This document shows, piece after piece, positions 1-64,000 of a DNA stretch of 64,000 bases; positions within the stretch are counted from its first letter, which is position 1; each line of letters begins with the position of its first letter. The position numbers and the translations under genes are program-made. The DNA is from Hyphomicrobiales bacterium. Lineage in GTDB: Bacteria > Pseudomonadota > Alphaproteobacteria > Rhizobiales > Methyloligellaceae. The stretch lies in the NCBI GenBank assembly GCA_028280515.1, contig JANQLP010000056.1:1-64000 (forward strand), read 5' to 3'. Under the pieces are notes generated by a model. The model was not told the DNA's origin. It saw only the letters and a list, made by a program, of their open reading frames with translations, and searched no databases.

Positions 1-447
1 TTCGATACCCATGGTGTGGTGCAGATTGTGGGCGAGCAGTTCGTAGATCTGATTGCCGCGGTTGCCGCTGCGATCGGTCACCAGCCCCTTGCCCGCCGGC
101 ACGAAATTGACCGACGGTCGCTTGTTCAGGCGGTGGAAGAACATCGAGGTGGGCACTTCCAGGGCGTCGGCAATCCGCACCAGCGTCTGGATGGAAGGCG
201 CCACGTCGCCCTTTTCGATCTTGGTCAGCATACCCGCCGACACACCGGAGAGACTGGCAAGCTTCGCGCCGGTGAGGCCACGATGGTTGCGCCAGAACCG
301 CAACTCCTGGCCGACCGCGACCTTCAGGTCCGCCGACGGTTCGTGACTGTCCAAGCGATCGGCCGCGAACTCGACCAGACTCTTTTCTGCTGGCGCCTCA
401 TCCTTGCGAGGCTGCTTTCGTTGCCGGGGGCGTTTGGCCGAGGTCAT
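1..447 (-). CDS. XRE-family regulator, probable cupin type, 3' end outside window
   Basis: This reading frame is open for 149 codons from an ATG at 447 to the window edge, so the C-terminus is missing. After a basic, charged N-terminal stretch (residues 1-40) there is a classical lambda-repressor-type helix-turn-helix, roughly residues 45-100, with LRFWRNHRGLTGAKLASLSG followed by GMLTKIEKGDVAPSIQTLVR. The last visible residues (PSVNFVPAGKGLVTDRSGN) look like the linker leading into a cupin sensor domain, as in XRE-cupin regulators. That part is inferred because the domain is cut off. The gene is divergent from the Rieske oxygenase gene, so it probably controls that gene and itself. Confidence 0.8.
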   Translation of the reverse strand, partial: MTSAKRPRQRKQPRKDEAPAEKSLVEFAADRLDSHEPSADLKVAVGQELRFWRNHRGLTGAKLASLSGVSAGMLTKIEKGDVAPSIQTLVRIADALEVPTSMFFHRLNKRPSVNFVPAGKGLVTDRSGNRGNQIYELLAHNLHHTMGIE

Positions 448-606
448 CAGTCAGGATCCGATCGTGGCAGACATGCGTGCCGAGCAAGACGGGGCGGGAT
501 TGAACCACACTCAACGAATTGTCAACTGAATGGCGGGCGCTCTGTCTCATACGCCCAACGAGATCGACCCAAATCGCCTGCGCCTCCGTGGCATTTACTG
601 ATGATA

Positions 607-622
607 AATAGTATTGTCTATT
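607..622. promoter_or_regulatory. Candidate operator between regulator and Rieske oxygenase
   Basis: AATAG and CTATT arms separated by six bases form an inverted repeat inside an AT-rich patch of the 250-bp divergent intergenic region. It lies about 75 bp before the oxygenase start and is a plausible binding site for the divergent XRE regulator. The assignment is by position and symmetry only. Confidence 0.25.
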
Positions 623-697
623 GGTCAGTCCGCGATTTAAGCTGGGCACCTGGGTCAGGCTGCCATGATCCTGTTCGGCATGTTGGAGAGTAGAGCC

Positions 698-1849
698 ATG
701 AGTGTTACCGCCCGCCGCGACGCCGCTCGAAAGGAACAACGTCCGCACCCCGACGACCGCGGTCTGCCGAATGCGTACTTCACCGACGAGGCGCACTACC
801 GCGAGGAGCAGGAGCGCCTGTTTCGCCGCACGTGGGTGATGGCGGGCGTCGAGGGTACGCTCCTGGAAAAGGGTGCGGTGGTTCAGGCCGACGTCGCCGG
901 GGTTCCCATCTTCTTCACTCGCAATCGCGATGGCGAGGTCAGGGCATTCCAGAATGTCTGTCCACACCGTGGCGTCCGGCTGGTCGTCGAAGATCAACAG
1001 CGCGCGGCGATGATTACCTGTCCCTATCACGCCTGGACCTATGACCTCGACGGCAAGCTCAAGAGCCGCGCCCATTTCTTCGGCCCCGGCGCCCATGCAA
1101 CGGCAGAGGACGAGGCGCTACACGCTTGCGAAGGTCTTTGGCCGGTCCGGGTCGCGACATGGAACGGCGCCCTGCTCGTCAACATCGACGGCAACGCGAT
1201 GCCGATCGAGGACTATGTCTCGCCGCTCGATGTTGAAGCTGCCGGCTATGATCTCGGCGCCATGCGCTACGCCGGCGTGGTGTCCAGCACGTTCGAGGCG
1301 AACTGGAAACTCACGATCGAAAACTTCCTGGACGCCTATCATGTCTTCGCGGTGCACCCGACACTCGACAGCCTCATGACGCCCGATCAGCGCAAGTCGT
1401 CGGTCGGTTCGGGAAACCTGATCTATTCGGACTACTATTCGACCGATACCGGCAAGGCGATGCGCGGCGGTTTGCCGCTGATCCCGGACATGCCCGATGA
1501 ACTCGTCAATGTCTCGTTCTTCGGCGTCATGTTCCCCAACTGGATGCTCTCCATCCATCCGGCCTATCTGCTGCACTGGCACGTGGTGCCGCTCGGCGTC
1601 GACCGTACGCGTGTCGACGTCCACGCCCACTTCGTCGGCGAGGCCGCGACCGATGCGGCCCATGCCGAAGCACGCAAGAAACTTCTGGACTATTACATAG
1701 CGCTTAACGGCGAAGACGAGTCGATCTGCCGGCGCCTACAACAGGGGCGCCAAGCGCCGGCGTATGACGGCGGCCGTTTCTCACCGTACTGGGACGGCGG
1801 CACCGTTTACCTGGCCAATCTTGTACGGGCGGCGATGTCGCAAGCATAG
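698..1849 (+). CDS. Rieske [2Fe-2S] aromatic-ring-hydroxylating-type oxygenase, large subunit
   Basis: This 383-residue oxygenase has an N-terminal Rieske domain and a C-terminal mononuclear-iron domain. The [2Fe-2S] ligands are visible as C88-x-H90 and C108-x2-H111. The catalytic iron site is the NFLDAYHVFAVHP segment with H215 and H220. The family adds O2 to aromatic or quaternary-ammonium-type substrates using electrons from a separate reductase. No reductase or ferredoxin gene is seen beside it, so the electron donor must be encoded elsewhere. I chose the ATG at 698 over an in-frame ATG at 665 because GGAGAG sits 8 bp before it and conserved sequence begins only after it. The substrate cannot be told from the sequence. 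Confidence 0.88.
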   Translation: MSVTARRDAARKEQRPHPDDRGLPNAYFTDEAHYREEQERLFRRTWVMAGVEGTLLEKGAVVQADVAGVPIFFTRNRDGEVRAFQNVCPHRGVRLVVEDQQRAAMITCPYHAWTYDLDGKLKSRAHFFGPGAHATAEDEALHACEGLWPVRVATWNGALLVNIDGNAMPIEDYVSPLDVEAAGYDLGAMRYAGVVSSTFEANWKLTIENFLDAYHVFAVHPTLDSLMTPDQRKSSVGSGNLIYSDYYSTDTGKAMRGGLPLIPDMPDELVNVSFFGVMFPNWMLSIHPAYLLHWHVVPLGVDRTRVDVHAHFVGEAATDAAHAEARKKLLDYYIALNGEDESICRRLQQGRQAPAYDGGRFSPYWDGGTVYLANLVRAAMSQA

Positions 1850-2577
1850 GCAGATTAGCCAAGCCTCCTAACGCACCAAAGCACGGTTCTGGGCAGCCAC
1901 AGTTGGGCGGTCGGCTGGGGTGCAGCTCTTAGACGTTGCCATAGCAACTCGGATGGTCCTGCGCTCTCGCACCCAAACTGACATCTCAACTTTGCTCAGC
2001 ACTGACGTTTTAACTCTGCGCTTACAACAGTCAGCGTCATAATCTGCATTATGGAAAATCGGCAGCGGGTGCAGCAATCAGACACCCAAAAGCCAAAGCG
2101 ATTTGAACGGTGAAGATTTTGACGAAGGTACCAATCGACCGACATAACGGTCTCGCTTGCTGATGCCTAGCCTTACTGCCGAAATCTGGGGTTTGAGAAG
2201 CGACAGCCGGTGATCTAACCATCTGGCGCGTGGTCGATGATTGGCCGGAGGAGATCCCCGCGATGCTTAAAAAGGTGGACGTATTCGAGTGTTGGTTTCG
2301 GGACCCTCTGGAGGATACGCTCGAGTCCGAAGCCGGCGGTGAGGAAAAGTAGGCCAATCTTCCGTCGCCAACTGCGCCGAGTTCCGGGCGCACGACACCT
2401 CACTCTCGTATTAGGCGACGCCTTTTCGCCCCCATGCTATCTTTAGCTGCACTAGCCAATCTCTGGAAAACGCTGTTTCTCGTCGTGACAAAGGTTGCAT
2501 CCCTACCGCTTCCAATCGAGGGGCATTTCGAGCGATAAGAATAGAACCTTCAGTCGTGACTCATGCGAGGAGCCATC
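1850..2577. other. Intergenic region, left edge of defence island
   Basis: About 730 bp separate the Rieske gene from hsdM. Apart from the truncated gene tail at 2197-2352 I see no coding signal, tRNA or clear promoter. Foreign DNA probably begins in this gap, but no attachment-site duplication was recognised. Confidence 0.5.
2197..2352 (+). pseudogene. Truncated tail of an unidentified gene
   Basis: An open frame without a usable start runs from just after a stop codon at 2194-2196 to a TAG at 2350. It reads convincingly protein-like and acidic (IWRVVDDWPEEIPAMLKKVD, then FECWFRDPLEDTL). No start codon with a ribosome site precedes it, so it looks like the 3' remnant of a gene cut by insertion or deletion. 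The family was not recognised. Confidence 0.3.
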
Positions 2578-5028
2578 ATGGCTGTCAAAAAAACGGCCGT
2601 CTATTCAAGTCTCTGGAAAAGCTGCGATGAATTGCGTGGCGGAATGGACGCGTCATCCTATAAAGATTACGTTCTCGTTATTCTATTCGTCAAATACGTC
2701 TCGGATAAATACTATGGTAAGAAAGGTGCTCTGATCGAGGTGCCTGAAGGTGGCAGCTTTGCTGACATGGTGAAGCTGAAAGGCGACAAGGATATCGGCG
2801 AGAAAATCGATGTCATCATCCGCAAGCTCGCCGAAGCGAACGACCTGAAAGGCGTCATCGATGTCGCAGCCTTCAACGATCCCGAAAAGATGGGCAGCGG
2901 CAAGGACATGGTCGACCGCCTGTCAAACCTTGTCGCGATCTTTGACCGTCCAGAGCTGAATTTCCGAGGCAACCGAACTGCTGACGATGACATTCTAGGC
3001 GACGCTTACGAGTATCTCATGCGCCACTTCGCAACGGAGAGCGGAAAGTCGAAGGGCCAATTCTACACGCCCGCCGAAGTCTCCCGCATTATGGCGAAGG
3101 TGATCGGCATTGGCGAGGCGAGCAGCACCAATCAGACGATCTACGATCCGGCCTGCGGGTCCGGCTCTCTACTTCTCAAGGCCCATGACGAGGCACCGGC
3201 CGACCTCACGATGTACGGCCAAGAGAATGACACGGCGACCCGTGCGCTCGCCAAGATGAACACGATCTTGCACGACTGCCCGACAGCAGACATCTGGCGG
3301 GGCAACACGCTTTCAGCCCCTTACTGGAAGGGCCCAGACGGCAAACTCAAGCGTTTCGACTTTGTTGTCGCCAATCCGCCGTTTTCTATGAAGAACTGGT
3401 CGAACGGGATTGTGCCGGAGGAGGATGAGTTCAAGCGATTTGAGCCTGGCGTCCCGCCCGCCAAAAATGGCGATTACGCCTTCCTGCTTCACATTCTCGC
3501 GTCGATGAAAAGCAAAGCCAAGGGCGCGGTGATTCTGCCCCATGGTGTGTTGTTTCGCGGGAATGCTGAGGCGACGATCCGCCAGAACGTCATTCGGCGT
3601 GGCTACATCAAGGGTGTCATCGGCCTGCCGGCTAACCTCTTCTACGGCACCGGCATCCCCGCCTGTATTGTGGTCCTGGACAAGGAAGGCGCTGACAAAC
3701 GCGACGGCATCTTCATGATCGATGCCTCGAAGGGCTTTGTGAAGGACGGCAACAAGAACCGCCTGCGGGAACAGGACATTCACCGTATCGTCGACACCTT
3801 TACGCGCGGCGAAGATGTGCCCGGATACGCTCGCTTCGTGCCAAACGCTGAGATCAAGGCTCACGGCCACAACCTCAATATCCCACGCTACGTCGATGCG
3901 AGCGAGCCCGAAGACCGTCAGGATATTGAAGGTCACCTCAAGGGCGGCATACCCGAGCGAGATATCGACGCGCTCCAGGAGTTCTGGAACATCATGCCGT
4001 CCGTGCGCGGCGAGCTCTTCGAGGCCGATCGCCCCGGCTATGTGACGCCGAAAGTCGAGCCTGACGAAATGCGCGCGGCCATCGAAGCGCATGATGAGTT
4101 TCTCGCTTATCGGGGCAGAATCTCGAAACTCTTCGCTGACTGGCGCGCCGCGACGCAGCCGAAGCTTGAAGCATTCGCCAGAGAGCAACTGCCCAAGGCG
4201 CTCATTCACGACATTTCCGAAGATCTGCTTGCGCGGTTCGCTGCCGCGGACCTCATTGACAAGTATGACGTCTACCAACTCCTCATGAGCTATTGGGCCG
4301 AGGTGATGCAGGATGACGCTTACATCATTTCCGGCGACGGCTGGGAGGCGGGCCGCGTCGTGCGCGAGTTGGTCAAAGGCCCTGATGCCAAACTCATGGA
4401 GGAGCCAGATATCACGCTTGGCTCCGGCAAAACGGCAAAGAAGCTGAAAGCGGAATTGATTCCGCCCGCGTTGATCGTCGCACAGCACTTCGCTGACAAA
4501 CAAGCCAAGATCGACGCAGCGAACGAGCGTGGCGAGGCGCTGCAGACTGAGATCGATGGACTCGACGAAGAGCATGGCGGCGAGGATGGCTTGCTGACCG
4601 ATGCCAAGACCGACAAAGGTAAACTGACTCAGAAGTCCGTGAAGGACCGCCTGAGGGCGGTCAAGGGCGAGCTAGATATCGACGGCGAGCATAACATGCT
4701 GGCGCATGCCCTTGACGTGATCGAGCGACAGGCCAAGGCCGCAAGGGAGGCCAAGGCGCTGCAGAAGGCACTCGATGAAGCCGTGGTCAACCACTACCCG
4801 AAGCTTTCGATCGATAACATCAAAGCGCTGGTCGTTGAAGCCAAATGGCTCGCCCGGATCGAGGGCGACGTTATGGGCGAACTAGACCGCGTCAGCCAGC
4901 ACCTTACGACACGGTTGAAGACGCTCGCGGCTCGGTACAGCACACCGCTGCCGAAGCTTCAGGAGCGGGTTGAAGGGCTAGCTTCAAAGACTAAGAAGTA
5001 TCTCGCCGCCATGGGGTATGCGGTATGA
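2578..5028 (+). CDS. hsdM: Type I restriction-modification methyltransferase subunit M
   Basis: HsdM methylates adenine at the N6 position when assembled with HsdS, and is part of the restricting HsdR2M2S complex. The N-terminal HsdM helical domain (LWKSCDELRGGMDASSYKDY) is followed by the AdoMet motif DPACGSG at residue 190 and the catalytic NPPF at 266-269. The remaining roughly 400 residues, including a charged probable coiled-coil region, give the long (about 815 aa) variant. The start at 2578 is preferred over the ATG at 2563 because AGGAG lies 5 bp before it. It is the first gene of the operon, overlapping hsdS by ATGA. Confidence 0.96.
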   Translation: MAVKKTAVYSSLWKSCDELRGGMDASSYKDYVLVILFVKYVSDKYYGKKGALIEVPEGGSFADMVKLKGDKDIGEKIDVIIRKLAEANDLKGVIDVAAFNDPEKMGSGKDMVDRLSNLVAIFDRPELNFRGNRTADDDILGDAYEYLMRHFATESGKSKGQFYTPAEVSRIMAKVIGIGEASSTNQTIYDPACGSGSLLLKAHDEAPADLTMYGQENDTATRALAKMNTILHDCPTADIWRGNTLSAPYWKGPDGKLKRFDFVVANPPFSMKNWSNGIVPEEDEFKRFEPGVPPAKNGDYAFLLHILASMKSKAKGAVILPHGVLFRGNAEATIRQNVIRRGYIKGVIGLPANLFYGTGIPACIVVLDKEGADKRDGIFMIDASKGFVKDGNKNRLREQDIHRIVDTFTRGEDVPGYARFVPNAEIKAHGHNLNIPRYVDASEPEDRQDIEGHLKGGIPERDIDALQEFWNIMPSVRGELFEADRPGYVTPKVEPDEMRAAIEAHDEFLAYRGRISKLFADWRAATQPKLEAFAREQLPKALIHDISEDLLARFAAADLIDKYDVYQLLMSYWAEVMQDDAYIISGDGWEAGRVVRELVKGPDAKLMEEPDITLGSGKTAKKLKAELIPPALIVAQHFADKQAKIDAANERGEALQTEIDGLDEEHGGEDGLLTDAKTDKGKLTQKSVKDRLRAVKGELDIDGEHNMLAHALDVIERQAKAAREAKALQKALDEAVVNHYPKLSIDNIKALVVEAKWLARIEGDVMGELDRVSQHLTTRLKTLAARYSTPLPKLQERVEGLASKTKKYLAAMGYAV

Positions 5029-6299
5029 GATTTGACGAGGCGCTGCCTGCGGGATTCAAGCAAACGGAGATCGGTTTGATCCCGGAGGATTGGGAAGTAC
5101 GAGAATTCAATCGAACACTCTCCATAGCGAACGGACAAGTAGACCCCAAGCGGCAACCCTTTTCGCGCATGATACTCGTTGCCCCTGACCACATCGAAGA
5201 AGCATCAGGATTGCTGCTTGAGCGACGCACAGCCGCAGACCAAGGGGCCAAGAGCGGCAAGTACTTGTTTCGCCCAGGCGATATCGTTTACTCAAAAATT
5301 CGGCCCTACCTCAAAAAGGCAATCTTTGCCGATTTTGAAGGGTTATGCAGCGCAGACATGTACCCGCTGTCGCCGTTGAATGGCGTTGATGGCCGGTTTG
5401 CCTTTCACCTTGTGCTTGGGCAGCAGTTTAGTGATTTTGCTGAGACCGTTTCTGCAAGGAGCGGAATTCCCAAGATCAATCGCTCTGAACTGTCAGAGTA
5501 CAGGCTCGCCCTCCCACCACTTGCTGAGCAGCGAGCGATTGCTAAGGTGTTGTCGGATGTGGATGAGTTGATTGCGGAGCTGGAGGCGTTGGTCGCGAAG
5601 AAGCGCGATCTCAAACAGGCCGCCGCCCAAACGCTCCTCACCGGCGAGACGCGCCTGCCGGGCTTTTCGGGCGACTGGGAGGACCTAAAGGTTGGAGAGC
5701 TGTTCGAGTTCAAGAACGGCTTGAACAAGGCCAAAAGATTTTTCGGGTACGGATCTCCTATCATCAATTACATGGACGTATTCCGACATTCCGGTATCCG
5801 ATCAGAGCATATTGCTGGAAAAGTCGACGTCACTGCTGATGAGATTAGAGCTTACGAAGTTCAGCGTGGCGACGTTCTCTTCACTCGTACGTCGGAAACA
5901 GTCGATGAGATAGGCGTGTCAGCCGCTGTGTTAGAGTGTCCTGATTGCACCGTTTTCAGCGGTTTCGTCTTACGAGCTCGCCCTAGTTCTGGTCGCCTTG
6001 TGGATGACTTTAAGAAGTTTTGCTTCAGCGCCAACTATGTGCGCGACCAGATCGTGAGCAAGGCCACCTACACGACACGTGCCTTGACCAATGGCACTCA
6101 GCTTTCCCAAGTCACCTTGCGGGTCCCGAGCCCTGAAGAACAGACCGCCATCGCCACGGTCCTCTCTGACATGGACGCGGAGATCGGAGCGTTGGACGCG
6201 CTGCTCGCCAAGACGCGCGATCTAAAAGCCGGCATGATGCAGGACTTACTGACGGGCCGTGTGCGCCTGACCGCCTCCGGAGAAAGGCGGGCCGCATGA
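5025..6299 (+). CDS. hsdS: Type I restriction-modification specificity subunit S
   Basis: HsdS carries DNA sequence recognition for the complex. It has the usual two-part plan. Target-recognition domain 1 (about residues 20-165) is followed by the conserved helical spacer LAEQRAIAKVLSDVDELIAE. Domain 2 (about 215-360) is followed by a second copy of the spacer, EEQTAIATVLSDMDAEIGAL. The opening KQTEIGLIPEDWEV is typical for the family. Start and stop overlap hsdM and hsdR by four bases each, so the three are translationally coupled. The two recognition domains differ, consistent with a bipartite asymmetric target. Confidence 0.95.
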   Translation: MRFDEALPAGFKQTEIGLIPEDWEVREFNRTLSIANGQVDPKRQPFSRMILVAPDHIEEASGLLLERRTAADQGAKSGKYLFRPGDIVYSKIRPYLKKAIFADFEGLCSADMYPLSPLNGVDGRFAFHLVLGQQFSDFAETVSARSGIPKINRSELSEYRLALPPLAEQRAIAKVLSDVDELIAELEALVAKKRDLKQAAAQTLLTGETRLPGFSGDWEDLKVGELFEFKNGLNKAKRFFGYGSPIINYMDVFRHSGIRSEHIAGKVDVTADEIRAYEVQRGDVLFTRTSETVDEIGVSAAVLECPDCTVFSGFVLRARPSSGRLVDDFKKFCFSANYVRDQIVSKATYTTRALTNGTQLSQVTLRVPSPEEQTAIATVLSDMDAEIGALDALLAKTRDLKAGMMQDLLTGRVRLTASGERRAA

Positions 6300-9200
6300 G
6301 CAAAATCGGGCAGCGCGAGCGCGAAACCCAGAACCGCGTCGTCAAACTGTTCCGGCAGCACCTGAGCTATGACTATCTCGGCAACTGGCAGGACGATCCG
6401 CGGGGGACCAATATCGAGGAGGGTCTTCTCCTCCGCTTCCTAACTGAGACCCAAGGGCTGCCCCCTACGCTCGCCACCCGTGCCGTTCAGGAGTTCACGC
6501 GCAAAGCCGGCGATCAGGGCGCCTCACTCTATGACGTCAACAAGACCGTCTACGAACTGCTGCGCTATGGCGCAAGGGTGAAGGACGAGCAGACTGGCGA
6601 GTTCCGCACTGTTCACCTGATCAACTGGGGCAAGCCGGAGCGCAACCACTTCGCCATCGCAGAAGAGGTGAGCATCGTCGCCGCCGATGCCAAATCTTAC
6701 GGCAAGCGGCCGGACGTGGTGCTCTATGTGAACGGCATCGCGCTCGGCGTACTGGAGCTCAAACGCTCCACAGTCTCGGTGTCGGAAGGCATACGGCAAA
6801 ATCTCGACAATCAGACCAAGCTCTTCATCCGACCTTTCTTCACGACCATGCAGCTCGTCATGGCCGGCAACGACACCGAGGGCTTGCGCTACGGCACAAT
6901 CGAGACGCCGGAGAAATTCTATCTCACCTGGAGGGAAGAGAACCCCGACTATGAGATTGCCCGCGACCCGCGTGAGAAGAAGTATCTGCCGCAGGCACCT
7001 TGCGCCGAAAGCGAGTCGGCCCTCGACTGCGCACTTGCTCGCATGTGCAATAAAGAGCGACTGCTTGAGCTGATACACGATTTCATCGTCTTCGATGCGG
7101 GCTTCAAGAAGTTGCCCCGTCATAATCAGTACTTCGGGGTGAAGGCCGCACAGAAGCGGATCGCCGAGGGCGAGGACGGGATCATCTGGCACACGCAGGG
7201 CTCGGGCAAGAGCCTCACTATGGTCTGGCTCGCAAAATGGATCCGCGAGAACCAGAACGACGCCCGGGTGCTGATCATCACCGACCGAACCGAACTGGAC
7301 GAACAGATCGAAAAGGTCTTTGCCGGCGTCGGCGAGAACATCCATCGAACCAGTTCTGGCGGGGATCTGATTGGGCGACTGAACGACACGGTGCCCTGGT
7401 TGTTATGCTCCCTAGTCCATAAATTCGGCGGCAAGGACGACGCCGATCCCGATGTCGACTCGTATGTCGATGAACTGACTCGCAACCTGCCGCGCGATTT
7501 CTCGTCAAAGGGCAATCTCTTCGTTTTTATCGATGAATGCCACCGCACCCAGTCAGGCAAACTGCATGCGGCGATGAAGAAGCTGTTGCCTGGTGCCATG
7601 TTCATCGGCTTCACCGGAACGCCGCTTCTGAAGGACGACAAACAGACCAGTATCGAAGTCTTCGGGACCTACATCCACACCTACAAGTTCGATGAAGCAG
7701 TCGAGGACGGCGTCGTGCTCGATCTGCGCTATGAGGCCCGCGATATCGACCAGTCGCTCACTTCGCCGCAAAAAGTGGATCAGTGGTTCGAGGCGAAGAC
7801 ACGCGGTCTCACTGATCTCGCCCGTGCTCAGCTCAAGCAGCGCTGGGGCACGATGCAGAAAGTGCTCTCCAGCCAGTCGCGACTGGAGCGGATCGTCGCC
7901 GATATCATGTTCGACGTGGGCACGAAGGACCGTCTCGCCAATGGTCGAGGCAACGCTATTCTCGTGTCAGATAGCATACGCAACGCCTGCAAACTGTACG
8001 ACCTGTTCCAGAAGACGGAACTCGCGGAGAAGTGCGCCATTGTCACCTCCTACCGTCCGACCGCGGAGAAGGTAAAAGGTGAGACAACCGGCGAAGGCGA
8101 CACCGAACGTTTGGAACAGTTTAAGACCTATCGGCAAATGCTGGCGCAATGGTTCAACGCGCCGGAGGACGAGGCGGTCGGCAAGGCCGAGGAATTCGAG
8201 AAGCAAGCTAAGAAAAAGTTCGTCGATGAACCAGGGCAGATGCGGCTCTTAATCGTCGTTGACAAGCTGCTCACTGGCTTCGATGCGCCGTCTGCGACTT
8301 ATCTCTACATCGACAAGACAATGCATAACCATGGCCTGTTCCAGGCAATCTGCCGGGTCAATCGTCTTGATGACGACGATAAGGAGTACGGCTACATCAT
8401 CGACTACAAAGATCTGTTCCGAAGCCTAGAAGGGGCGATCGAGGACTATACATCTGGCGCCTTTGAGGCCTACGACAAGGAAGATGTCGAAGGGCTTCTC
8501 TCCAACCGCGTGGAGAAGGCGCGAGATAGGCTGGAAGAAGTACTCGAACAGATCCATGCGCTGTGCGAGCCAGTGGAACTGCCGCGCGGACAATTGCAGT
8601 TCCAACGCTTTTTTTGCGGCAATGACACAACCGACAAAACGCAGATCAAGGAGAACGAGCCGAAGCGTCTAACGTTCTACAAGCTGGCTGCTTCACTTCT
8701 GCGTGCCTACGCGAACATCGCCGCCGACATGGCTGAAGCTGGGTACACGGGCGCGGAGGCCGAGGCGATCAAATCCGAAGTCACGCGCTTCGAGGCCCTC
8801 CGCAATGAGATCAAGCTTGCAAGCGGTGATCATGTCGATCTCAAGCTTTATGAGCCAGCTATGCGACATCTCATCGATACCTATATCCGCGCCGAAGAAA
8901 GCACGACCTTGTCCGCCTTCGAAGATCTGACACTAATCGAGCTGATCGTGAAAAAGGGCGCGGATGCGATTGAAGACTTGCCCGAGGGTATTCGTGGCGA
9001 CAAGGAAGCTGCAGCGGAGACCATCGAAAACAACGTTCGCAAGCTCATCATCGACGAGCAAGCTGCTAACCCGAAATACTACGAAGCTATGTCCGACCTA
9101 CTCGACGAGTTGATCGAACAGCGCCGGCGCGGGGCGATGGCCTATGAAGAGTATCTGAAGAAGATAGCGAAACTCGCGGCGGACTCCGCTGAGCCGCCCA

Positions 9201-9439
9201 GCTCCGGCTACCCACTTTCGATTAACCGTCCCGCACTACGTGCGCTCTACGACAACCTCGAACGTGATGAGGCGTTGGCGCTTTTGATCGATGAAGCTGT
9301 CAGGCGTGTTCGCAAAGATGGCTGGCGTGGAAACCGGATAAAGGAACGCGAAGTCCGCAATGCCATCGAGGCGCTCATACCTGATACAGATCGACTCAAC
9401 CTTATCTTCGGCGTCGTGGTGAATCAGGATGGCTACTAA
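6296..9439 (+). CDS. hsdR: Type I restriction endonuclease subunit R
   Basis: HsdR is the ATP-driven translocase and nuclease of the complex (1047 aa, normal length). The N-terminal PD-(D/E)xK nuclease is visible as PDVVLYVNG followed by LELK (E154, K156). The superfamily 2 helicase core follows, with Walker A TQGSGKS near residue 300, DECH near 413, FTGTP just after it, and the second RecA domain with LLTGFDAPS. The C-terminal 350 residues are helical and would bind HsdM/HsdS. All catalytic motifs are intact, so the system is predicted to be active. Its end overlaps the DUF45 peptidase gene by 11 bp. Confidence 0.96.
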   Translation: MSKIGQRERETQNRVVKLFRQHLSYDYLGNWQDDPRGTNIEEGLLLRFLTETQGLPPTLATRAVQEFTRKAGDQGASLYDVNKTVYELLRYGARVKDEQTGEFRTVHLINWGKPERNHFAIAEEVSIVAADAKSYGKRPDVVLYVNGIALGVLELKRSTVSVSEGIRQNLDNQTKLFIRPFFTTMQLVMAGNDTEGLRYGTIETPEKFYLTWREENPDYEIARDPREKKYLPQAPCAESESALDCALARMCNKERLLELIHDFIVFDAGFKKLPRHNQYFGVKAAQKRIAEGEDGIIWHTQGSGKSLTMVWLAKWIRENQNDARVLIITDRTELDEQIEKVFAGVGENIHRTSSGGDLIGRLNDTVPWLLCSLVHKFGGKDDADPDVDSYVDELTRNLPRDFSSKGNLFVFIDECHRTQSGKLHAAMKKLLPGAMFIGFTGTPLLKDDKQTSIEVFGTYIHTYKFDEAVEDGVVLDLRYEARDIDQSLTSPQKVDQWFEAKTRGLTDLARAQLKQRWGTMQKVLSSQSRLERIVADIMFDVGTKDRLANGRGNAILVSDSIRNACKLYDLFQKTELAEKCAIVTSYRPTAEKVKGETTGEGDTERLEQFKTYRQMLAQWFNAPEDEAVGKAEEFEKQAKKKFVDEPGQMRLLIVVDKLLTGFDAPSATYLYIDKTMHNHGLFQAICRVNRLDDDDKEYGYIIDYKDLFRSLEGAIEDYTSGAFEAYDKEDVEGLLSNRVEKARDRLEEVLEQIHALCEPVELPRGQLQFQRFFCGNDTTDKTQIKENEPKRLTFYKLAASLLRAYANIAADMAEAGYTGAEAEAIKSEVTRFEALRNEIKLASGDHVDLKLYEPAMRHLIDTYIRAEESTTLSAFEDLTLIELIVKKGADAIEDLPEGIRGDKEAAAETIENNVRKLIIDEQAANPKYYEAMSDLLDELIEQRRRGAMAYEEYLKKIAKLAADSAEPPSSGYPLSINRPALRALYDNLERDEALALLIDEAVRRVRKDGWRGNRIKEREVRNAIEALIPDTDRLNLIFGVVVNQDGY

Positions 9440-10157
9440 AGGCGCAAAGCTTCACGTGTCTGAACTAGATGTTTCGGTTCGGAGGAAAGCGATCAAAAAC
9501 CTACATCTCGGCGTTTACCCGCCGGATGGTCGTGTTCGTGTGTCCGCGCCTGAAGCGATGAGCGATGATGCTATTCGGTTAGCTGTGGTCACTCGGCTCA
9601 ACTGGATTAAGGCGAAACGCAAGGAATTTGAGAAGCAGGCACGCGAGTCGCAGCGCGAGTATGTGTCTGGTGAAACACATTTCGTGCAGGGGCGTCGCTA
9701 CAGATTGAACGTGATTGAGGGCAGGCGAACTCCGAAAGTTTCGTTTAGCAAATCCGGATGGCTTGACTATCAGATCCCGGTGAACAGCGCGCATGATGAG
9801 CGCGAACGGTACTTCCAAAACTGGCAAAGACGCGAGCTCCGCCGCCTCGCTGAACCGATCATCTCCGATGCGGCGTATCGCATGGAACTTCGGCGACCGG
9901 ACTGGGGAATCCGGCGAATGAAAACTAAATGGGGAAGCTGCAATGCCGAAGCTCGTCGCATTTGGCTGAACCTCGAGCTCTTCAAGAAACCGATAGGCTG
10001 TCTTCAGTACATCATCGTCCATGAGCTCGTTCACCTTTATGTTCGCCATCACAACGACGATTTTCACCGTCGGATGGACCGATACCTGCCTCTTTGGAGA
10101 AACCTTCGTGATGAACTAAATCGCGAACCCTTGGCTCACGAGGATTGGACCTACTGA
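9429..10157 (+). CDS. DUF45/YgjP-type metallopeptidase linked to type I R-M
   Basis: This 242-residue protein has the zinc-metallopeptidase motif HELVH (H198, E199, H202) and downstream HHNDDFHRRM supplying a likely third ligand. The preceding MKTKWGSCNAEARRIWLN is the signature of the YgjP/SprT-like DUF45 family. The gene overlaps the end of hsdR by 11 bp, so it belongs to the same transcript. Peptidases of this family are known companions of type I R-M operons. Their role there is uncertain; controlled HsdR turnover is one idea. Substrate and activity are inferred. Confidence 0.88.
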   Translation: MATKGAKLHVSELDVSVRRKAIKNLHLGVYPPDGRVRVSAPEAMSDDAIRLAVVTRLNWIKAKRKEFEKQARESQREYVSGETHFVQGRRYRLNVIEGRRTPKVSFSKSGWLDYQIPVNSAHDERERYFQNWQRRELRRLAEPIISDAAYRMELRRPDWGIRRMKTKWGSCNAEARRIWLNLELFKKPIGCLQYIIVHELVHLYVRHHNDDFHRRMDRYLPLWRNLRDELNREPLAHEDWTY

Positions 10158-10564
10158 GCTCGATTGCTCGGTTTACCTGCCATGTTCAAATGCATGCGAG
10201 TTCTGGGTGGCGGGCCATGCCGGACCCTAACTTCTCAATCTCCATCAAGCTCTGAACCAAGGTCAGACATGCTGAATTGTCCAATTGGCGGGAGACAACC
10301 GACAGGTAGTTTGCTGGTTTTGCTTGGCTTTCGAAGGGCGTGTCAGAAACAGAGGAAAAGATCTCGCTGCTGGCAGATCTCAACCTGCAGGCTGGGGCTT
10401 TGAATCTTGAACGGAGATGAAGGCTAGCCGCTCTCTACACAGCTTCAGAATCATCATAATTGTTATGTAAAGTGTATAGTTACGACGGCATACCGCTGCA
10501 AAGAAACTCGAAAAGCAGGCGTGCCCAGCAGACCCCCACCCTGGCCATCTCATAAATGCGGCAA
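10158..10564. other. Intergenic region, convergent
   Basis: About 400 bp lie between the peptidase gene and the 3' end of the small XRE gene. An AT-rich patch near 10455-10485 stands out, but no gene or clear hairpin terminator was recognised. Confidence 0.4.
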
Positions 10565-10768
10565 TCACTTCAGCAACTCAAAGGGCTCAACTTCAAGCGT
10601 TTGGGCAATCCTCTCCAGCGACGTGACCGTGGGATTACGCACGCCCCTCTCAATTCCACTGATATAGGTCCGATGTAGGCCGCATTCGAAGGCCAGTTCT
10701 TCCTGGGACCAGCCCTTCGTCTCCCGGTATCGGCGCACATTGAGCCCGACCTGCTTGCGGATATCCAT
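10565..10768 (-). CDS. Small XRE regulator resembling R-M controller (C) proteins
   Basis: This 67-residue protein is essentially one helix-turn-helix domain: RRYRETKGWSQEELAFECGL, then HRTYISGIERGVRNPTVTSL, ending EVEPFELLK. That size and plan match C proteins, which time expression of restriction genes, as well as other minimal XRE repressors. It is divergent from an Mrr-like nuclease gene. The intervening DNA holds GACT-NNN-AGTC symmetry like a C-box, which supports the controller interpretation. Classical C genes usually run in the same direction as R, so the divergent order is unusual. Confidence 0.8.
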   Translation of the reverse strand: MDIRKQVGLNVRRYRETKGWSQEELAFECGLHRTYISGIERGVRNPTVTSLERIAQTLEVEPFELLK

Positions 10769-10784
10769 GGGCCGAAGCAGGCGG

Positions 10785-10818
10785 GACTGCAGACTTTTGA
10801 TCTACAGACTATGAGTCT
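10785..10818. promoter_or_regulatory. C-box-like operator
   Basis: The intergenic DNA contains the perfect inverted repeat AGACT-ATG-AGTCT at 10806-10818. A second GACT and a CAGACT lie at 10785-10795, with the CAGACT element repeated 15 bp later. The GACT-N3-AGTC layout resembles the operators of restriction controller proteins. It sits between the controller start at 10768 and the nuclease start at 10862, so it could serve both promoters. Confidence 0.5.
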
Positions 10819-10828
10819 CATTTTCGTT

Positions 10829-10858
10829 GACTTCCTTGGCCAAGCAAGCGTGTCTTGG
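10829..10858 (+). repeat. Dispersed island repeat, copy 1
   Basis: GACTTCC, then TTGGCCAAGCAAGCGTG, then a TTGG end. It matches copies at 14514 and 14819 and lies directly before the probable start of the Mrr-like nuclease. Confidence 0.5.
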
Positions 10859-10861
10859 GCT

Positions 10862-11818
10862 ATGCAAATGGCGCCGACATCGCAGCAGCCGCCTATCGAG
10901 GCCTCATCGGCGAAGTTCATCAAACTCGGCGAAGCCGGCGCGTGGAACGAGCTGTGCATTGACGACGGTACGCTGCGGCTTGCCTACGACGACGTGCCTC
11001 ATGAGATGGCGCTCGCCAGCGACCGGGCGGGCATCCGGAAGATCTATGCCGACCTTGGCCACACGGCGGGAACCGCATCAGACCATGCCCGCCAAGTCCT
11101 CGACTTCTATCATGCCCCAGCGGATACCGTGTGGATCACCTTTTACAAAGGTCTGCTGTGGTGGTGCCGAGCCAAACTCGGGGTGGAGTTCTTGGGCCTG
11201 GGTCGGGATGGCGCTTCACAAGGCAGCCGACTTCGCCGGACTGAAGATGGTTGGCACAGCGCAAGTCTCGACGGCGTGCCGTTACGCCAGCGAGAACTCA
11301 GCGGCAAACTAACCAAAACCGCTGCCTACCAGGGAACAATATGCGATGTCGACGCCGTTAACTATCTGATCGCGAAAATCAACGATGAGGATTTGCCGGT
11401 CGTCGCACAGGCTAAGGCCGCCAGGGCGACAAGCCTTGCCGCGATCGAGTCTTTGATCACGCACCTAACCTGGCGGGACTTCGAGATTCTGGTTGACCTT
11501 ATCTTTGCCCAAAGCGGCTGGCGCCGGATCGGTGAGGCCGGCGGCGCCCAAAAGACCGTCGACATCGAACTTGAACTCCCCAGCACCGGTGAGCACGCGT
11601 TTGTTCAGGTGAAGTCGGCAACCGGACAGAGCCAACTCAATGACTACATTGAGCGAATGGACGAAGTCCCCGGCGCCCGAATGTTCTACGCCTATCACAC
11701 TGCATCCGAACCCCTCACGGTCGACGATGCCCGGGTAACATTGGTCGGGCCTGAGCATCTCTCTGAGCTCGCCCTGGATGCTGGGCTGTTCAATTGGCTG
11801 ATCCAAAAGGTCGGCTGA
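10862..11818 (+). CDS. Mrr-like PD-(D/E)xK restriction endonuclease
   Basis: The 318-residue protein ends in a restriction-endonuclease-fold domain. WRDFEILVDLIFAQSGWRR is the helix before the active site, followed by D234 in VDIEL and the Q-x-K pair Q249/K251 in FVQVKSA. The N-terminal 190 residues are of unknown function and may recognise DNA. I place the start at 10862 because the in-frame ATG at 10811 lies inside the C-box palindrome and the intervening bases are a repeat that is non-coding elsewhere. The gene is divergent from the small controller. Whether it acts on unmodified DNA (type II) or modified DNA (type IV) cannot be told. Confidence 0.75.
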   Translation: MQMAPTSQQPPIEASSAKFIKLGEAGAWNELCIDDGTLRLAYDDVPHEMALASDRAGIRKIYADLGHTAGTASDHARQVLDFYHAPADTVWITFYKGLLWWCRAKLGVEFLGLGRDGASQGSRLRRTEDGWHSASLDGVPLRQRELSGKLTKTAAYQGTICDVDAVNYLIAKINDEDLPVVAQAKAARATSLAAIESLITHLTWRDFEILVDLIFAQSGWRRIGEAGGAQKTVDIELELPSTGEHAFVQVKSATGQSQLNDYIERMDEVPGARMFYAYHTASEPLTVDDARVTLVGPEHLSELALDAGLFNWLIQKVG

Positions 11819-12179
11819 CGGACGTCAGCGCGCACAAGCGCCAAGATTAAAGAGACTGACCGACTTTGCCTCAAAACCGGACCTGCCAAGGGATCCCCGA
11901 ACCCGCAGAGTTGTCTTTTGTCTCAAAGACTTACGATTATCTCAGGGCTTGAAAATGATCGGCCTTTGAACCATATTACATTTACCTGAGTTGAGACCCT
12001 GCCGGGGTGCCGGTGGCATCTAGGGTGATCCGATACGGCGGGGATGTAGGCTCAAAGTGAGGGCGTGACGCCTGATGGGTTCGTGCCAACCGCGTGGCGG
12101 AAGGCGCGATGGTAACCATCAAGGGGTCGCGCCTTAAGTTTTTCGGACGCGGCTCCTTAGCTCACAGGAGTCCGTATCC
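11819..12179. other. Intergenic region before methyltransferase
   Basis: 360 bp without a recognisable gene. A clear ribosome site (AGGAG at 12166-12170) marks the downstream start. The promoter for the methyltransferase-DUF5681 operon probably lies here, but no element was pinned down. Confidence 0.4.
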
Positions 12180-13526
12180 ATGGACAACCTCTCACTTTGC
12201 TATCGCAACCTCACGTCGCTGCGGTCGCGGGCAACCAACCCGCGAACCCATAGCGACAAACAGATCCAGCAGCTCGCTGCGAGTATCGAAGAGTTCGGCT
12301 TTGTGAACCCGGTCCTCATCGATAACGACAACGTCATCGTCGCCGGCCACGGCCGTGCCGAGGCCGCCAAGCTGCTCGACATTAAAAAGGTACCAACAAT
12401 CCGTATCGAGGATCTGACCCCAGACCAGATCCGCGCCTACGTTATTGCCGACAATAAGCTCGCGCTGAACGCCGGCTGGGACGACGATCTGCTGGGTATC
12501 GAGCTCGGCTATCTCTCCGATCTCGATATCGAAATCGACCCGACCATCACCGGCTTCGAGATGGCCGAGATCGATATCCTGATCGGCGATCTCGGTGCTG
12601 AGGACGAAGAGGTCGATGACCCCGCGGATGTCATACCTGAACCCGAAGCCGGTCCGAACGTCACACGGCCGGGCGACATCTGGACTATCGGCGGTAAGCA
12701 CCGGCTCATTTGCGGAGACGCGACCGATCCCGTTACGTATGCGCGCCTTCTCGACGGCGATAAGGCGCAGATTATCTTTACCGATCCGCCCTATAACGTA
12801 CCGATCGACGGTCATGTCAGCGGCCTCGGCAAGGTTAAGCACCGCGAGTTCGCCATGGCATCAGGCGAGATGTCGAGCACCGAGTTCGAGGGCTTTTTGG
12901 CGACCGTATTTGCCAACCTGGTCGGCGCCAGCGCCGACGGGTCGGTCCATTTTATCTGTATAGACTGGCGTCACCTCGGGGAGGTCCTGACCGCCGGGGC
13001 CAAAGTCTATACCGAACTCAAAAATCTCTGCGTATGGGCGAAGACCAACGGCGGCATGGGGTCGCTCTATCGGTCCCAGCACGAGCTTGTCTTCGTGTTT
13101 AAGAACGGCACGGCCCCGCATATCAATAATGTCGAGCTCGGCCGGCACGGACGATCACGGACAAACGTCTGGACCTATCCCGGCGCCAACGCGTTAGGCG
13201 CCAATCGGCAGGAAGATCTCGCCATGCACCCGACGGTGAAGCCCGTCGGCCTTGTCGCCGACGCAATCCTTGATTGCTCGCGGCGCCGTGACATTGTTCT
13301 TGACGCCTTTACGGGCAGCGGCACGACGCTTATCGCCGCGGCCCGGACCGGCCGGCGCGGCTACGGCATCGAGATCGATCCCGGCTATTGCGATGTCACC
13401 ATCAAACGCCTCGCCAAGGTCGCCGGCCTTAACGCCGTTCACGCCGAGACCGGTCGTACCTTCGATGAGATCAGGGCCGAACGCGCCCAGGAACCCGAGG
13501 AGGCGGCCGATGAGCAAGAACTATGA
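12180..13526 (+). CDS. ParB-domain/DNA methyltransferase fusion
   Basis: This 448-residue protein has two parts. Residues 1-120 are a ParB/Sulfiredoxin-type domain (NPRTHSDKQIQQLAASIEEF, then VIVAGHGRAEAAKLL). Residues 160-430 are an N6/N4 amino-DNA methyltransferase with the permuted beta-class order: catalytic DPPY at 202-205 comes before the AdoMet motif FTGSGTT at about 377. Such fusions are common on phages and integrated elements and usually methylate adenine in short motifs. AGGAG nine bases upstream supports the start. The last 17 bases overlap the DUF5681 gene, so the three genes are co-translated. It could also protect DNA against the Mrr-like nuclease upstream. Confidence 0.9.
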   Translation: MDNLSLCYRNLTSLRSRATNPRTHSDKQIQQLAASIEEFGFVNPVLIDNDNVIVAGHGRAEAAKLLDIKKVPTIRIEDLTPDQIRAYVIADNKLALNAGWDDDLLGIELGYLSDLDIEIDPTITGFEMAEIDILIGDLGAEDEEVDDPADVIPEPEAGPNVTRPGDIWTIGGKHRLICGDATDPVTYARLLDGDKAQIIFTDPPYNVPIDGHVSGLGKVKHREFAMASGEMSSTEFEGFLATVFANLVGASADGSVHFICIDWRHLGEVLTAGAKVYTELKNLCVWAKTNGGMGSLYRSQHELVFVFKNGTAPHINNVELGRHGRSRTNVWTYPGANALGANRQEDLAMHPTVKPVGLVADAILDCSRRRDIVLDAFTGSGTTLIAAARTGRRGYGIEIDPGYCDVTIKRLAKVAGLNAVHAETGRTFDEIRAERAQEPEEAADEQEL

Positions 13527-13962
13527 GGTCGGTCGCGGAAAGCCGCCGAAGGAATACCAGTTCAGAAAGGGGAAATCCGGCAACCCCAGCGGCAGGCCAC
13601 CAAACACCAAGCGCAGCCCCATCGATGTTGCCGCCATCCTCGATGGGCCGGTGACTGTTAGTAAAGGCGGTACGACAGAGACGATGTCGGCCTTTGAAGC
13701 GCGGGTAAGGAACCTCGCGCGCCGGGCTATCAAGGACGCCCATACCAAGTCAGCGATCGAGTTCGTTAAGCTGTGCGTGAAGTATGACGCCCTCAACCAC
13801 AAGAAACCCTTGTTCAGCAACATCCTCACGTTGCCGAAGGGCTGGGAGATGGACGAGTTTCTGGCCATGCTTGAACGCTACGGGCCACCGCCGTGGCCGG
13901 GCGAGCGAACCGGCCTGACCAAATCCCTTGAAGCTGAACTGAGGAAGCGGGGTGAGCTATGA
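13510..13962 (+). CDS. DUF5681-domain protein 1
   Basis: This 150-residue protein starts with the DUF5681 signature, a basic glycine-rich segment (YQFRKGKSGNPSGRPPNTKR) expected to touch DNA. A helical region follows (FEARVRNLARRAIKDAHTKS). The ATG at 13510 has GAGGAGG upstream and overlaps the methyltransferase end. The family is usually found beside ParB-methylase fusions or terminase genes in phage-derived islands. Function is not established, though a small-terminase-like or DNA-packaging adaptor role has been suggested by context. Confidence 0.75.
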   Translation: MSKNYEVGRGKPPKEYQFRKGKSGNPSGRPPNTKRSPIDVAAILDGPVTVSKGGTTETMSAFEARVRNLARRAIKDAHTKSAIEFVKLCVKYDALNHKKPLFSNILTLPKGWEMDEFLAMLERYGPPPWPGERTGLTKSLEAELRKRGEL

Positions 13963-14459
13963 CTAACCACCGAAAAGAGGATGACCCGCCAACGCCGGAG
14001 GGCAACGACGACAGTGGCGGTTATAGGAAGCCCCCAAAAGCGACCCGGTTCAAGAAAGGACAGTCAGGCAACGGGAAGGGCCGGCCCAAGGGCGCCAAGG
14101 GGCACAAGGCGATCGTCCAAGAGATCGCCAACGAGCTACACGATGTCGGCATTGAAGGCCTACCGTCCCGGCTGTCGACGCTTGAGCTTGTGCTGGTCAC
14201 GCTCCGCAACCGTGCGATGGCGAGTGATCTGACGGCGAGTCGTTTTGTCGATGACGTGCTGAGCCGCTACGGCAACCGAGAGATCGATAAGCAAGGCGGC
14301 TATATGATCTCACCTGAGGCGATCCCCGTGAAGGACTGGATCGCTAGAGAGGAAGCCAAAAACGCCAGAGTAGACCGCGAGATGACCGCCTACGGGACCG
14401 CGGATTACAGCGAATACCTACGCTTGAAGGAGGAGGACGAAAAGAAGAAGGCAGGCTAA
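13959..14459 (+). CDS. DUF5681-domain protein 2
   Basis: This 166-residue paralogue of the preceding protein again opens with the DUF5681 motif (TRFKKGQSGNGKGRPKGAKG) but diverges afterwards and ends in a charged tail. It is coupled to its neighbour by ATGA overlap. Two adjacent DUF5681 genes with different C-terminal halves suggest duplication followed by specialisation. No enzyme motif is visible. Confidence 0.72.
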   Translation: MTNHRKEDDPPTPEGNDDSGGYRKPPKATRFKKGQSGNGKGRPKGAKGHKAIVQEIANELHDVGIEGLPSRLSTLELVLVTLRNRAMASDLTASRFVDDVLSRYGNREIDKQGGYMISPEAIPVKDWIAREEAKNARVDREMTAYGTADYSEYLRLKEEDEKKKAG

Positions 14460-14475
14460 GGCGCTCCGCCAGGGT

Positions 14476-14510
14476 CACGTTCCGGGTCAGCGTCGCTGAT
14501 CCGGAACGTG
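14476..14510. repeat. Long inverted repeat after DUF5681 operon
   Basis: Arms CACGTTCCGG-GTCAGCG and CGCTGAT-CCGGAACGTG pair over about 15-17 positions with one G/T wobble and a very short loop. It lies 17 bp after the DUF5681 stop. There is no T-tract, so it is a structured RNA end or protein site rather than a clear intrinsic terminator. Confidence 0.5.
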
Positions 14511-14513
14511 CTG

Positions 14514-14542
14514 GACTTCCCGGGCAAAGCAAGCGTCATTGG
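14514..14542 (+). repeat. Dispersed island repeat, copy 2
   Basis: GACTTCC, then GCAAAGCAAGCGT, then TGG end, matching copy 3 at about three quarters or more of positions. It lies 24 bp before the start of a small gene. Confidence 0.55.
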
Positions 14543-14565
14543 TGGCCACATAAAGGAGTGCCACC

Positions 14566-14796
14566 ATGGGCCTGGATCAGCGCGAGATCGTCACGCGACT
14601 GTTCGCGACGGCAACATCGTTTGCCGAAGCGGCGCATGAAGCGTCGTGCGATGGTCAGGCCCACGATGCGAGCGTGGCGCACTATCAAGCGGCGCTGCAC
14701 CGCATTCTGTCGGCCGCGCACGACCTTCAGGTATTGGGTGAGGTCATCGGCGATCTGGTCGAACACACCTCCGATGAGGCCGCCGAACAACCATGA
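14566..14796 (+). CDS. Small hypothetical protein
   Basis: This 76-residue, largely helical acidic protein (MGLDQREIVTRLFATATSFA start) is preceded by an excellent ribosome site, AAAGGAG, at 8 bp. That is the main reason to accept it as real. No family was recognised. It sits between two copies of the island repeat. Confidence 0.6.
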   Translation: MGLDQREIVTRLFATATSFAEAAHEASCDGQAHDASVAHYQAALHRILSAAHDLQVLGEVIGDLVEHTSDEAAEQP

Positions 14797-14818
14797 CATC
14801 GCAATCGCAACGTGACTG

Positions 14819-14847
14819 GACTTCCACCGCAAAGCAAGCGTGCATGG
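14819..14847 (+). repeat. Dispersed island repeat, copy 3
   Basis: GACTTCC, then GCAAAGCAAGCGT, then TGG. It lies 114 bp before the DUF3489 gene and, like copy 2, is preceded by CTG (CTGGACTTCC). Confidence 0.55.
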
Positions 14848-14960
14848 TCTAGCTGAACGCGATCTTCCTCTTCTTAGCGCCCTGCCCGGTGACGCCGGCA
14901 GGGCTCCATCAGGTGACAGCGCCGGTATCCGACCAGCGCATCACTTAAGAGGATCTAACC

Positions 14961-15230
14961 ATGTCATCTGCGACCACCAAAAAGGCCGCCACCTCGCGGA
15001 ATCAATCAGTATCTGACGCCGTCGAGACCAAAACAGACAAGGTCATCAAGCTGCTGCGTCGCAAGAATGGCGCTACCATCGCCGACCTGCAGAAGGCAAC
15101 CGGTTGGCAGGCACACAGCGTCCGCGGGTTCCTGTCGGGCACGTTGAAGAAGCGGATGCGGCTGGCCGTCACTAGTGAAGCCGATGCTAAGGGCATACGC
15201 CGCTACCGTATCGCCCAGGTCGCAAAGTGA
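14961..15230 (+). CDS. DUF3489 protein
   Basis: This 89-residue protein is a winged-helix-like DUF3489 domain: KVIKLLRRKNGATIADLQKA, then TGWQAHSVRGFLSGTLKK. The family is almost always encoded before a DUF2924 gene and a large serine recombinase, as here. It may be an accessory DNA-binding or directionality factor, which is inference from context. AAGAGGA precedes the ATG. The stop overlaps the GTG start of the next gene. Confidence 0.85.
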   Translation: MSSATTKKAATSRNQSVSDAVETKTDKVIKLLRRKNGATIADLQKATGWQAHSVRGFLSGTLKKRMRLAVTSEADAKGIRRYRIAQVAK

Positions 15231-15667
15231 AGCGAGTGCCACAGGTCGAAGTCTCCACGCTTTCTCGCCTCGACCGGGAGGCGCTACTGGATCTATGGCA
15301 ACAGTTCCATGACCGCAAACCACCACTTAATGCCAGTCGCCAGTTTCTTCGGTACTGCCTCGCGTACCGAATTCAAGAGATCGAGCACGGCGGGCTCGGA
15401 CCATCCGTCCGACGTGAACTTCGTCAAATCGCGATCGGTGACACAGTTGCAGCCACTGATCGACGGTCGCGAACTCCTATCAGGCCAGGAACACGATTGC
15501 TCCGCACATGGCAAGGCCGGACCTATGAGGTGAGCGTTGCCGAGGACGGATTTGTGCTCGACGGCGAACGCTACCGATCGCTCTCTGCGGTGGCGCGGGC
15601 GATCACTGGCACTCGGTGGAACGGCTGGACATTCTTCGGCATCAAACAGCCTGCCAATGGCGCATAG
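15227..15667 (+). CDS. DUF2924 protein
   Basis: This 146-residue protein starts at a GTG overlapping the DUF3489 stop (GTGA). The sequence shows DUF2924 features: LDREALLDLWQQFHDRKPP, the YRIQEIEHGGL segment, then RTWQGRTYEVSVAEDGFVLD and the C-terminal ITGTRWNGWTFFGI. Biochemical function is unknown. It is part of the conserved triad with DUF3489 and the serine recombinase and is likely needed for element mobility. Eleven bases separate its stop from the recombinase ATG. Confidence 0.87.
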   Translation: MKRVPQVEVSTLSRLDREALLDLWQQFHDRKPPLNASRQFLRYCLAYRIQEIEHGGLGPSVRRELRQIAIGDTVAATDRRSRTPIRPGTRLLRTWQGRTYEVSVAEDGFVLDGERYRSLSAVARAITGTRWNGWTFFGIKQPANGA

Positions 15668-15677
15668 AGGGTACCCG

Positions 15678-17402
15678 ATGGCCACGAAACGTCCCAAGGC
15701 AACATGTGCCATCTACACCCGAAAATCCTCCGAAGAGGGCCTTGATCAAGCGTTCAACTCGCTCGACGCCCAGCGTGAGGCAGGTGAGGCATTCGTTAGC
15801 AGCCAACGACACGAGGGCTGGGCAGTTCTGCCCGACCGCTATGACGATGGTGGCATCTCGGGCGCGACGATGGAACGACCGGCCCTGAGGCGGCTGCTAT
15901 CAGACATCGAGGCCGGCACGATCAACGTCGTTGTGGTCTACAAGGTCGACCGCCTGACACGCTCTCTTTCGGACTTTGCCAAGATGATCGAAATCTTCGA
16001 CCGCCACGAAGTATCTTTCGTCTCGGTCACCCAGCAGTTCAACACAACGACGTCCATGGGACGGTTGACCCTCAACGTGCTGCTGTCTTTCGCCCAGTTC
16101 GAGCGTGAGGTCACCGGCGAGCGCATAAGGGACAAGATCAAGGCGTCGAAGAAGAAAGGTATGTGGATGGGCGGAAGGCCACCACTTGGCTTTGACGTCG
16201 TCGATCGCAAACTGGTCATCAACCCAGACGAAGCCAAGTCAGTGCGGTGGATCTTCAGGCGTTACCTTGAGGTGCGCGCCATCAATCGCCTACATACCGA
16301 CGTCGTACGCCAAGATATCACCTTGAAAATCTACGTGAGCAAAGCAGGCCGCCGGTCAGGTGGTGAACCATTCGGGCGCTCCGCCCTACACCGAATGTTG
16401 GGTAATCACCTCTACGTCGGCGAGGTCGCACACAACGGCAGCGTCTACCCAGGCGAGCACGATGGTATCATTGATCGTGAACTCTGGGATCGGGTCCAGA
16501 CCGCGCTTGAGAAGCAAAGGCGCGAACGATACAACGGCACCTCAACGAAGGAGGTCAGTCTGCTGAAGGGGCTGGTCTATGATGATGCAGACCGTCGGCT
16601 TACACCTGCCCATGCCACCAAGAACGGCAAGCGCTACCGTTACTATGTCTCAAGTCACACCATCAATGGAGCCCGCGTCAAAGCGACTGATCAGACTTGG
16701 CGTATCCCGGCTTATGAAATCGAGCAGCTTGTTGTCAGCGAGATCAAGCGCTTTCTGCTAGACCGAGACAAGCTTTACGACGTCTTCAAGACTCATGACC
16801 CATCGTTTGCCGGTACCGAGGCAGCGTACAGCCATCTAGGGAGCCTCGCCGATGGATGGGACGAGCACGTTCAGCACGACCAGCGCATCATTCTTAATCG
16901 CCTATTGTCGCGCATCGTTGTGGACCATGAGAGCGTTGAGATTCAGGTGCATCCCTCCGCCATAGTCGAAGCCGTTCGCCACGGGGCCGCGAGTCTTCTT
17001 GCGAACAGGTCCGAACACCAGGATCAGGAGCCACCGATAGTCGTGTCTTTGCCGGTTCGCCTCACGCGGCGAGGTAGAGAACTCAAGCTCTTGCTCGGTA
17101 ACGATGTCGAACCGCGCACCAGCCCGGACCCCGAGCTCATGAAGGCCGTGGCGCAGGCCCATCGCTGGCTTGACCTCCTTCTGTCCGGAAAGGTCGCATC
17201 AATCAGAGAGCTGTCACGCCGTGAGGGTGATCGGGAGCGTCACATCGGCCAGCATCTCAGGCTTGCCTTCCTCGCCCCCGACATAATTGAGGCGATCCTC
17301 GAAGGCCGGCAACCGTCGATACTAACAGCCGAGCAACTCATCAGGACGGACCCGCCACTCGACTGGGACGAGCAACGACGTCTGCTGGGGTTTGCAGTCT
17401 GA
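15678..17402 (+). CDS. Large serine recombinase
   Basis: This 574-residue site-specific recombinase is the likely mobility enzyme of the island. The N-terminal resolvase domain (about 1-150) has the nucleophile serine S17 in YTRKSS, then KVDRLTRSL and the long helix FAQFEREVTGERIRDKIKAS. The recombinase domain and a zinc-ribbon-like region follow, and the C-terminus is helical. I place the start at 15678, eleven bases after the DUF2924 stop. The target att sites are unknown; the CAGGGAA cluster downstream is a candidate. Confidence 0.92.
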   Translation: MATKRPKATCAIYTRKSSEEGLDQAFNSLDAQREAGEAFVSSQRHEGWAVLPDRYDDGGISGATMERPALRRLLSDIEAGTINVVVVYKVDRLTRSLSDFAKMIEIFDRHEVSFVSVTQQFNTTTSMGRLTLNVLLSFAQFEREVTGERIRDKIKASKKKGMWMGGRPPLGFDVVDRKLVINPDEAKSVRWIFRRYLEVRAINRLHTDVVRQDITLKIYVSKAGRRSGGEPFGRSALHRMLGNHLYVGEVAHNGSVYPGEHDGIIDRELWDRVQTALEKQRRERYNGTSTKEVSLLKGLVYDDADRRLTPAHATKNGKRYRYYVSSHTINGARVKATDQTWRIPAYEIEQLVVSEIKRFLLDRDKLYDVFKTHDPSFAGTEAAYSHLGSLADGWDEHVQHDQRIILNRLLSRIVVDHESVEIQVHPSAIVEAVRHGAASLLANRSEHQDQEPPIVVSLPVRLTRRGRELKLLLGNDVEPRTSPDPELMKAVAQAHRWLDLLLSGKVASIRELSRREGDRERHIGQHLRLAFLAPDIIEAILEGRQPSILTAEQLIRTDPPLDWDEQRRLLGFAV

Positions 17403-17680
17403 AAACCGGCCAAAACTGTTAGCCGATCGATCCAATCCACCATCGTCAACGTCTCAAAGTCCCCCATGAAAGGGGCCTGTCGGAGAATGTCGGGCAGGAC
17501 CGACCATAAGCACGGCGACTCCGCTCTCTCCTCTGAGGTTGCCAGATCAGCGGCCGCGCTAGAATGCGCAGAAGCCGGGCGGTCTCGGACGCCACACATG
17601 GCCCTGCAAAGCGGCGCTTCGTTTCGTAGCCGGAGACTGGCGGTGCGGGCAGTCAGCTGCGAACCCGTCTCTGCGGTGAT

Positions 17681-17870
17681 TTCCCTGTTATCAGGGAAAA
17701 TACAGGGAAACTTCGCGTCTTTTGACCAAAGCGTGGCGTTCGTGACCAGTTTCTCGCAGTTACTTCAAAACGTTAGCAGTGAATTCCCTACGCAACGGAA
17801 CAGGGAAGTTTTTCCATCGAACAGGGAAATTGTCAGATGGATCTGGGAAACATCGTAAGCGTGCAGGGAA
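17681..17870. repeat. CAGGGAA heptamer cluster
   Basis: CAGGGAA occurs at 17692, 17703, 17801, 17822 and 17864, with the inverse TTCCCTG at 17681 and TTCCCT at 17784. The first two form a hairpin, TTCCCTG-TTAT-CAGGGAA. The cluster starts 280 bp after the recombinase stop and ends 70 bp before an IS66 relic. It could be the recombinase attachment region or a structured RNA. Confidence 0.55.
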
Positions 17871-17940
17871 CGCACACTTGGCGGGAGCCGGGTTGATCTG
17901 AACTGTTCTCCTTGTCGTTTTTGAACGAGAGGAGATCGAT

Positions 17941-18122
17941 GTGACGGACGATGTTGGGCCGCGGGCTCGCTATGGCGAGGCGTTCTGGCGGGCGCATCAC
18001 GAGGCGTGGAGTGTGATGACCTGAATCAGCGGGAGTATTGCGAGGCCCACGACCTCTCGCTGAACGCTTTCGGGAACTGGCGCGCGCGGGTTCGAAGACG
18101 GCCCTCGTTCGCTACAGAGTGA
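17941..18122 (+). pseudogene. IS66-type accessory gene tnpA, frameshifted fragment
   Basis: The first frame from the GTG at 17941 encodes YGEAFWRAHHEAW. A frame change near 18010-18020 is needed to continue into DLNQREYCEAHDLSLNAFGN and WRARVR, ending at TGA 18120-18122. Together these are the characteristic start of the IS66-family TnpA accessory protein. No tnpB or tnpC follows, so only a decayed fragment remains. GAGAGGAGATCG upstream is a relic ribosome site. Confidence 0.7.
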
Positions 18123-18239
18123 TCAGCTGTAGAGTAGGGCTTTAGTGGAGATCGTGGGCGGTGCCGGCGCCTACGATCTACGACCTTTTCTTCCGATCAA
18201 TCTGCGCCACGGCCGGATCGATACCAGTTTATCCAAGTT

Positions 18240-19145
18240 TCATTTTCGTACGATGACAAAGTCAGCCTGCATGAACCAAAATGGCGCTTCAACACCCATC
18301 TTCTCAGCCTGTCGTTCGTCTTCAATCAAATCAAACGCAATAATGCGGCTTTCCTTTACGCCGAAGACGGTGTCACTGTTGATGTAAGGGCAATCGGGAA
18401 AGTACAAATGCGTCGTAACTGAGTCATAACCATCCGCGCTAATTATCGCGTGGATATGGGCGGGTCGGTAAGGATGCCTGCCCATGAGACCTAACAACCT
18501 CCCAGCCGGACCATCGTCTGGAATCGGATAATGTCTTGGCTTTATCGACCGGAACCAGTAGCGGCCATCCGAATCTGACCTGAACCTTCCTCGGAGATTG
18601 CACGCCGGCTGGAGGTCCGGCTGTTGGACATCATAAAACCCTTCGGCATTGGCCTGCCAAACTTCAATCATCGCGCCTTCAATGATCTGACCATTCTGGT
18701 CACTTACTCGCCCGGAAACAACCAATGGCTCTCCTTTGCCATCTAAGCAAATGTTTGCGCCATTCTCATAGTCCGGCGTGTCTTCCAGATAGAATGGGCC
18801 AAGAACTGTCGATTCTGTTGCTCCAGTCGGCTTTCGGTGATTGATGGCATCCACCAGCATAGAAACGGCTAAAACATCCGACAACAAAATGTACTCCTGA
18901 CGCCACTCATTGCACATCTGACCAGTCTCTGTCAGGAACTTGATCCCCGTCATCCACTCTTCAACCGTAGGCTCTACATCCTTGATGAAGGCGTGGAGGT
19001 GTTTCACCAAACTCTCCAACACTTCTGCAAGCCGTTCGTCATTGCAGTTCAGTCTATTGACAAAACTCTCTACGGAATCTTCCTCCGTGAAGTAAGGGGT
19101 ATCATCAATTGTGTCTGCACGATGAGCTACATTTTCGGACAGCAT
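18240..19145 (-). CDS. Intradiol ring-cleavage dioxygenase, hydroxyquinol 1,2-dioxygenase type
   Basis: This 301-residue enzyme is expected to open hydroxyquinol (or a catechol) between the two hydroxyls, giving maleylacetate (or cis,cis-muconate). The four Fe(III) ligands of the family are all present at family spacing: Y171 (GFYDV), Y206 (RHYPIP), H230 and H232 (RPAHIH). An N-terminal helical dimerisation domain (about 1-105) precedes the beta-sandwich. The hydroxyquinol assignment rests on overall resemblance and on the maleylacetate reductase gene 17 kb away. GGAAGTGA precedes the ATG. A direct-repeat operator lies 120 bp upstream. Confidence 0.9.
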   Translation of the reverse strand: MLSENVAHRADTIDDTPYFTEEDSVESFVNRLNCNDERLAEVLESLVKHLHAFIKDVEPTVEEWMTGIKFLTETGQMCNEWRQEYILLSDVLAVSMLVDAINHRKPTGATESTVLGPFYLEDTPDYENGANICLDGKGEPLVVSGRVSDQNGQIIEGAMIEVWQANAEGFYDVQQPDLQPACNLRGRFRSDSDGRYWFRSIKPRHYPIPDDGPAGRLLGLMGRHPYRPAHIHAIISADGYDSVTTHLYFPDCPYINSDTVFGVKESRIIAFDLIEDERQAEKMGVEAPFWFMQADFVIVRK

Positions 19146-19264
19146 TTCTCACTTCCATGTCAATGTAGAGACGCGGGCTCAATGCGCGAGCAGTCTCCAT
19201 TCGCCCGATACGGTATCACACGTGAAACAGTTTGGGTTTGCACTGCGACGACCAACATCGACTA

Positions 19265-19279
19265 TTAGCAAAAAATAGG
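19265..19279 (+). promoter_or_regulatory. Direct-repeat operator A: TTAGC-N5-ATAGG
   Basis: TTAGC AAAAA ATAGG, 120 bp upstream of the intradiol dioxygenase start. It is a member of the family with a 10-bp period found upstream of most catabolic units. Confidence 0.55.
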
Positions 19280-19323
19280 AATTCGGTTTCCTAGATGGCC
19301 CGCGCGACCTACAAGCAAGCTCT

Positions 19324-20748
19324 CTACCGCGCGACGAGAACTCCCGGATTCAGGGTGTTGCTGGGATCAACTGCGCACTTGATGGAACGCATCAAGTTCC
19401 GCTCGACATCGCTGCGCAAACGATCAGCTGTGTCTCGCTTTGTGCGACCAAGGCCATGTTCTGCGGCGAAAGAACCGCCCATCTGCTCGACGAGAGAATG
19501 AACTGTATCGGAGATGTCACGATCGCAACAACTGAAGTCGTCCGATTCGACCGGTGGCGATAGGTTGAAGTGTATGTTGCCGTCACACAAATGCCCGAAG
19601 GCATTCACCCGTACACCAGGCAAGAGCTCATGAAGACTTCTCTCGGCCTCAAGTAGAAACTCTGAGATCTTTGCGAGGGGCAGCGAGATGTCATGCTTAA
19701 GCTGCGCACCCTCGCGTCGTTGCCCCTCAGGCATCTCTTCTCTGAGTCGCCAAAGGGATTGGCGCTGCCCTTCGTTCGCTGCAATAACACCGTCCTCGAG
19801 TGCATTGCGCTCGTGTGCCGCACTTAGCACTGACACCATCATATCCCTTGTATCAATGGATTCTGCTGAGGACGTCAGTTCAACGAGTAGATAATAATTT
19901 GATCGGACCGTCAGAGGAAATGATGCAGCATCCACGTGCTTAAGGACAAAACCAAGTCCAGTGTCGCTAAAGAACTCGACTGACGAAACGAAGGGACCAA
20001 GAGAAGCGCGAAGCTTCGACGCCAAAGAGATCGCTCGGTCCAAGTCTGAGATAGCCAGGAGCGCTGTTGAGCTGTCGACGACCTTTGGAAACAAACGCAA
20101 GACCGCGTTCGTTACAATTCCAAGAGTTCCTTCGGCACCGCAAAATAGCTTGCGGAGTTGATAGCCACTGTTGTCCTTCACAAATGCACGCATACCATGC
20201 CAAAGTGATCCATTGGGAAGCACCACCTCCAGACCTAGGACTAGGTCTTGCATCATGCCGTATCGCATTGCATGGCTTCCCCCTGCATTGGTGTTGATAA
20301 GGCCACCAATTTGGGCTGTTCCCTCGGAGCCCAAGTGCATCGGGAACATCATGTTCTCTGCCGCGACCGCTTTATGCAGGTCGCCGAGTACAACGCCGGC
20401 CTGCGCAGATATGGTCATTTCCAGCGGATCAATCTTCGTAATCCGGTTCATGCGCAGAAGCGACAGAATGATTGAGTTTGGCTGGATCGGGACGCTAGCG
20501 CCGCACAGTCCGGTGTTCCCGCCCTGAGGTGTAACAGGGACACCCGCTTGACTGGCAAGACGCAGAACAGAAACGACATCATCTGTACAATCTGGTGCGG
20601 CGACGCCCAACGACCTCTGGGTGAATCGTCGTGACCAATCCGTTTCATAACGATCAAGATCAGATGTAAGCCATCCTTTCGGTCCCAATCGATCTGCAAG
20701 CTGATGGGATAGGTCTTTATGCACTCCCGCGCTAGAGCGGTTTCTCAT
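19324..20748 (-). CDS. FAD-linked oxidoreductase, D-lactate/2-hydroxyglutarate dehydrogenase family
   Basis: This 474-residue flavoprotein is of the FAD_binding_4/FAD-oxidase C type. The nucleotide-binding segment VPVTPQGGNTGLCGASVPIQ and the SEGTAQIGGLINTNAGG and FCGAEGTLGIVT motifs are clear. The C-terminal domain has FGHLCDGNIHFNLSPP and AEHGLGRTKRD, which supply the metal and substrate site in D-2-hydroxyacid dehydrogenases. It probably oxidises a D-2-hydroxyacid formed in the pathway, passing electrons to a quinone or flavoprotein. A weak copy of the repeat operator lies about 55 bp upstream. Confidence 0.88.
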   Translation of the reverse strand: MRNRSSAGVHKDLSHQLADRLGPKGWLTSDLDRYETDWSRRFTQRSLGVAAPDCTDDVVSVLRLASQAGVPVTPQGGNTGLCGASVPIQPNSIILSLLRMNRITKIDPLEMTISAQAGVVLGDLHKAVAAENMMFPMHLGSEGTAQIGGLINTNAGGSHAMRYGMMQDLVLGLEVVLPNGSLWHGMRAFVKDNSGYQLRKLFCGAEGTLGIVTNAVLRLFPKVVDSSTALLAISDLDRAISLASKLRASLGPFVSSVEFFSDTGLGFVLKHVDAASFPLTVRSNYYLLVELTSSAESIDTRDMMVSVLSAAHERNALEDGVIAANEGQRQSLWRLREEMPEGQRREGAQLKHDISLPLAKISEFLLEAERSLHELLPGVRVNAFGHLCDGNIHFNLSPPVESDDFSCCDRDISDTVHSLVEQMGGSFAAEHGLGRTKRDTADRLRSDVERNLMRSIKCAVDPSNTLNPGVLVAR

Positions 20749-21122
20749 GGTCCTGTATGCGCTCTGACTGCTGCTTGTGTAGAAGATACCTCACGGCGTT
20801 CTTAGCAAGGAACTTCAGCCAACAGAGTCCGCCAAGCTTACTCGTACCTTAGTCCAACTGGATGTGCCGACACTCTCGCCTAGTTAAAAAGCATCAGACA
20901 AGGTCGACTAGGTCGACGAACTCCACCACAACGGATCGCAACCAAGCATTGCTTGTGAAAGTGGACCCTTAGCTAGGTCATTCCACTCACGCCATCGACG
21001 GGTGTTTCTTCTATTTGTCCTGTTCAAAATGTTCGTGCCTCAATCACCGCAACGCTAATCTACTTCGCGTCGCGTCTTCATATCGGTTTGAGTGTGTGAA
21101 GAATCGGTACAGAGCACCGCGC
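20749..21122. other. Intergenic region with weak operator-like site
   Basis: About 370 bp. TTAGC AAGGA ACTTC at 20802-20816 keeps only the first half-site of the repeat motif. It sits where an operator for the FAD oxidoreductase would be expected. Nothing coding was recognised. Confidence 0.35.
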
Positions 21123-21524
21123 CTACTCGTTGAGGAGAGCAATTGCGTCCATTTGGATTAGGCACCCGTACGGCAACTCAGACACACCGGCAACCGCTCT
21201 GGCAGGATTGACGGGGACGTACGTCGCATAAACTTCGTTGAAGGTATCCATCATATTCATATCGACGAACAAGGTACGTACTTTCACCAAGCGATCCATA
21301 CCACTGCCAGCATCCTCGAGGATTGCCGAAATCCGCGATAAGACCGTACGTGATAGAAGTTCAGGATCTTTTGACTCAAGCGGAATCCCGGTTTCTTGAT
21401 CGATTGGCAGCTGCCCTGCAGTGAAAACGAGAGGATAGGCGATCACAGCATGAGTATGTTCACCAAACGCGGCGCGAGGCTGCGGTGCTCTCTTACAAAT
21501 CAGTACTTTTCTCTCGGGTATCAT
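21123..21524 (-). CDS. RidA (YjgF/YER057c/UK114) family protein
   Basis: This 133-residue protein fits the RidA family, which hydrolyses reactive enamine/imine intermediates to ketones and ammonia. Family features include VFTAGQLPID, the central VKVRTLFVDMNMMDTFNEVY and the C-terminal NPARAVAGVSELPYGCLIQM, where the arginine normally salt-bridges the substrate carboxylate. GGGGGAG lies 8 bp upstream. Together with the aminotransferase and amidase-like genes it points to a nitrogen-containing substrate. An operator lies 101 bp upstream. Confidence 0.88.
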   Translation of the reverse strand: MIPERKVLICKRAPQPRAAFGEHTHAVIAYPLVFTAGQLPIDQETGIPLESKDPELLSRTVLSRISAILEDAGSGMDRLVKVRTLFVDMNMMDTFNEVYATYVPVNPARAVAGVSELPYGCLIQMDAIALLNE

Positions 21525-21624
21525 TTGGTACTCCCCCTTCTACTGACAAAGCCAGCAGCAATTCGAAGTCACTTCAGTTTGATTCTGCGATTCAATTAGG
21601 TGCATAAGAACCCGAAGGACATAA

Positions 21625-21639
21625 GTGAAATATTGCTAA
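21625..21639 (-). promoter_or_regulatory. Direct-repeat operator C: TTAGC-N5-TTCAC
   Basis: Read on the minus strand: TTAGC AATAT TTCAC. It lies 101 bp upstream of the RidA-family gene. The second half-site is degenerate. Confidence 0.45.
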
Positions 21640-22080
21640 ACTTCGCGCACAAGTTCATAGACGTCACAAAGTCGCGCTAAACAGCCGGGACAACGCTGGG
21701 GATACTCATGCGGTCCACGGCACCAGTCTCTAATCTGGTCGTCCGTTTCTCAAAGCTGCTCTCGCCAATTGAACGCTCTCAGCTGTCAGTTCTTGACAAT
21801 ACAAAGAGAGGCGAGGGAGTCGCTCGCTCGACTTCGTAACCAAGTCGCGCTTGTCATCGCTTGGGCAAATCACTACCCGCGATCCACTCTAAGACAGTGT
21901 CCAACGCCAGCGTGTAATGACCTTTTCGAGCGCGGACTTAAGCGATGTAGCGACATTGGCCAGCGACCAAGTCGCCGCGCAATTCGACCGATAGATTGTC
22001 AATCAAGCACGCAGGTTCTGCTTGTGCCAACGCAGCGAAAATGCGCTGTGTCGCGCCGGGTCCGGCTTGGGCTGGACCGC
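21640..22080. other. Intergenic region
   Basis: About 440 bp between the operator and the SDR stop, with no convincing gene, repeat or terminator. Confidence 0.4.
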
Positions 22081-22824
22081 CTAGAAAATCGATCTGCCGC
22101 CGGTAATGTCGAAGGCAGCGCCGGTCGAGTATGAACAGTCTGAACTTGAAAGCCACCCCACCAAAGCCGCGATCTCTTCGGGCTCGCCTACACGTCCCAT
22201 AGGCACATTTTTCATGGCCTGGGCAATGTCAGTCTTCTGCATCGACTTGCTGCCCATTGTCGTATTGGTCAGTCCTGGTGTTACGCAGTTGACGATCACA
22301 CCCGTCATTGCCAATTCGACACCAAGCGCTTTTGTTAACGCGATAACGCCCGCCTTAGACGCGCCGTAGGCACTTTGAAACGGATTGCCATCCTTCCCAG
22401 CGACAGAAGCAATGTTGATGATCCGACCATATCCGTTTCGGATCATGATTGGCGCTACCTCGCGACAACACCGAAACACTCCATTGAGATTGACGTCTAT
22501 CTCAAGGTTCCAGTTTTCTTCGGCGCACTCCCAGGTTGGTCCCTCCGCTGTTGAGACACCTGCCGAGTTTACTAGGATGTCTATCCGGTCATGCTGTGTC
22601 GCGGCATCGTGCACGGAACACAACCGCCTTACATCGACAACGGAACCAGAGACACTGCCCCTAAGGTCATCGCATTTACCAAGTTCGTCTATGGCGGCTT
22701 GCTTGACGTCCCAAACATGTACCTTCGCCCCAGACGCTACAAATCGATGAACGATCGCCTTCCCGATGCCTGATCCACCGCCGGTTACGACAGCAATTTT
22801 TCCCTCAAGATCCAACCGGTTCAT
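22081..22824 (-). CDS. SDR-family NAD(P)-dependent dehydrogenase
   Basis: This 247-residue classical short-chain dehydrogenase is FabG-like. The cofactor motif TGGGSGIGKAI is near residue 15, followed by the NSAG strand motif, S140-region IASVAG and the catalytic Y153-x3-K157 (YGASK). NTTMGS after the PG motif forms the substrate lid. It would interconvert an alcohol and ketone of the pathway with NAD(P)H. AGGAG six bases before the ATG supports the start. It shares its upstream region with the divergent winged-helix/TPR regulator. Confidence 0.92.
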   Translation of the reverse strand: MNRLDLEGKIAVVTGGGSGIGKAIVHRFVASGAKVHVWDVKQAAIDELGKCDDLRGSVSGSVVDVRRLCSVHDAATQHDRIDILVNSAGVSTAEGPTWECAEENWNLEIDVNLNGVFRCCREVAPIMIRNGYGRIINIASVAGKDGNPFQSAYGASKAGVIALTKALGVELAMTGVIVNCVTPGLTNTTMGSKSMQKTDIAQAMKNVPMGRVGEPEEIAALVGWLSSSDCSYSTGAAFDITGGRSIF

Positions 22825-23072
22825 GTACGTCTCCTGACACTCACGAATTCAATCCCACGACTTCGACTGGATGACTCATGCATAAGCAACGCAACGTGGT
22901 TTGATCATCCATCGGCAGATCTCCGGGGCTAAGCAAACCACACATGTCTCGGCTATGATCTGCTGTATCGTTACACACCTTGCTTGCCTTTACCGAATAC
23001 CCGCATAAAAAAGGCCAATTGCCTCAAGGTACATGTGAGTCTCATTGCCACACAATGTGCCGGCTAGAAGAT

Positions 23073-23087
23073 GTAGCAAAGTTTAGG
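23073..23087 (+). promoter_or_regulatory. Direct-repeat operator D: GTAGC-N5-TTAGG
   Basis: GTAGC AAAGT TTAGG lies in the divergent region, 249 bp upstream of the SDR gene and 169 bp upstream of the winged-helix regulator. It could mediate autoregulation as well as SDR control. Confidence 0.5.
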
Positions 23088-23255
23088 GCACCCGCCCTAT
23101 AGGCATCCTTACATGAATGATGATAATTCAGACTCGGGTTCGCTGTTTCTGCTCATTCGAAGCGGAGATAGCAGCAGCTAACGGTCTACGCTGCTTTGTT
23201 GCAGCAACACTGAAGGTTTGAATCATCCGGGCACTTCAATTGAGCGGACCTAGAC

Positions 23256-25013
23256 GTGTCACACGGAAGAGAGGATGAGTTCCTCGACTGGATTTATCGA
23301 TTCGGTGAGTTCGAATTCGATCCGCGGAAGAACTCTCTGTTGCGAAATGGGGAGCCGGTCTTACTTAGGCCAAAGGGCTTTGAGCTCTTAGATGTACTCC
23401 TGCGAAACGCCGGTCGTCTCGTCGAAAAAGAACAGATTATGGAGGCAGTCTGGCCAAACGTAACCGTAGGAGAAAACAATCTCACCGTGTTGATGGCGCA
23501 TTTGCGAGGCGTGCTAGGCGATCGGCATGGCAATCAGCGCTACATTGTAACCCTGCCGGGGCGCGGCTACAGGTTCGTCGGCGAGTACACCCGCCACGAA
23601 CAGACCAATGCCAAGTTGAATTCGCATGGAGACATGTCGACGGTCCAGACTGAGAGGCTCGCGATCGCGTCCTTTCGGGGCCACGAGCTGGGCAATCTGA
23701 GGTATCTTGAGACAGGCCTCACCGACGCATTAATCACGCGTATCTCGAAACTTCCACATATCCTCGTTTTGCCGCTTGACGATGTTGACAAGAGTTCGGT
23801 GGAAGATCTGGAACCAACAGCGGTCGCTCGAAATCTGTCGGCAGATTCTCTACTCACCGGTTCCATCAAAAGAGAGTTCGGTCGCCTTCGCGTTCAAGCT
23901 CACTTCCATAACCTTGAAACCGGCTCGATCTATTGGTCAGACGAGTGGGATTGTGATCCAGATCGGATCATTACCTTGGAGGACACGATCGCAACGCGCG
24001 TGGTGTCGGTTCTGTCGAGATCGTTGACCAATGAGGAGACTGCCAGGATAGAGCGCTTGCGGCCTAGCAATTCAGTTGCCTATCAGGCCTACTTGCGTGG
24101 TCGCGCAATGTGGTATCGGCGCACGCTCCAAAGCATCGAATCTGCTATTCGAGAGTTCAGGGCTGCCATCGACTTTGATCCAAACTTCGCGATGGCCCAC
24201 GCGGGTCTTTCCGACTGTTACAGCATGAAAGCAATGTACTCTCGTAGCAATCAGCGGGAGATGCTCAGTCTGGCCACCAGTCACGCACAACACGCGCTGT
24301 CGATCGTGGACGATCTTGCCGAAGCTGTTACCTCGCTCGCATTCGTATCCTTTCTCGAACGGCGGTGGGGCGACGCCGAATCTCAGTTCGAGGAAGCAAT
24401 GCGCCTAAACCGGTGCAGTCCACTTACTCACCAGTGGTATTCGGACTTTCTGGCTGCCCAAGGCAAGTTCACCGATGCGGTAAGAGTGGCTTGCCGTTGC
24501 ACGGAACTGGATCCGGCATCCGCCGTTGCATCAGAGAATCTTGGCTGGGTGTACTACCTTGCCGAACAGCACGACAACGCACATACAAGTCTTGTCCGAT
24601 CTTTAGAGCTCGATCCTTATCTTCCACTCGGTCATTGCCTTCTGGGTCTTGTCTACTTCGGATTGGGACATGCAAGTGATGCTGTCGAGGAGTGTGAGCG
24701 CGCGGTCGAACTCTCTCCGCAGAACTCATTCTTTCATGGAGCCACTGGCTTCGTTCACGGTGCGCTAGGAAATGAGAGAACGTGCCTGAGGATTGCATCG
24801 AGACTGGAAGACGGCGAGTCGCCAGAAGTCATGGCAGCGGACGCGATAGCGCTATGCTACGCCGGCATACAAGATCGTGAGAACACTCTGCACTGGATTG
24901 AAGAGGCACACAAAAACCGATGCAGCTGGTCTGCCTATTTCGCCGTCCTGCCGCAGTTTGCATTCTTACGGGATGATCCGATGCTCGCAGCGTTGCTTAA
25001 GCAATCTGGCTAA
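23256..25013 (+). CDS. Winged-helix (OmpR-type)/TPR transcriptional regulator 1
   Basis: This 585-residue regulator begins with an OmpR/PhoB-type DNA-binding domain (about 10-105). It shows LRPKGFELLDVLLRNAGRLV, the recognition helix segment VGENNLTVLMAHLRGVLGD and the wing VTLPGRGYRF. Residues 130-245 resemble the TolB-like/FlgO-type domain found in this architecture (YLETGLTDALITRIS, LLTGSIKR, YWSDEWD). The rest is a set of tetratricopeptide repeats (FRAAIDFDPNFAMAHAGLSD and later copies). No transmembrane helix or receiver domain is visible, so it is probably cytoplasmic and senses a ligand or partner through the TPR region. A close paralogue lies at 54788. Confidence 0.9.
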   Translation: MSHGREDEFLDWIYRFGEFEFDPRKNSLLRNGEPVLLRPKGFELLDVLLRNAGRLVEKEQIMEAVWPNVTVGENNLTVLMAHLRGVLGDRHGNQRYIVTLPGRGYRFVGEYTRHEQTNAKLNSHGDMSTVQTERLAIASFRGHELGNLRYLETGLTDALITRISKLPHILVLPLDDVDKSSVEDLEPTAVARNLSADSLLTGSIKREFGRLRVQAHFHNLETGSIYWSDEWDCDPDRIITLEDTIATRVVSVLSRSLTNEETARIERLRPSNSVAYQAYLRGRAMWYRRTLQSIESAIREFRAAIDFDPNFAMAHAGLSDCYSMKAMYSRSNQREMLSLATSHAQHALSIVDDLAEAVTSLAFVSFLERRWGDAESQFEEAMRLNRCSPLTHQWYSDFLAAQGKFTDAVRVACRCTELDPASAVASENLGWVYYLAEQHDNAHTSLVRSLELDPYLPLGHCLLGLVYFGLGHASDAVEECERAVELSPQNSFFHGATGFVHGALGNERTCLRIASRLEDGESPEVMAADAIALCYAGIQDRENTLHWIEEAHKNRCSWSAYFAVLPQFAFLRDDPMLAALLKQSG

Positions 25014-25071
25014 GCCCTAGTGCCTAATGAAGCAGCGCATCTTGACCGCCTAGCCACTCGTCACATCTGAA

Positions 25072-25419
25072 CTAGCTCGTTTGCGTCTGAAGACATAACT
25101 CAGGGCAGGCTTGCCTGAGAAAGACTGTCGAAACGTCGGTCAGGGCTCCACTCTCTTCCAACTCGCCCCACAATCTGTGATGCCAGCTCAGTCTGTGGCG
25201 CTGCAACACACTCATGTTTCCATATACACCATGAAAATACATCGTGAGTTTGTCATCAACATCTTGGTAGAAGTTATAGTAAAGGACACCACTCTCTTTC
25301 CTTGTTTCGATGGCGTAGTATCTCGCCATCGTCAACACCTCTTCGTATGTCTCTTCCTTGGCATACGCCCGTGCAAGGATAACAACAGGCTCATCCGCAT
25401 CGAGGACCCCGATCGCCAT
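25072..25419 (-). CDS. Small alpha+beta-barrel (ABM/DABB-like) protein
   Basis: This 115-residue protein has the pattern of the antibiotic-biosynthesis-monooxygenase superfamily: VVILARAYAKEETYEEVLTM, then RKESGVLYYNFYQDVDDKLT and LQRHRLSWHHRLWGELEE. Members are cofactor-free quinol monooxygenases or stress proteins. The gene is the last of the ABC-transporter operon, 38 bp after the ATPase gene. Similarity is by fold pattern, so the activity is uncertain. Confidence 0.6.
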   Translation of the reverse strand: MAIGVLDADEPVVILARAYAKEETYEEVLTMARYYAIETRKESGVLYYNFYQDVDDKLTMYFHGVYGNMSVLQRHRLSWHHRLWGELEESGALTDVSTVFLRQACPELCLQTQTS

Positions 25420-25456
25420 CTTTCGTTTCCTTCGTCCTGTTGGAAGTCAATCGGCA

Positions 25457-27142
25457 CTAACCGACGAGAGCGGACTCCAAGATCTGCGATCGCAACGACG
25501 ACTTCGGAACGGCATCTATCAGGCTGGTCGTGTACGGATGTTGCGGCGCGTACAAAATGTCCTCAGCGAAGCCTATCTCCGTCACCTCGCCGAACTGCAT
25601 GACGACGATCCGCGACGCAATCTGTGAAACAAGCCCAATATCGTGGCTAACGAAAATCACTGCGGAACTGAATTGCTCTGAGAGGTTCTTGATCAGCTGA
25701 ACTATTCTCGCTTGAACGGTTACATCCAGTGCGGAGGTTACTTCGTCGCAAAGAAGTAGCTCCGGCTGTGTCGCGAAAGCACGCGCCAACGCAACTCGTT
25801 GACGTTGCCCCCCTGAGAGTTGAGGCGGAAATCTCTTGAGCATCGATTCTGGAAGCTGAATTGACCGCAACAATTGCAGTATCACTTCGACCTCTTGCGC
25901 TTTGGGAACATCGTTACGATGCAACCGGATGGGGCGCTGCAAGATCTCAAAGACAGTATGACGCGGGTTTAAGACAGCATCCGGATTCTGAAACGCCAGC
26001 TGTATTCCTCTTTTTACAGCCCGGTCGCGTTTCGATATCGAAGATGGGATCGCTTCTCCCTTATACCTCAATTCGCCCGTATGTAGATCGTGAAGGCCGG
26101 CAATCGCTCTGAGCAAGGAAGACTTGCCACTACCACTTTCTCCGACAATGCCGACGATCTCGCCAGGTCTGACCTGAAAGGAGACATCTTGCACAGCCGC
26201 CTTTTCTGCACCTTTGTACAGAATCGACGCATTACAGATGTCCAACAAGTTATCCCTCTCGCGCGCGTCAGTCTCCTTGTTGATTGCACTACAAGACGCC
26301 CGCAGAGTTGACTTTCCGCGTTTCAAGTGCGCTTTCGTTGCACGTTGGGGGATGGTCGGAACTGCCGCCAAAAGCTCTCGTGTGTACTCGTGATTGGGTT
26401 GGTCAAACAGCTCGCGAACCATTCCAGATTCGACAATCCGTCCGTTTCTCATGACCCCCACTCGGTAAGCAACTTTTGAGATAACCGAGAGATCATGACT
26501 AATGTACAGGCCAGCAATGTCGTACTTGCTCACGAAGTCGCAGATTAGTTTGTTGACGTGTCTTTGAGTGATGACGTCCAAGCTACTGGTCGGTTCGTCA
26601 AGTATGAGGACCTTCGGTCTGCACGAAACGGCAAGCGCCAGTGCAATGCGTTGTTGTTGCCCGCCACTGTACTGATGCGGATATCGGCGCCAAGCTTGCT
26701 CGGGATTGGGTATTCCGACTAGTTGCAAAAGCTCCACAACTCTGTCGTAGGCCCCTTTGGCCGACAGTTTCGTGTGACGTCTAAGTGGCTGCGTCATTTG
26801 CCGCCCGACTGTGATAGCGGGGTTGAGCGCGGTGCCGGAGTTTTGCGGTACAAAGGAGATCTTCTTTCCCCAAACTGACTGAAGCCGTTCCCTCCTTAGT
26901 TTGAGAAGATCAGTGGTTTCGAGAACCGACTGACCGTTCAAGATCCTGATCCCCCTAGTCCGATAGCCGGATGCAGCGATCGCTAAGGTCGACTTTCCGC
27001 TTCCACTCTCTCCAACGAGTCCGAGAATCTGGCCAGGAATGAGTTCGATACTGACGTCTCTCACAACACGATTGGTCTCACCCCGATCCGTCACATAGCC
27101 GATCGACAGGTCAGAAACAGTCAGCACAGGCATCGTCAGCAT
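25457..27142 (-). CDS. Fused double ATP-binding protein of a peptide/nickel-type ABC importer
   Basis: This 561-residue protein joins two ABC ATPases equivalent to DppD and DppF. The first half has Walker A GESGSGKSTLA, signature YSGGQQQRIALAL and Walker B VLILDEPTSSLD. The second has GESGSGKSSLLRA, LSGGQRQRVALARAF and LLCDEVTSALD. It powers uptake through the permeases encoded just upstream, overlapping the permease end by seven bases. The second Walker B reads LLCDEVTSALD rather than the more common ILDEPTSALD. Confidence 0.95.
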   Translation of the reverse strand: MLTMPVLTVSDLSIGYVTDRGETNRVVRDVSIELIPGQILGLVGESGSGKSTLAIAASGYRTRGIRILNGQSVLETTDLLKLRRERLQSVWGKKISFVPQNSGTALNPAITVGRQMTQPLRRHTKLSAKGAYDRVVELLQLVGIPNPEQAWRRYPHQYSGGQQQRIALALAVSCRPKVLILDEPTSSLDVITQRHVNKLICDFVSKYDIAGLYISHDLSVISKVAYRVGVMRNGRIVESGMVRELFDQPNHEYTRELLAAVPTIPQRATKAHLKRGKSTLRASCSAINKETDARERDNLLDICNASILYKGAEKAAVQDVSFQVRPGEIVGIVGESGSGKSSLLRAIAGLHDLHTGELRYKGEAIPSSISKRDRAVKRGIQLAFQNPDAVLNPRHTVFEILQRPIRLHRNDVPKAQEVEVILQLLRSIQLPESMLKRFPPQLSGGQRQRVALARAFATQPELLLCDEVTSALDVTVQARIVQLIKNLSEQFSSAVIFVSHDIGLVSQIASRIVVMQFGEVTEIGFAEDILYAPQHPYTTSLIDAVPKSSLRSQILESALVG

Positions 27143-28059
27143 CCTATCCGATTTGCTCGCGTGCCGCGGGAATTGTACATGGAGATCGACTCGCCTATCA
27201 GGTTGTACGACATTGCGAGCGCCGCGATCGTGAGGCCAGCGCTGAGCGCGCCCCAGATTGAAACGTGCAGTGTTGATATTGATGATCCGACCATAACAGC
27301 CCAGTTTGGTTCTGGCGGCTGCGTACCAAATCCAAGGAAATTCAAGCCGGCGAGGACAAGCGTCGCCGACGACAAGCGTAACGAATACTCAGAGATAACA
27401 ACGGTCAACGTCCCAGGCAGAACCTCTCGAAAGATCACATAGAAGTGCCCTTCTCCACGCGCCTTGGCAGCCAGAACATAGTCACTCGATATTGCATTCA
27501 GGCTCGCGCCGCGCAGAATCCTACCGAACTGCGCGTAGTAGCCGAACGAGACCGCCAAGACCAAGACCGGCAAGCTCGTACCGAAAGTCAGAACGATAAA
27601 CAGCGTTACAACAAGCGGTGGTAACGCCATCATCACGTCAAAGCCGCGCATGATAAGCGTCTCTAGCAAACCCCGGTAGAATGCTGCGCACAGCCCAAGG
27701 GATCCTCCGACAATTAGTGCGATGGTCACTGCGACGATGGGCACAATCAAGAGAGACTGGCCGCCGTTTAAGAATCGGCTGAAGACATCGCGACCGATGC
27801 GGTCTGTACCCAGCAGATTCGTATCGCTCGGCGGGCTAAGGCGTGGACCAACTTCTATTTCGTATGGAGAGAATGGTGCGAATGCGGGGCCGAGAATTGC
27901 AAGACAAACGACGAGCGCCAATATGACGACGCCGACCCGCCCTTCGACCGATTGCCGAACAATGCTGAACGCGCCTTGCTTCGGCGAAGCAGCCTCAAGC
28001 GTCTCTGGCGATGGATCGAGTGAATCGACTGGCGTTTCTTTTGCGATGTCACTTGTCAT
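27136..28059 (-). CDS. ABC transporter permease, DppC type
   Basis: This 307-residue inner-membrane permease has an N-terminal TM helix after a cytoplasmic tail (VGVVILALVVCLAILGPAFA) and the NLLGTDRIGRDVFSRFLNGG motif diagnostic for DppC/OppC. Five more TM helices follow, with an EAA-type loop (YVLAAKARGEGHFYVIFREV). It overlaps the DppB-type gene by four bases and the ATPase gene by seven, a tightly coupled operon. Confidence 0.94.
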   Translation of the reverse strand: MTSDIAKETPVDSLDPSPETLEAASPKQGAFSIVRQSVEGRVGVVILALVVCLAILGPAFAPFSPYEIEVGPRLSPPSDTNLLGTDRIGRDVFSRFLNGGQSLLIVPIVAVTIALIVGGSLGLCAAFYRGLLETLIMRGFDVMMALPPLVVTLFIVLTFGTSLPVLVLAVSFGYYAQFGRILRGASLNAISSDYVLAAKARGEGHFYVIFREVLPGTLTVVISEYSLRLSSATLVLAGLNFLGFGTQPPEPNWAVMVGSSISTLHVSIWGALSAGLTIAALAMSYNLIGESISMYNSRGTRANRIGC

Positions 28060-29033
28060 CGCACATCGCGCAGTTTCGGGTTGAAGTAGTTGCCGACCAT
28101 CTCGATTAGGATGTTGATCGAAATGAACATGGCGCCAAAGATGACCGAAGCTGCCTGCAGCATCGCGATGTCGCTTCCGCCTAGCGAACGAATAATCAAG
28201 AATCCCAGACCGGGGTATCCGAATATGTTCTCAACGATGAGAACCCCGCCCATGAAAATCACCAGATTGATGCCAATCGCGACGAGGATTGAAGAAGCCG
28301 CGTTTCTCAACGCGTGATCCCACATTATCGTTCGCCACTTTAGGCCCCGCAAAAAAGCAGACTGAATGTACGGCGTGGCAAAAATCTCGGACAATGCAGA
28401 TTGAGTCACCCTGGTCAGATAAGGGATGAGTGTGAGTGCCAAGGCAAGCGCCGGCAACACCGTCGCCCGCAACTTATCGAAGCCGTCACCGAAGGCCATA
28501 TCGAGGGAACTCTGCGGCGGGAACAGCCCGGCACCCAGTGCCAACACGTAGATTAAGATGATCGCGTACACGAAGTCCGGGATAGCCAAGAAAAAGCTGA
28601 CGACTATGATGTAGTAGGGATTGACTCTGTCGCGGAAAGATGCGGCCCATATGCCCAACAAGAGCGCTATTGGGACAGAGATCGCAACCGCCATCCCTGA
28701 GAGCATTGCCGTGTTTCCGAGAGCAGGATACAAGTCATCGGAGATCGGCCTACTCGTCACGATAGACACGCCGAAGTCGCCGTGCACCATATCAGCTGCC
28801 CAATCAAGGTACCGATCAATGAAGGGCCGATCCAACTGATTTCTGTCGACAAACGCCCGAATCTGCTCTTCGTCCACGTATCGTCCCAAAGCGCTCTTCG
28901 CCACTTCGGTCGGTGTCCGGAAACTCGTGGCACCGAACGTCAGAATCGACAGAAGAACGATTGCCATCACTCCGACCAGTAACTTCACGAACAATCGCCA
29001 AACGATTGGTGGCATTCGAAATCTACCGGTCAT
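28056..29033 (-). CDS. ABC transporter permease, DppB type
   Basis: This 325-residue permease is the partner of the DppC-type subunit. An N-terminal TM helix is followed by the periplasmic segment with LDRPFIDRYLDWAADMVHGD and FGVSIVTSRPI, family hallmarks. Further TM segments and the coupling loop (FLRGLKWRTIMWDHALRNAA) follow. It sits 260 bp downstream of the binding-protein gene, separated by a small hairpin. Confidence 0.94.
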   Translation of the reverse strand: MTGRFRMPPIVWRLFVKLLVGVMAIVLLSILTFGATSFRTPTEVAKSALGRYVDEEQIRAFVDRNQLDRPFIDRYLDWAADMVHGDFGVSIVTSRPISDDLYPALGNTAMLSGMAVAISVPIALLLGIWAASFRDRVNPYYIIVVSFFLAIPDFVYAIILIYVLALGAGLFPPQSSLDMAFGDGFDKLRATVLPALALALTLIPYLTRVTQSALSEIFATPYIQSAFLRGLKWRTIMWDHALRNAASSILVAIGINLVIFMGGVLIVENIFGYPGLGFLIIRSLGGSDIAMLQAASVIFGAMFISINILIEMVGNYFNPKLRDVR

Positions 29034-29062
29034 CGCTGTACCGCCATCCCATTCAACAAATC

Positions 29063-29079
29063 TCGCCAGGGTTTGGCGA
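29063..29079 (-). terminator. Small hairpin, possible attenuator between binding protein and permease genes
   Basis: TCGCCA-AACCC-TGGCGA on the transcribed strand, 30 bp before the permease start and followed by GATTTGTTG. It could reduce read-through so that the binding protein is made in excess over the membrane subunits. The T-run is weak. Confidence 0.3.
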
Positions 29080-29295
29080 ACCTCCTACTCACGTCGCCAC
29101 CCGGTCCAGTAAACACGCTGGCAGAAGTCACGAGAGGCTAGCCTTATCCATGGTTGAAGCAACACCGCGCATTCGATCGCGATTGAAGGAGACATCCGAA
29201 CCAAATGGGCCAAGTGTATTCTCTGAAGCTCGAAGCGGCCTCGTCCAAAGACACCCGGCACCATTCGTTCGTTTGTGTGGCCCCAATCAACCGGC

Positions 29296-30879
29296 TTATT
29301 CGTGCAGGTATGCTTCCGTGAACAATTTGGTATCGCGCGCGGAATCGATATCGTAACCGGCGATGTCCTTCACCGCTCGATAGCCATACTGATACAATGG
29401 AACGAAACGCGCGCACACTTCTGCCGTGTCCTTATGGATCTTCCTATAGATCTCGATGCGCTCTTGATCATCGGCAATCGATGCCTTCTGGTAGAGTTCA
29501 TCGAAGTCTGGGACATAGCATTCGGCTCCGTTGTACGGCCCATCGTTCGTCGACCAGCCCAGCATGACTGACGGATGTTGATAGGAAAACGTGGTGATGA
29601 AGAACGGCTTCACCATCCAAACCTGATCCCAGTATGTTTCCGCAGGATGTTGCTGGATGGACACGCGAATGCCGGCATCAGCCAACGATTCCGCAACAAC
29701 GGCAGAGAAGTCTGCATAAAGATCGTTGCCTCCCATTGACCAAAGCTCGATATCGAGCCCATCCGGGTAACCGGCCTTTGCGAGATGTTCCTTCGCGGCG
29801 GCGACATCGCGCGTCCAGCCCGCCAACTCCTCTGGAAAGAACGGGCTACTCTGCGGAACAAGCGCATCATAAGCCAATGAACCGCGCCCCTGGAACACCA
29901 AGTCAAGAATTCGCTCCCGGTCCAGCGCCAACTTAATCGCAGCAATCACATCGGGATTATCAAACGGTGCCAGGTTAGCGTTCGCCTCCATAAACATCGT
30001 GCCAATAATGCCCGCATTCTCCAATTCAGCGGCATCGCTTGATTCGACCAACGGCACTTGGTCTGCCACGATCTCTGTCGCTAAATTCGCAGGGCCACTG
30101 AGCACCGCGTTCACGCGGGCGAACGTATCCGCGATCGTAACGCCACGGACACCATCAAGATATGGCAGTCCTTCCTGCCAATAATCATCGTTACGCTCGA
30201 CCTCGTAGCTTTCGGTAGCCTTGAACGACACGTGCTTGAAGGGGCCGGTCCCAATGACACCGTCGGGTGAACTCGGGTCGAAACCTTCTGGAGTGATACC
30301 GGCGGCGAAGTTTGACAGCGCCATGTAGACGAGCCTTGACGGGCTTTTCAAGTTCAGGACCAGAGTGTGCTCGTCCTTGACCTGAACGCCATCGGCGTCG
30401 AGGACCGCAGCAAGGGCCGCGCGGGTCGACCCCTTCAAGTTTGGGTCGAGAATTCGCCGGATTGTCGCGGCGGCGTCGGCTGCCGTAAGCGGCGTTCCAT
30501 CATGAAATCTCACGTCCTTACGTATGTTGATCGTCCAGACCGTTGCGTCCTCATTGATCTCCCAACTCTCAGCGAGGTAAGGGACTGGATTGAGATCGGC
30601 GTCTCGGAGGAAAAGAGGCTCGTAAACTAGCCAAAGATAGCCCTCACTAAACTCGGACTCGCTGGTCAACGGGTCGGGACCATCGCTAACCGCCCCGTCC
30701 TGCCAGACAACGACCGCAACACCTCCCTGCTCGGGCTCGGCAGCAATCGCTTGCAACATACCAAACGATAACAAGCAAACAGCAATTGTCAGGCAGCCGA
30801 ATAGCCTTTGAAACCGGCCTGGTGACAGACGGCAAAACTCATCGCGAACAACGTCCGCACCCCTCACGTTCTCCGACAT
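29296..30879 (-). CDS. ABC transporter substrate-binding protein, family 5
   Basis: This 527-residue periplasmic binding protein is of the peptide/opine/nickel class. A long n-region is followed by a hydrophobic signal (LTIAVCLLSFGMLQAIAA) with likely cleavage after AIA. The mature part shows family-5 motifs: YLWLVYEPLFLRDADLNPVP, LAESWEINEDATVWTINIRK and DVRFHDGTPLTAADAAATIRR. GAGGAGGT five bases upstream is a strong ribosome site. It defines the substrate of the importer, which cannot be predicted from sequence. A perfect direct-repeat operator lies 112 bp upstream. Confidence 0.94.
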   Translation of the reverse strand: MSENVRGADVVRDEFCRLSPGRFQRLFGCLTIAVCLLSFGMLQAIAAEPEQGGVAVVVWQDGAVSDGPDPLTSESEFSEGYLWLVYEPLFLRDADLNPVPYLAESWEINEDATVWTINIRKDVRFHDGTPLTAADAAATIRRILDPNLKGSTRAALAAVLDADGVQVKDEHTLVLNLKSPSRLVYMALSNFAAGITPEGFDPSSPDGVIGTGPFKHVSFKATESYEVERNDDYWQEGLPYLDGVRGVTIADTFARVNAVLSGPANLATEIVADQVPLVESSDAAELENAGIIGTMFMEANANLAPFDNPDVIAAIKLALDRERILDLVFQGRGSLAYDALVPQSSPFFPEELAGWTRDVAAAKEHLAKAGYPDGLDIELWSMGGNDLYADFSAVVAESLADAGIRVSIQQHPAETYWDQVWMVKPFFITTFSYQHPSVMLGWSTNDGPYNGAECYVPDFDELYQKASIADDQERIEIYRKIHKDTAEVCARFVPLYQYGYRAVKDIAGYDIDSARDTKLFTEAYLHE

Positions 30880-30990
30880 GGAGACCTCCTCTAGTTATTA
30901 GTTATGGAAGTTGCTGACAACAACTTCACTCTTCATACCAGAGAAAGGGTCACGCTCTTTTACTTCGCAGTCAATCTACGATCACCATAT

Positions 30991-31005
30991 TTAGCAAAAA
31001 TTAGC
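30991..31005 (+). promoter_or_regulatory. Direct-repeat operator E: TTAGC-N5-TTAGC
   Basis: TTAGC AAAAA TTAGC is the only perfect repeat of the family. It lies 112 bp upstream of the binding-protein gene of the ABC importer. The rest of the 395-bp gap (30880-31274) shows no gene. Confidence 0.65.
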
Positions 31006-31274
31006 GGGTTCTTAAGAAAAAGCGCGATGCACGCAAAATAACGAGGCTCAGGAGGGCCTCGAATACACAGCTCACTATTTAGCTACGCTTTCTGCGCCGG
31101 TTCGGTTCAAACACCATCGGGTGACTGCGCCCAACCCTGATGCGACCTGCTCCAATCGCCGAAGCACGGAGATCGAACGCATCCCAGTTATGCAACCTCG
31201 AAGTATCAGCCGGATGCATCACACGAAGAGATTGACTGTCCTCCTTTAGCTGCGCGCATCATGCTTAACTAGGG

Positions 31275-32234
31275 TTAATCCCCGTCGGAATCATCGATTG
31301 CGCGACCTAGCGGAACGTAGACAACTGCGAGGATTCTCCATTTGCCGTCAACCTTGGCAAGCGTAACGACCTCCTTCGAACTCCGGCTGGCATTCTCGGA
31401 ACCATCGACAACCAGTGTGTGAGCGACAGCAATCCTCTGGCCCTTTACGTTAATCGACTCGATTTCGTTCTTCGACTTCCCGAAACCTGGCTCGTTTTCT
31501 CGCGTCGTCCAGTAACTCTTTGCCGCGTCGACATCTCCGTAGAAACACAGTGTCTCGGTTCGGTCTTCACCGTATTCAACGCCGATCACACCTGACGCTT
31601 CCGAGAACAAGGGATCTAGTAAGTCCTTGTCTTGGTTTCTGACTCCATCCCAATAGTTAGCAAGGACTCGCGTGATCGCTTTCCGATCTGCGGACTCGCT
31701 GGCGCGCGACATCTTTGGAGATACGCCGGCATTTGCCGTCAGCATAGAAGCTGCGATGCTAGGCTGAGGAGCAAACCCTTTCACGGCGATCTTCCAACGA
31801 CCATCGACGTTCACGAGCGTAAATGCGTCAAGCCACTCGTTGTCTGGCTGCGACCGATCGGTGAAATAGACAAACAGAGACGCGACACCATGCTTTGACA
31901 CCTCGATGTCTTCAACTCTGGAGGTGGCATCCTTGAAGCCGTCCGGATTGGATCGCTCCGCCCAATTCACGATGGCAGCGGTCATATCGTTCTTCGTTGG
32001 CGATACAAAAAACACGGTGCCATCTACCGCCTTTTCGACGCCCGGATACAGGCCCGGTTGTAGCAGCGCCCGCTCCAATAATGTTCTGTTTTGCGTGAGA
32101 AGGCCTTCATGGAAGTCGTCCATTGAAAGCATCACCGCCTGTGTCAGGGCATCCCTATCCGCAGACCGCGATACTTCAACATGTCTAGTCTCATCAGATG
32201 TTGTGCCGCGCTGTTCTGGCGTAATGGTGTCCAT
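31275..32234 (-). CDS. Tandem NTF2-like (SnoaL/lumazine-binding-type) protein
   Basis: This 319-residue protein is made of two NTF2-like domains. Residues 25-165 contain MLSMDDFHEGLLTQNRTLLE and LDAFTLVNVDGRWKIAVKGF. Residues 180-310 contain RVLANYWDGVRNQDKDLLDP and EVVTLAKVDGKWRILAVVYV. The matching ends of each half indicate internal duplication. NTF2-like folds serve as isomerases, dehydratases, hydrolases or small-molecule binding subunits, so function is open. It is 267 bp downstream of the dimethylformamidase-like gene. No signal peptide is seen. Confidence 0.7.
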   Translation of the reverse strand: MDTITPEQRGTTSDETRHVEVSRSADRDALTQAVMLSMDDFHEGLLTQNRTLLERALLQPGLYPGVEKAVDGTVFFVSPTKNDMTAAIVNWAERSNPDGFKDATSRVEDIEVSKHGVASLFVYFTDRSQPDNEWLDAFTLVNVDGRWKIAVKGFAPQPSIAASMLTANAGVSPKMSRASESADRKAITRVLANYWDGVRNQDKDLLDPLFSEASGVIGVEYGEDRTETLCFYGDVDAAKSYWTTRENEPGFGKSKNEIESINVKGQRIAVAHTLVVDGSENASRSSKEVVTLAKVDGKWRILAVVYVPLGRAIDDSDGD

Positions 32235-32448
32235 GTTCGAGAACTTCTTTATCTTGATCTATCAACCACGAACGACGCTCCAAGGTCTCGTCATCGGCTA
32301 AGCTTGACGCAGAGCGACTCAACGGAAGTCCAACAAGTCAACTCGTAACCGCACGCGTCCCATCGGTGGTTCCGATACCAGTGGTCGTGTTACAGCATTC
32401 GCTCATTGGGTTCAGTATCAGCGTCGGCCGAGGGTAACGGTAGCGCAA

Positions 32449-32463
32449 ACTAAATAATGCTAA
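32449..32463 (-). promoter_or_regulatory. Direct-repeat operator F: TTAGC-N5-TTAGT
   Basis: Read on the minus strand: TTAGC ATTAT TTAGT. It lies in the 267-bp gap, 215 bp upstream of the tandem NTF2-like gene. Confidence 0.55.
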
Positions 32464-32501
32464 ATCGGCTAAAGAGGGTGCAAAATGGTCGGCGTCTGGA
32501 G

Positions 32502-34775
32502 TCACAAAGACGATTCGCGTGCGCCACCCTCGTCCAGAAACGCTCGGAGCACATTCCCCGTTATGCGGGCGATATCGTTGTCGAAGTCATTCCACGCGAT
32601 CGAGTTCAGCCAGTGTATCGAGCCGACGTGAAAGGTTCGTCCACCGTTCGGACTTTCAAACATGGCTATGTCTGCACCAACAAGCGGGCTTCTATTACCT
32701 TCGACCGGGTTGTCCTCCGCCATATAGGCATAGTGCGTACCACGCATGCTCCTCGCATGCGTTCCCTGTGAGGTCGCGAGACGTGCAATCCTAACCGGCC
32801 TACCGTAGCCTGCGCCCGAGAAGACGCTCGATATCTCGTGGCCGGCCGCAGAGTTCTGGCCATAGCCGAAGTCGCCGAACTTACTCTGGTCTACGCCATC
32901 AAAGACAAAAGAAAACTCCGACTCATAGCTCTCGGGCAGCCGATTGTAGTTGGCGGCTTTGCTCTCTGGCCAGCCCAACGCACAAATGTCCATTCCACAA
33001 GCAAGCCCTGGCGACCGAGCGCGAAGAGTCCAATCAGCGCCGGGTTCTCCCGTCGTTGAGTGGTGTAGCTCAGCTTGCTCAACGCCATACATCGGACTAA
33101 GTCCCTTCCGACATTCGACCAGCCACGGCCTGTTCTTGTCGACAGACGTGACCCAAGAAAACTCGTTGGCCCCGAGCAGCATGACATTGCCGCCTTGGAA
33201 CTGAAAGTCATGCAGTGTGGTCAGGAGTTGATCACTCCAATACTCAGGATGTGACGGGATGATCAACGTGTCGTAACACCGGAGCAGATCACTTCCTTCT
33301 TCATGCAGGACATGTTCGGTCAGCGCGTCATGCTCAAGACCTTCATGCCTGAGCCAAAGTTCCAGATAAATGTCCTCTGCTAGATGCTGCGGCGCATTTG
33401 TGTGGCAGAACTTAACATCCGGTCGCCAGTTCAGTAGCGGCCGGCGCGTACTCGAATACATCACCGCCGACAGGTCCCGATGGCGATCGTAGAATCCACC
33501 ACCCATCTCTAGGTGATCAAATGCCTCCTGTTGTTGCTCGTCGATGTAAAGGTCGTGGTCAAAATTCCACTTAATGTCGAACGGTAGCCACGGCATGTGG
33601 TTCGTCATGATGAACCGCGGTATGGAATGAAAGTGTGTATAAGCGAGATAGTTAAACGTCGAATAGAGTACGGCAATCTTGGCTTTGGGCTTCGCCTCAT
33701 CGCGCGTGGACGGTACAACAAAGAAGGGCACCCAATCCACACGCCCCTCGATCTCTAACTTCAGCGCATAAACCCCTGACGGAAGATCTCTGGGAACTTC
33801 CCAAGCATGTGTCTCCACCCAACCGGCATCTTGCATGTCGTCGGAATGGAAATGTATCGCCCCGTAGTCGTCCGGTGCCTGCCGCCAGTCCAGCTCGCGG
33901 TATGAATAAAATGGCCCCTTCACGGCCCTTGCCGGCACCTGATGCAACCTGCCGTGCGAGTCTCTGCCAGACACGTCGATTATCAGATCGCTGTCCATTT
34001 CGAGAGAGAAGTCCCATTCGCCGATGACATCACTCCGTGACGAACGCGCGCCTGGCCGCTCAATCAAGTCTGCCATGTTGTCGATTTTGCTTGGACCAGA
34101 GAAAATGGTGGGCCGATAGATCCGACCGTCGAAATGCTCCCCGAACCGACTGTCTTTGGAAACAGCAGCAACGGTCAATCTGGCATCTGTGCCGTTCAGG
34201 CATCCACAGCGCATTCTTTTTGCGGTACTACACGTCGTTTCTGATGGCCAGCCAGAGACCAACCACTGATGAACGAATGCTCTGCCAACCTCGGCGTCGT
34301 ACGAAGCCACGGCGCCATACCACTCGCCCTGTATGAGAGGCTGGTCCCCAACAATCTCCGCGGTGCCCTCAGACCCTGCGACAGATAAGACGAGGCAACC
34401 GGTTTCGTCGACCTTCAGCGCATAAATCACGCCATCTTCGTTACTCGCGGACAGAACGGTCTGGATCTCTTCCCCGATGTACATTGGGCGCAGCCATACG
34501 CGAACGGTGAACCCGCGCGCCGACGACAGATCTAGCCCATCGACGATCCCGCATGAACCAGCGATCAACTTCTGCGCGACGCCATTGTACGATCCGTCGA
34601 TCGATGACGCGACCCGCTCGTCGACCACCTTGTCCCGGTCTAGATCAGACGGACCCATCAGGCGAACAATTGACGCAACGTACTCGCGATCCTCGGAATT
34701 CACATAGAATCGCACTGTCTCGCTTCGTTTGACGGAAAGTGGATCCGCATAACCCGTCAGCTTCAGATTTGCCAT
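32502..34775 (-). CDS. N,N-dimethylformamidase large (beta) subunit-like protein
   Basis: The 757 residues match the length and architecture of the DMFase large subunit. The N-terminal region contains a LamG-like beta-sandwich (about 60-220; LSSARGFTVRVWLRPMYIGE). The C-terminal catalytic region has STFNYLAYTHFHSIPRF, GGGFYDRHRDLSAV and SHPEYWS, ending GSIHWLNSIAWNDFDND. In characterised DMFase a mononuclear iron is held by two tyrosines and a glutamate. Candidates here are Y379 (or Y376), Y429 and E511 of HPEYW; this mapping is inferred by spacing. The family hydrolyses small amides. No small subunit gene is adjacent. An operator lies 468 bp upstream. Confidence 0.85.
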   Translation of the reverse strand: MANLKLTGYADPLSVKRSETVRFYVNSEDREYVASIVRLMGPSDLDRDKVVDERVASSIDGSYNGVAQKLIAGSCGIVDGLDLSSARGFTVRVWLRPMYIGEEIQTVLSASNEDGVIYALKVDETGCLVLSVAGSEGTAEIVGDQPLIQGEWYGAVASYDAEVGRAFVHQWLVSGWPSETTCSTAKRMRCGCLNGTDARLTVAAVSKDSRFGEHFDGRIYRPTIFSGPSKIDNMADLIERPGARSSRSDVIGEWDFSLEMDSDLIIDVSGRDSHGRLHQVPARAVKGPFYSYRELDWRQAPDDYGAIHFHSDDMQDAGWVETHAWEVPRDLPSGVYALKLEIEGRVDWVPFFVVPSTRDEAKPKAKIAVLYSTFNYLAYTHFHSIPRFIMTNHMPWLPFDIKWNFDHDLYIDEQQQEAFDHLEMGGGFYDRHRDLSAVMYSSTRRPLLNWRPDVKFCHTNAPQHLAEDIYLELWLRHEGLEHDALTEHVLHEEGSDLLRCYDTLIIPSHPEYWSDQLLTTLHDFQFQGGNVMLLGANEFSWVTSVDKNRPWLVECRKGLSPMYGVEQAELHHSTTGEPGADWTLRARSPGLACGMDICALGWPESKAANYNRLPESYESEFSFVFDGVDQSKFGDFGYGQNSAAGHEISSVFSGAGYGRPVRIARLATSQGTHARSMRGTHYAYMAEDNPVEGNRSPLVGADIAMFESPNGGRTFHVGSIHWLNSIAWNDFDNDIARITGNVLRAFLDEGGARESSL

Positions 34776-35686
34776 ATGCCTTGAACCTCTACCGTATGGT
34801 GACAGGATATCCAGTCACTTCCTCTCCAGGTGTCGCGTCTACGGGCAACTCAAATGCTCGGTCGCACGGAGTGCCGGGTCGCCGCGGACGTATTGGACCT
34901 CTTTTGTTAACGCGTGGATTGGACGAAGGCGGCACAATGATGGAGCCAACGTCCTGGCAACGCTTCACACCCCCCGCCTTATGACTGCATCCAACAACCA
35001 TCTAAGTTGGCTAGCAGAATCGTCCGGCACCCTCATCGGCGCTGATCTCGTTTGTCTTGGCTAACCCCTGGCCAGGGCATCTGCGGATTCAGGGCCAATC
35101 GATCCTTTAGAGCTCACTGCAAGACTCAATCAATCCCAACCGGCGTACATGATGCACTCCACAGTGGCCAAAAGCCTCTTGCTAGCGTGTTGCAGATCGT
35201 ACCTTTGGCTACGCAGGTCGTGTCAACGAGGTGCTCGACAATTTAGGAAAATCTAGCAGCGGAAACGGTGTGAGTTTTTCATGACAATGTCCGTGTGATC
35301 ACTTTGCTCGAATACGGCCGATGCCTTGAGCGCAACGGCGCTACCACTCCGGCCCGACCCGCAGTCGACGATGAAGCTCATTTCGTCACGGAGTTTCGTG
35401 TCTTTGTTACGCCAACCTACTAGGCGCGTTGGCTGAGACATTATCGGCACTCTTATCGGCCGCAAAAAAGTCTTGCCACGGCTCACCGGTTCATCGTTCT
35501 GCAATGGCCCAAAGCAAACGACGACGCCAATTGACGTTAGCGCATAGCTATAGGTGCGTCCGCAAAAGCAATTGGCCATGGCCCGTAACCGTTAGCATAA
35601 ACACCGAAGTGACAAACGCGAGTGGCGGCGAAAAGTGGGCATGTGGCCACGGTTAGCACACAAGCGAGGCCGTCACGGAGCGGCGT
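34776..35686. other. Long intergenic region with one operator
   Basis: About 910 bp between the dimethylformamidase-like and maleylacetate reductase genes. The only feature I can support is the direct-repeat operator at 35243-35257. A minus-strand frame (35253-35579) is open but unconvincing. The region may be decayed DNA. Confidence 0.4.
35243..35257 (+). promoter_or_regulatory. Direct-repeat operator G: TTAGG-N5-CTAGC
   Basis: TTAGG AAAAT CTAGC lies 468 bp upstream of the dimethylformamidase-like gene, farther than the other sites. The first ten bases equal those of operator L, upstream of the 2-oxoacid dehydrogenase operon. Confidence 0.5.
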
Positions 35687-36775
35687 TTAGTCGACAGGTC
35701 TCGGCCCGCCGTCCCAAGCTCGCCTGATCAGCACCTCGACCGACGCAGCGTTCAACGGTACGGGGTTCCAAATGGGTTTCTCCGTTAGCAAACGGACCGC
35801 CAATTCGATTCCTTCTTCGGGCATGCCGATTGTCTTGAGAGAAGTTGGAGCGCCCACCACTCGCGCCAACTTGTGCAGGGCTTCCGAGCCATCTTCCACC
35901 GACCCGGTCAAAGCGACGCCGACGCGCCTCACGACTTCGGGAGCCGCAGATGAGTTGAAATCAACCACGTAAGGCAGCAAAACAGCATGTGTCTCCGCGT
36001 GCGGAAGATTGAAAGCACCTCCAAGTATGTGGCAAAGCTTGTGGTGTAACGCCATGCTGACGGAACCAAGGCAAAGGCCGCACAGCCACGCTCCGTAAAG
36101 GGCATCGTGCCGAGCGTTTGGGTCTTTTGGATTCTCAACGAGTACGGGGATTGCAGAACCAATCGATCGCATCCCTTCTTCGGCCAACAGGGACACGACT
36201 GGATTTCTGTCTGGCGCATACAACGCCTCCACAGCATGTGCTATCGCATTGAATCCCGACGTAACGGTCACCTTAGTCGGCAGCGCCAAAGTCAACTCAG
36301 GATCATAGATAACAGCTCTGGGACGCACTGATTCGTCGCGGAGCGTGGTCTTTCTCCCATCGACTGTCTGACCCAGTATGTCCGTCATTTCGGAGCCCGC
36401 GTATGTTGTGGGGACGGCGATTTGAGGAACGTCCAACCTCAATGCGATGGCTTTCCCCAGTCCGATAGCGGATCCGCCACCGATCGCGACCGTGGCGTCT
36501 GCTCTGTCTCTTATCGCCTTGGATACTGCATCCTCTGTTACTGACATCGGCGTGTGCCGGGTCGCGTTTCTGAACACTCCCACACACCGCGCGTCCAAGA
36601 TCTTGGCTGCTCGTTCTGCGAGTCCCACCCTACCTGGCGTGCAAAGGACGAGAACGCGGCGCAATCCGAGGGCTTCGACTTCGGCGTCTAGGCGGTCGAA
36701 CGATTCCGGACCGAAGACAACGTGGCAAGGCGAGGCATCATAGGTGAATGTCTTCTGCCGTAACTCTTCCTTCAT
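35687..36775 (-). CDS. Maleylacetate reductase
   Basis: This 362-residue iron-type-alcohol-dehydrogenase-fold enzyme reduces maleylacetate to 3-oxoadipate with NAD(P)H, the step after hydroxyquinol ring cleavage. Motifs are VVFGPESFDRLDAEVEAL, the nucleotide loop AIGGGSAIGLGKAIAL, VPTTYAGSEMTDILG and the SMALHHKLCHILGGAFNLPHA segment characteristic of this family. GGGGAA precedes the ATG. It pairs functionally with the intradiol dioxygenase at 18.2 kb. No repeat operator is close to its start; the nearest (H) is 530 bp away. Confidence 0.93.
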   Translation of the reverse strand: MKEELRQKTFTYDASPCHVVFGPESFDRLDAEVEALGLRRVLVLCTPGRVGLAERAAKILDARCVGVFRNATRHTPMSVTEDAVSKAIRDRADATVAIGGGSAIGLGKAIALRLDVPQIAVPTTYAGSEMTDILGQTVDGRKTTLRDESVRPRAVIYDPELTLALPTKVTVTSGFNAIAHAVEALYAPDRNPVVSLLAEEGMRSIGSAIPVLVENPKDPNARHDALYGAWLCGLCLGSVSMALHHKLCHILGGAFNLPHAETHAVLLPYVVDFNSSAAPEVVRRVGVALTGSVEDGSEALHKLARVVGAPTSLKTIGMPEEGIELAVRLLTEKPIWNPVPLNAASVEVLIRRAWDGGPRPVD

Positions 36776-36846
36776 GCTGTTCCCCGGAGGCGCTGTTCTT
36801 GCAATTCAACTCTGAGTCAAGATCCGATGGGTGCTAGCGTGGTGGA

Positions 36847-37073
36847 GTGGCCGACGCCTGTGACAATGAACTCCAACAGCTGCCTTGCGCCATCGGTGAC
36901 CGCGGTTTCGTCGTGATCGAGATATCTATAGTTTCGCTTTCGTCAAAGACCTGTCTCCAGATGAATTTGGTGAGATCTATGGCGCGGTTTTCCAACGTGT
37001 ATCGGACAATACGACCAGTCCGCTGTTAGCGCGGCGAGGGAATTGGCTCTTTCACTACCACCGTGGAGGCTGA
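36847..37073 (+). pseudogene. Possible relic of a TauD/TfdA-type dioxygenase
   Basis: One frame reads NELQQLPCAIGDRGFVVIE. After a frame change near 36925 another reads FVKDLSPDEFGEIYGAVFQRV, ending GNWLFHYHRGG then TGA. The pair resembles the N-terminal region of 2-oxoglutarate-dependent TauD-family oxygenases (a GFVV strand, then a DLSPDEF helix start). It is short, frameshifted and lacks the HxD iron motif, so at best it is a fragment. Confidence 0.3.
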
Positions 37074-37306
37074 TTAGACGGAACAGGACCGGTCGCACGT
37101 TAGAGGAAACGAACAAGTTACCTTCAGGAACGGTCTGGCAGTTTCCCCAGAGCGATTGACTGACTTGGCGACTGGGTGCTCAACACTGCAGGTGCAAACC
37201 GATTTGAAGACTCCACAGTCCTGCAACAGTCAGACGGCCATCAACTGGAACCGTTCCTCATTGCGGGTTTCTTCCATGAACGACGTGGATGGTCGAGGCC
37301 CTTTGC

Positions 37307-37321
37307 GCTAAATCATCCTAA
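37307..37321 (-). promoter_or_regulatory. Direct-repeat operator H: TTAGG-N5-TTAGC
   Basis: Read on the minus strand: TTAGG ATGAT TTAGC, both half-sites complete. It lies 146 bp upstream of the glyoxalase-type gene on the plus strand and could also act on the minus-strand maleylacetate reductase gene. Confidence 0.6.
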
Positions 37322-37466
37322 ATCGACATGCAAACGTCTCAGACCAGCTGTTGTCCGCCGCATGGTGTGGCTATGATTCGCTCACAGCAGTATTTACGCC
37401 AAGAAAGCCGCTCACTACGTGTGTCGTCTTCGCGGCTACTTGATTAGAATGTGAGGGCCACACCAG

Positions 37467-37877
37467 ATGATCGCGGCAGAGATCGGGGTAACGCGTATCC
37501 TTCATTCGATGCTGAGGGTGCGCGATCTCGACAAGAGTATCCAGTTCTACTCAGGGCTGTTTGGCATGCGTCTTTTGCGCAAAGACGACTATCCAGCTGG
37601 CCGGTTTACACTGGCGTTCATAGGCTATGGGCCAGAGGAAACGAACACAGTGCTCGAACTCACTCATAACTGGGACCAGCAAGAGCCGTACGACCATGGA
37701 AATGCTTTTGGCCATCTTGCGTTTGCGTCGCTGGATGTAACAGCCTTCTGTGATCGGTTGCGCTCGGCAGGCGTAAAGGTCACACGCGAACCCGGACCGA
37801 TGAAACACGGTACCAGGGTGATTGCGTTTGTGGAGGATCCTGACGGATACAAGATCGAGTTAGTGGAACGTGAATGA
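37467..37877 (+). CDS. Glyoxalase I / VOC-superfamily metalloenzyme
   Basis: This 136-residue VOC protein closely follows lactoylglutathione lyase: ILHSMLRVRDLDKSIQFYSG, GMRLLRKDDYP, VLELTHNWDQQEPYDHGNAF, GHLAFASLDV and FVEDPDGYKIELVER. The four metal positions (H near residue 13, E in LELTH, H in GHLAF, E in KIELVE) are all present. It may isomerise a glutathione adduct; a GST gene is present in the same block at 53.2 kb. GAGGG lies a little upstream. A direct-repeat operator is 146 bp upstream. Confidence 0.9.
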   Translation: MIAAEIGVTRILHSMLRVRDLDKSIQFYSGLFGMRLLRKDDYPAGRFTLAFIGYGPEETNTVLELTHNWDQQEPYDHGNAFGHLAFASLDVTAFCDRLRSAGVKVTREPGPMKHGTRVIAFVEDPDGYKIELVERE

Positions 37878-37967
37878 GTGTCTAGTCTGTTTACCGCGTG
37901 ATCGGATCACTGCTTCAATCGTGGTTTCATAAGCTGGAACAGACTGCCGCTTGTCAAACGCTGGCTG

Positions 37968-39017
37968 TCAAAGCCGTGAAAACGAGGAAGATCCCCACAC
38001 CAGCTTCTCTTCCACTTTGTCGCCATGTAGTTGTGCAGCTACGTTGTCACGGGTCAGAAACGTATGTGGGTAACCAAGATCGATACTGGAGACCTGATCG
38101 AGGCGATCAATCGCAGCGGAAGGAAGCGTAATCGTGTTGGCCGCCATCGTATCTTCGAGTTGGTCGACGCGTCTCGCGCCTAGTGTTGGGACGAATCCAT
38201 AACCGCGTGACAGGATCCAAGCGATCGCCACTTGTGGGGATGTTGCCCCGATTTCATCGGCAATTTCATCCACGGCACGCGCAATCCCGAGTCCGCGTTC
38301 CGTGGTTCGGTTGAGCTTTGTATTGTACGCGATACGCGAGTTATCATTCGTGACGTCGCGGGTGTACTTTCCGCTTAAAACACCCCCAGCCATGGGGCCC
38401 CATGGGACGATGCTAAGGCCGAACTGGTTTGCCATGGGTATGAGCTCTCTCTCTGCATCACGGCAGATCAGGTTGTACTCTATCTGCAATGCGATGAACG
38501 AGGTCCATCCTCGCAGCTCTGCGAGCACATTTGAGGCGCTGACAAGCCATGACGGGAAATTGCTAACACCGATGTAATTCACCTTGCCCTGGCGAATGAG
38601 GTCGTCCAACCCGCGCAGCACTTCGTCAATCGGCGTTTTGGAGTCATAAGCGTGCACCCAAAGCAAGTCGATGTAGTCCGTTTGCAGCCGCCGCAGACTA
38701 CTTTCGACAGCTGACATCATGTGTTTTCGATGATTTCCCGATGCGTTCGGGTCGGTCCCGTCCATTGACATACTGTATTTCGTCGTCATGACGATTTGGT
38801 CGCGAATTCCCTTAAGCCAGCTGCCAACAATTTCCTCGGTTTCTCCGCTATTATACTTATTCGCTGAGTCAATGAAGTTACCACCGGCATCCTTGAAACG
38901 ACTCAGAACGTCGTGACTGGTCTTCTTGTCTACGCTGTCGCCGCCAAACTCGACCGTGCCGAGGCAGAATTCGGAGACCCACAATCCCGATCGTCCAAGG
39001 ATTTTGTAGCTCAGCAT
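37968..39017 (-). CDS. Aldo/keto reductase
   Basis: This 349-residue NADPH-dependent AKR is of the YajO/potassium-channel-beta-like type. YKILGRSGLWVSEFCLGT opens the barrel. The catalytic tetrad is D in FIDSANKY, Y in ANKYNSG, K in MTTKYS and H in LLWVHAYD. The cofactor motif near the C-terminus (GFVPTLGARRVDQLEDTM) is intact. I prefer the ATG at 39017, where homology begins, over one at 39089. The gene converges with the glyoxalase-type gene. Operator I is 81 bp upstream. Confidence 0.9.
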   Translation of the reverse strand: MLSYKILGRSGLWVSEFCLGTVEFGGDSVDKKTSHDVLSRFKDAGGNFIDSANKYNSGETEEIVGSWLKGIRDQIVMTTKYSMSMDGTDPNASGNHRKHMMSAVESSLRRLQTDYIDLLWVHAYDSKTPIDEVLRGLDDLIRQGKVNYIGVSNFPSWLVSASNVLAELRGWTSFIALQIEYNLICRDAERELIPMANQFGLSIVPWGPMAGGVLSGKYTRDVTNDNSRIAYNTKLNRTTERGLGIARAVDEIADEIGATSPQVAIAWILSRGYGFVPTLGARRVDQLEDTMAANTITLPSAAIDRLDQVSSIDLGYPHTFLTRDNVAAQLHGDKVEEKLVWGSSSFSRL

Positions 39018-39097
39018 TTGTAACGATTCCCGCGCTGTCGTTGATGACCCTGCCCCGCCTCTGGCAATCAGTTTCGGCAGAGCAATCAAAATCAGTA

Positions 39098-39112
39098 GTT
39101 AATTTTCGCTAA
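39098..39112 (-). promoter_or_regulatory. Direct-repeat operator I: TTAGC-N5-TTAAC
   Basis: Read on the minus strand: TTAGC GAAAA TTAAC, 81 bp upstream of the aldo/keto reductase start. It overlaps the alternative start region at 39089, which supports the later start. Confidence 0.55.
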
Positions 39113-39179
39113 ATTCTGACGTCTCTCTCGGAGTCGCCCGAGTTGCTGATGTCGAACGTCCGACTTGCCTTTCTGGCGG

Positions 39180-40478
39180 TTAACGACGTCTGGCCAGTGG
39201 CAGCCACAGCACGCCTTGCAGAAGTGCAACGCAGGCCGTGGCGCTGAACAGGCCAGTCCAGCCGATCAATGACGTCGCATACGGAACGAGTGCCGTCGAA
39301 AGGACGCCGCCAAGGCTACCGAACGTGTTTATGGCAGACGCCGCAGTCCCTGCTTGGTTACCCCCCATCCTCGCAATCGTTGACCAATAGCACGGCTCAA
39401 GTGCGGCAAGGGCAGCCATGGCGATCATGAAGCCGACAATAACCACTGCCCCAGCTTCTGCGTTCGCACCCACGAACAGCCCAAGAGCCATGACGCTACA
39501 TATCGCTACAGCCATGACTACCTTTGCGGGGTAGAATCCGAATCGCATCGAAGTTACATCGGCTAAGCGACCTCCACAGACTGCTGCCAAGGCCGCGATT
39601 GAGGCAAGAGCACCATACGCGAACCCGGCTTCTCCGACATCGAAACCACGATCTTCAACGAGATAGATGAAGAACCAGAACATAAAGAGGTTGTACGTAA
39701 AGCCGGCACAGAAGAACGATAGCGACAAAATCGCAACTTGGGGTGATCGCAGCAAGGAGATCCCGGGCCGCAACGGGTTTGTGGCATAGCGACGAAAACT
39801 CGCTTTCTTATGCGACACTTCGCTCTCATCTTGTCTTACCGCGTTTGCCTCCGGCTGGTCTTGTGCCACGACAAACCAAACGAGAACGAAAGCAGTTGGA
39901 ACTGCCGCTGTGGCGTACAATGTCCACTCCCATCCCAAGTGATTCAGTGAAATGGCAATTGCCGGAGCCGCCACAAGAGGACTCACTGTTCCCGCTGAAC
40001 TGACAACGCCGTTGGCGACTGCCGAGTGACGCGCCTTGACCCAGCTCGCTATCATTTTGATGGCTATGGGTTGTACTGGTACCTGGAAGACACCTGAGAG
40101 ACCGCGTAACACCGTCAGCACAACAATCAGGAAGATTGAAGTCGTCACACTGTTACTGGCCAAGAAGGCGAACACGACGGTCGTTACCGCCAATCCCGCC
40201 ATACTGTACGACATCGTGCGACGCGCTCCGAACCGATCCACCAGCATTCCGCCAGGGAGTTGAAAGAGCGCATAAGCTGCAAGAAAGGCGCTGAAGAACC
40301 AGCTAAGCTCCAGATCCGTCAGGTTCAGATCCGACTTAAGCTCGACTCCGATGATTGACATGCCAATCCGCTCTAACCGGATTATCAAGCTCGCGCCTGC
40401 TAGCAGGGCTACGATTCCTAGAGCATGTGAGTACGAAGTGCGTGATGTGTGGCTAGAGCAACGTCTTGTGCCAGCCAT
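39180..40478 (-). CDS. MFS transporter, anion:cation symporter type
   Basis: This 432-residue, twelve-TM major-facilitator protein carries the loop motif GGMLVDRFGARRTMS between TM2 and TM3 and TIARMGGNQAGTAASAINTF in the second half. Both are typical of the organic-anion (phthalate/glucarate-like) transporter family. It would import or export an aromatic or organic acid of the pathway. It is 36 bp downstream of the carboxymuconolactone-decarboxylase-like gene and probably co-transcribed from operator J. Confidence 0.9.
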   Translation of the reverse strand: MAGTRRCSSHTSRTSYSHALGIVALLAGASLIIRLERIGMSIIGVELKSDLNLTDLELSWFFSAFLAAYALFQLPGGMLVDRFGARRTMSYSMAGLAVTTVVFAFLASNSVTTSIFLIVVLTVLRGLSGVFQVPVQPIAIKMIASWVKARHSAVANGVVSSAGTVSPLVAAPAIAISLNHLGWEWTLYATAAVPTAFVLVWFVVAQDQPEANAVRQDESEVSHKKASFRRYATNPLRPGISLLRSPQVAILSLSFFCAGFTYNLFMFWFFIYLVEDRGFDVGEAGFAYGALASIAALAAVCGGRLADVTSMRFGFYPAKVVMAVAICSVMALGLFVGANAEAGAVVIVGFMIAMAALAALEPCYWSTIARMGGNQAGTAASAINTFGSLGGVLSTALVPYATSLIGWTGLFSATACVALLQGVLWLPLARRR

Positions 40479-40514
40479 TGTTGTTCGTCGCCTAGTACTG
40501 GCAAAGAGTAAGGG

Positions 40515-41051
40515 CTATTCGGGCATCGCAACGTCGGGAAGTGGGTAGTCTATACCGCCCATCTTTACGTACATCGCGACTAACCGGTAGTAGCCCACCA
40601 ATCCGACTAGCTCGCAGGTGGCGCGCTTCCCCACTCGCTGGATCATACCGTCAGGATCCTCGACTGTTGTGGTTCGAGCGAGCTCGCGAGCCCTGTCGAG
40701 AAAAAAGCCGACCTCAGAGTCCGCTGGCGCCTCCATGTCACCACGCGCAATTCTCAAATCGTCCAGAGTGGCGCCATGGCGCACCGCAATCGGCAGATGC
40801 CCGTCCCACTCCATTCCCGAGTGACATTCCGTTGCAACAACGAGAATCGCAAGCTCGCGAAGTCGGTCGGAAATAGAGGTCTCATACCGCAATACGGTCC
40901 CCAAGGCAGAAACGGTTCGCGCTATCTCGGGGACCTCCAGCATGATCTTGAACGGACGGGGCACGATGCTTCGCGGGCCGCTGGCAATTTCATCGAAGAC
41001 ATTGCGCTGTTCCGAAGACAGGTCGTTTTCGTCCACCACACCAAATCTCAT
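40515..41051 (-). CDS. Carboxymuconolactone decarboxylase-family protein
   Basis: This 178-residue CMD-fold protein shows PRPFKIMLEVPEIARTVSAL, the family core RLRELAILVVATECHSGMEW, then DGHLPIAVRHGATLDD and CELVGLVGYYRLVAMYVKMG. Members decarboxylate lactones or act as AhpD-like antioxidants; here an isomerase or decarboxylase role in ring-fission metabolism fits. The open frame extends to 41294, but AGGAAAGG eight bases before the ATG at 41051 and the start of homology fix the beginning there. It is the first gene before the MFS transporter. Confidence 0.85.
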   Translation of the reverse strand: MRFGVVDENDLSSEQRNVFDEIASGPRSIVPRPFKIMLEVPEIARTVSALGTVLRYETSISDRLRELAILVVATECHSGMEWDGHLPIAVRHGATLDDLRIARGDMEAPADSEVGFFLDRARELARTTTVEDPDGMIQRVGKRATCELVGLVGYYRLVAMYVKMGGIDYPLPDVAMPE

Positions 41052-41224
41052 CTGCGACACCTTTCCTGGAACGGAGAAGACTAGCGACGCACCAATCGAG
41101 GGCGTTTCCAGTGAGTAGGTTCCTGCTAACAAGGCAAGTGCAATGTGCGCACCTTCCAAGCGGTCGAAGCGGGGAACCAGCGAGTCTCTCGTCTTCACTA
41201 GCCCCTGAATTGGCATGCCGATAA

Positions 41225-41239
41225 GTAAAATTTTGCTAA
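41225..41239 (-). promoter_or_regulatory. Direct-repeat operator J: TTAGC-N5-TTTAC
   Basis: Read on the minus strand: TTAGC AAAAT TTTAC. It lies 174 bp upstream of the CMD-like gene, within the 354-bp gap 41052-41405 that otherwise shows nothing. Confidence 0.5.
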
Positions 41240-41405
41240 GTGTATCGAGCGATGCTGACTTAGGTGAGAATTGGGATGGCGTTCTTTCTCGCAATCACAA
41301 AGACGCCTAAGGTGGTCGACGCTGATAGATCTTGCGACTCAGTCCATAGCATCAAGGGCAGTTTGAAGCCCCACCGGCAAACAACCACCAAGGTCAAGAA
41401 AGGGC

Positions 41406-42287
41406 TTAGGTCTCGACGCCCCGAACAAGGGCAAAGAAGTCCTGTTCCCCAAGACCACGAGCATATGCGGCTTCGTATTGCTGGCGGATCTGCGCCGACA
41501 CGGGCAGCGGGCAATGCTCGGACTGCCCGACAGCGAGCAGGATGTTGAGATCCTTCAGCATCTGCGACACCGAAAAAGCCGGTTCGTAGTCGCCCGCCAC
41601 GATCATGTCGCGCTTGTAGCCGATCAGCGGCGACGCGACGGCGCTTTGCGAGATGACATCAAGAGCCGTCGCATTTTCCAGACCGCCCTTTCTGGCAACG
41701 GCCAGCGACTCGGCAAGAAGCGCGGAGGTCGCGGCGACCATGGCGTTCAACGCGAGCTTCATGAACCGAGCCTGCTCGCCATCACCCAGGTAGAAGCTCT
41801 GCCGGACAAACGACGAGAAGACGGGCGCTAGCCTTTCGTAGGCTTCCTTTGGGCCGGAGACGATTGTGGACAGAGTTCCGGCCGCCGCCATCTGCGTCGA
41901 TCCGGATACCGGCGCGCGTAGATAAGGGATGTCCCGCTTCGACAACATCTCGCCGGCCTGGCTGGAGGCCTTTGGGGAAACCGTGCTGGTGTCGACAAAG
42001 ATCTGCCGGTCGGTCATAGCTTCGGCAAGGGCATCTTGGCCGCCGACAATGTCCAACAAGGCCGCGTCGTCCGTGATCGCCGCCATGATGATGTCGGACC
42101 GTTCAACGAGTTCGGCCAAGTCACCAACCGATGGGAGATCGTTTGCCATCGCCCGCGCAAATCCAGCTTCGTTTCTGGCATGGACGCTGATCTCGAATCC
42201 CGCATTGTGCAGTCTATGGCAGATCGGCACCCCCATTTTGCCGAATCCGATCCAGCCGATACGCCACGGTTCCTCGTGCATTGTCAT
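41406..42287 (-). CDS. 3-hydroxyisobutyrate dehydrogenase-family enzyme
   Basis: This 293-residue beta-hydroxyacid dehydrogenase has the Rossmann motif GWIGFGKMGVPICHRL, the substrate loop FVDTSTVSP, the glycine-rich APVSGSTQMAAAGTLSTIVS and the catalytic lysine in FMKLALNAM. It would oxidise a 3-hydroxyacid to a semialdehyde or reduce the reverse with NAD(P). An ATG at 42281 has better spacing (8 bp) from AAAGGA than the one at 42287. DNA from here to about 47.1 kb is visibly more GC-rich than the preceding 20 kb. Confidence 0.88.
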   Translation of the reverse strand: MTMHEEPWRIGWIGFGKMGVPICHRLHNAGFEISVHARNEAGFARAMANDLPSVGDLAELVERSDIIMAAITDDAALLDIVGGQDALAEAMTDRQIFVDTSTVSPKASSQAGEMLSKRDIPYLRAPVSGSTQMAAAGTLSTIVSGPKEAYERLAPVFSSFVRQSFYLGDGEQARFMKLALNAMVAATSALLAESLAVARKGGLENATALDVISQSAVASPLIGYKRDMIVAGDYEPAFSVSQMLKDLNILLAVGQSEHCPLPVSAQIRQQYEAAYARGLGEQDFFALVRGVET

Positions 42288-42529
42288 GTCCTTTCAAGCA
42301 ATCGGCAGAAGCCTGCTTGGTCGCCGGTTGCTGATGTATCAGTCCCAAAGGTCGGGTGATTTCTGGATCGCGCGGCCCCGTTCGCGCGCCTTGAACGTTC
42401 GCGTCGCCGCGTGATCCAGGGCCTCGACCAGGTCACCGAGCTCGCTCAGCGCAAATCCCTGGCTGATGACAACGATGCACGTGCGCTGGTTCTAGCAGAG
42501 CCAGGACACTGGCCCTGCTTGCAAACGCA

Positions 42530-43438
42530 TCAAAGATACTCTTGAGCGAACTCAATGCAGGCGCCACCCGCTTCCGAGAGGTGATCGGGGTTGTCGTAAA
42601 TCGACATGTGGGACGCGCCGCCCCCCAACTGGACGAGACGTTTGCGCGGCGCCGGGATCATCTGGAACGCTGGCACTTCGATCTCTGACATTGTGATGTC
42701 GTCATGAGCCGCCGCAAGCATCAAGACGGGCGTGTAGATGATTCGCGACAGGTAAGGACGGACATCATAGGTCAACACATATTCACAACTCTGGATGGTC
42801 GTCCAGTGCTCGTGATTGGGCGCGACCGTCTCCTTGAACTTCTTGAACACCGGCCAGGTTTCGGGCGCCGGATAGGTTGACGGCGCTTGATGAGGATGAG
42901 CCGAATGAGCAATTGTTCCGTGCTCGCCGGTCTTAACCCGATTGAGCCGGTCTTCCTCAATCAGCCGCATCACTTCTCGGAAACCGACATTCGAGTTCGC
43001 ACGGCGTGCGTTGTAAAGCCCGTCGATCACCGGCACGACGGAGAAGATACACTTCACCCTTGAGTCCAGCGCGCCGACGATCAACGAATGCCCGCCGGAA
43101 TAGGAAATCCCCCAGCAGCCAATGGCGTTCTCGTCGACATCGTCGCGCAGACATACATAGGAGATTGCGTTGATGTAGTCTTCGATCTGCGACCAGGGAT
43201 TGATGTGCTGGCGCGGTTCGCCGTCTGATTCGCCAAGATGCCGATAGTCGAAAACCAACGCTGCGTATCCCGCATCGTTAAACATTCTCGCGTATTCGGG
43301 CTGGATCAGTTCTTTCACGTAACACCAGCCGCCGCCCATAACAATCGTCTTGTACGGCGGCTGCACATGTTCCGGACGATAAAAGTCCGCGACGACTCGA
43401 ACGCCCTGCGAGTTGAAGTCTACAGTTTCCTTGGCCAC
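42530..43438 (-). CDS. Alpha/beta hydrolase with S15/CocE-type nucleophile elbow
   Basis: This 302-residue hydrolase shows the nucleophile motif GISYSG (the GxSYxG form of the CocE/S15 group). The acid and base lie in LMLAAAHDDIT and GGASHMSIYDNP. The oxyanion region is TIVMGGGWCYVKELIQP. It probably cleaves an ester or C-C bond of an intermediate. AGGAG ten bases before a GTG at 43438 argues for that start rather than upstream codons. The HIBADH-type gene follows 240 bp downstream. Operator K is 174 bp upstream. Confidence 0.85.
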   Translation of the reverse strand: MAKETVDFNSQGVRVVADFYRPEHVQPPYKTIVMGGGWCYVKELIQPEYARMFNDAGYAALVFDYRHLGESDGEPRQHINPWSQIEDYINAISYVCLRDDVDENAIGCWGISYSGGHSLIVGALDSRVKCIFSVVPVIDGLYNARRANSNVGFREVMRLIEEDRLNRVKTGEHGTIAHSAHPHQAPSTYPAPETWPVFKKFKETVAPNHEHWTTIQSCEYVLTYDVRPYLSRIIYTPVLMLAAAHDDITMSEIEVPAFQMIPAPRKRLVQLGGGASHMSIYDNPDHLSEAGGACIEFAQEYL

Positions 43439-43611
43439 TGAAGCTTGTCTCCTAGTCGTGAACCCGCCCAGGCCGACGTCGCGGCATGCGTCCGATCGCC
43501 AAGGCCCTATCCTGTTCAAGCAATCGTTTGCCGTTCACCAAATGCGAAAGGCGACCGAATTTGGTGGGCTCGTCGGGAAGGATGGTAACGCTTTAGTCCG
43601 ATTGGAATGTC

Positions 43612-43626
43612 GCAAAATTCTGCTAA
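43612..43626 (-). promoter_or_regulatory. Direct-repeat operator K: TTAGC-N5-TTTGC
   Basis: Read on the minus strand: TTAGC AGAAT TTTGC, 174 bp upstream of the hydrolase GTG start, the same distance as operator J from its gene. The remaining 43439-43830 gap shows no gene. Confidence 0.5.
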
Positions 43627-43830
43627 ATCGCTGTTACATCGCCGTATGCTCGTTTTACCGCGAGGCGGACCGGATGTTGCAGGTTGGGCCTGTGCGCGTT
43701 GATCCTTGTAAAGCCGACCATAGTCGATGCACTGTTCCCAGTCCTTGGCCATGGGACCCCAGGCGGCCGTCGCGTATGGTCGGTTGTCCTTCATTGTTTC
43801 CTCGATCCTCCCGTCTTGCGGCGAAGCGGC

Positions 43831-45108
43831 TTAGAGTTCGCCCGTCCAGTCGTGCGACTCGATCGTTTGCTTCAGCCGGTTCAGGAACGCCGCGGCATAG
43901 GCGCCATCGAACGCGCGGTGATCGAAGCTCTGGCCGATCATGCCCATTCTGCGGGGCGCGACGAACGGTCCTTCCGCCGTCTCGACCACGGCCGGGCGCA
44001 AGCGGATGGCGTCGATCGACAGTATGGCGACCTGCGGGGCGTTGATGATGGGCGCGGTGAACAAGGTGCCGAAAGCGCCGTTGTTGCTGATCGTATAGGT
44101 GCCGTCCGCCAGATCGTCCGGTGTCAGAGCTAGTCGGCGCGCCTTGTCGACAATGGCGGCGATCGCGCGCGCAAGGCCCAGGACAGTCATCTCATCGGCC
44201 CCGCGGATGACCGGGACGACCAGGCCGTCGTGATTGAGATCGACGGCGATACCGAGATGGACGTCCGACGACACGACCAGTTGGCCGTCGCGGAAGTGGC
44301 CGTTGACATGCGCGAAGGCGCGCCGCGTCAGACAGAAGGCACGCGCCAGAAAAGGCAGATAGGTGAGCGCAATGCCCTCAGCCGCGGCCAATCGCTCCTT
44401 TTCCCGCGACCGGACACGTTCGACGCTGCTGAAGTCAGCCTCCACAGCCTGAAACACGTGCGGGACGGTGCGCCAGCTTTCGGTCAGATGCTCACCGGTG
44501 CGCTGTCGGATTGCATTGGGAGAGATAGCGCTGCCTTGTGGTTGCCGGAGCGACGACACGTCCGTCGACGGCGTCGAGGCAACTGTCGGTTTCGGTTTCG
44601 AGGCCTGCGAGTCGAGGTAGGCCAGCACATCCCGTTTCTGGATCTTCCTGCCGGAGCGCGAGGCAATCACGCCGGCCAGCTTGTCGACGTCGAGGCCATG
44701 CTCACCGACCAGCCGGCGCGCCAGGGGCGAGATGCGCAGACCGTTCGCCAGCTTGGCGCGACCATGGCGGCCAGGTGCCGTGACAACGTCGTCGAAAAGC
44801 GACCGGGCGGACCTCGAATCCGGTGAGTCGTCCGGTTGGCTGGCGGCGAAGGCAGGGTCCGTTGCGGCGGAATCACCACCGATCACGGCAACGATGGCGC
44901 CGACCTTGGCGGTCTCGCCCTCCGGCACACGAATCTCGCTGAGGCGGCCGGATCGAAGCGCCTCGATCTCCATGGTCACCTTGTCCGTCTCAACCTCGAA
45001 AAGCACATGGCCTTCCTCGACCTCATCTCCGACCGCCTTGAACCAGGAGAGGATTCGCCCCTCATCGACGGTCTCGCCCAGTTGCGGCATGACGACGTCA
45101 GTCGTCAT
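43831..45108 (-). CDS. 2-oxoacid dehydrogenase complex, dihydrolipoyl acyltransferase E2
   Basis: This 425-residue E2 has one lipoyl domain (residues 1-78) with the lipoylated lysine K43 in VETDKVTME. An E1/E3-binding domain (RISPLARRLVGEHGLDVDKL) and the catalytic domain ending in the active-site motif FDHRAFDGAYAAAFL follow. It transfers an acyl group to CoA. The gene overlaps E1 beta by one base (TGATG). Substrate may be acetoin, pyruvate or a branched 2-oxoacid; the sequence does not decide. No E3 gene follows. Confidence 0.93.
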   Translation of the reverse strand: MTTDVVMPQLGETVDEGRILSWFKAVGDEVEEGHVLFEVETDKVTMEIEALRSGRLSEIRVPEGETAKVGAIVAVIGGDSAATDPAFAASQPDDSPDSRSARSLFDDVVTAPGRHGRAKLANGLRISPLARRLVGEHGLDVDKLAGVIASRSGRKIQKRDVLAYLDSQASKPKPTVASTPSTDVSSLRQPQGSAISPNAIRQRTGEHLTESWRTVPHVFQAVEADFSSVERVRSREKERLAAAEGIALTYLPFLARAFCLTRRAFAHVNGHFRDGQLVVSSDVHLGIAVDLNHDGLVVPVIRGADEMTVLGLARAIAAIVDKARRLALTPDDLADGTYTISNNGAFGTLFTAPIINAPQVAILSIDAIRLRPAVVETAEGPFVAPRRMGMIGQSFDHRAFDGAYAAAFLNRLKQTIESHDWTGEL

Positions 45109-46094
45109 CAGCCCGCACCGTCCGTGGCCCGTGCGATCCGATCGACGATCCGGGTCAAGTTCGGCAGGGCGAGGTCTTCCAGGTGGTCGGCCGCCGGCAG
45201 AGGAATGTGCGGCGTGGTGATGCGCACGATCGGTCCGTCAAGGTCCCAAAACGCCTCGTCGGCAACGATCGAGGCGATCTCCGCGCCCCACCCGCACAGC
45301 CTCGGGTTTTCTTCCACGGTGAAAAGTCGCCCTGTCTTCGCCACCGACGAGAGAATGGTGGCGGTATCGAGCGGTACGAGCGAACGCACGTCGATCACTT
45401 CGCAGTCGATACCATGCTCGCTGAACAGCACCTCGGCTGCTTCAAGCGCGCGCGGCACCATCAGCGCCAGCGCGAGCAGCGTCGCGTCGTCACCTTCTTT
45501 CAGGACCTTGGCGGTGCCGAGCTGGTCGACGATCTCACCTTCAGGCACGTCCGACTTCGCGGCGTAGAGCGCCTTGTGCTCATGAAAGATCACCGGGTTG
45601 TCGTCGCGCACCGCCGCCGCCATCAGGCCGATGACGTCTTGCGGCGAGGATGGTGCCACGACCTTCAGGCCGGGGATCATCATCGTCCAGTTCTCGATGG
45701 ATTGTGAGTGCTGGGCGCCGAACCGCGCGCCGCCGCCATTGCCCGTGCGCACGACGAGCGGACACGACAACTGGCCGTTCGTCATGTAGCGAAGCTTGGG
45801 AAACTGATTGGCGATGTAGTCGAAGCAGACGGCCGCAAAATCGGCGAACATGATCTCGGCGATCGGCCTCAGCCCGGTCATCGCCGCGCCCATCGCGGCA
45901 CCCAGGATCGCCTGTTCGGAGATCGGCGTATCGCGCACGCGGGTCGGACCGAATTGGTCATAAAGACCGACGGTCGTCTTGAAGACACCGCCCGGCTTGG
46001 CGACGTCTTCACCTAGAAAGACGACGTTATCGTCACGCGCCATTTCTTGCGCGATGGCCCGTGCGACCGCCTCCCGATAGCTCAGTTCCGCCAC
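45108..46094 (-). CDS. 2-oxoacid dehydrogenase E1 component, beta subunit
   Basis: This 328-residue transketolase-like beta subunit opens SYREAVARAIAQEMARDDNV, with FLGEDVAKPGGVF, RVRDTPISEQAILGAAMGAA and ARFGAQHSQSIENW. Together with E1 alpha it forms the thiamine-diphosphate site that decarboxylates a 2-oxoacid. It overlaps the alpha-subunit gene by 13 bp and the E2 gene by one base, so stoichiometric translation is expected. Confidence 0.94.
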   Translation of the reverse strand: MAELSYREAVARAIAQEMARDDNVVFLGEDVAKPGGVFKTTVGLYDQFGPTRVRDTPISEQAILGAAMGAAMTGLRPIAEIMFADFAAVCFDYIANQFPKLRYMTNGQLSCPLVVRTGNGGGARFGAQHSQSIENWTMMIPGLKVVAPSSPQDVIGLMAAAVRDDNPVIFHEHKALYAAKSDVPEGEIVDQLGTAKVLKEGDDATLLALALMVPRALEAAEVLFSEHGIDCEVIDVRSLVPLDTATILSSVAKTGRLFTVEENPRLCGWGAEIASIVADEAFWDLDGPIVRITTPHIPLPAADHLEDLALPNLTRIVDRIARATDGAG

Positions 46095-47113
46095 GACCAG
46101 TCTCCATCGGCATAGACGTCGGCGGACAGAAGCGCGTCCGGTGCGGGCGGCGATGCCTTGCAGGCCTCGGTTGCGGCGTCCACCTTCCGACTGCTCTCGG
46201 CCTCGATCGCCACGATCGCATCGTCATCGATGCCGAACTCGGCCAGGCGCGCGCGGTAGAGCTTGATCGGATCGCGCTCCAGCCAGGCTTCCAGCTCGCC
46301 CTCCGGACGATAGGTCGCGGGGTCGGCGCGCGAGTGGCCGCAATGGCGGTAGGTTACGCATTCGATCAGCGATGGACCGCCGCCTTTCCTGGCTTTCTGA
46401 AAAGCATCCCGCGCCGTGCGGAAGACGACGTCGGCATCGTTGCCGTCGATGCACACGCGCTCCAGACCATAGGCGGACGCCCGGTCCGCCGCCGGCGCCT
46501 CGACGGCGGTAACGTCGCCAATGGGCGTGTACTCCATGTAGTGATTGTTCTCGCAGACAAAGACGACGGGCAGCTTCCAGACCGCCGCGAAGTTCAGCGC
46601 CTCGTGAAACGCACCGATGTTCGTCGTGCCGTCGCCAAAGAAGCAGACGGAAACATCGTCGTCGCCCAGATACTGCGCCCGCCACGCCGCGCCACAGGCG
46701 ATCGGCAGATGGGCGCCGATGATGGCGTAGGATCCCATGACACCGTGCTGGACAGAGGTCAGATGCATCGAACCGCCCTTGCCGCGCATCAGGCCGATGT
46801 CGCGACCCATCAACTCGCCCAGCACACCTTCCATCGGCACACCGCGCGCCAGCGTATGGGCATGTCCGCGATAGGTGCAGAACGACTTGTCGCCCGCCTG
46901 CATGGCCACCGCCATGCCGGCCGCGATGGCCTCCTGACCGATCGAAAGATGACAGGTTCCCTTGACCAGGTTCTGAAGAAACAGGTCATGGGCCCGCTTT
47001 CCGCAGTCACGAATCTCGACCTGTAAGCGGTAGAGTTCCAACCGGACGTCTTGGCCGACGTCGTCGTTCCTGATCTCATCCGGTGGATCCGTGTTTTCGT
47101 CCGCTACCGCCAT
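46082..47113 (-). CDS. 2-oxoacid dehydrogenase E1 component, alpha subunit
   Basis: This 343-residue E1 alpha shows the thiamine-diphosphate motif from FFGDGTTNIGAFHEALNFAA to CENNHYMEYT, and HLSIGQEAIAAGMAVAMQAG near the N-terminus. The phosphorylation-loop-like region SADVYADG is short, as in acetoin/pyruvate enzymes of bacteria. It is first in the operon E1 alpha-E1 beta-E2. The nearest upstream regulatory element is operator L, 323 bp away. Confidence 0.94.
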   Translation of the reverse strand: MAVADENTDPPDEIRNDDVGQDVRLELYRLQVEIRDCGKRAHDLFLQNLVKGTCHLSIGQEAIAAGMAVAMQAGDKSFCTYRGHAHTLARGVPMEGVLGELMGRDIGLMRGKGGSMHLTSVQHGVMGSYAIIGAHLPIACGAAWRAQYLGDDDVSVCFFGDGTTNIGAFHEALNFAAVWKLPVVFVCENNHYMEYTPIGDVTAVEAPAADRASAYGLERVCIDGNDADVVFRTARDAFQKARKGGGPSLIECVTYRHCGHSRADPATYRPEGELEAWLERDPIKLYRARLAEFGIDDDAIVAIEAESSRKVDAATEACKASPPAPDALLSADVYADGDWSWRN

Positions 47114-47435
47114 AATGGGACCTGATCCACGCGTTGTCTTGACAGAACGTCCGCCTGCACGCGGCGTGCCGAGTGCCCCTCAGCGGGCATGCAGAGCACG
47201 AGCCAAGGTCGAAGACTTGCAATCGGGTGAGTGTCTGCCCCGGTCCGGCCTCTCAAAAAAAGTGGGTGGCCGGTATCCCGATCACCCATTGAGGTTTTAA
47301 GGGAGACAATCAAGCAAAGGTATCCTCGCCAAGATCGAACTTAAATCGGCGTGAACCGAACGCCGGAAGACGAGGCGCTGACTAAGCCGATGCGAAGATT
47401 CTCCTCATGATGGCATGAAGCGGTAGTTCAAATTG

Positions 47436-47450
47436 ACTACATTTTCCTAA
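47436..47450 (-). promoter_or_regulatory. Direct-repeat operator L: TTAGG-N5-GTAGT
   Basis: Read on the minus strand: TTAGG AAAAT GTAGT. It lies in the 529-bp gap 47114-47642, 323 bp upstream of the E1 alpha gene. No gene was recognised in the gap. Confidence 0.45.
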
Positions 47451-47642
47451 ATGCCGCTACGGCCACTGACACCGAGCTTATGTTCTCTAGCATTGCCACA
47501 AGGTCGATTGACTGCCTTGCTCGAACGTTCGACGCCTTGATCTAACCATCACCACATCCACCCAAGCAAAAGAATGACGACGGCCATGTCCACTTCACAC
47601 GCGTTGCACGATGACGCGGCACCGTAGTCAGGTAGCCGGTCG

Positions 47643-48017
47643 GTGATGGGGCTGAGCAATCTCTGGAGCATCGCAGAGCATCGACTGCTGGTCATAGCCG
47701 TAGGCGGGAGCATTTTCGCATACGATGAAGACAGCAAGGACTGTCATGAACGCGTCTCGACGCATGACTGCGCCAGTCTCGGCTTCTGTGACGAGGAGTT
47801 AATCAACGTTATCATCGAACAGATTCACAGGCTTTCCGTCCAGCCTTCATACTCCGGCCGCACCGTTGAACCGGCTCTACAACTCGCAGACAGACTTGCT
47901 GCATTTGCCCCGTCTGACGATGCGGGGGTGGTCTTTCTCATCACCGAAGATGAGATTGACGAGGTGGTGCGGCGTATCGAGTCAGCCTTGCATACAGCGT
48001 ACAATCGAATGCAGTAA
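47643..48017 (+). pseudogene. Class III aminotransferase with a large in-frame internal deletion
   Basis: The 124-residue frame reads like the N-terminal arm of an omega-type aminotransferase (VGGSIFAYDEDSKDCHERVS, SLGFCDEELINVIIEQIHRL, ALQLADRLAAFAPSD). Within a few residues it then switches to the C-terminal end typical of the same family (LITEDEIDEVVRRIESALHT). The middle of about 330 residues, including the PLP lysine, is missing. It therefore cannot be an active aminotransferase. It is interpreted as a deletion relic, though a retained small protein is possible. Confidence 0.6.
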
Positions 48018-48169
48018 CTGCTTCGAGTTTATGAAGGCCAGGGAATTGGCTTCGCCCGGAACGACGTCGTGACTTCGCCCTTCGAAGAAGATCGAATGGT
48101 AGAGAAATGATCAGTCCGATAGGTCGATCGACTGGAGATGACGACTAAACCCACCTTGACTCCAATTGG

Positions 48170-49324
48170 TTAGACAAGTGACTCCAAGTGTTCCTTTGTA
48201 AACGTCTCCAAACGGTGCGCTTGACCGTCGCGGACGCGGCGCACCCAGTCAGCGTTGGCGAGAATAGCGCGTCCGATCGCGATCAAATCAAAATCGCCTC
48301 GATCAATGGACGCTGCTATGAGTTCGATCTGCTCCGGAGCAGCTTCGGCCTTTATCCGGCCGAACTGTGACTTGAAATCGTTCCCAAGGGTTACGGATCC
48401 GACAGCGATGACCGGGCGGCCCGATACCTTTCTTGTCCAGGCAGCCATGCTAAGATCGCTGCCCTCAAATGCTGGCGCCCAAAACCGCCGGGTCGAGACA
48501 TGGAACATGTCGACGCCGGCGTCGACCAACGGCCCGAGCCACTCCTCCAGCTCCTGCGGCGTTTGCGCGACACGGGCATCGAAGTCGAACAGCTTCCACT
48601 GTGAAATCCGTATGGAAACCGGAAAGTCGTCGCCCGCCGCCCGCTTGCATTCCTTGATCACCTCGGCCGCGAAACGCGCTCGGTTGCTCAACGATCCACC
48701 GTATTCATCAGTTCGAAGATTTGTCATGTGCCAGAAGAACTGATCCGGCAGATAACTGTGGGCGCCATGAATTTCGATGCCATCAAAACCAACGACGCGT
48801 GCCGCCTTTGCCGCCTTCGCAAAGGCATTGATAGCGCCATCAATATCCTTCTGGTTCATCGTCTCGCCGGCGGGGCACCCTGGCGCCACAAGTGATGATG
48901 GGCTGATCCGGCGCACCTTATCGCCCGATGTATCCTCGCCATCAAGCAATGCCCGCGTCAGCCCTCCGACATGCCAGAGTTGCGAGAAGATTGCCGCGCC
49001 CTCAGCGTGGACTGCATCAACAATGGACTTCCATCCCTCGAGCGCATCGTCACCGTAAATCCTTGGGACGTCGTTCGCATAGCTGCCCTCGTCGCAAACA
49101 CGCGTTCCCTCCGTCAGAATTAGTCCAATGCCTCCAGATGCCCGACGCGCGTAGTAAGCTACGTTGTCAGCATTTGGTACACCACCCGGTGACATCTCCC
49201 GCGTCATTGGCGCCATGACGACGCGGTTCCGCAAAGCTAGTGTGCCCAAGCGAAATGGTTCAAACAGTATGTCGGTTCTCGTAGACCGACTATCTGAGCC
49301 GCTCACATTTGGTTGCTCAGCCAT
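48170..49324 (-). CDS. Old yellow enzyme-family NADH:flavin oxidoreductase
   Basis: This 384-residue FMN barrel enzyme shows LALRNRVVMAPMTREMSPGG, the substrate-binding HGAHSYLPDQFFWHMTNLRT with YGGSLSNRARF, and the C-terminal phosphate loop LIAIGRAILANADWVRRV. It reduces activated C=C bonds or nitro groups. An H-S pair replaces the usual H-N/H-H (HGAHSYL). It is last in a four-gene unit behind the ABM-like, 247-aa and class IV aminotransferase genes. Confidence 0.92.
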   Translation of the reverse strand: MAEQPNVSGSDSRSTRTDILFEPFRLGTLALRNRVVMAPMTREMSPGGVPNADNVAYYARRASGGIGLILTEGTRVCDEGSYANDVPRIYGDDALEGWKSIVDAVHAEGAAIFSQLWHVGGLTRALLDGEDTSGDKVRRISPSSLVAPGCPAGETMNQKDIDGAINAFAKAAKAARVVGFDGIEIHGAHSYLPDQFFWHMTNLRTDEYGGSLSNRARFAAEVIKECKRAAGDDFPVSIRISQWKLFDFDARVAQTPQELEEWLGPLVDAGVDMFHVSTRRFWAPAFEGSDLSMAAWTRKVSGRPVIAVGSVTLGNDFKSQFGRIKAEAAPEQIELIAASIDRGDFDLIAIGRAILANADWVRRVRDGQAHRLETFTKEHLESLV

Positions 49325-49419
49325 CGGCAGTTACCTATCCGCTCGACTTGGTGTCGGTCTGACCACGGATCCAAACCGATGTGATCTCGAATAGCAGCAT
49401 GCTGTCGCAACTTCTCGCA

Positions 49420-49743
49420 TCAACTGAAAATGCCAGCTGTTTCGGACTCTGGAAGCTCGGCGAAGAATCGTATGCTGACCGGCTCGGCCAGAAGTGAGAC
49501 GATCCTGGTGTCATAGTCCTGCATGTAGGGCTGACTAACGTGGTGCCGGAACGCTTCCTTGCTCTCATAGACCTCGAAGAACGAGAACGTGCCGGGGCTG
49601 TCGTCACTCGCCATCAGACGATACTCCAGACATCCCGGCTCTTTCCGGGACGGTCCAACGAAAGCGGCAAGTCTTTCGTGCAACGTTTCCACATGCTCTG
49701 GCTGAGCTTTCAGTACTGCAAAGAGGGCAAGCTTCTCAGCCAT
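49420..49743 (-). CDS. Putative quinol monooxygenase (ABM family)
   Basis: This 107-residue ABM-domain protein has AVLKAQPEHVETLHERLAAF, RKEPGCLEYRLMASDDSPGT, FSFFEVYESKEAFRHHVSQP and YMQDYDTRIVSLLAEP. The conserved E-x-Y and histidine segment (AFRHHVSQPY) match YgiN-like quinol monooxygenases. It may oxidise a hydroquinone without a cofactor. AAAGGA precedes the ATG. It is tandem with the upstream barrel-fold gene, 30 bp apart. Confidence 0.82.
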   Translation of the reverse strand: MAEKLALFAVLKAQPEHVETLHERLAAFVGPSRKEPGCLEYRLMASDDSPGTFSFFEVYESKEAFRHHVSQPYMQDYDTRIVSLLAEPVSIRFFAELPESETAGIFS

Positions 49744-49773
49744 CGTTTCTCAGTCCTTTCGTGTTGGTCATGT

Positions 49774-50517
49774 TCAGTGTTTGAGCGGCGGCCACGTGCG
49801 GGTGGCGATCGTCGGTGACCCCGGCGCATGGATTGCCATTCGAAAGATCTTCCCGGACCACTCGTTCTCATCGAGGCCCAAGGATTCGTGGGCAATCTCG
49901 AAGTGCTCGCGACGTTCTTCTAGCGAGGAGAACTCATACATAATGCCGTTGGTGGCCCAGCCCGCGACTCCGACGAGTTTGCGCGTGACGATTGAGCTCT
50001 GGCAGTGCGCCATGAATGGGAGGCGATACTGCGCATACCAAAGGTTCAGTTCGACGGCGTCGGCCTCACTCTCCAGCTGCAGGCTACCAAATTGCACGGC
50101 AGGACCAGGCACGCCGCCCGGCACTGACAACGCGTACTCCGGGCCGTTAACGCGCTCCTGCTCGACGAAGAAACCCTCACGGACGCCCACCCTTTTTGAC
50201 AACTGCGCGGCGACATCCGGTGCAACATTCTTGGCCTGGGCGGGCGATGTGTCGTGGAAGAAGACCTGCGGCGATGGCGCACCAACCAACAGCAGATACT
50301 GGGCTCCTCCGGGGACTAGCTTTGGATCTGGACGCTTCTTGAAGTCGTCCATCGTCTTGACGTCGTCGCTCTCCATGCCGACCGCATAATGCGCGGCCCA
50401 GGCATGGCCGTTTACAGCATTCAGAAACGGCATATAGCGCTGGTGTAGCCAGTCGATGAAATTCTGTCGATCCTCATCACGCAAGTCATACCAGACTGCC
50501 CAGATACCTCTATCCAT
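49774..50517 (-). CDS. Uncharacterised protein, probable tandem alpha+beta barrel
   Basis: This 247-residue protein of no firm family begins MDRGIWAVWYDLRDEDRQNF. It has a second similar-looking segment (ADAVELNLWYAQYRLPFMAH) about 140 residues later. Both have the strand-helix pattern of EthD/ABM-like ferredoxin folds, suggesting two fused barrels. GGGGAGG six bases before the ATG at 50517 is a strong start signal. It lies between an aminotransferase and an ABM-type monooxygenase in the same operon, so a role on the same substrate is likely. Confidence 0.65.
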   Translation of the reverse strand: MDRGIWAVWYDLRDEDRQNFIDWLHQRYMPFLNAVNGHAWAAHYAVGMESDDVKTMDDFKKRPDPKLVPGGAQYLLLVGAPSPQVFFHDTSPAQAKNVAPDVAAQLSKRVGVREGFFVEQERVNGPEYALSVPGGVPGPAVQFGSLQLESEADAVELNLWYAQYRLPFMAHCQSSIVTRKLVGVAGWATNGIMYEFSSLEERREHFEIAHESLGLDENEWSGKIFRMAIHAPGSPTIATRTWPPLKH

Positions 50518-50614
50518 GCCGGCCTCCCCGGCGGCCCCAAGCTGCACCATGGCAGTGCTGCTCTCGACACGCGATGCGATATGACAATCCAAGCTCTTTG
50601 GGACTCACTGGCTT

Positions 50615-51523
50615 TCACACATCCGGATAGTCGATCTTGACGCTGTCCGTGCCGCTTTCCAGAAGATCGGCGTAAGCGTCGCGAATTCGCCGGGTCGTTG
50701 GCCCAATTGTTCCGTCTCCGATGCGTCTCTTGTCTACCTCGACGATCGGCAAGATCCCGCCACCTGTCGTTGAGAAGAACGCCTCGTCTGCATTACATAG
50801 CTCGAACGGAGAGAAGCTTCTTTCCAAGCAAGGGATGTCGTGCCTGGCGGCGATTTCCAACACTGTTTCCCGTGTCACGCCCTCAAGAACGCTGCCGATG
50901 GGCGTAACGAGTCTACCGTTGCAGACCATGAAGATGTTGTAACCCGGCCCTTCCGCGATGTTGCCAGCGATGTCACAGAGGATGGCTTCGTCGACGCCGG
51001 CGTCAAACGCGTCAAACTTGGCGAGGACAAGGTTCTGGTAGTCCAGAGATTTGATGCGAGGATCAAGCGCCTCCACTGGAGTACGGCGAACAGCAGAGAT
51101 CTTCGTGCGAAGGGCTCCGTCTTTCGCCTTCTCCGCAAGATTGATGTATGGCAGACCGAAAATGTAGAGGTTCGACTTCCGACCCCTTGGATCCATGGTC
51201 GGAGGGTATTTCACACCACGTGTAATCACGCACTTGAGGTAGGCATCACGCAGCATGTTTCGCGCGGCGACGTCAAGGATGGCTCTCTTAACTTCCTGCC
51301 TTGAATAGGGAATCTCCATCCTCACGCCGTTCGCAGACCGAAACAGGCGGTTCAAATGTTGATCTGGCTTGAAGAGATAGCCATTTCGCGCACAGAGCGT
51401 GTCGAAGATCCCGTCACCGTAGAGCAGACCGGAGTCGAACAAACTCACTGTCGCCTCTCTTCCTGACATAAACTGGCCATTCACGAAGACGATCGTGTTG
51501 TCCAGGACGTCTACCTTCTTCAT
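50615..51523 (-). CDS. Class IV PLP aminotransferase (branched-chain/D-amino-acid type)
   Basis: This 302-residue fold-type IV transaminase shows FDSGLLYGDGIFDTLCARNG, the PLP lysine K158 in RIKSLDYQN, the cofactor glutamate in AEGPGYNIFMV and the phosphate-binding GVTRETVLEIAARHDI. It transfers an amino group between a 2-oxoacid or amine and PLP; BCAT, D-alanine transaminase and lyase activities are hard to tell apart. It is first in a four-gene operon running to the OYE gene. No clear direct-repeat operator is within 700 bp. Confidence 0.9.
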   Translation of the reverse strand: MKKVDVLDNTIVFVNGQFMSGREATVSLFDSGLLYGDGIFDTLCARNGYLFKPDQHLNRLFRSANGVRMEIPYSRQEVKRAILDVAARNMLRDAYLKCVITRGVKYPPTMDPRGRKSNLYIFGLPYINLAEKAKDGALRTKISAVRRTPVEALDPRIKSLDYQNLVLAKFDAFDAGVDEAILCDIAGNIAEGPGYNIFMVCNGRLVTPIGSVLEGVTRETVLEIAARHDIPCLERSFSPFELCNADEAFFSTTGGGILPIVEVDKRRIGDGTIGPTTRRIRDAYADLLESGTDSVKIDYPDV

Positions 51524-52325
51524 GTCTTATCGATCTCCGACGGCGAACATCATGATCGTGATGAATGCACTTAGCTCTGGCGCAGGTAATCGCCAGCTTT
51601 CATCGCTCAACATCTGGATTGTCCGCACTTCCTCTATGCGCATTGACAGCATAGTCAGACCAAACTCTCAGGTGATTCACACAGTACAGACCTCGATCTC
51701 GCTGAGACCATGCACCGTGTCGATGTACTGGGTCGGCTATTGCTGCCAACTAGATCTGACACTCGTCAGCCATTAGCCGTTACCCAAAGCGAATTGGCAA
51801 GAGCACCTCTGCCTTGAACGGCAAAGTTTCATAAATTTTAATGTGCTGACGGTGTTGGCGCTCCTCTCGTCCAAGTTGGATGCCAGTGCGGTGCATTAGA
51901 TGAAAGGTCCAAAGTGAAACCACTTGGTTTCAGCGCAACATCTCCGAGCGGTCGGCTGGCCAGATCTCCCCAACGTCAGACATTTCGCACTCGGCCCGCA
52001 CCGGCCACAAGAAGTCAATCCCAATTGTCCGCTCACGTGGCGTTTGCCCCTCATCCTGCGCGCGCGCACGGTGAGTGATTGAGCAGCGTTGTGGTTATCT
52101 TGGGACGCTTGTCTTCGCAGCGCACTGCATGGCTGATAGCACTGCTTTGTGGGTCCCTATCTGCGAGATCGGTAGCCACGGGCGACGGACTCTTGTGTCG
52201 CAGATACCTTGGGTTGACCGCTGCCAAGCATACACGTGCTCGCAATAGCTAAGCCCGAGTTTGGAGCAAACAACCGAACAGGCGATGCCTTGTCTTATCG
52301 CCAAACTCTTGTGAACGCGGGAGAA
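51524..52325. other. Long intergenic region
   Basis: About 800 bp upstream of the class IV aminotransferase, with no gene recognised in either strand. AT-rich stretches near 51825-51845 might carry the promoter of the minus-strand operon. Confidence 0.35.
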
Positions 52326-52340
52326 TTAGGAAATTGTAGC
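52326..52340 (+). promoter_or_regulatory. Direct-repeat operator M: TTAGG-N5-GTAGC
   Basis: TTAGG AAATT GTAGC, 74 bp upstream of the YciI-like gene, the closest spacing in the set. Confidence 0.5.
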
Positions 52341-52413
52341 TTGCCTCCGAGGGTGTCAGCACTTTTATCTGTGAGCCAGTTTGGAGAGTTCTGACGTTGC
52401 TGGCGTAGGAAAC

Positions 52414-52752
52414 ATGCTCTTTGTCGTCTTCTGCCTTGACCGTCCTGGCGCATCCGGGCGCCGCCTTGAGGCCATCGACAAGCACAAACAATTCGTCAAG
52501 AGCGGCGCCCATGACATTCGGGTTCTCATCTCCGGCCCTCTCGTATCGGAGTTCGACAGCCGGATGAAAGGGTCTTTCTTTCTTGTCGAGGCCGAAAGTC
52601 GAGCACAAGTCGATACTTGGCAGGCAGACGACCCATACTTCCTCGCGGAGGTTTGGGGACAACGGTTTATCGAGGCCTTCGATATGAAAACCGATGCCCT
52701 GTCATCGACGCCACGGTCGAGGCAACTACCGATGACAACGAAGGATGGATGA
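52414..52752 (+). CDS. YciI-like protein
   Basis: This 112-residue ferredoxin-fold protein of the YciI family has MLFVVFCLDRPGASGRR, the histidine-containing IDKHKQFVKSG, LISGPLVSEFDSRMKGSFFL and ADDPYFLAEVW. The last carries the conserved aspartate that with the histidine forms the proposed active site. Related proteins act as dehydrochlorinase-like or muconolactone-type enzymes. I place the start at the ATG at 52414; an upstream in-frame ATG at 52381 has no homology support. Confidence 0.8.
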   Translation: MLFVVFCLDRPGASGRRLEAIDKHKQFVKSGAHDIRVLISGPLVSEFDSRMKGSFFLVEAESRAQVDTWQADDPYFLAEVWGQRFIEAFDMKTDALSSTPRSRQLPMTTKDG

Positions 52753-53117
52753 GACTTGGGAGAGTTCCGTGCCGCCACAGTAAGCGACGCGTGGCTCAGG
52801 TCGATACGATGCGGCCGTCTGTTGTGACGAAGCCAATCCTTGCGACGGAGCGCTGAACGCGATCACGAGAGGATCACGAATTCCCAGTCTCGGTCAAACG
52901 AGAGCTTCTTTTCATTTCGTAGGCTACACCGTTTGTATTGCCTTTGAACACGCTGGCACATCCGACGTCGCACCGTTCTTGTTCGCGGTGGCTGGTTGAC
53001 GTCCGAGCGCTCTAGCGACTGGCATGAAACTGAACCGTCAGGATGCGGGGGTAACTCTCGGTGGGATACGGCGGAGTCGTTGGCATCATAGGAGTTTGCG
53101 TGAGCGGCGTGGAGCAC

Positions 53118-53132
53118 TTAGCAGAGCTTAGG
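53118..53132 (+). promoter_or_regulatory. Direct-repeat operator N: TTAGC-N5-TTAGG
   Basis: TTAGC AGAGC TTAGG with both half-sites complete, 111 bp upstream of the GST gene. The rest of the 490-bp gap (52753-53242) shows no gene. Confidence 0.6.
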
Positions 53133-53242
53133 ATGAAACGCGTTGATGCGTGCATTCTGAACGTCATTAACTCGGCCTTTACGAGGCTTTCGGCAGATCT
53201 CCGCGCTCGGTCTGCACTGATTCAATGAGGGAGCACAAATTG

Positions 53243-53872
53243 ATGGAGAAGTACACTCTTTACGGCGGCGGTGGCACGCGATCGATTGTCGTTCAAATGC
53301 TCCTGGAGGAGGCCGGAATTCCCTACGAACTCCGTTTTGTCGACATGAAGAAGGAGGAGCATAAAGCTCCAGAGTACCTTGCCATCAACCCAGCTGGCTA
53401 TCTACCGGGTTTAGTAACGCCGGATGGTGAAGCAATCCACGAGACACCCGCCATGCTGCTATACATCGGCGAACGCCACAATCTGATCGATTTTGTTCCG
53501 CCGACCGATGACCCACAGCGCGGACTATTTCTCTCCAAGCTTTTCTACCATTCTAACGAACTCTGTTACTCCCACCAGATGGCCCACCCTGAGCGATACT
53601 GTACCTCAGAAGAGGCTGTGCCCGGCGTCATAGAGGCACATCGTCAGCTTGCTATGCAACGCTGGTCCCTGCTCGACGCATTTCTCCGAGACAATGGTCC
53701 ACATCACCTGGGAGAACGCTTCAGCATCCTCGACATGAACATGGGGCTGTGGGCTGTCTATGGTCTGATGAAACCTAACGATATCGTTGAGACGTTTCCG
53801 TCGGTTGGCAAACTTGTCAAGATCGTGCGTGCTCGCCCCAAGTCTGGACACCTGCTGAAAGCAGCAGAATAG
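53243..53872 (+). CDS. Glutathione S-transferase family protein
   Basis: This 209-residue cytosolic GST has an N-terminal thioredoxin-like domain (YTLYGGGGTRSIVVQMLLEE, NPAGYLPGLVTPDGEAIHET) carrying the cis-proline and the E-T pair that binds glutathione. A C-terminal helical domain with RFSILDMNMG (N-capping motif) follows. It may open a ring or isomerise or dehalogenate an intermediate. GAGGGAG nine bases upstream supports the ATG at 53243. Operator N precedes it. Confidence 0.9.
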   Translation: MEKYTLYGGGGTRSIVVQMLLEEAGIPYELRFVDMKKEEHKAPEYLAINPAGYLPGLVTPDGEAIHETPAMLLYIGERHNLIDFVPPTDDPQRGLFLSKLFYHSNELCYSHQMAHPERYCTSEEAVPGVIEAHRQLAMQRWSLLDAFLRDNGPHHLGERFSILDMNMGLWAVYGLMKPNDIVETFPSVGKLVKIVRARPKSGHLLKAAE

Positions 53873-54787
53873 GTACTCCTCACACAAACATGCAGAGTGC
53901 GGGGTGCTCGTAGGACCAGGTGCAACGTAGGTTGCGTATACCTCCATACCAGCAAGCTCAGCTTCTGGCACTTTGCTCAGAGCAGCCCCGATGAATCGAT
54001 GAAGCCTTTGGCGGACCGTTACAGCTTGTCGTCCGAGCCGACGACTGTGGTGGTGTTGACCATACGGTCACACCCTCTGTGGGTCTTGATTGGAACGACG
54101 ATCCGGCAGCTACAAGAGACGCCGGCCAAGTTGATGTCGGCTTCGGAGGATCATTGATTAGCGGAAGACTGCGGTCTTTGGCATCACCGCTCGTGGCACC
54201 GATCATTGGACCAGGTTGTCGGATCTGTTCAGTAGCGATAATGCACTTCAGTTGTGGCGTTGTCGCGCGCTCTAAAACGTAATCGGTGACTTAGGCGCCG
54301 GATCAGTGCTCTTGTCAGTTAGGTCCATCCCGGAATTGTACAGAACCTGCGTTCGGTCCGCCGCTCCTGAAGGTGCGAGATTTCCGGCGACTGCACGCCC
54401 TAACCCGAACGCACGGTCCGTCAGACCAACCAACTGTTCCTCCAGATCGATGTGAATCGTCGAGTTATCTCCGACCTCTTCCGTTCCTCGTTTGGCTAAG
54501 CTTGCGTAGCGCTTACCGCGAGAACTGATCGGCTCCTTAGAAGGAGATTGCGATGATTCAAACATCAGCCAAAGGAACTAGACAGGCCTAGAAACCAGAA
54601 GCCTCTACCACACTCTCAGCAATTGCAGCGATCCTTGCGGCAGCAAAGTGCGGTGCGATACGCTAATGACGGTGCTGGCTAACTAACAACACCAAGAGGG
54701 GGCCAGACGTTGGTCCTGTCTCGAATGATCGTATTGGCCGCTGCCGGTACTTTGAGCCAGCATCCACTGGACTTACATGGGTGAGCC
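53873..54787. other. Long intergenic region, possibly decayed
   Basis: About 915 bp before the second winged-helix regulator. A minus-strand frame at 54272-54565 (97 codons) is open but resembles no family. A 12-codon frame (54553-54591) has a perfect ribosome site but stops at once. No clear direct-repeat operator was found here. Confidence 0.35.
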
Positions 54788-56596
54788 ATGTCGCAGAACG
54801 ACTTCGATAACTGGATTTATCGTTTCGGAGACTTTGAGTTCGATCCGCGAGGTTATTCGCTAACTCGGTGTGGCGAGCCCGTCATGCTGCGTCCTAAGGG
54901 GTTCCAGTTGCTTCGGGAATTGATGCTGCATGCCGGCGATCTTGTCGACAAAGACAGCATTATGGACGCGGTCTGGCCGAACATTACGGTAGGCGAAAAC
55001 AACCTCACTGTTCTCATGGCGAACCTTCGGAAAGCGCTGGGCGATAGTGGCGGAAACCAGCGGCACATCATCACGCTACCCGGACGTGGTTACCGGTTTG
55101 CTGCCGACTTCACTCGCCACGAACGAGCCGGTCCGCACAGGACGCCGTGGGCGTCGAACGCAGAGGCAACGGTCCTTGCTGAGAAGTTGGCTATCTTGCC
55201 GTTCGTCGGCTATGACCTCGACGACATGGTGTATCTTGAAGCTGGCTTGACGGACGCTCTGACGAGGCGGGCGTCACGGCTTCCTCATGTTATCGTTTAC
55301 CCTGTCTCAACCACGCAGGAGCTCTCAGAAGAAGGTCTCGGTGCCATCGCAATCGGACGAAAGCTAGGCGCCGACGCGGTGCTGTCCGGATCGATCCGAA
55401 AAGATCGTGACCTTTTGAGGGTAAGAGTCCAACTGCAACGCGTCGATGACGGCGCATCATTCTGGGCCGATGAATGGGACGACACAATAGATAACGTGTT
55501 TGCCTTGGAAGACGCCATTGCCGAGCGTTTGGCTGATGCGCTGACACGAGAACTGAGCGGTTCTGAGGCAAGAAAGTTCCATGCGACCAACGCGGCGAAC
55601 CCCGCAGCTTACCAGTCTTATCTGCGCGGTCGTGCGATGTGGTACCGGCGAACCAGTGATGGCATCGACTCCGCCATCCGCGAATTCGAGTCGGCGATTG
55701 ACTTGGACCCGTCGTTCGCCATGGCTCATGCCGGTCTGGCGGATTGTTTTAGTATGAAGGCGATGCATACAATCAGTTCGCAAGCAGATATGGTCGGCCT
55801 AGCAAAGAAACACTCCGAACGCGCACTGTCCCTGGACTCCGATCTGCCCGAAGCAACGACATCGTTGGCATTCGCGCACTTCCTGGATTTGCGTTGGCGT
55901 GATGCGGGGCAACTATTCGAGAAGGCTATCCGGCTCGATCCGAACAACTCCTTGACCGTTCAGTGGTATGCCGATTTCCTGACCGCCTACGGTCGACTTT
56001 CCGATGGCATTGCCGCGGCTCGGCGTAGCGCTGAACTGAATCCGGCATCGGCTGTACCCAACGAGAACCTCGGGTTCGTGCTTTATCTGGCAGGTTGCTA
56101 CGAAGAGGCCGTCGCTCCACTTGTCCAATCTCTTGAACTCGACCCTTACTTGCCACTTGCCCACGGCGTTTTAGGCCTTGTCTATTTGGAGCTGGACCAT
56201 TGTGATGACGCCATCTTCGAGTGCGAGCGTGCAATTGAGGTATCTGGAGAAAACCCCTTCTATCGCGGCTTACTCGGTTACGTGCACGGCGTGCTGGGAG
56301 ACGAAGAGTCATGCCGGACCATTGCGAAGGGGCTCGTCGAGAGCGAGCAAGCGGAACTCAAAGCAGCCGACGCTGCTGCGATCTGTTACGCTGGTTTACA
56401 CGATGTAGAGAAGACTCTGACCTGGCTGGAAACTGCCGTATCGAACCGCTGCACATGGTCCACCTATCTGACGGTCTTCCCGCAGTTCGACTTTCTGCAC
56501 AACGAGGAGCGATTCCAGAGATTGTGCGATCGCTACGGGTTTACCGTTCCGGTCCGCCGACACGGACCCAGCGAACGGTCGAATGTGCTCGGTTGA
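54788..56596 (+). CDS. Winged-helix (OmpR-type)/TPR transcriptional regulator 2
   Basis: This 602-residue paralogue of the regulator at 23256 has the same layout. The OmpR-type domain (YRFGDFEFDPRGYSLTRCGE, recognition helix segment VGENNLTVLMANLRKALGD, wing ITLPGRGYRF) covers residues 8-105. A TolB-like region to about 250 and TPRs (ESAIDLDPSFAMAHAGLADC onwards) follow. The recognition helix differs from that of regulator 1 at only a few positions, so both may read the same DNA. It contains no sensor kinase, receiver or membrane segment. Placement at the right end of the catabolic block supports a role in controlling it. Confidence 0.9.
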   Translation: MSQNDFDNWIYRFGDFEFDPRGYSLTRCGEPVMLRPKGFQLLRELMLHAGDLVDKDSIMDAVWPNITVGENNLTVLMANLRKALGDSGGNQRHIITLPGRGYRFAADFTRHERAGPHRTPWASNAEATVLAEKLAILPFVGYDLDDMVYLEAGLTDALTRRASRLPHVIVYPVSTTQELSEEGLGAIAIGRKLGADAVLSGSIRKDRDLLRVRVQLQRVDDGASFWADEWDDTIDNVFALEDAIAERLADALTRELSGSEARKFHATNAANPAAYQSYLRGRAMWYRRTSDGIDSAIREFESAIDLDPSFAMAHAGLADCFSMKAMHTISSQADMVGLAKKHSERALSLDSDLPEATTSLAFAHFLDLRWRDAGQLFEKAIRLDPNNSLTVQWYADFLTAYGRLSDGIAAARRSAELNPASAVPNENLGFVLYLAGCYEEAVAPLVQSLELDPYLPLAHGVLGLVYLELDHCDDAIFECERAIEVSGENPFYRGLLGYVHGVLGDEESCRTIAKGLVESEQAELKAADAAAICYAGLHDVEKTLTWLETAVSNRCTWSTYLTVFPQFDFLHNEERFQRLCDRYGFTVPVRRHGPSERSNVLG

Positions 56597-57310
56597 CTTG
56601 ATTCTATGCCGTTGAGCGCTGATGGGATCATGTACTTGGCGTGACACTGCGTGGACGAAGTTCTGCGTCTACTGCAAATGCCCTGTTTGCAGCCCGAACA
56701 GCCAGCCGGACCAGATGACATCTGCAGCAATCTACACTCCACCATCGCGGTCACTAAAGGCACCGGCGATACGAATCCACCATGCCTCGCGAAAGGATGC
56801 TTGTTGCAACAACTTTGAGATGTTAGCCGCTCTGCAAAGCTAAGATGGCAGCTTGAGCGAAAGAGCACCTCGAGGCGCTCTCCCATGAGCCCCCTCTTCT
56901 GGTGGCTGCGCCTCGGCCCGACGCTTTCGCCCTTGGGCGATTAGCGCCCGTGTTGTTCGAGCCTGACCCAGGCGCGACTTGCTCCACTGGAAGTGGTCCG
57001 GGTTGAACGTTGGAGGTCGGTTCAATCCTAAGCCCTCAGAATGAGGCATCGATGAACCGGAAAAGACGATAACCAGAACAGATTATTGGCTTTCTTCGGG
57101 ACCAGAGGTGCGGTGCGCCCGTCGTGGGACGAGAAGACCTGCGAGATTTGCCGCCGCGACGGCACGGTTCACCAAATCCGGAGAACCGATGGCGAAGCTG
57201 TCAGCCGCACCGGAAACGGGCATGTTGGTGAACCTGTTATCCGAGCCAGCGCAATCGCCAGCAATCAAACGGTGGTCGTGGAGCATTGTGCCTCGCCCCG
57301 TCGAGTCAAG
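56597..57310. other. Intergenic region between catabolic and hydroxyproline blocks
   Basis: About 710 bp. A near-perfect 20-bp palindrome lies at 56862-56881. Short minus-strand frames (56840-57049 and 57083-57286) are open but match nothing I know. This may be the junction between two acquired segments. Confidence 0.35.
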
Positions 57311-58276
57311 TTAAGAGGCCAAAGCGAGCTTTGATGGATCCTGGTCAGATGACCACTGCGTGTACCAAGCGTTGAATTGTGCGTATTGCTTTTCGACAAA
57401 GCCCTGTTGCGTAGCACTTAGTTCATCGCTCAGATTGAAGTGCAGTTCGTACTCGCGCTCCCCATTCAAGACCATCAGGTGCTTGTAAAAGAGCACCAGG
57501 TCAGGTCCCTCATCGAAGGTCGAAAGTACCATCAAAGCTTCATTGAGCTCTTGAGCTTTCAGGCGCGCATTTACATCTCCCTCTGCGGCCATCTTGCATA
57601 GGGAGACCAGATGCAGAACCTCGCGGGGCAGCGCGTTGCCGATCCCGGTGATCGCGCCCTGTGCGCCGCAGTTCACATAGCCGTGGTAGACATTTGTGTC
57701 GACGCCCACCAAGAGCATCAACTCGTCATCGCGGGACGTGATGTTCTCAGCGGCGTAGCTGAGGTCGGCTGCGCCGCCAAACTCCTTGAACCCGATCAGG
57801 TTTGGATGCTTGTCCCGAAGCTTGAAGAACAGGTCTGCCCGGGTGGCGAAGCCGTAATAGGGGCTGTTGTAAATGATCGCCGGCAGGCCCTCAGAAGCTT
57901 CGAGAATGCTGGAAAAATGAGCCTCCTGTGCTGCCGGCGATGACGCTCTCGACAGCACACGCGGAATGACCATAAGGCCCTGAGCCTCGCAATAGGCCGC
58001 ATGAGCAGCAAGCTTGACCGCCGACGCTGTGTTGACGGCTCCGGTTCCAACGATTGTGGGAACCCCGGCGGAAACAAGCCGCTCAACGCCTTCCATCCGT
58101 TCAGCATCGCTGAGAAGCGGCCAATCGCCCATCGAGCCGCAATAAACGACTGCCGACATCCCCGCCCCCGTCAGCTCTTGTCCCTTGCGCACGAGAGCTG
58201 CCAAGTCAGGTTTGCGCTCGGGCGTGCAGGGCGTCATGAGAGCCGGAATGCATCCTGAAAAAACCGAGTTGGGCAT
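57311..58276 (-). CDS. DapA-family lyase, probable pyrroline-4-hydroxy-2-carboxylate deaminase
   Basis: This 321-residue aldolase-fold enzyme of the DHDPS/N-acetylneuraminate lyase family has the Schiff-base lysine K164 in LIGFKEFGG and the catalytic tyrosine in IIYNSPYYG near 137. GSMGDWPLLSDAER is the phosphate/carboxylate loop. In hydroxyproline clusters this family deaminates the pyrroline to 2-oxoglutarate semialdehyde. The neighbouring epimerase and DadA-like genes support that assignment over DHDPS. AGGAGG five bases before the ATG at 58276 is preferred to an in-frame GTG at 58282. The GntR operator is 115 bp upstream. Confidence 0.82.
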   Translation of the reverse strand: MPNSVFSGCIPALMTPCTPERKPDLAALVRKGQELTGAGMSAVVYCGSMGDWPLLSDAERMEGVERLVSAGVPTIVGTGAVNTASAVKLAAHAAYCEAQGLMVIPRVLSRASSPAAQEAHFSSILEASEGLPAIIYNSPYYGFATRADLFFKLRDKHPNLIGFKEFGGAADLSYAAENITSRDDELMLLVGVDTNVYHGYVNCGAQGAITGIGNALPREVLHLVSLCKMAAEGDVNARLKAQELNEALMVLSTFDEGPDLVLFYKHLMVLNGEREYELHFNLSDELSATQQGFVEKQYAQFNAWYTQWSSDQDPSKLALAS

Positions 58277-58390
58277 GAACACCTCCTGACCCTAAGCCAC
58301 GTGTGGTCTATATGGCGATTGCTGCGGGGTGTGCATGTGCGTTCCGGGCAGCCGGCATGGGGCCTTAAACATACAGGCGTGCATGACCTA

Positions 58391-58408
58391 TGTCGACAAA
58401 CAAAATAC
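58391..58408 (+). promoter_or_regulatory. Probable GntR operator, copy 1
   Basis: TGTCGACAAACAAAATAC with palindromic TGTCGACA core, between the GntR gene and the DapA-family gene. It recurs exactly, inverted, at 61553-61570. Confidence 0.65.
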
Positions 58409-58421
58409 TGCGTGGCGACGA

Positions 58422-59144
58422 TCAGAGTTGTATCGACGAGGCTCCCCGGCGCTCAGCGGTCGCAATGGATTGAATCTGCCGGACGATTTGGTCGGCGTGT
58501 TTGCGGCCGATCTTATCCGCGGCTTCAACATCTTGCGCCACAATCGCATCGATCAGTTGCTCGTGCTCGGTCACGTAGTCCGCTGGAAGCTCGTCATTGA
58601 ACGAGGAATAGTAGAGCCGCAGAATGCGCCTGCCGTCATCCAGCACGCGGGAAAACAGATCGACATAGTAACGATTGCCGCCAGCCTTTGCGATGGCCAC
58701 ATGGAAATCGCGATTGGTGCCGATCATGGCCTGAGCGTCTTTTGCGTCGACGGCCTCTTTGAACCTGGCTTGCCTGTCACGGATGGTTTCGATGTCGGCC
58801 TCGCTGCGCTTGGCGGCCGCCTCGCGCGCCGTCACACGATTAAAGAGCGTTACGGCGTCGAAAAAGTCGGGCAATTGTAGAAGGTCGATGCTCGACACGA
58901 TCGTCACTCTGTTGGTTAGGGCCGTAATCAAGCCATCGCCGGCTAGACGCACCAGCGCTTCGCGGACAGGTGTGCGGGACAGGCCAAACCGGCGCGCCAG
59001 CTGTGAATCGTCGATGGCGCTGCCGGGAACAAGCTTAAGGTCGATGATCTCGGCTTTCAGCGTTTGGTAGACATGCTCGGACGCCGATCCCCGGCCCAAG
59101 GACCGAGTTGGCTCCTTTTTTGTGTTTGCTGAGACATTCGCCAT
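58422..59144 (-). CDS. GntR-family (FCD) regulator of the hydroxyproline cluster
   Basis: This 240-residue regulator has an N-terminal winged HTH (VYQTLKAEIIDLKLVPGSAI, LARRFGLSRTPVREALVRLA) and a C-terminal helical FCD ligand domain with the metal/ligand residues in RDFHVAIAKAGGN and EHEQLIDAIVAQDVEAADKI. Such proteins usually repress until the substrate is present. It lies inside the operon between the epimerase and deaminase genes. The 18-bp inverted copies flanking the cluster are its likely sites. Confidence 0.9.
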   Translation of the reverse strand: MANVSANTKKEPTRSLGRGSASEHVYQTLKAEIIDLKLVPGSAIDDSQLARRFGLSRTPVREALVRLAGDGLITALTNRVTIVSSIDLLQLPDFFDAVTLFNRVTAREAAAKRSEADIETIRDRQARFKEAVDAKDAQAMIGTNRDFHVAIAKAGGNRYYVDLFSRVLDDGRRILRLYYSSFNDELPADYVTEHEQLIDAIVAQDVEAADKIGRKHADQIVRQIQSIATAERRGASSIQL

Positions 59145-59262
59145 GGGTCTTCGCTTTCTCGGGAGTCAAATGGTCCGTCATTCACGACGCTAGTGAGCAC
59201 CGATTGTGCCGGCAATACAAATGCGCGAGCGCGTCAATCGGCATACCGTCGGCGGCTCGCCA

Positions 59263-60264
59263 TCAAACTACGGTGAATCCATGGGCATAGGGGTCTCGGT
59301 CATCGATAAAGATGGTGTTGAATCCCGTCTGCCGGGCCCAACCGCTCACCGAAGGCACGATTGCGGGTTTGGTGCCGACTGTCGCAGCGGCTTCCACACG
59401 GCCGCGAAACATACTCCCAATGATGCTTTCATGGATAAACTCATCGCCCACGCCCAAAAGCCCCTTGGCAGCCCATTGCGCCATCCGTGCCGATGTTCCG
59501 GTACCGCACGGCGAGCGGTCGATCGCCTTTTCGCCATAGAAGACCGCGTTGCGCGCGGTCGCGTCAGCATGGCGCGGTTGGCCGGTCCACAGGACATGGC
59601 TGAAACCGCTGATATCGGGATGCTCGGGATGCGCAATGTCATACGCCTCGTTGAGTGCGGCGCGTAAAGATTGGCTGAACCCAATCAGTTCGCTCGCCGA
59701 GTATGCGGCCATGTCGCTAAACGCATCCTGAGGATCGACAATTGCGTAGAAGTTGCCGCCATAGGCCACATCGACCGAAACTGAACCCAGACCCGCGACC
59801 TCCGCCACCAGTCCTTCGGAGTGCAGAAAGGCCGGCACGTTCGTCAGTTTCACCTCTTCGACGACGTCGCCGTCCTGGCTGTAGGTCACGTCGACCCTGC
59901 CCGCGGGTGTATCGAGACGCAATTGTCCGGACTCTTTCGGTCTGACCAGACCGTTCTCGATGGCCATAGTCACCGTACCGATGGTTCCGTGACCGCACAT
60001 GGGCAGGCAGCCGGAGGTTTCAATGAACAGAACGGCCACGTCGCAATCATCGCGGGTCGGCGGATAGAGAATGGATCCCGACATCATGTCGTGCCCGCGC
60101 GGCTCGAACATTAGCCCGGTCCGGATCCAGTCGAAATCCGCTATGAAATGCGCACGCTTCTCCAGCATGGTCGCGCCTTCAAGCTGCGGGCCGCCGCTGG
60201 CAACCAGACGGACCGGATTGCCGCAGGTATGACCGTCGACGCACTGAAAGGTATGCCGGGTCAT
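59263..60264 (-). CDS. 4-hydroxyproline 2-epimerase / proline racemase-family enzyme
   Basis: This 333-residue enzyme is the racemase type that interconverts trans-4-hydroxy-L-proline and cis-4-hydroxy-D-proline. It uses a pair of cysteines, C90 (PMCGHGTIG) and C253 (DRSPCGTGTSARM). Both are present, which separates it from 3-hydroxyproline dehydratases that carry a threonine at the second position. GGAGGAG precedes the start, and ATGA overlap with the DadA-like gene ties the two together. Confidence 0.92.
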   Translation of the reverse strand: MTRHTFQCVDGHTCGNPVRLVASGGPQLEGATMLEKRAHFIADFDWIRTGLMFEPRGHDMMSGSILYPPTRDDCDVAVLFIETSGCLPMCGHGTIGTVTMAIENGLVRPKESGQLRLDTPAGRVDVTYSQDGDVVEEVKLTNVPAFLHSEGLVAEVAGLGSVSVDVAYGGNFYAIVDPQDAFSDMAAYSASELIGFSQSLRAALNEAYDIAHPEHPDISGFSHVLWTGQPRHADATARNAVFYGEKAIDRSPCGTGTSARMAQWAAKGLLGVGDEFIHESIIGSMFRGRVEAAATVGTKPAIVPSVSGWARQTGFNTIFIDDRDPYAHGFTVV

Positions 60265-61535
60265 GAAAACACTCCTCCAAAGCGGGAGACACCGAACGGT
60301 GCCGGGTTGATAGATGGCTGGCGTCCAGCCATCATGTCAGCAACAAGCTCGGCCGTGCCGACAGACTGGGTCAGGCCCAGGTGACCATGTCCGAACGCCA
60401 AAACAATGCGTTTGTCATCTGTCGCAAAGTCAATCACGGGCAGGCTATCGGGCAACGAAGGACGGAACCCCATCCATTGTGTGCCGCCTGAAGTTTTGAG
60501 GCCGGGAAGGAAGTGGGCAGCTCGGTCGAGCAGCGCTTCGGCGCGCTGCATGTTCGCCGGCAAATCCAGGCCACCGAGTTCGACCGCACCTCCAACACGT
60601 AGGCCGTCCCGTATCCGCGATACGACAAAGCCATGATCGGGGAATGTTACATGAGTCCGGAGGTCGAAGGCGCCCGGCGGCAGTGTCGTGTTGTAGCCGC
60701 GCTCGGTATCGAGCGGCACCCGAACGCCCAGGCTCGACAGCAGCGCTCCGGAGTGCGCCCCGGTGGCAATCACAACCCGGTCAAACGAGACGTCGGCGCC
60801 ATCGTACCGCACGGCAATACCCTCAGGCTCTTGCTCGACGGCGCTGACGTTTGCGATCACGATGCGGCCCTGCGCCTCGACAAACGCTTCTGCTAGCCGC
60901 TCGACCCACACCCTGGGGTCGTAGACATTGATCCAGTCCCGAATGTAAGCACCGTGGTTGAAAGATACCGCTAGACCGGGCTGAATGTCGGCGAGCGCGC
61001 CGGCGCTGGTCAACAGGTCGATATGCATGCCGGCGCGTCGCTGCTGTTCGATTCCGGGAAGCGCCGCTTTGAAGGCTTTTTCGCTCTGATACAGTTGCAG
61101 TTGACCTTCGCGGCGTAGTTGCCCTTCCAGATCTAGGCCAGTCACCAGCCGCTCAAGCGCAGTGCGCGACAAATCCATAAGCGACGTCTGAGCATTGACC
61201 GCCGCCTCGTATCTGTCGCGGGAACTCGCGCGCCAGAAACGCACGAGCCAAGGTGCGATCCTCAGCGCATATCTCGGCGGAATCGAGAGCGGACCGCGCG
61301 GATCGAAGAACCAGCGCGGTGCTTTTCTGAGAACGCCCGGTGTCGCAAGGGGGATCACGTCGGAAAAGGCAAACGCACCAGCATTGCCGCCCGATGCACC
61401 AGAGGCGACGCCGGAACGATCTATGAGCGTCACGTCCTGATTCTCACGCGTGAGCACTAGCGCTACCGAAACACCGATAACGCCCGCTCCAATTACCCCG
61501 ATCTTCAATCTGCAGCCCATTGCACATACGTACAA
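60261..61535 (-). CDS. DadA-like FAD oxidase, probable cis-4-hydroxy-D-proline dehydrogenase
   Basis: This 424-residue FAD enzyme has the dinucleotide motif GVIGAGVIGVSVAL and ASGGNAGAFAFSDV near the N-terminus and FAFGHGHLGLTQ-type loops at the end (here VLAFGHGHLGLT). It is of the D-amino-acid dehydrogenase family and would oxidise cis-4-hydroxy-D-proline to the pyrroline, feeding the respiratory chain. The start is uncertain: ATG at 61535 or at 61520, where homology begins. The GntR operator copy 2 starts 18 bp upstream of the earlier start. The gene leads the operon. Confidence 0.88.
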   Translation of the reverse strand: MYVCAMGCRLKIGVIGAGVIGVSVALVLTRENQDVTLIDRSGVASGASGGNAGAFAFSDVIPLATPGVLRKAPRWFFDPRGPLSIPPRYALRIAPWLVRFWRASSRDRYEAAVNAQTSLMDLSRTALERLVTGLDLEGQLRREGQLQLYQSEKAFKAALPGIEQQRRAGMHIDLLTSAGALADIQPGLAVSFNHGAYIRDWINVYDPRVWVERLAEAFVEAQGRIVIANVSAVEQEPEGIAVRYDGADVSFDRVVIATGAHSGALLSSLGVRVPLDTERGYNTTLPPGAFDLRTHVTFPDHGFVVSRIRDGLRVGGAVELGGLDLPANMQRAEALLDRAAHFLPGLKTSGGTQWMGFRPSLPDSLPVIDFATDDKRIVLAFGHGHLGLTQSVGTAELVADMMAGRQPSINPAPFGVSRFGGVFS

Positions 61536-61921
61536 AGATCACTTAGCAAATGGTATTTTGTTTGTCGACAATTAGCATTCTTGCAAGTTCTGAGTACAGC
61601 AATGAACGCGGTCTGCCGTTGTAATCAAGAATTGCCGTCGGCGAGGTTCCGCTGGCTTACACCTATTAGATCGCGCCAAACCTGTTCGAAACGTGGGGTC
61701 GTCAGCACCTAATCGGCGGCCAGCATCTCGTTGGGCGTGCTAGCGAACGGAATCGTCCAGACTCTCCAGAAACTGGCTGAGATGATTTGTCGAGACATGC
61801 ATCAAGGACGGGATGAGCGGGTCGGCCGTGATGCTGATGTTTCTGTTAGCATGGCTTGCCCATCAAGGTGAGAATGGCATCAGGGGACTGAATATCAGTA
61901 TCCTACACAGCGGTTCGGTCG
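61536..61921. other. Divergent intergenic region with GntR operator
   Basis: About 385 bp between the DadA-like gene and the next GntR gene. It holds operator copy 2 at 61553-61570; no other feature was recognised. Confidence 0.5.
61553..61570 (-). promoter_or_regulatory. Probable GntR operator, copy 2
   Basis: The inverse of copy 1 over all 18 positions, including the palindromic TGTCGACA. It overlaps the expected promoter of the DadA-like gene. Confidence 0.65.
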
Positions 61922-62710
61922 TTGATGATTGATCAAACATCGGATGGCGTGCTAGCCAAAACACTACATGCAGGACTTAATCTTCATCTGCCGGCCGAAG
62001 TAAAAAGCTATTGGACATCGTTTATGCCTCCTAGGAATCTTCCCGAACTAAAACCACGAGAACAGGTGTCCGACCTAGAGCACATATATGGTGAACTTAA
62101 GCGGGCAATAATGATGGGTGAATTTGAGCCCGGGCAAAAGCTGAAACTTGATGATTTGGCCAAAGCATTTGGCACTAGCCACATGCCTGTGCGCGAAGCA
62201 CTTAATCGATTGGTGGTTGCGAGAGTATTGGAGGCAGAGCCCCGCCGGTCCATGTCAATCCCCAAAGCCGACCACAAGCGGCTAAACGACCTGATATCTC
62301 TTCGCACGGATCTCGAATCGAAAGCGCTCGTCCTGGCGATGAGGTCTGCAAACGGCTCCTTTGCTGGATTGTTAGATAAAATAAACAAGGGTATGGACTC
62401 CGAGACTACCAAGAAAAAGCCGAATGTTAAATCGTACTTAGCGCTTAACCAACGCTTTCATTTCACAATGTATGAGTTTTGCGACAATGATGAACTACTA
62501 AACATTATCGAGCTATTGTGGATGCGCTATGGTCCGCTGCTTAACTTGCTGCGCAGAGGGACGCTCTTGATATCGCGCCATGTCCATCACTATGAGATAG
62601 TCGAGGCCGTCCGCGTCAATGACCCTGCTGCTGCGACGGCAGCGTTGACAGCTGATCTCAATGAGGCTGCCGCCATGATCTCCGAGATAATCAGCGAGCG
62701 TGTAGCCTGA
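61922..62710 (+). CDS. GntR-family (FCD) transcriptional regulator
   Basis: This regulator of about 262 residues has an HTH (GELKRAIMMGEFEPGQKLKL, LAKAFGTSHMPVREALNRLV) and a helical FCD domain (RTDLESKALVLAMRS, LNQRFHFTMYEFCDNDELLN, VHHYEIVEAVRVNDPAAATA). The frame begins at a TTG at 61922 with an ATG next to it. No ribosome site is seen, so a start further inside (62024) is possible. It is AT-rich relative to its neighbours, a hint of separate origin. It may control the BKACE gene downstream. Confidence 0.82.
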   Translation: MMIDQTSDGVLAKTLHAGLNLHLPAEVKSYWTSFMPPRNLPELKPREQVSDLEHIYGELKRAIMMGEFEPGQKLKLDDLAKAFGTSHMPVREALNRLVVARVLEAEPRRSMSIPKADHKRLNDLISLRTDLESKALVLAMRSANGSFAGLLDKINKGMDSETTKKKPNVKSYLALNQRFHFTMYEFCDNDELLNIIELLWMRYGPLLNLLRRGTLLISRHVHHYEIVEAVRVNDPAAATAALTADLNEAAAMISEIISERVA

Positions 62711-63535
62711 GGTCTGGACGTTCGATGAAGTTGCGCCGATTCCGACAAGCAAGTGGTGTCGCGGATCAACACCTGAACTGACCCAGGCGTAGATGCAGTC
62801 CTAATCCTGCGTGAGTGGAATTGCCCGGTTTCGCCGGACACGCCGGTTTGTTTATTGGGCGCGCCTGGGATTGCGGCGCGCCTGGGATTGCGCCGAGACC
62901 CAACTTTGGACCGTCGGAGGCTGCTGTTTTCCGGTTGTCGTCAGAGTGTCGTCAATAACCTGCGACAGTGAGGCACTTCGTTCAGCATCCATCTGCTTTT
63001 TGACGAAACTGGGCTTGACTCTTCAAGAGACATGGCGTTTCTTTGATCAATGATCAGTAACGATCCTGATACTTGGTCCCTGGGAATCGGCCATGGAAGG
63101 GCTTTTGCCGATCTGTTCGCGTCTGATGCTGAGACCGGTAAACTGCCGGTTGACGCGACTTACGCCGTAAAAGGCGAACCCGACGTGAGTGGTCGTGTAC
63201 GGAGCCCGGCGCAGGCTCTCATCCATGAAACAGCCGATGGCAACCGCATCGTTGCAAATGGCATCGGAAGTTGCAGTCGCTGGCGAAGCCTGCATTCGTC
63301 TTCGCGCCATTTAGAGTCCGGTTGCACGTATGAGCTTTTGAGCACTGGCGCCGGCGGATTGGCAGACTCGATCCCGCGCTATTCAGGACGCGTTCTCGAA
63401 GGCGTTCTTGACGAACACCTGACCGTCGAAGCACCACAGAAAACCTATGAGTCGTCGTCGACCCAACCACTCTCGCGCTGCCAGCGGATGAGGCCAACCT
63501 CTCGAGACGACAAAGAAAAAGGTTAGAAAGTAACG
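62711..63535. other. Long intergenic region before the BKACE gene
   Basis: About 825 bp. A plus-strand frame of 158 codons at 63050-63526 is open but matches no family I recognise. It changes composition midway and may be a decayed gene. A short tandem repeat is listed separately. Confidence 0.35.
62861..62892 (+). repeat. Short tandem repeat
   Basis: GCGCCTGGGATTGCG occurs twice, 17 bp apart, in the gap between the GntR and BKACE genes. Confidence 0.6.
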
Positions 63536-64000
63536 ATGCAATCTGAAGTATTCATTACATGCGCAGTGACAGGTACCGGACCGGGACCAAAAAAGAGCCC
63601 GTACGTTCCGGTTACGCCAGCGGAGATCGCAGCCGACGTTCTTGCCGTGGCGGAGGCCGGCGCCGCGATTGCACATGTACATGTTCGTGATCCGCAGACA
63701 GCCGAGGGCAGCCGAGAGACCGAACTGTACGCCGAAGTGCTGGAGCGCGTCCGCGACAAAAACCACCACATCATTATGAACATGACGGCTGGTATGGGTG
63801 GTGATTTGGAGATTGGAGTCGACGACCCGCTCGATGTTGGGCCGATGACCGACTTGGTCAGCCAGTCGGAGCGGCTTGTTCATATCAAGGAACTAAGGCC
63901 CGACATCTGCACACTCGATTGCGGTTCGTACAATGTCGGGGAGGGGAATCACGTCTACATCTCTACATCCGATCAGATACGTGCCGGTGCCCAGGCAACC
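63536..64000 (+). CDS. BKACE (DUF849) beta-keto acid cleavage enzyme, N-terminal part
   Basis: The frame is open for 155 codons from the ATG at 63536 to the window end. MQSEVFITCAVTGTG, the zinc-binding HVHVRDP near residue 50 and LRPDICTLDCGSYNVG are BKACE signatures. The enzymes split a beta-keto acid and acetyl-CoA to acetoacetate and a CoA ester. Substrate specificity lies in the part beyond the window. A GntR gene lies 825 bp upstream. Confidence 0.9.
   Translation, partial: MQSEVFITCAVTGTGPGPKKSPYVPVTPAEIAADVLAVAEAGAAIAHVHVRDPQTAEGSRETELYAEVLERVRDKNHHIIMNMTAGMGGDLEIGVDDPLDVGPMTDLVSQSERLVHIKELRPDICTLDCGSYNVGEGNHVYISTSDQIRAGAQAT

Follow-up and report, generated by a model that had tools for sequence, protein, structure and literature searches.

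A putative shared control element ahead of serine-recombinase units in mobile islands of Alphaproteobacteria

The closest described relatives of the locus considered here are phage WO of Wolbachia and the Acidithiobacillus phage AcaML1, in both of which a DUF2924 gene adjoins the recombinase gene, as it does here. Compared by annotation, neither phage names a DUF3489 gene, unlike the present island. A weak copy of the repeat described below (score 9.9) lies directly before DUF2924 in AcaML1, and no copy was found in two phage WO stretches carrying DUF2924 (of four WO records matched). Start-Associated Sequences (SAS) offer a second point of comparison. Like the present element, they are short, non-palindromic, almost always in one orientation and placed before starts, and they occur in mobile DNA with genes of different families. 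SAS, however, are 13 bp long (GGGATAGGAGCCC), are typically placed 3-7 bp ahead of the start codon and include the ribosome-binding core, whereas the present element is 32 bp long, lacks such a core, is carried by many bacterial families and, in 67 of 69 sites, leaves 16-158 nt between its end and the start. It therefore resembles SAS in asymmetry, orientation and pre-start position, but in neither consensus nor spacing.

A literature search found no description of the control of these serine-recombinase islands and prophages, and a search on prophage leaders returned nothing relevant. The element offers a sharp, testable marker of the control regions of widespread islands of this type in Alphaproteobacteria, and knowing its mechanism could reveal what governs their mobility.

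The repeat and its gene neighborhood

The window, i.e., the whole 64,000-nucleotide stretch analysed, contains the pattern GACTTCC...GC(A/C)AAGCAAGCGT...TGG at 10829, 14514 and 14819, as the preliminary description had reported; all three copies are present and all lie on the + strand. Aligned copies begin at 10826, 14511 and 14816. Over 33 nt, identity to copy 2 is 70% for copy 1 and 82% for copy 3, and the gap from GCGT to TGG is four bases in copy 1 and three in copies 2 and 3. The 13-mer core alone is weak evidence, because its six window matches at up to two mismatches (shuffled mean, 1.8) were reached by at least six matches in 2 of 100 shuffles. The longer pattern, at up to three mismatches, gave four forward and no reverse matches in the 5.4-Mb genome and none in its reversed control, the fourth copy (C178:74006) lying about 10 kb past the window. 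The repeat is thus confirmed as genuine.

Copies 2 (14511..14542, +, 34.8 bits) and 3 (14816..14847, +, 36.6 bits) both stand upstream of the recombinase gene. The former precedes a small gene of 76 amino acids (14566..14796, +) without a Pfam, PHROG or PADLOC match, whose homologues occupy the same place in four other loci (L023, L024, L007 and L032). The latter precedes a leader and the DUF3489 gene (14961..15230, +; 3.2e-25), which is followed by the DUF2924 gene (15227..15667, +; 3.4e-43, with RAMA below cut-off) and a large serine recombinase (15678..17402, +; integrase family phrog_95, 2e-101). Neither DUF3489 nor DUF2924 gave a significant match to solved structures. A 17-bp inverted repeat without a T run (14476..14510, no strand assigned) ends at copy 2 and may be the terminator of the DUF5681 gene.

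Copy 1 (10826..10857, +, 28.3 bits) lies between an XRE controller-type gene (10565..10768, -; best PADLOC match "Control_protein", 4.9e-20) and a putative nuclease gene. The latter, without a Pfam match, was recognized from reading its motifs; copy 1 falls within its mechanical open reading frame (10811..11818, +) yet upstream of the in-frame ATGs at 10862 and 10868, one of which is probably the start. Tandem operators at 10791..10818, which we take to resemble controller boxes, stand immediately 5' of the copy, the second (AGACTATGAGTCT, 10806-10818) ending 7 bp before it. Among three strong nuclease homologues, two (L138 and L137) have the left block of copy 1 in front, with a different right block, and controller-box-like operators 5' of it; the third (L136) has no element in front. 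By the usual logic relating operator position to a -35-like box, this arrangement would be expected if the left block were such a box.

Distribution and placement

A scoring matrix built from 21 sites was applied to 80 DUF2924 loci picked without regard to the motif. It returned 57 matches, against none in the reversed control. Fifty-two of these lie upstream of DUF2924 on the same strand (206 kb searched), spread over 49 of the 80 loci, and the other five fall in the remaining 1,680 kb; one of the five precedes the nuclease homologue of genome G498 and another is 47 bp away from the recombinase frame of locus L129, on its upstream side. The 31 loci without a site over threshold were counted against a start-associated role, although some of them do have a weaker site in the expected position. 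The element typically stands before the first gene of a unit composed of an optional small gene, DUF3489, DUF2924 and the serine recombinase. A downstream start could be located for 69 of 70 sites, at 16-58 nt in 31 cases and at 71-158 nt in 36, the longer gaps mostly containing a leader; those of the 70 sites that come from the 80 loci had been gathered solely from the upstream same-strand 3 kb. The paired arrangement of copies 2 and 3 is kept in L007, L024 and L032, and on an Eleftheria plasmid four consecutive genes are each preceded by a full or half copy. The element is therefore neither missing from homologous islands nor scattered at random, the outcomes that had been named in advance as counting against a regulatory role; its strand and its place before starts are fixed across many genomes.

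In a phylum-wide scan (E <= 0.001), 3 of 299 genomes were positive, namely the genome itself, a second from the same order and a third from the same class; since all three belong to one class, this draw holds no strong match beyond it. An exact-pattern scan gave no match in viral contigs and one in genome contigs, from a Kiloniellaceae MAG.

In sequence, the motif is bipartite and asymmetric, a 32-mer of the form CTGGACTTC-N5-CAAAG-N-RAGCRTKCATGG in which the blocks CTGGACT and AGCRTnnnTG are separated by 14 bp and information content drops on either side. Only CTT/AAG is mirrored within it. Upstream of it, conservation is limited to a short A/T stretch (-6 to -4), and no promoter box is conserved at a fixed distance.

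Candidate roles of the element

Most likely, the repeat is a shared on-switch, usually ahead of the island's own recombinase genes, because many related prophage-like islands carry the motif in the corresponding position. On balance, we favor, with some reserve, a start-associated control element of mobile-island units that is read as double-stranded DNA, being either a promoter or an adjacent activator site. In this scheme the element, presumably read by a factor common to these islands, would initiate transcription of the first gene downstream, i.e., the small gene, the DUF3489-DUF2924-serine recombinase operon and probably the nuclease. The preliminary description had proposed a promoter or leader element common to island genes; the common strand and pre-start position in many genomes bear this out, support at copy 1 is weaker, and the function itself is something we infer.

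A sigma-70 search (TTGACA, 16-18 nt, TATAAT-like) found one match between 10500 and 15000, at 11949, and none at the copies. Sigma-54 promoters have the form GG-N10-GC; in the element, the GG at 3-4 is followed by a GC at 14-15, which falls one base short of that spacing, and by another at 23-24, which is too far away, so the element is not of this class. ECF/EcfG promoters are described as GGAAC-N16-CGTT with a near-invariant AAC in the -35 box (PMC7083833). Against that description, the element is likewise bipartite with equal spacing, and GGACT-N16-CRTK fits the register; unlike the EcfG class, it has GGACT in place of GGAAC and hence no AAC, and its conservation reaches into the spacer and, on the other side, past CRT as far as CATGG, so that identity as an EcfG promoter was rejected.

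That conserved middle part (GCAAAG in the strong site set) is atypical of a promoter spacer and was counted against the start-associated reading, together with the lack of a sigma-70-like site at the copies, the two phage WO stretches without the element and the nuclease homologue L136. The same conserved part speaks for a rival, namely a site within the 5' leader, either an operator or an RNA-level processivity site, through which transcription initiated further upstream would be controlled, an alternative we regard as unlikely. Phage put and ops sites are RNA-level processivity sites of this kind. The sense orientation before the first gene, the structured leader that often follows and the lack of a recognizable -10 box speak in its favor. 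Against it, no conserved box at a fixed distance is seen upstream; at some sites only 16 nt separate the element from the start codon, and in L009 a strong hairpin of terminator type, complete with T run, ends beside it. Strong hairpins stand directly upstream at three sites (L009, L070 and copy 2), which was counted for the start-associated reading; against that reading, terminator-like hairpins in this position are not significantly enriched overall (6 of 70 sites; shuffles, mean 2.4, maximum 6). Nor do the element's own positions pair: at positions 9 and 20, CG occurs 24 times and CC 23 times, i.e., without covariation, and a hairpin within the element was rejected. Far less credible, indeed highly improbable, is a coding relic, in which the element would encode the last residues of a small protein, an LDFxxxxSVHG-like C-terminal peptide. 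LDFxxKASV-like peptides can be picked out in frame by eye, and an upstream small open reading frame apparently runs through the element in L065/L067 and in AcaML1 gp5. Against this, the frame is interrupted by a stop in 6 of 70 sites, including the genome's own fourth copy, it is open at 36 sites of the 70, compared with 30 and 27 for the other frames, and several third codon positions are near invariant, with AGC kept in 68 of 70. These stops, frame counts and third positions largely refute a coding constraint.

The preliminary description had also considered a recombination site, here one of the serine recombinase for integration or cassette swapping, a proposal that was not supported and that we consider quite improbable, because the element shows little symmetry and just one of 72 loci has a copy within 1 kb after the recombinase. 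Some of the evidence does point that way. In same-genome unit copies, homology in several pairs starts no more than 12 bp from the element (L091/L104, L127/L134, L072/L074 and L093/L095), the small gene is flanked by two copies, and L122 has one copy 252 bp past the recombinase stop. Yet in other pairs, e.g., L065/L067, L100/L102 and L114/L119, homology does not start at the element, and L122 is the sole locus of the 72 with a copy within 1 kb after that stop, its surroundings resembling the L134 upstream region as if another unit started there. Copy 1 and the Eleftheria copies precede other genes. Attachment sites of serine integrases consist of a pair of inverted half-sites flanking the crossover point, and CTT/AAG alone does not supply these. 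As to the ends of the islands, in many loci the sites follow TerL, DUF5681 or methyltransferase genes. The 3' boundary of phage WO has been set just after the integrase, where it is marked as unclear, which puts the recombinase itself at the prophage border. WO-like prophages outside Anaplasmataceae are bounded by the recombinase and a lysis module (PMC9203015).

The leader ahead of DUF3489

Copy 3 is followed by a predicted second layer of control, a leader with no match in Rfam 15 (covariance models; window and loci of 20 relatives) ahead of DUF3489, a gene of unknown function. Some 5' leaders, whether riboswitch-like or protein-binding, conceal a ribosome-binding site. Like these, the DUF3489 leader (14848..14960, +) comprises two hairpins, a conserved core between them and a paired ribosome-binding site; unlike them, it is unmatched in Rfam and precedes the DUF3489 gene of a prophage-like operon. 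Hairpin P2 spans 14879..14904 (+) and hairpin P3 14919..14939 (+), and the stretch UCCUCUU (14866..14872, +) pairs with the ribosome-binding-site stretch AAGAGGA (14947..14953, +). Judged from sequence comparison, the leader is a conserved structured RNA, with pairs kept by two-sided changes as in cis-regulatory RNAs of this type. Such changes affect 7 of 8 pairs in P3 among 44 sequences, and 12 of 16 leader pairs in an alignment fitted to the structure, a count reached by 9 of 500 shuffles. The covariation score on that fitted alignment is 0.362 against 0.152 in shuffles (0/500), and the leader model scores 63.7 bits at 14848..14960, itself a training sequence. RNAalifold recovered no structure from the untrimmed alignment, P3 plus a three-pair helix only from the trimmed one, and six pairs, all within P3, from the fitted one.

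As the leader stems cover the ribosome-binding site, DUF3489 translation would probably be held low until the fold is opened. Going further, the element and the leader might form one undescribed two-layer switch, in which DUF3489 (by guess a winged-helix-like protein) or a DUF2924/RAMA-like protein reads the element, perhaps responding to methylation introduced by the island's ParB-methyltransferase, and DUF3489 translation is gated by the leader. This is speculative and rather improbable; if true, the island's own epigenetic state would set its mobility. The conserved structured leader had been overlooked in the preliminary description.

Element copies and the modules that follow them

Three copies of the element had been placed at 10829, 14514 and 14819 in the preliminary description, and a sequence check bore this out, all three being on the forward strand (aligned extents: copy 1, 10826–10857; copy 2, 14511–14542; copy 3, 14816–14847). 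In the window, type I restriction genes lie to the left of the island genes. These are an XRE controller-type gene, a putative nuclease that no Pfam model matches, a gene for a ParB-methyltransferase, two DUF5681 genes and a small gene of 76 aa, followed by DUF3489, DUF2924 and the gene of a large serine recombinase. Using the pattern TGGACTTCCNNNGCAAAGCAAGCGT with up to three mismatches, four forward matches were obtained across the whole genome and none in the reversed control. The fourth copy, at C178:74006, lies 10 kb past the window end within a second, diverged module comprising a small gene, a DUF3489 stretch, DUF2924 and a recombinase, with 72% identity to the window module over 2.8 kb. 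The DUF3489 frame of this second module (C178:72506–76924; loci L023 and L079) is seemingly shortened, at 72 aa. By eye, repeats of the GAGAC...GTCTC and CCCTGTT...AACAGGG type were seen 3' of the recombinase stop in the window (17633–17699) and 3' of the recombinase in a number of other loci; these repeats are a possible attachment or control site.

Among 299 related genomes, 14 (own included) carried a motif match, with 20 matches versus 7 in the reversed control. Outside the own genome there were 16 sites, and gene context was read for 15, one locus (L012) being left out as its stretch is identical to that of L009. At 14 of these 15, the locus has DUF3489 and/or DUF2924 homologues downstream in the same orientation; only L004 has neither. 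The genes 5' of the element vary and include phage terminase, DUF5681/ParB-methyltransferase or an opposite-strand methyltransferase. In three loci (L007, L024 and L032), as in the window, a homologous small gene is flanked by two element copies about 300 bp apart. Separately, at L075 a transposase-like frame, putatively of IS110 type, separates the second element copy from the leader of DUF3489. A sequence-only model built from 21 sites had matches in 38 of the 385 class genomes (E ≤ 0.05), the weaker matches being partly due to chance, since several of their loci lack any module gene. In a phylum-wide draw at E ≤ 0.001, 3 of 299 genomes matched: the own one, a member of its order and a member of its class.

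DUF2924 loci selected without the motif

DUF2924 was also sought with its Pfam model, ignoring the motif, and 71 of the 385 genomes proved to have it. The 80 loci with the best E-values were retained, excluding the window's own; judged by handle, they include a single one of the 21 model sites, that of the second module (L023, here L079). A 32-column matrix applied at a score of at least 13 to both strands of 943 kb returned 57 matches and none in the reversed control. Of these, 52 lay within 3 kb upstream of DUF2924 and on its strand (206 kb of search space), in 49 of the 80 loci, which represent 35 of the 57 genomes; the remaining 1,680 kb yielded five (L084, L129, L122, L055 and L063). The L084 match is the site preceding the nuclease homologue of genome G498; the L129 match falls 2447 bp past the DUF2924 start and 47 bp before the recombinase reading frame itself; and the L122 match lies 252 bp 3' of the recombinase stop, in a stretch resembling the upstream region of L134. 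Of the 31 loci without a match over threshold, a number carry a weaker site where the element normally stands, and others have nothing. Within 1 kb 3' of the recombinase stop, a match occurred in 1 of 72 loci having a recombinase-like frame (L122), at least 500 bp of sequence being present there in 70 of the 72.

Other carriers were also found. A weak copy stands right before DUF2924 in Acidithiobacillus phage AcaML1 (score 9.9 with the refined matrix, maximum 46.1), and on the Eleftheria terrae plasmid (Betaproteobacteria; L155 4579–6293) a full or half copy precedes each of four consecutive genes. DUF2924 lies next to an integrase in the phage WO record AB036666, an arrangement also described in PMC10299305 and PMC11376236; no element was present in two stretches examined from the four WO records matched. 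According to PMC11342252, DUF2924 matches the RAMA DNA-binding domain in part; the RAMA match of the window DUF2924 was below the Pfam cut-off. In searches of open PMC text for DUF2924/DUF3489 and for serine-recombinase prophage leaders, the passages retrieved contained no description of the element or leader.

Form, spacing and proposed role of the element

In the profile of 61 sites, conservation begins with a short run of A/T at −6 to −4, continues through position 32 and drops on either side of this block. No variation was seen at T2, G4, A22 or G23, and 98% of sites have T30. Mirror symmetry is limited to CTT (6–8) versus AAG (21–23), and no covariation was found between pairable positions of the element. 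Conservation for coding was rejected by coding-constraint analysis. By eye, a small ORF just 5' of DUF2924 seemingly reads through the element in L065, L067 and AcaML1 (gp5), with an LDL/LDF/LGF-like peptide near its end. The 70 sites at which spacing was read were gathered in the window, in 17 additional loci and, for the 80 loci, on the DUF2924 strand within 3 kb upstream, a collection that is by itself no test of strand. The following start could be assigned at 69 sites: 31 at 16–58 nt and 36 at 71–158 nt. The other two, at more than 180 nt (copy 1 and a site in L075), are regarded as misassigned.

Its fixed strand, confined start distances, bipartite low-symmetry form and presence ahead of genes from different families make the element a candidate for a site that starts or controls transcription, which could be a promoter, an activator site or an RNA-level site. 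The symmetric sites bound by dimeric repressors or recombinases would be expected to look different. The rival explanation, a recombination site, draws its best argument from several pairs of unit copies in which homology starts at or near the element, as fits modular exchange at unit borders; in other pairs, however, homology extends further upstream.

For this candidate control site, copy 1 has weaker support than copies 2 and 3, because the right half of the element differs from it in L138 (G498) and L137 (G457), and L136, the third strong nuclease homologue, has no element before the gene. The lone element on the L136 contig lies 17 kb from the nuclease homologue, a gene found in 7 of 289 class genomes, own included. 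In the window, L138 and L137, tandem controller-box-like operators (window 10791–10818) lie between the XRE 'Control_protein'-like gene and the putative nuclease; all three share there a near-identical controller-box-like stretch (CTACAGACTATGAGTC in the window), after which they carry CTGGACTT(C/G). The L138 element is non-coding there, as the frame through it holds a stop. The two genes are a possible undescribed restriction-type pair.

The leader of DUF3489

The 113 nt that separate copy 3 from DUF3489 (14848–14960) form, as predicted from aligned sequences, a structured, covarying 5' leader whose ribosome-binding site is sequestered. When 98 sources were searched at E ≤ 0.05 with a covariance model trained on 26 leaders, there were 44 matches; 26 of them are the training sequences themselves, bound to match, and 18 are additional. 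In two of these 18 (L015 and L016) the leader sits between the small gene and DUF3489; the leader therefore accompanies DUF3489, and the element accompanies the unit start. Rfam matched the leader neither in the window nor in 20 relatives' loci.

The pairing and covariation counts are tilted in favour of the structure, to which the alignment had been fitted: 76.1% of cells pair versus 62.2% in shuffles (0/500 reaching 76.1%), and the covariation score is 0.362 versus 0.152 in shuffles (0/500) and 0.07–0.12 when slid. Two weaker measures, two-sided changes in 12 of 16 pairs and 38 further pair types, were equalled by 9/500 and 13/500 shuffles, respectively. Support is strong for hairpin P3 (86.3% of cells, 7/8 pairs) and weaker for P2 (66.7%, 5/8 pairs); the prediction made by RNAalifold itself retains six pairs only, all in P3 (−2.95 kcal/mol). 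Across the 44 leaders, the ribosome-binding tail paired more stably with its own partner than with swapped ones, both for the core and for the stretch 5' of P2 (0/5000 permutations in each case).
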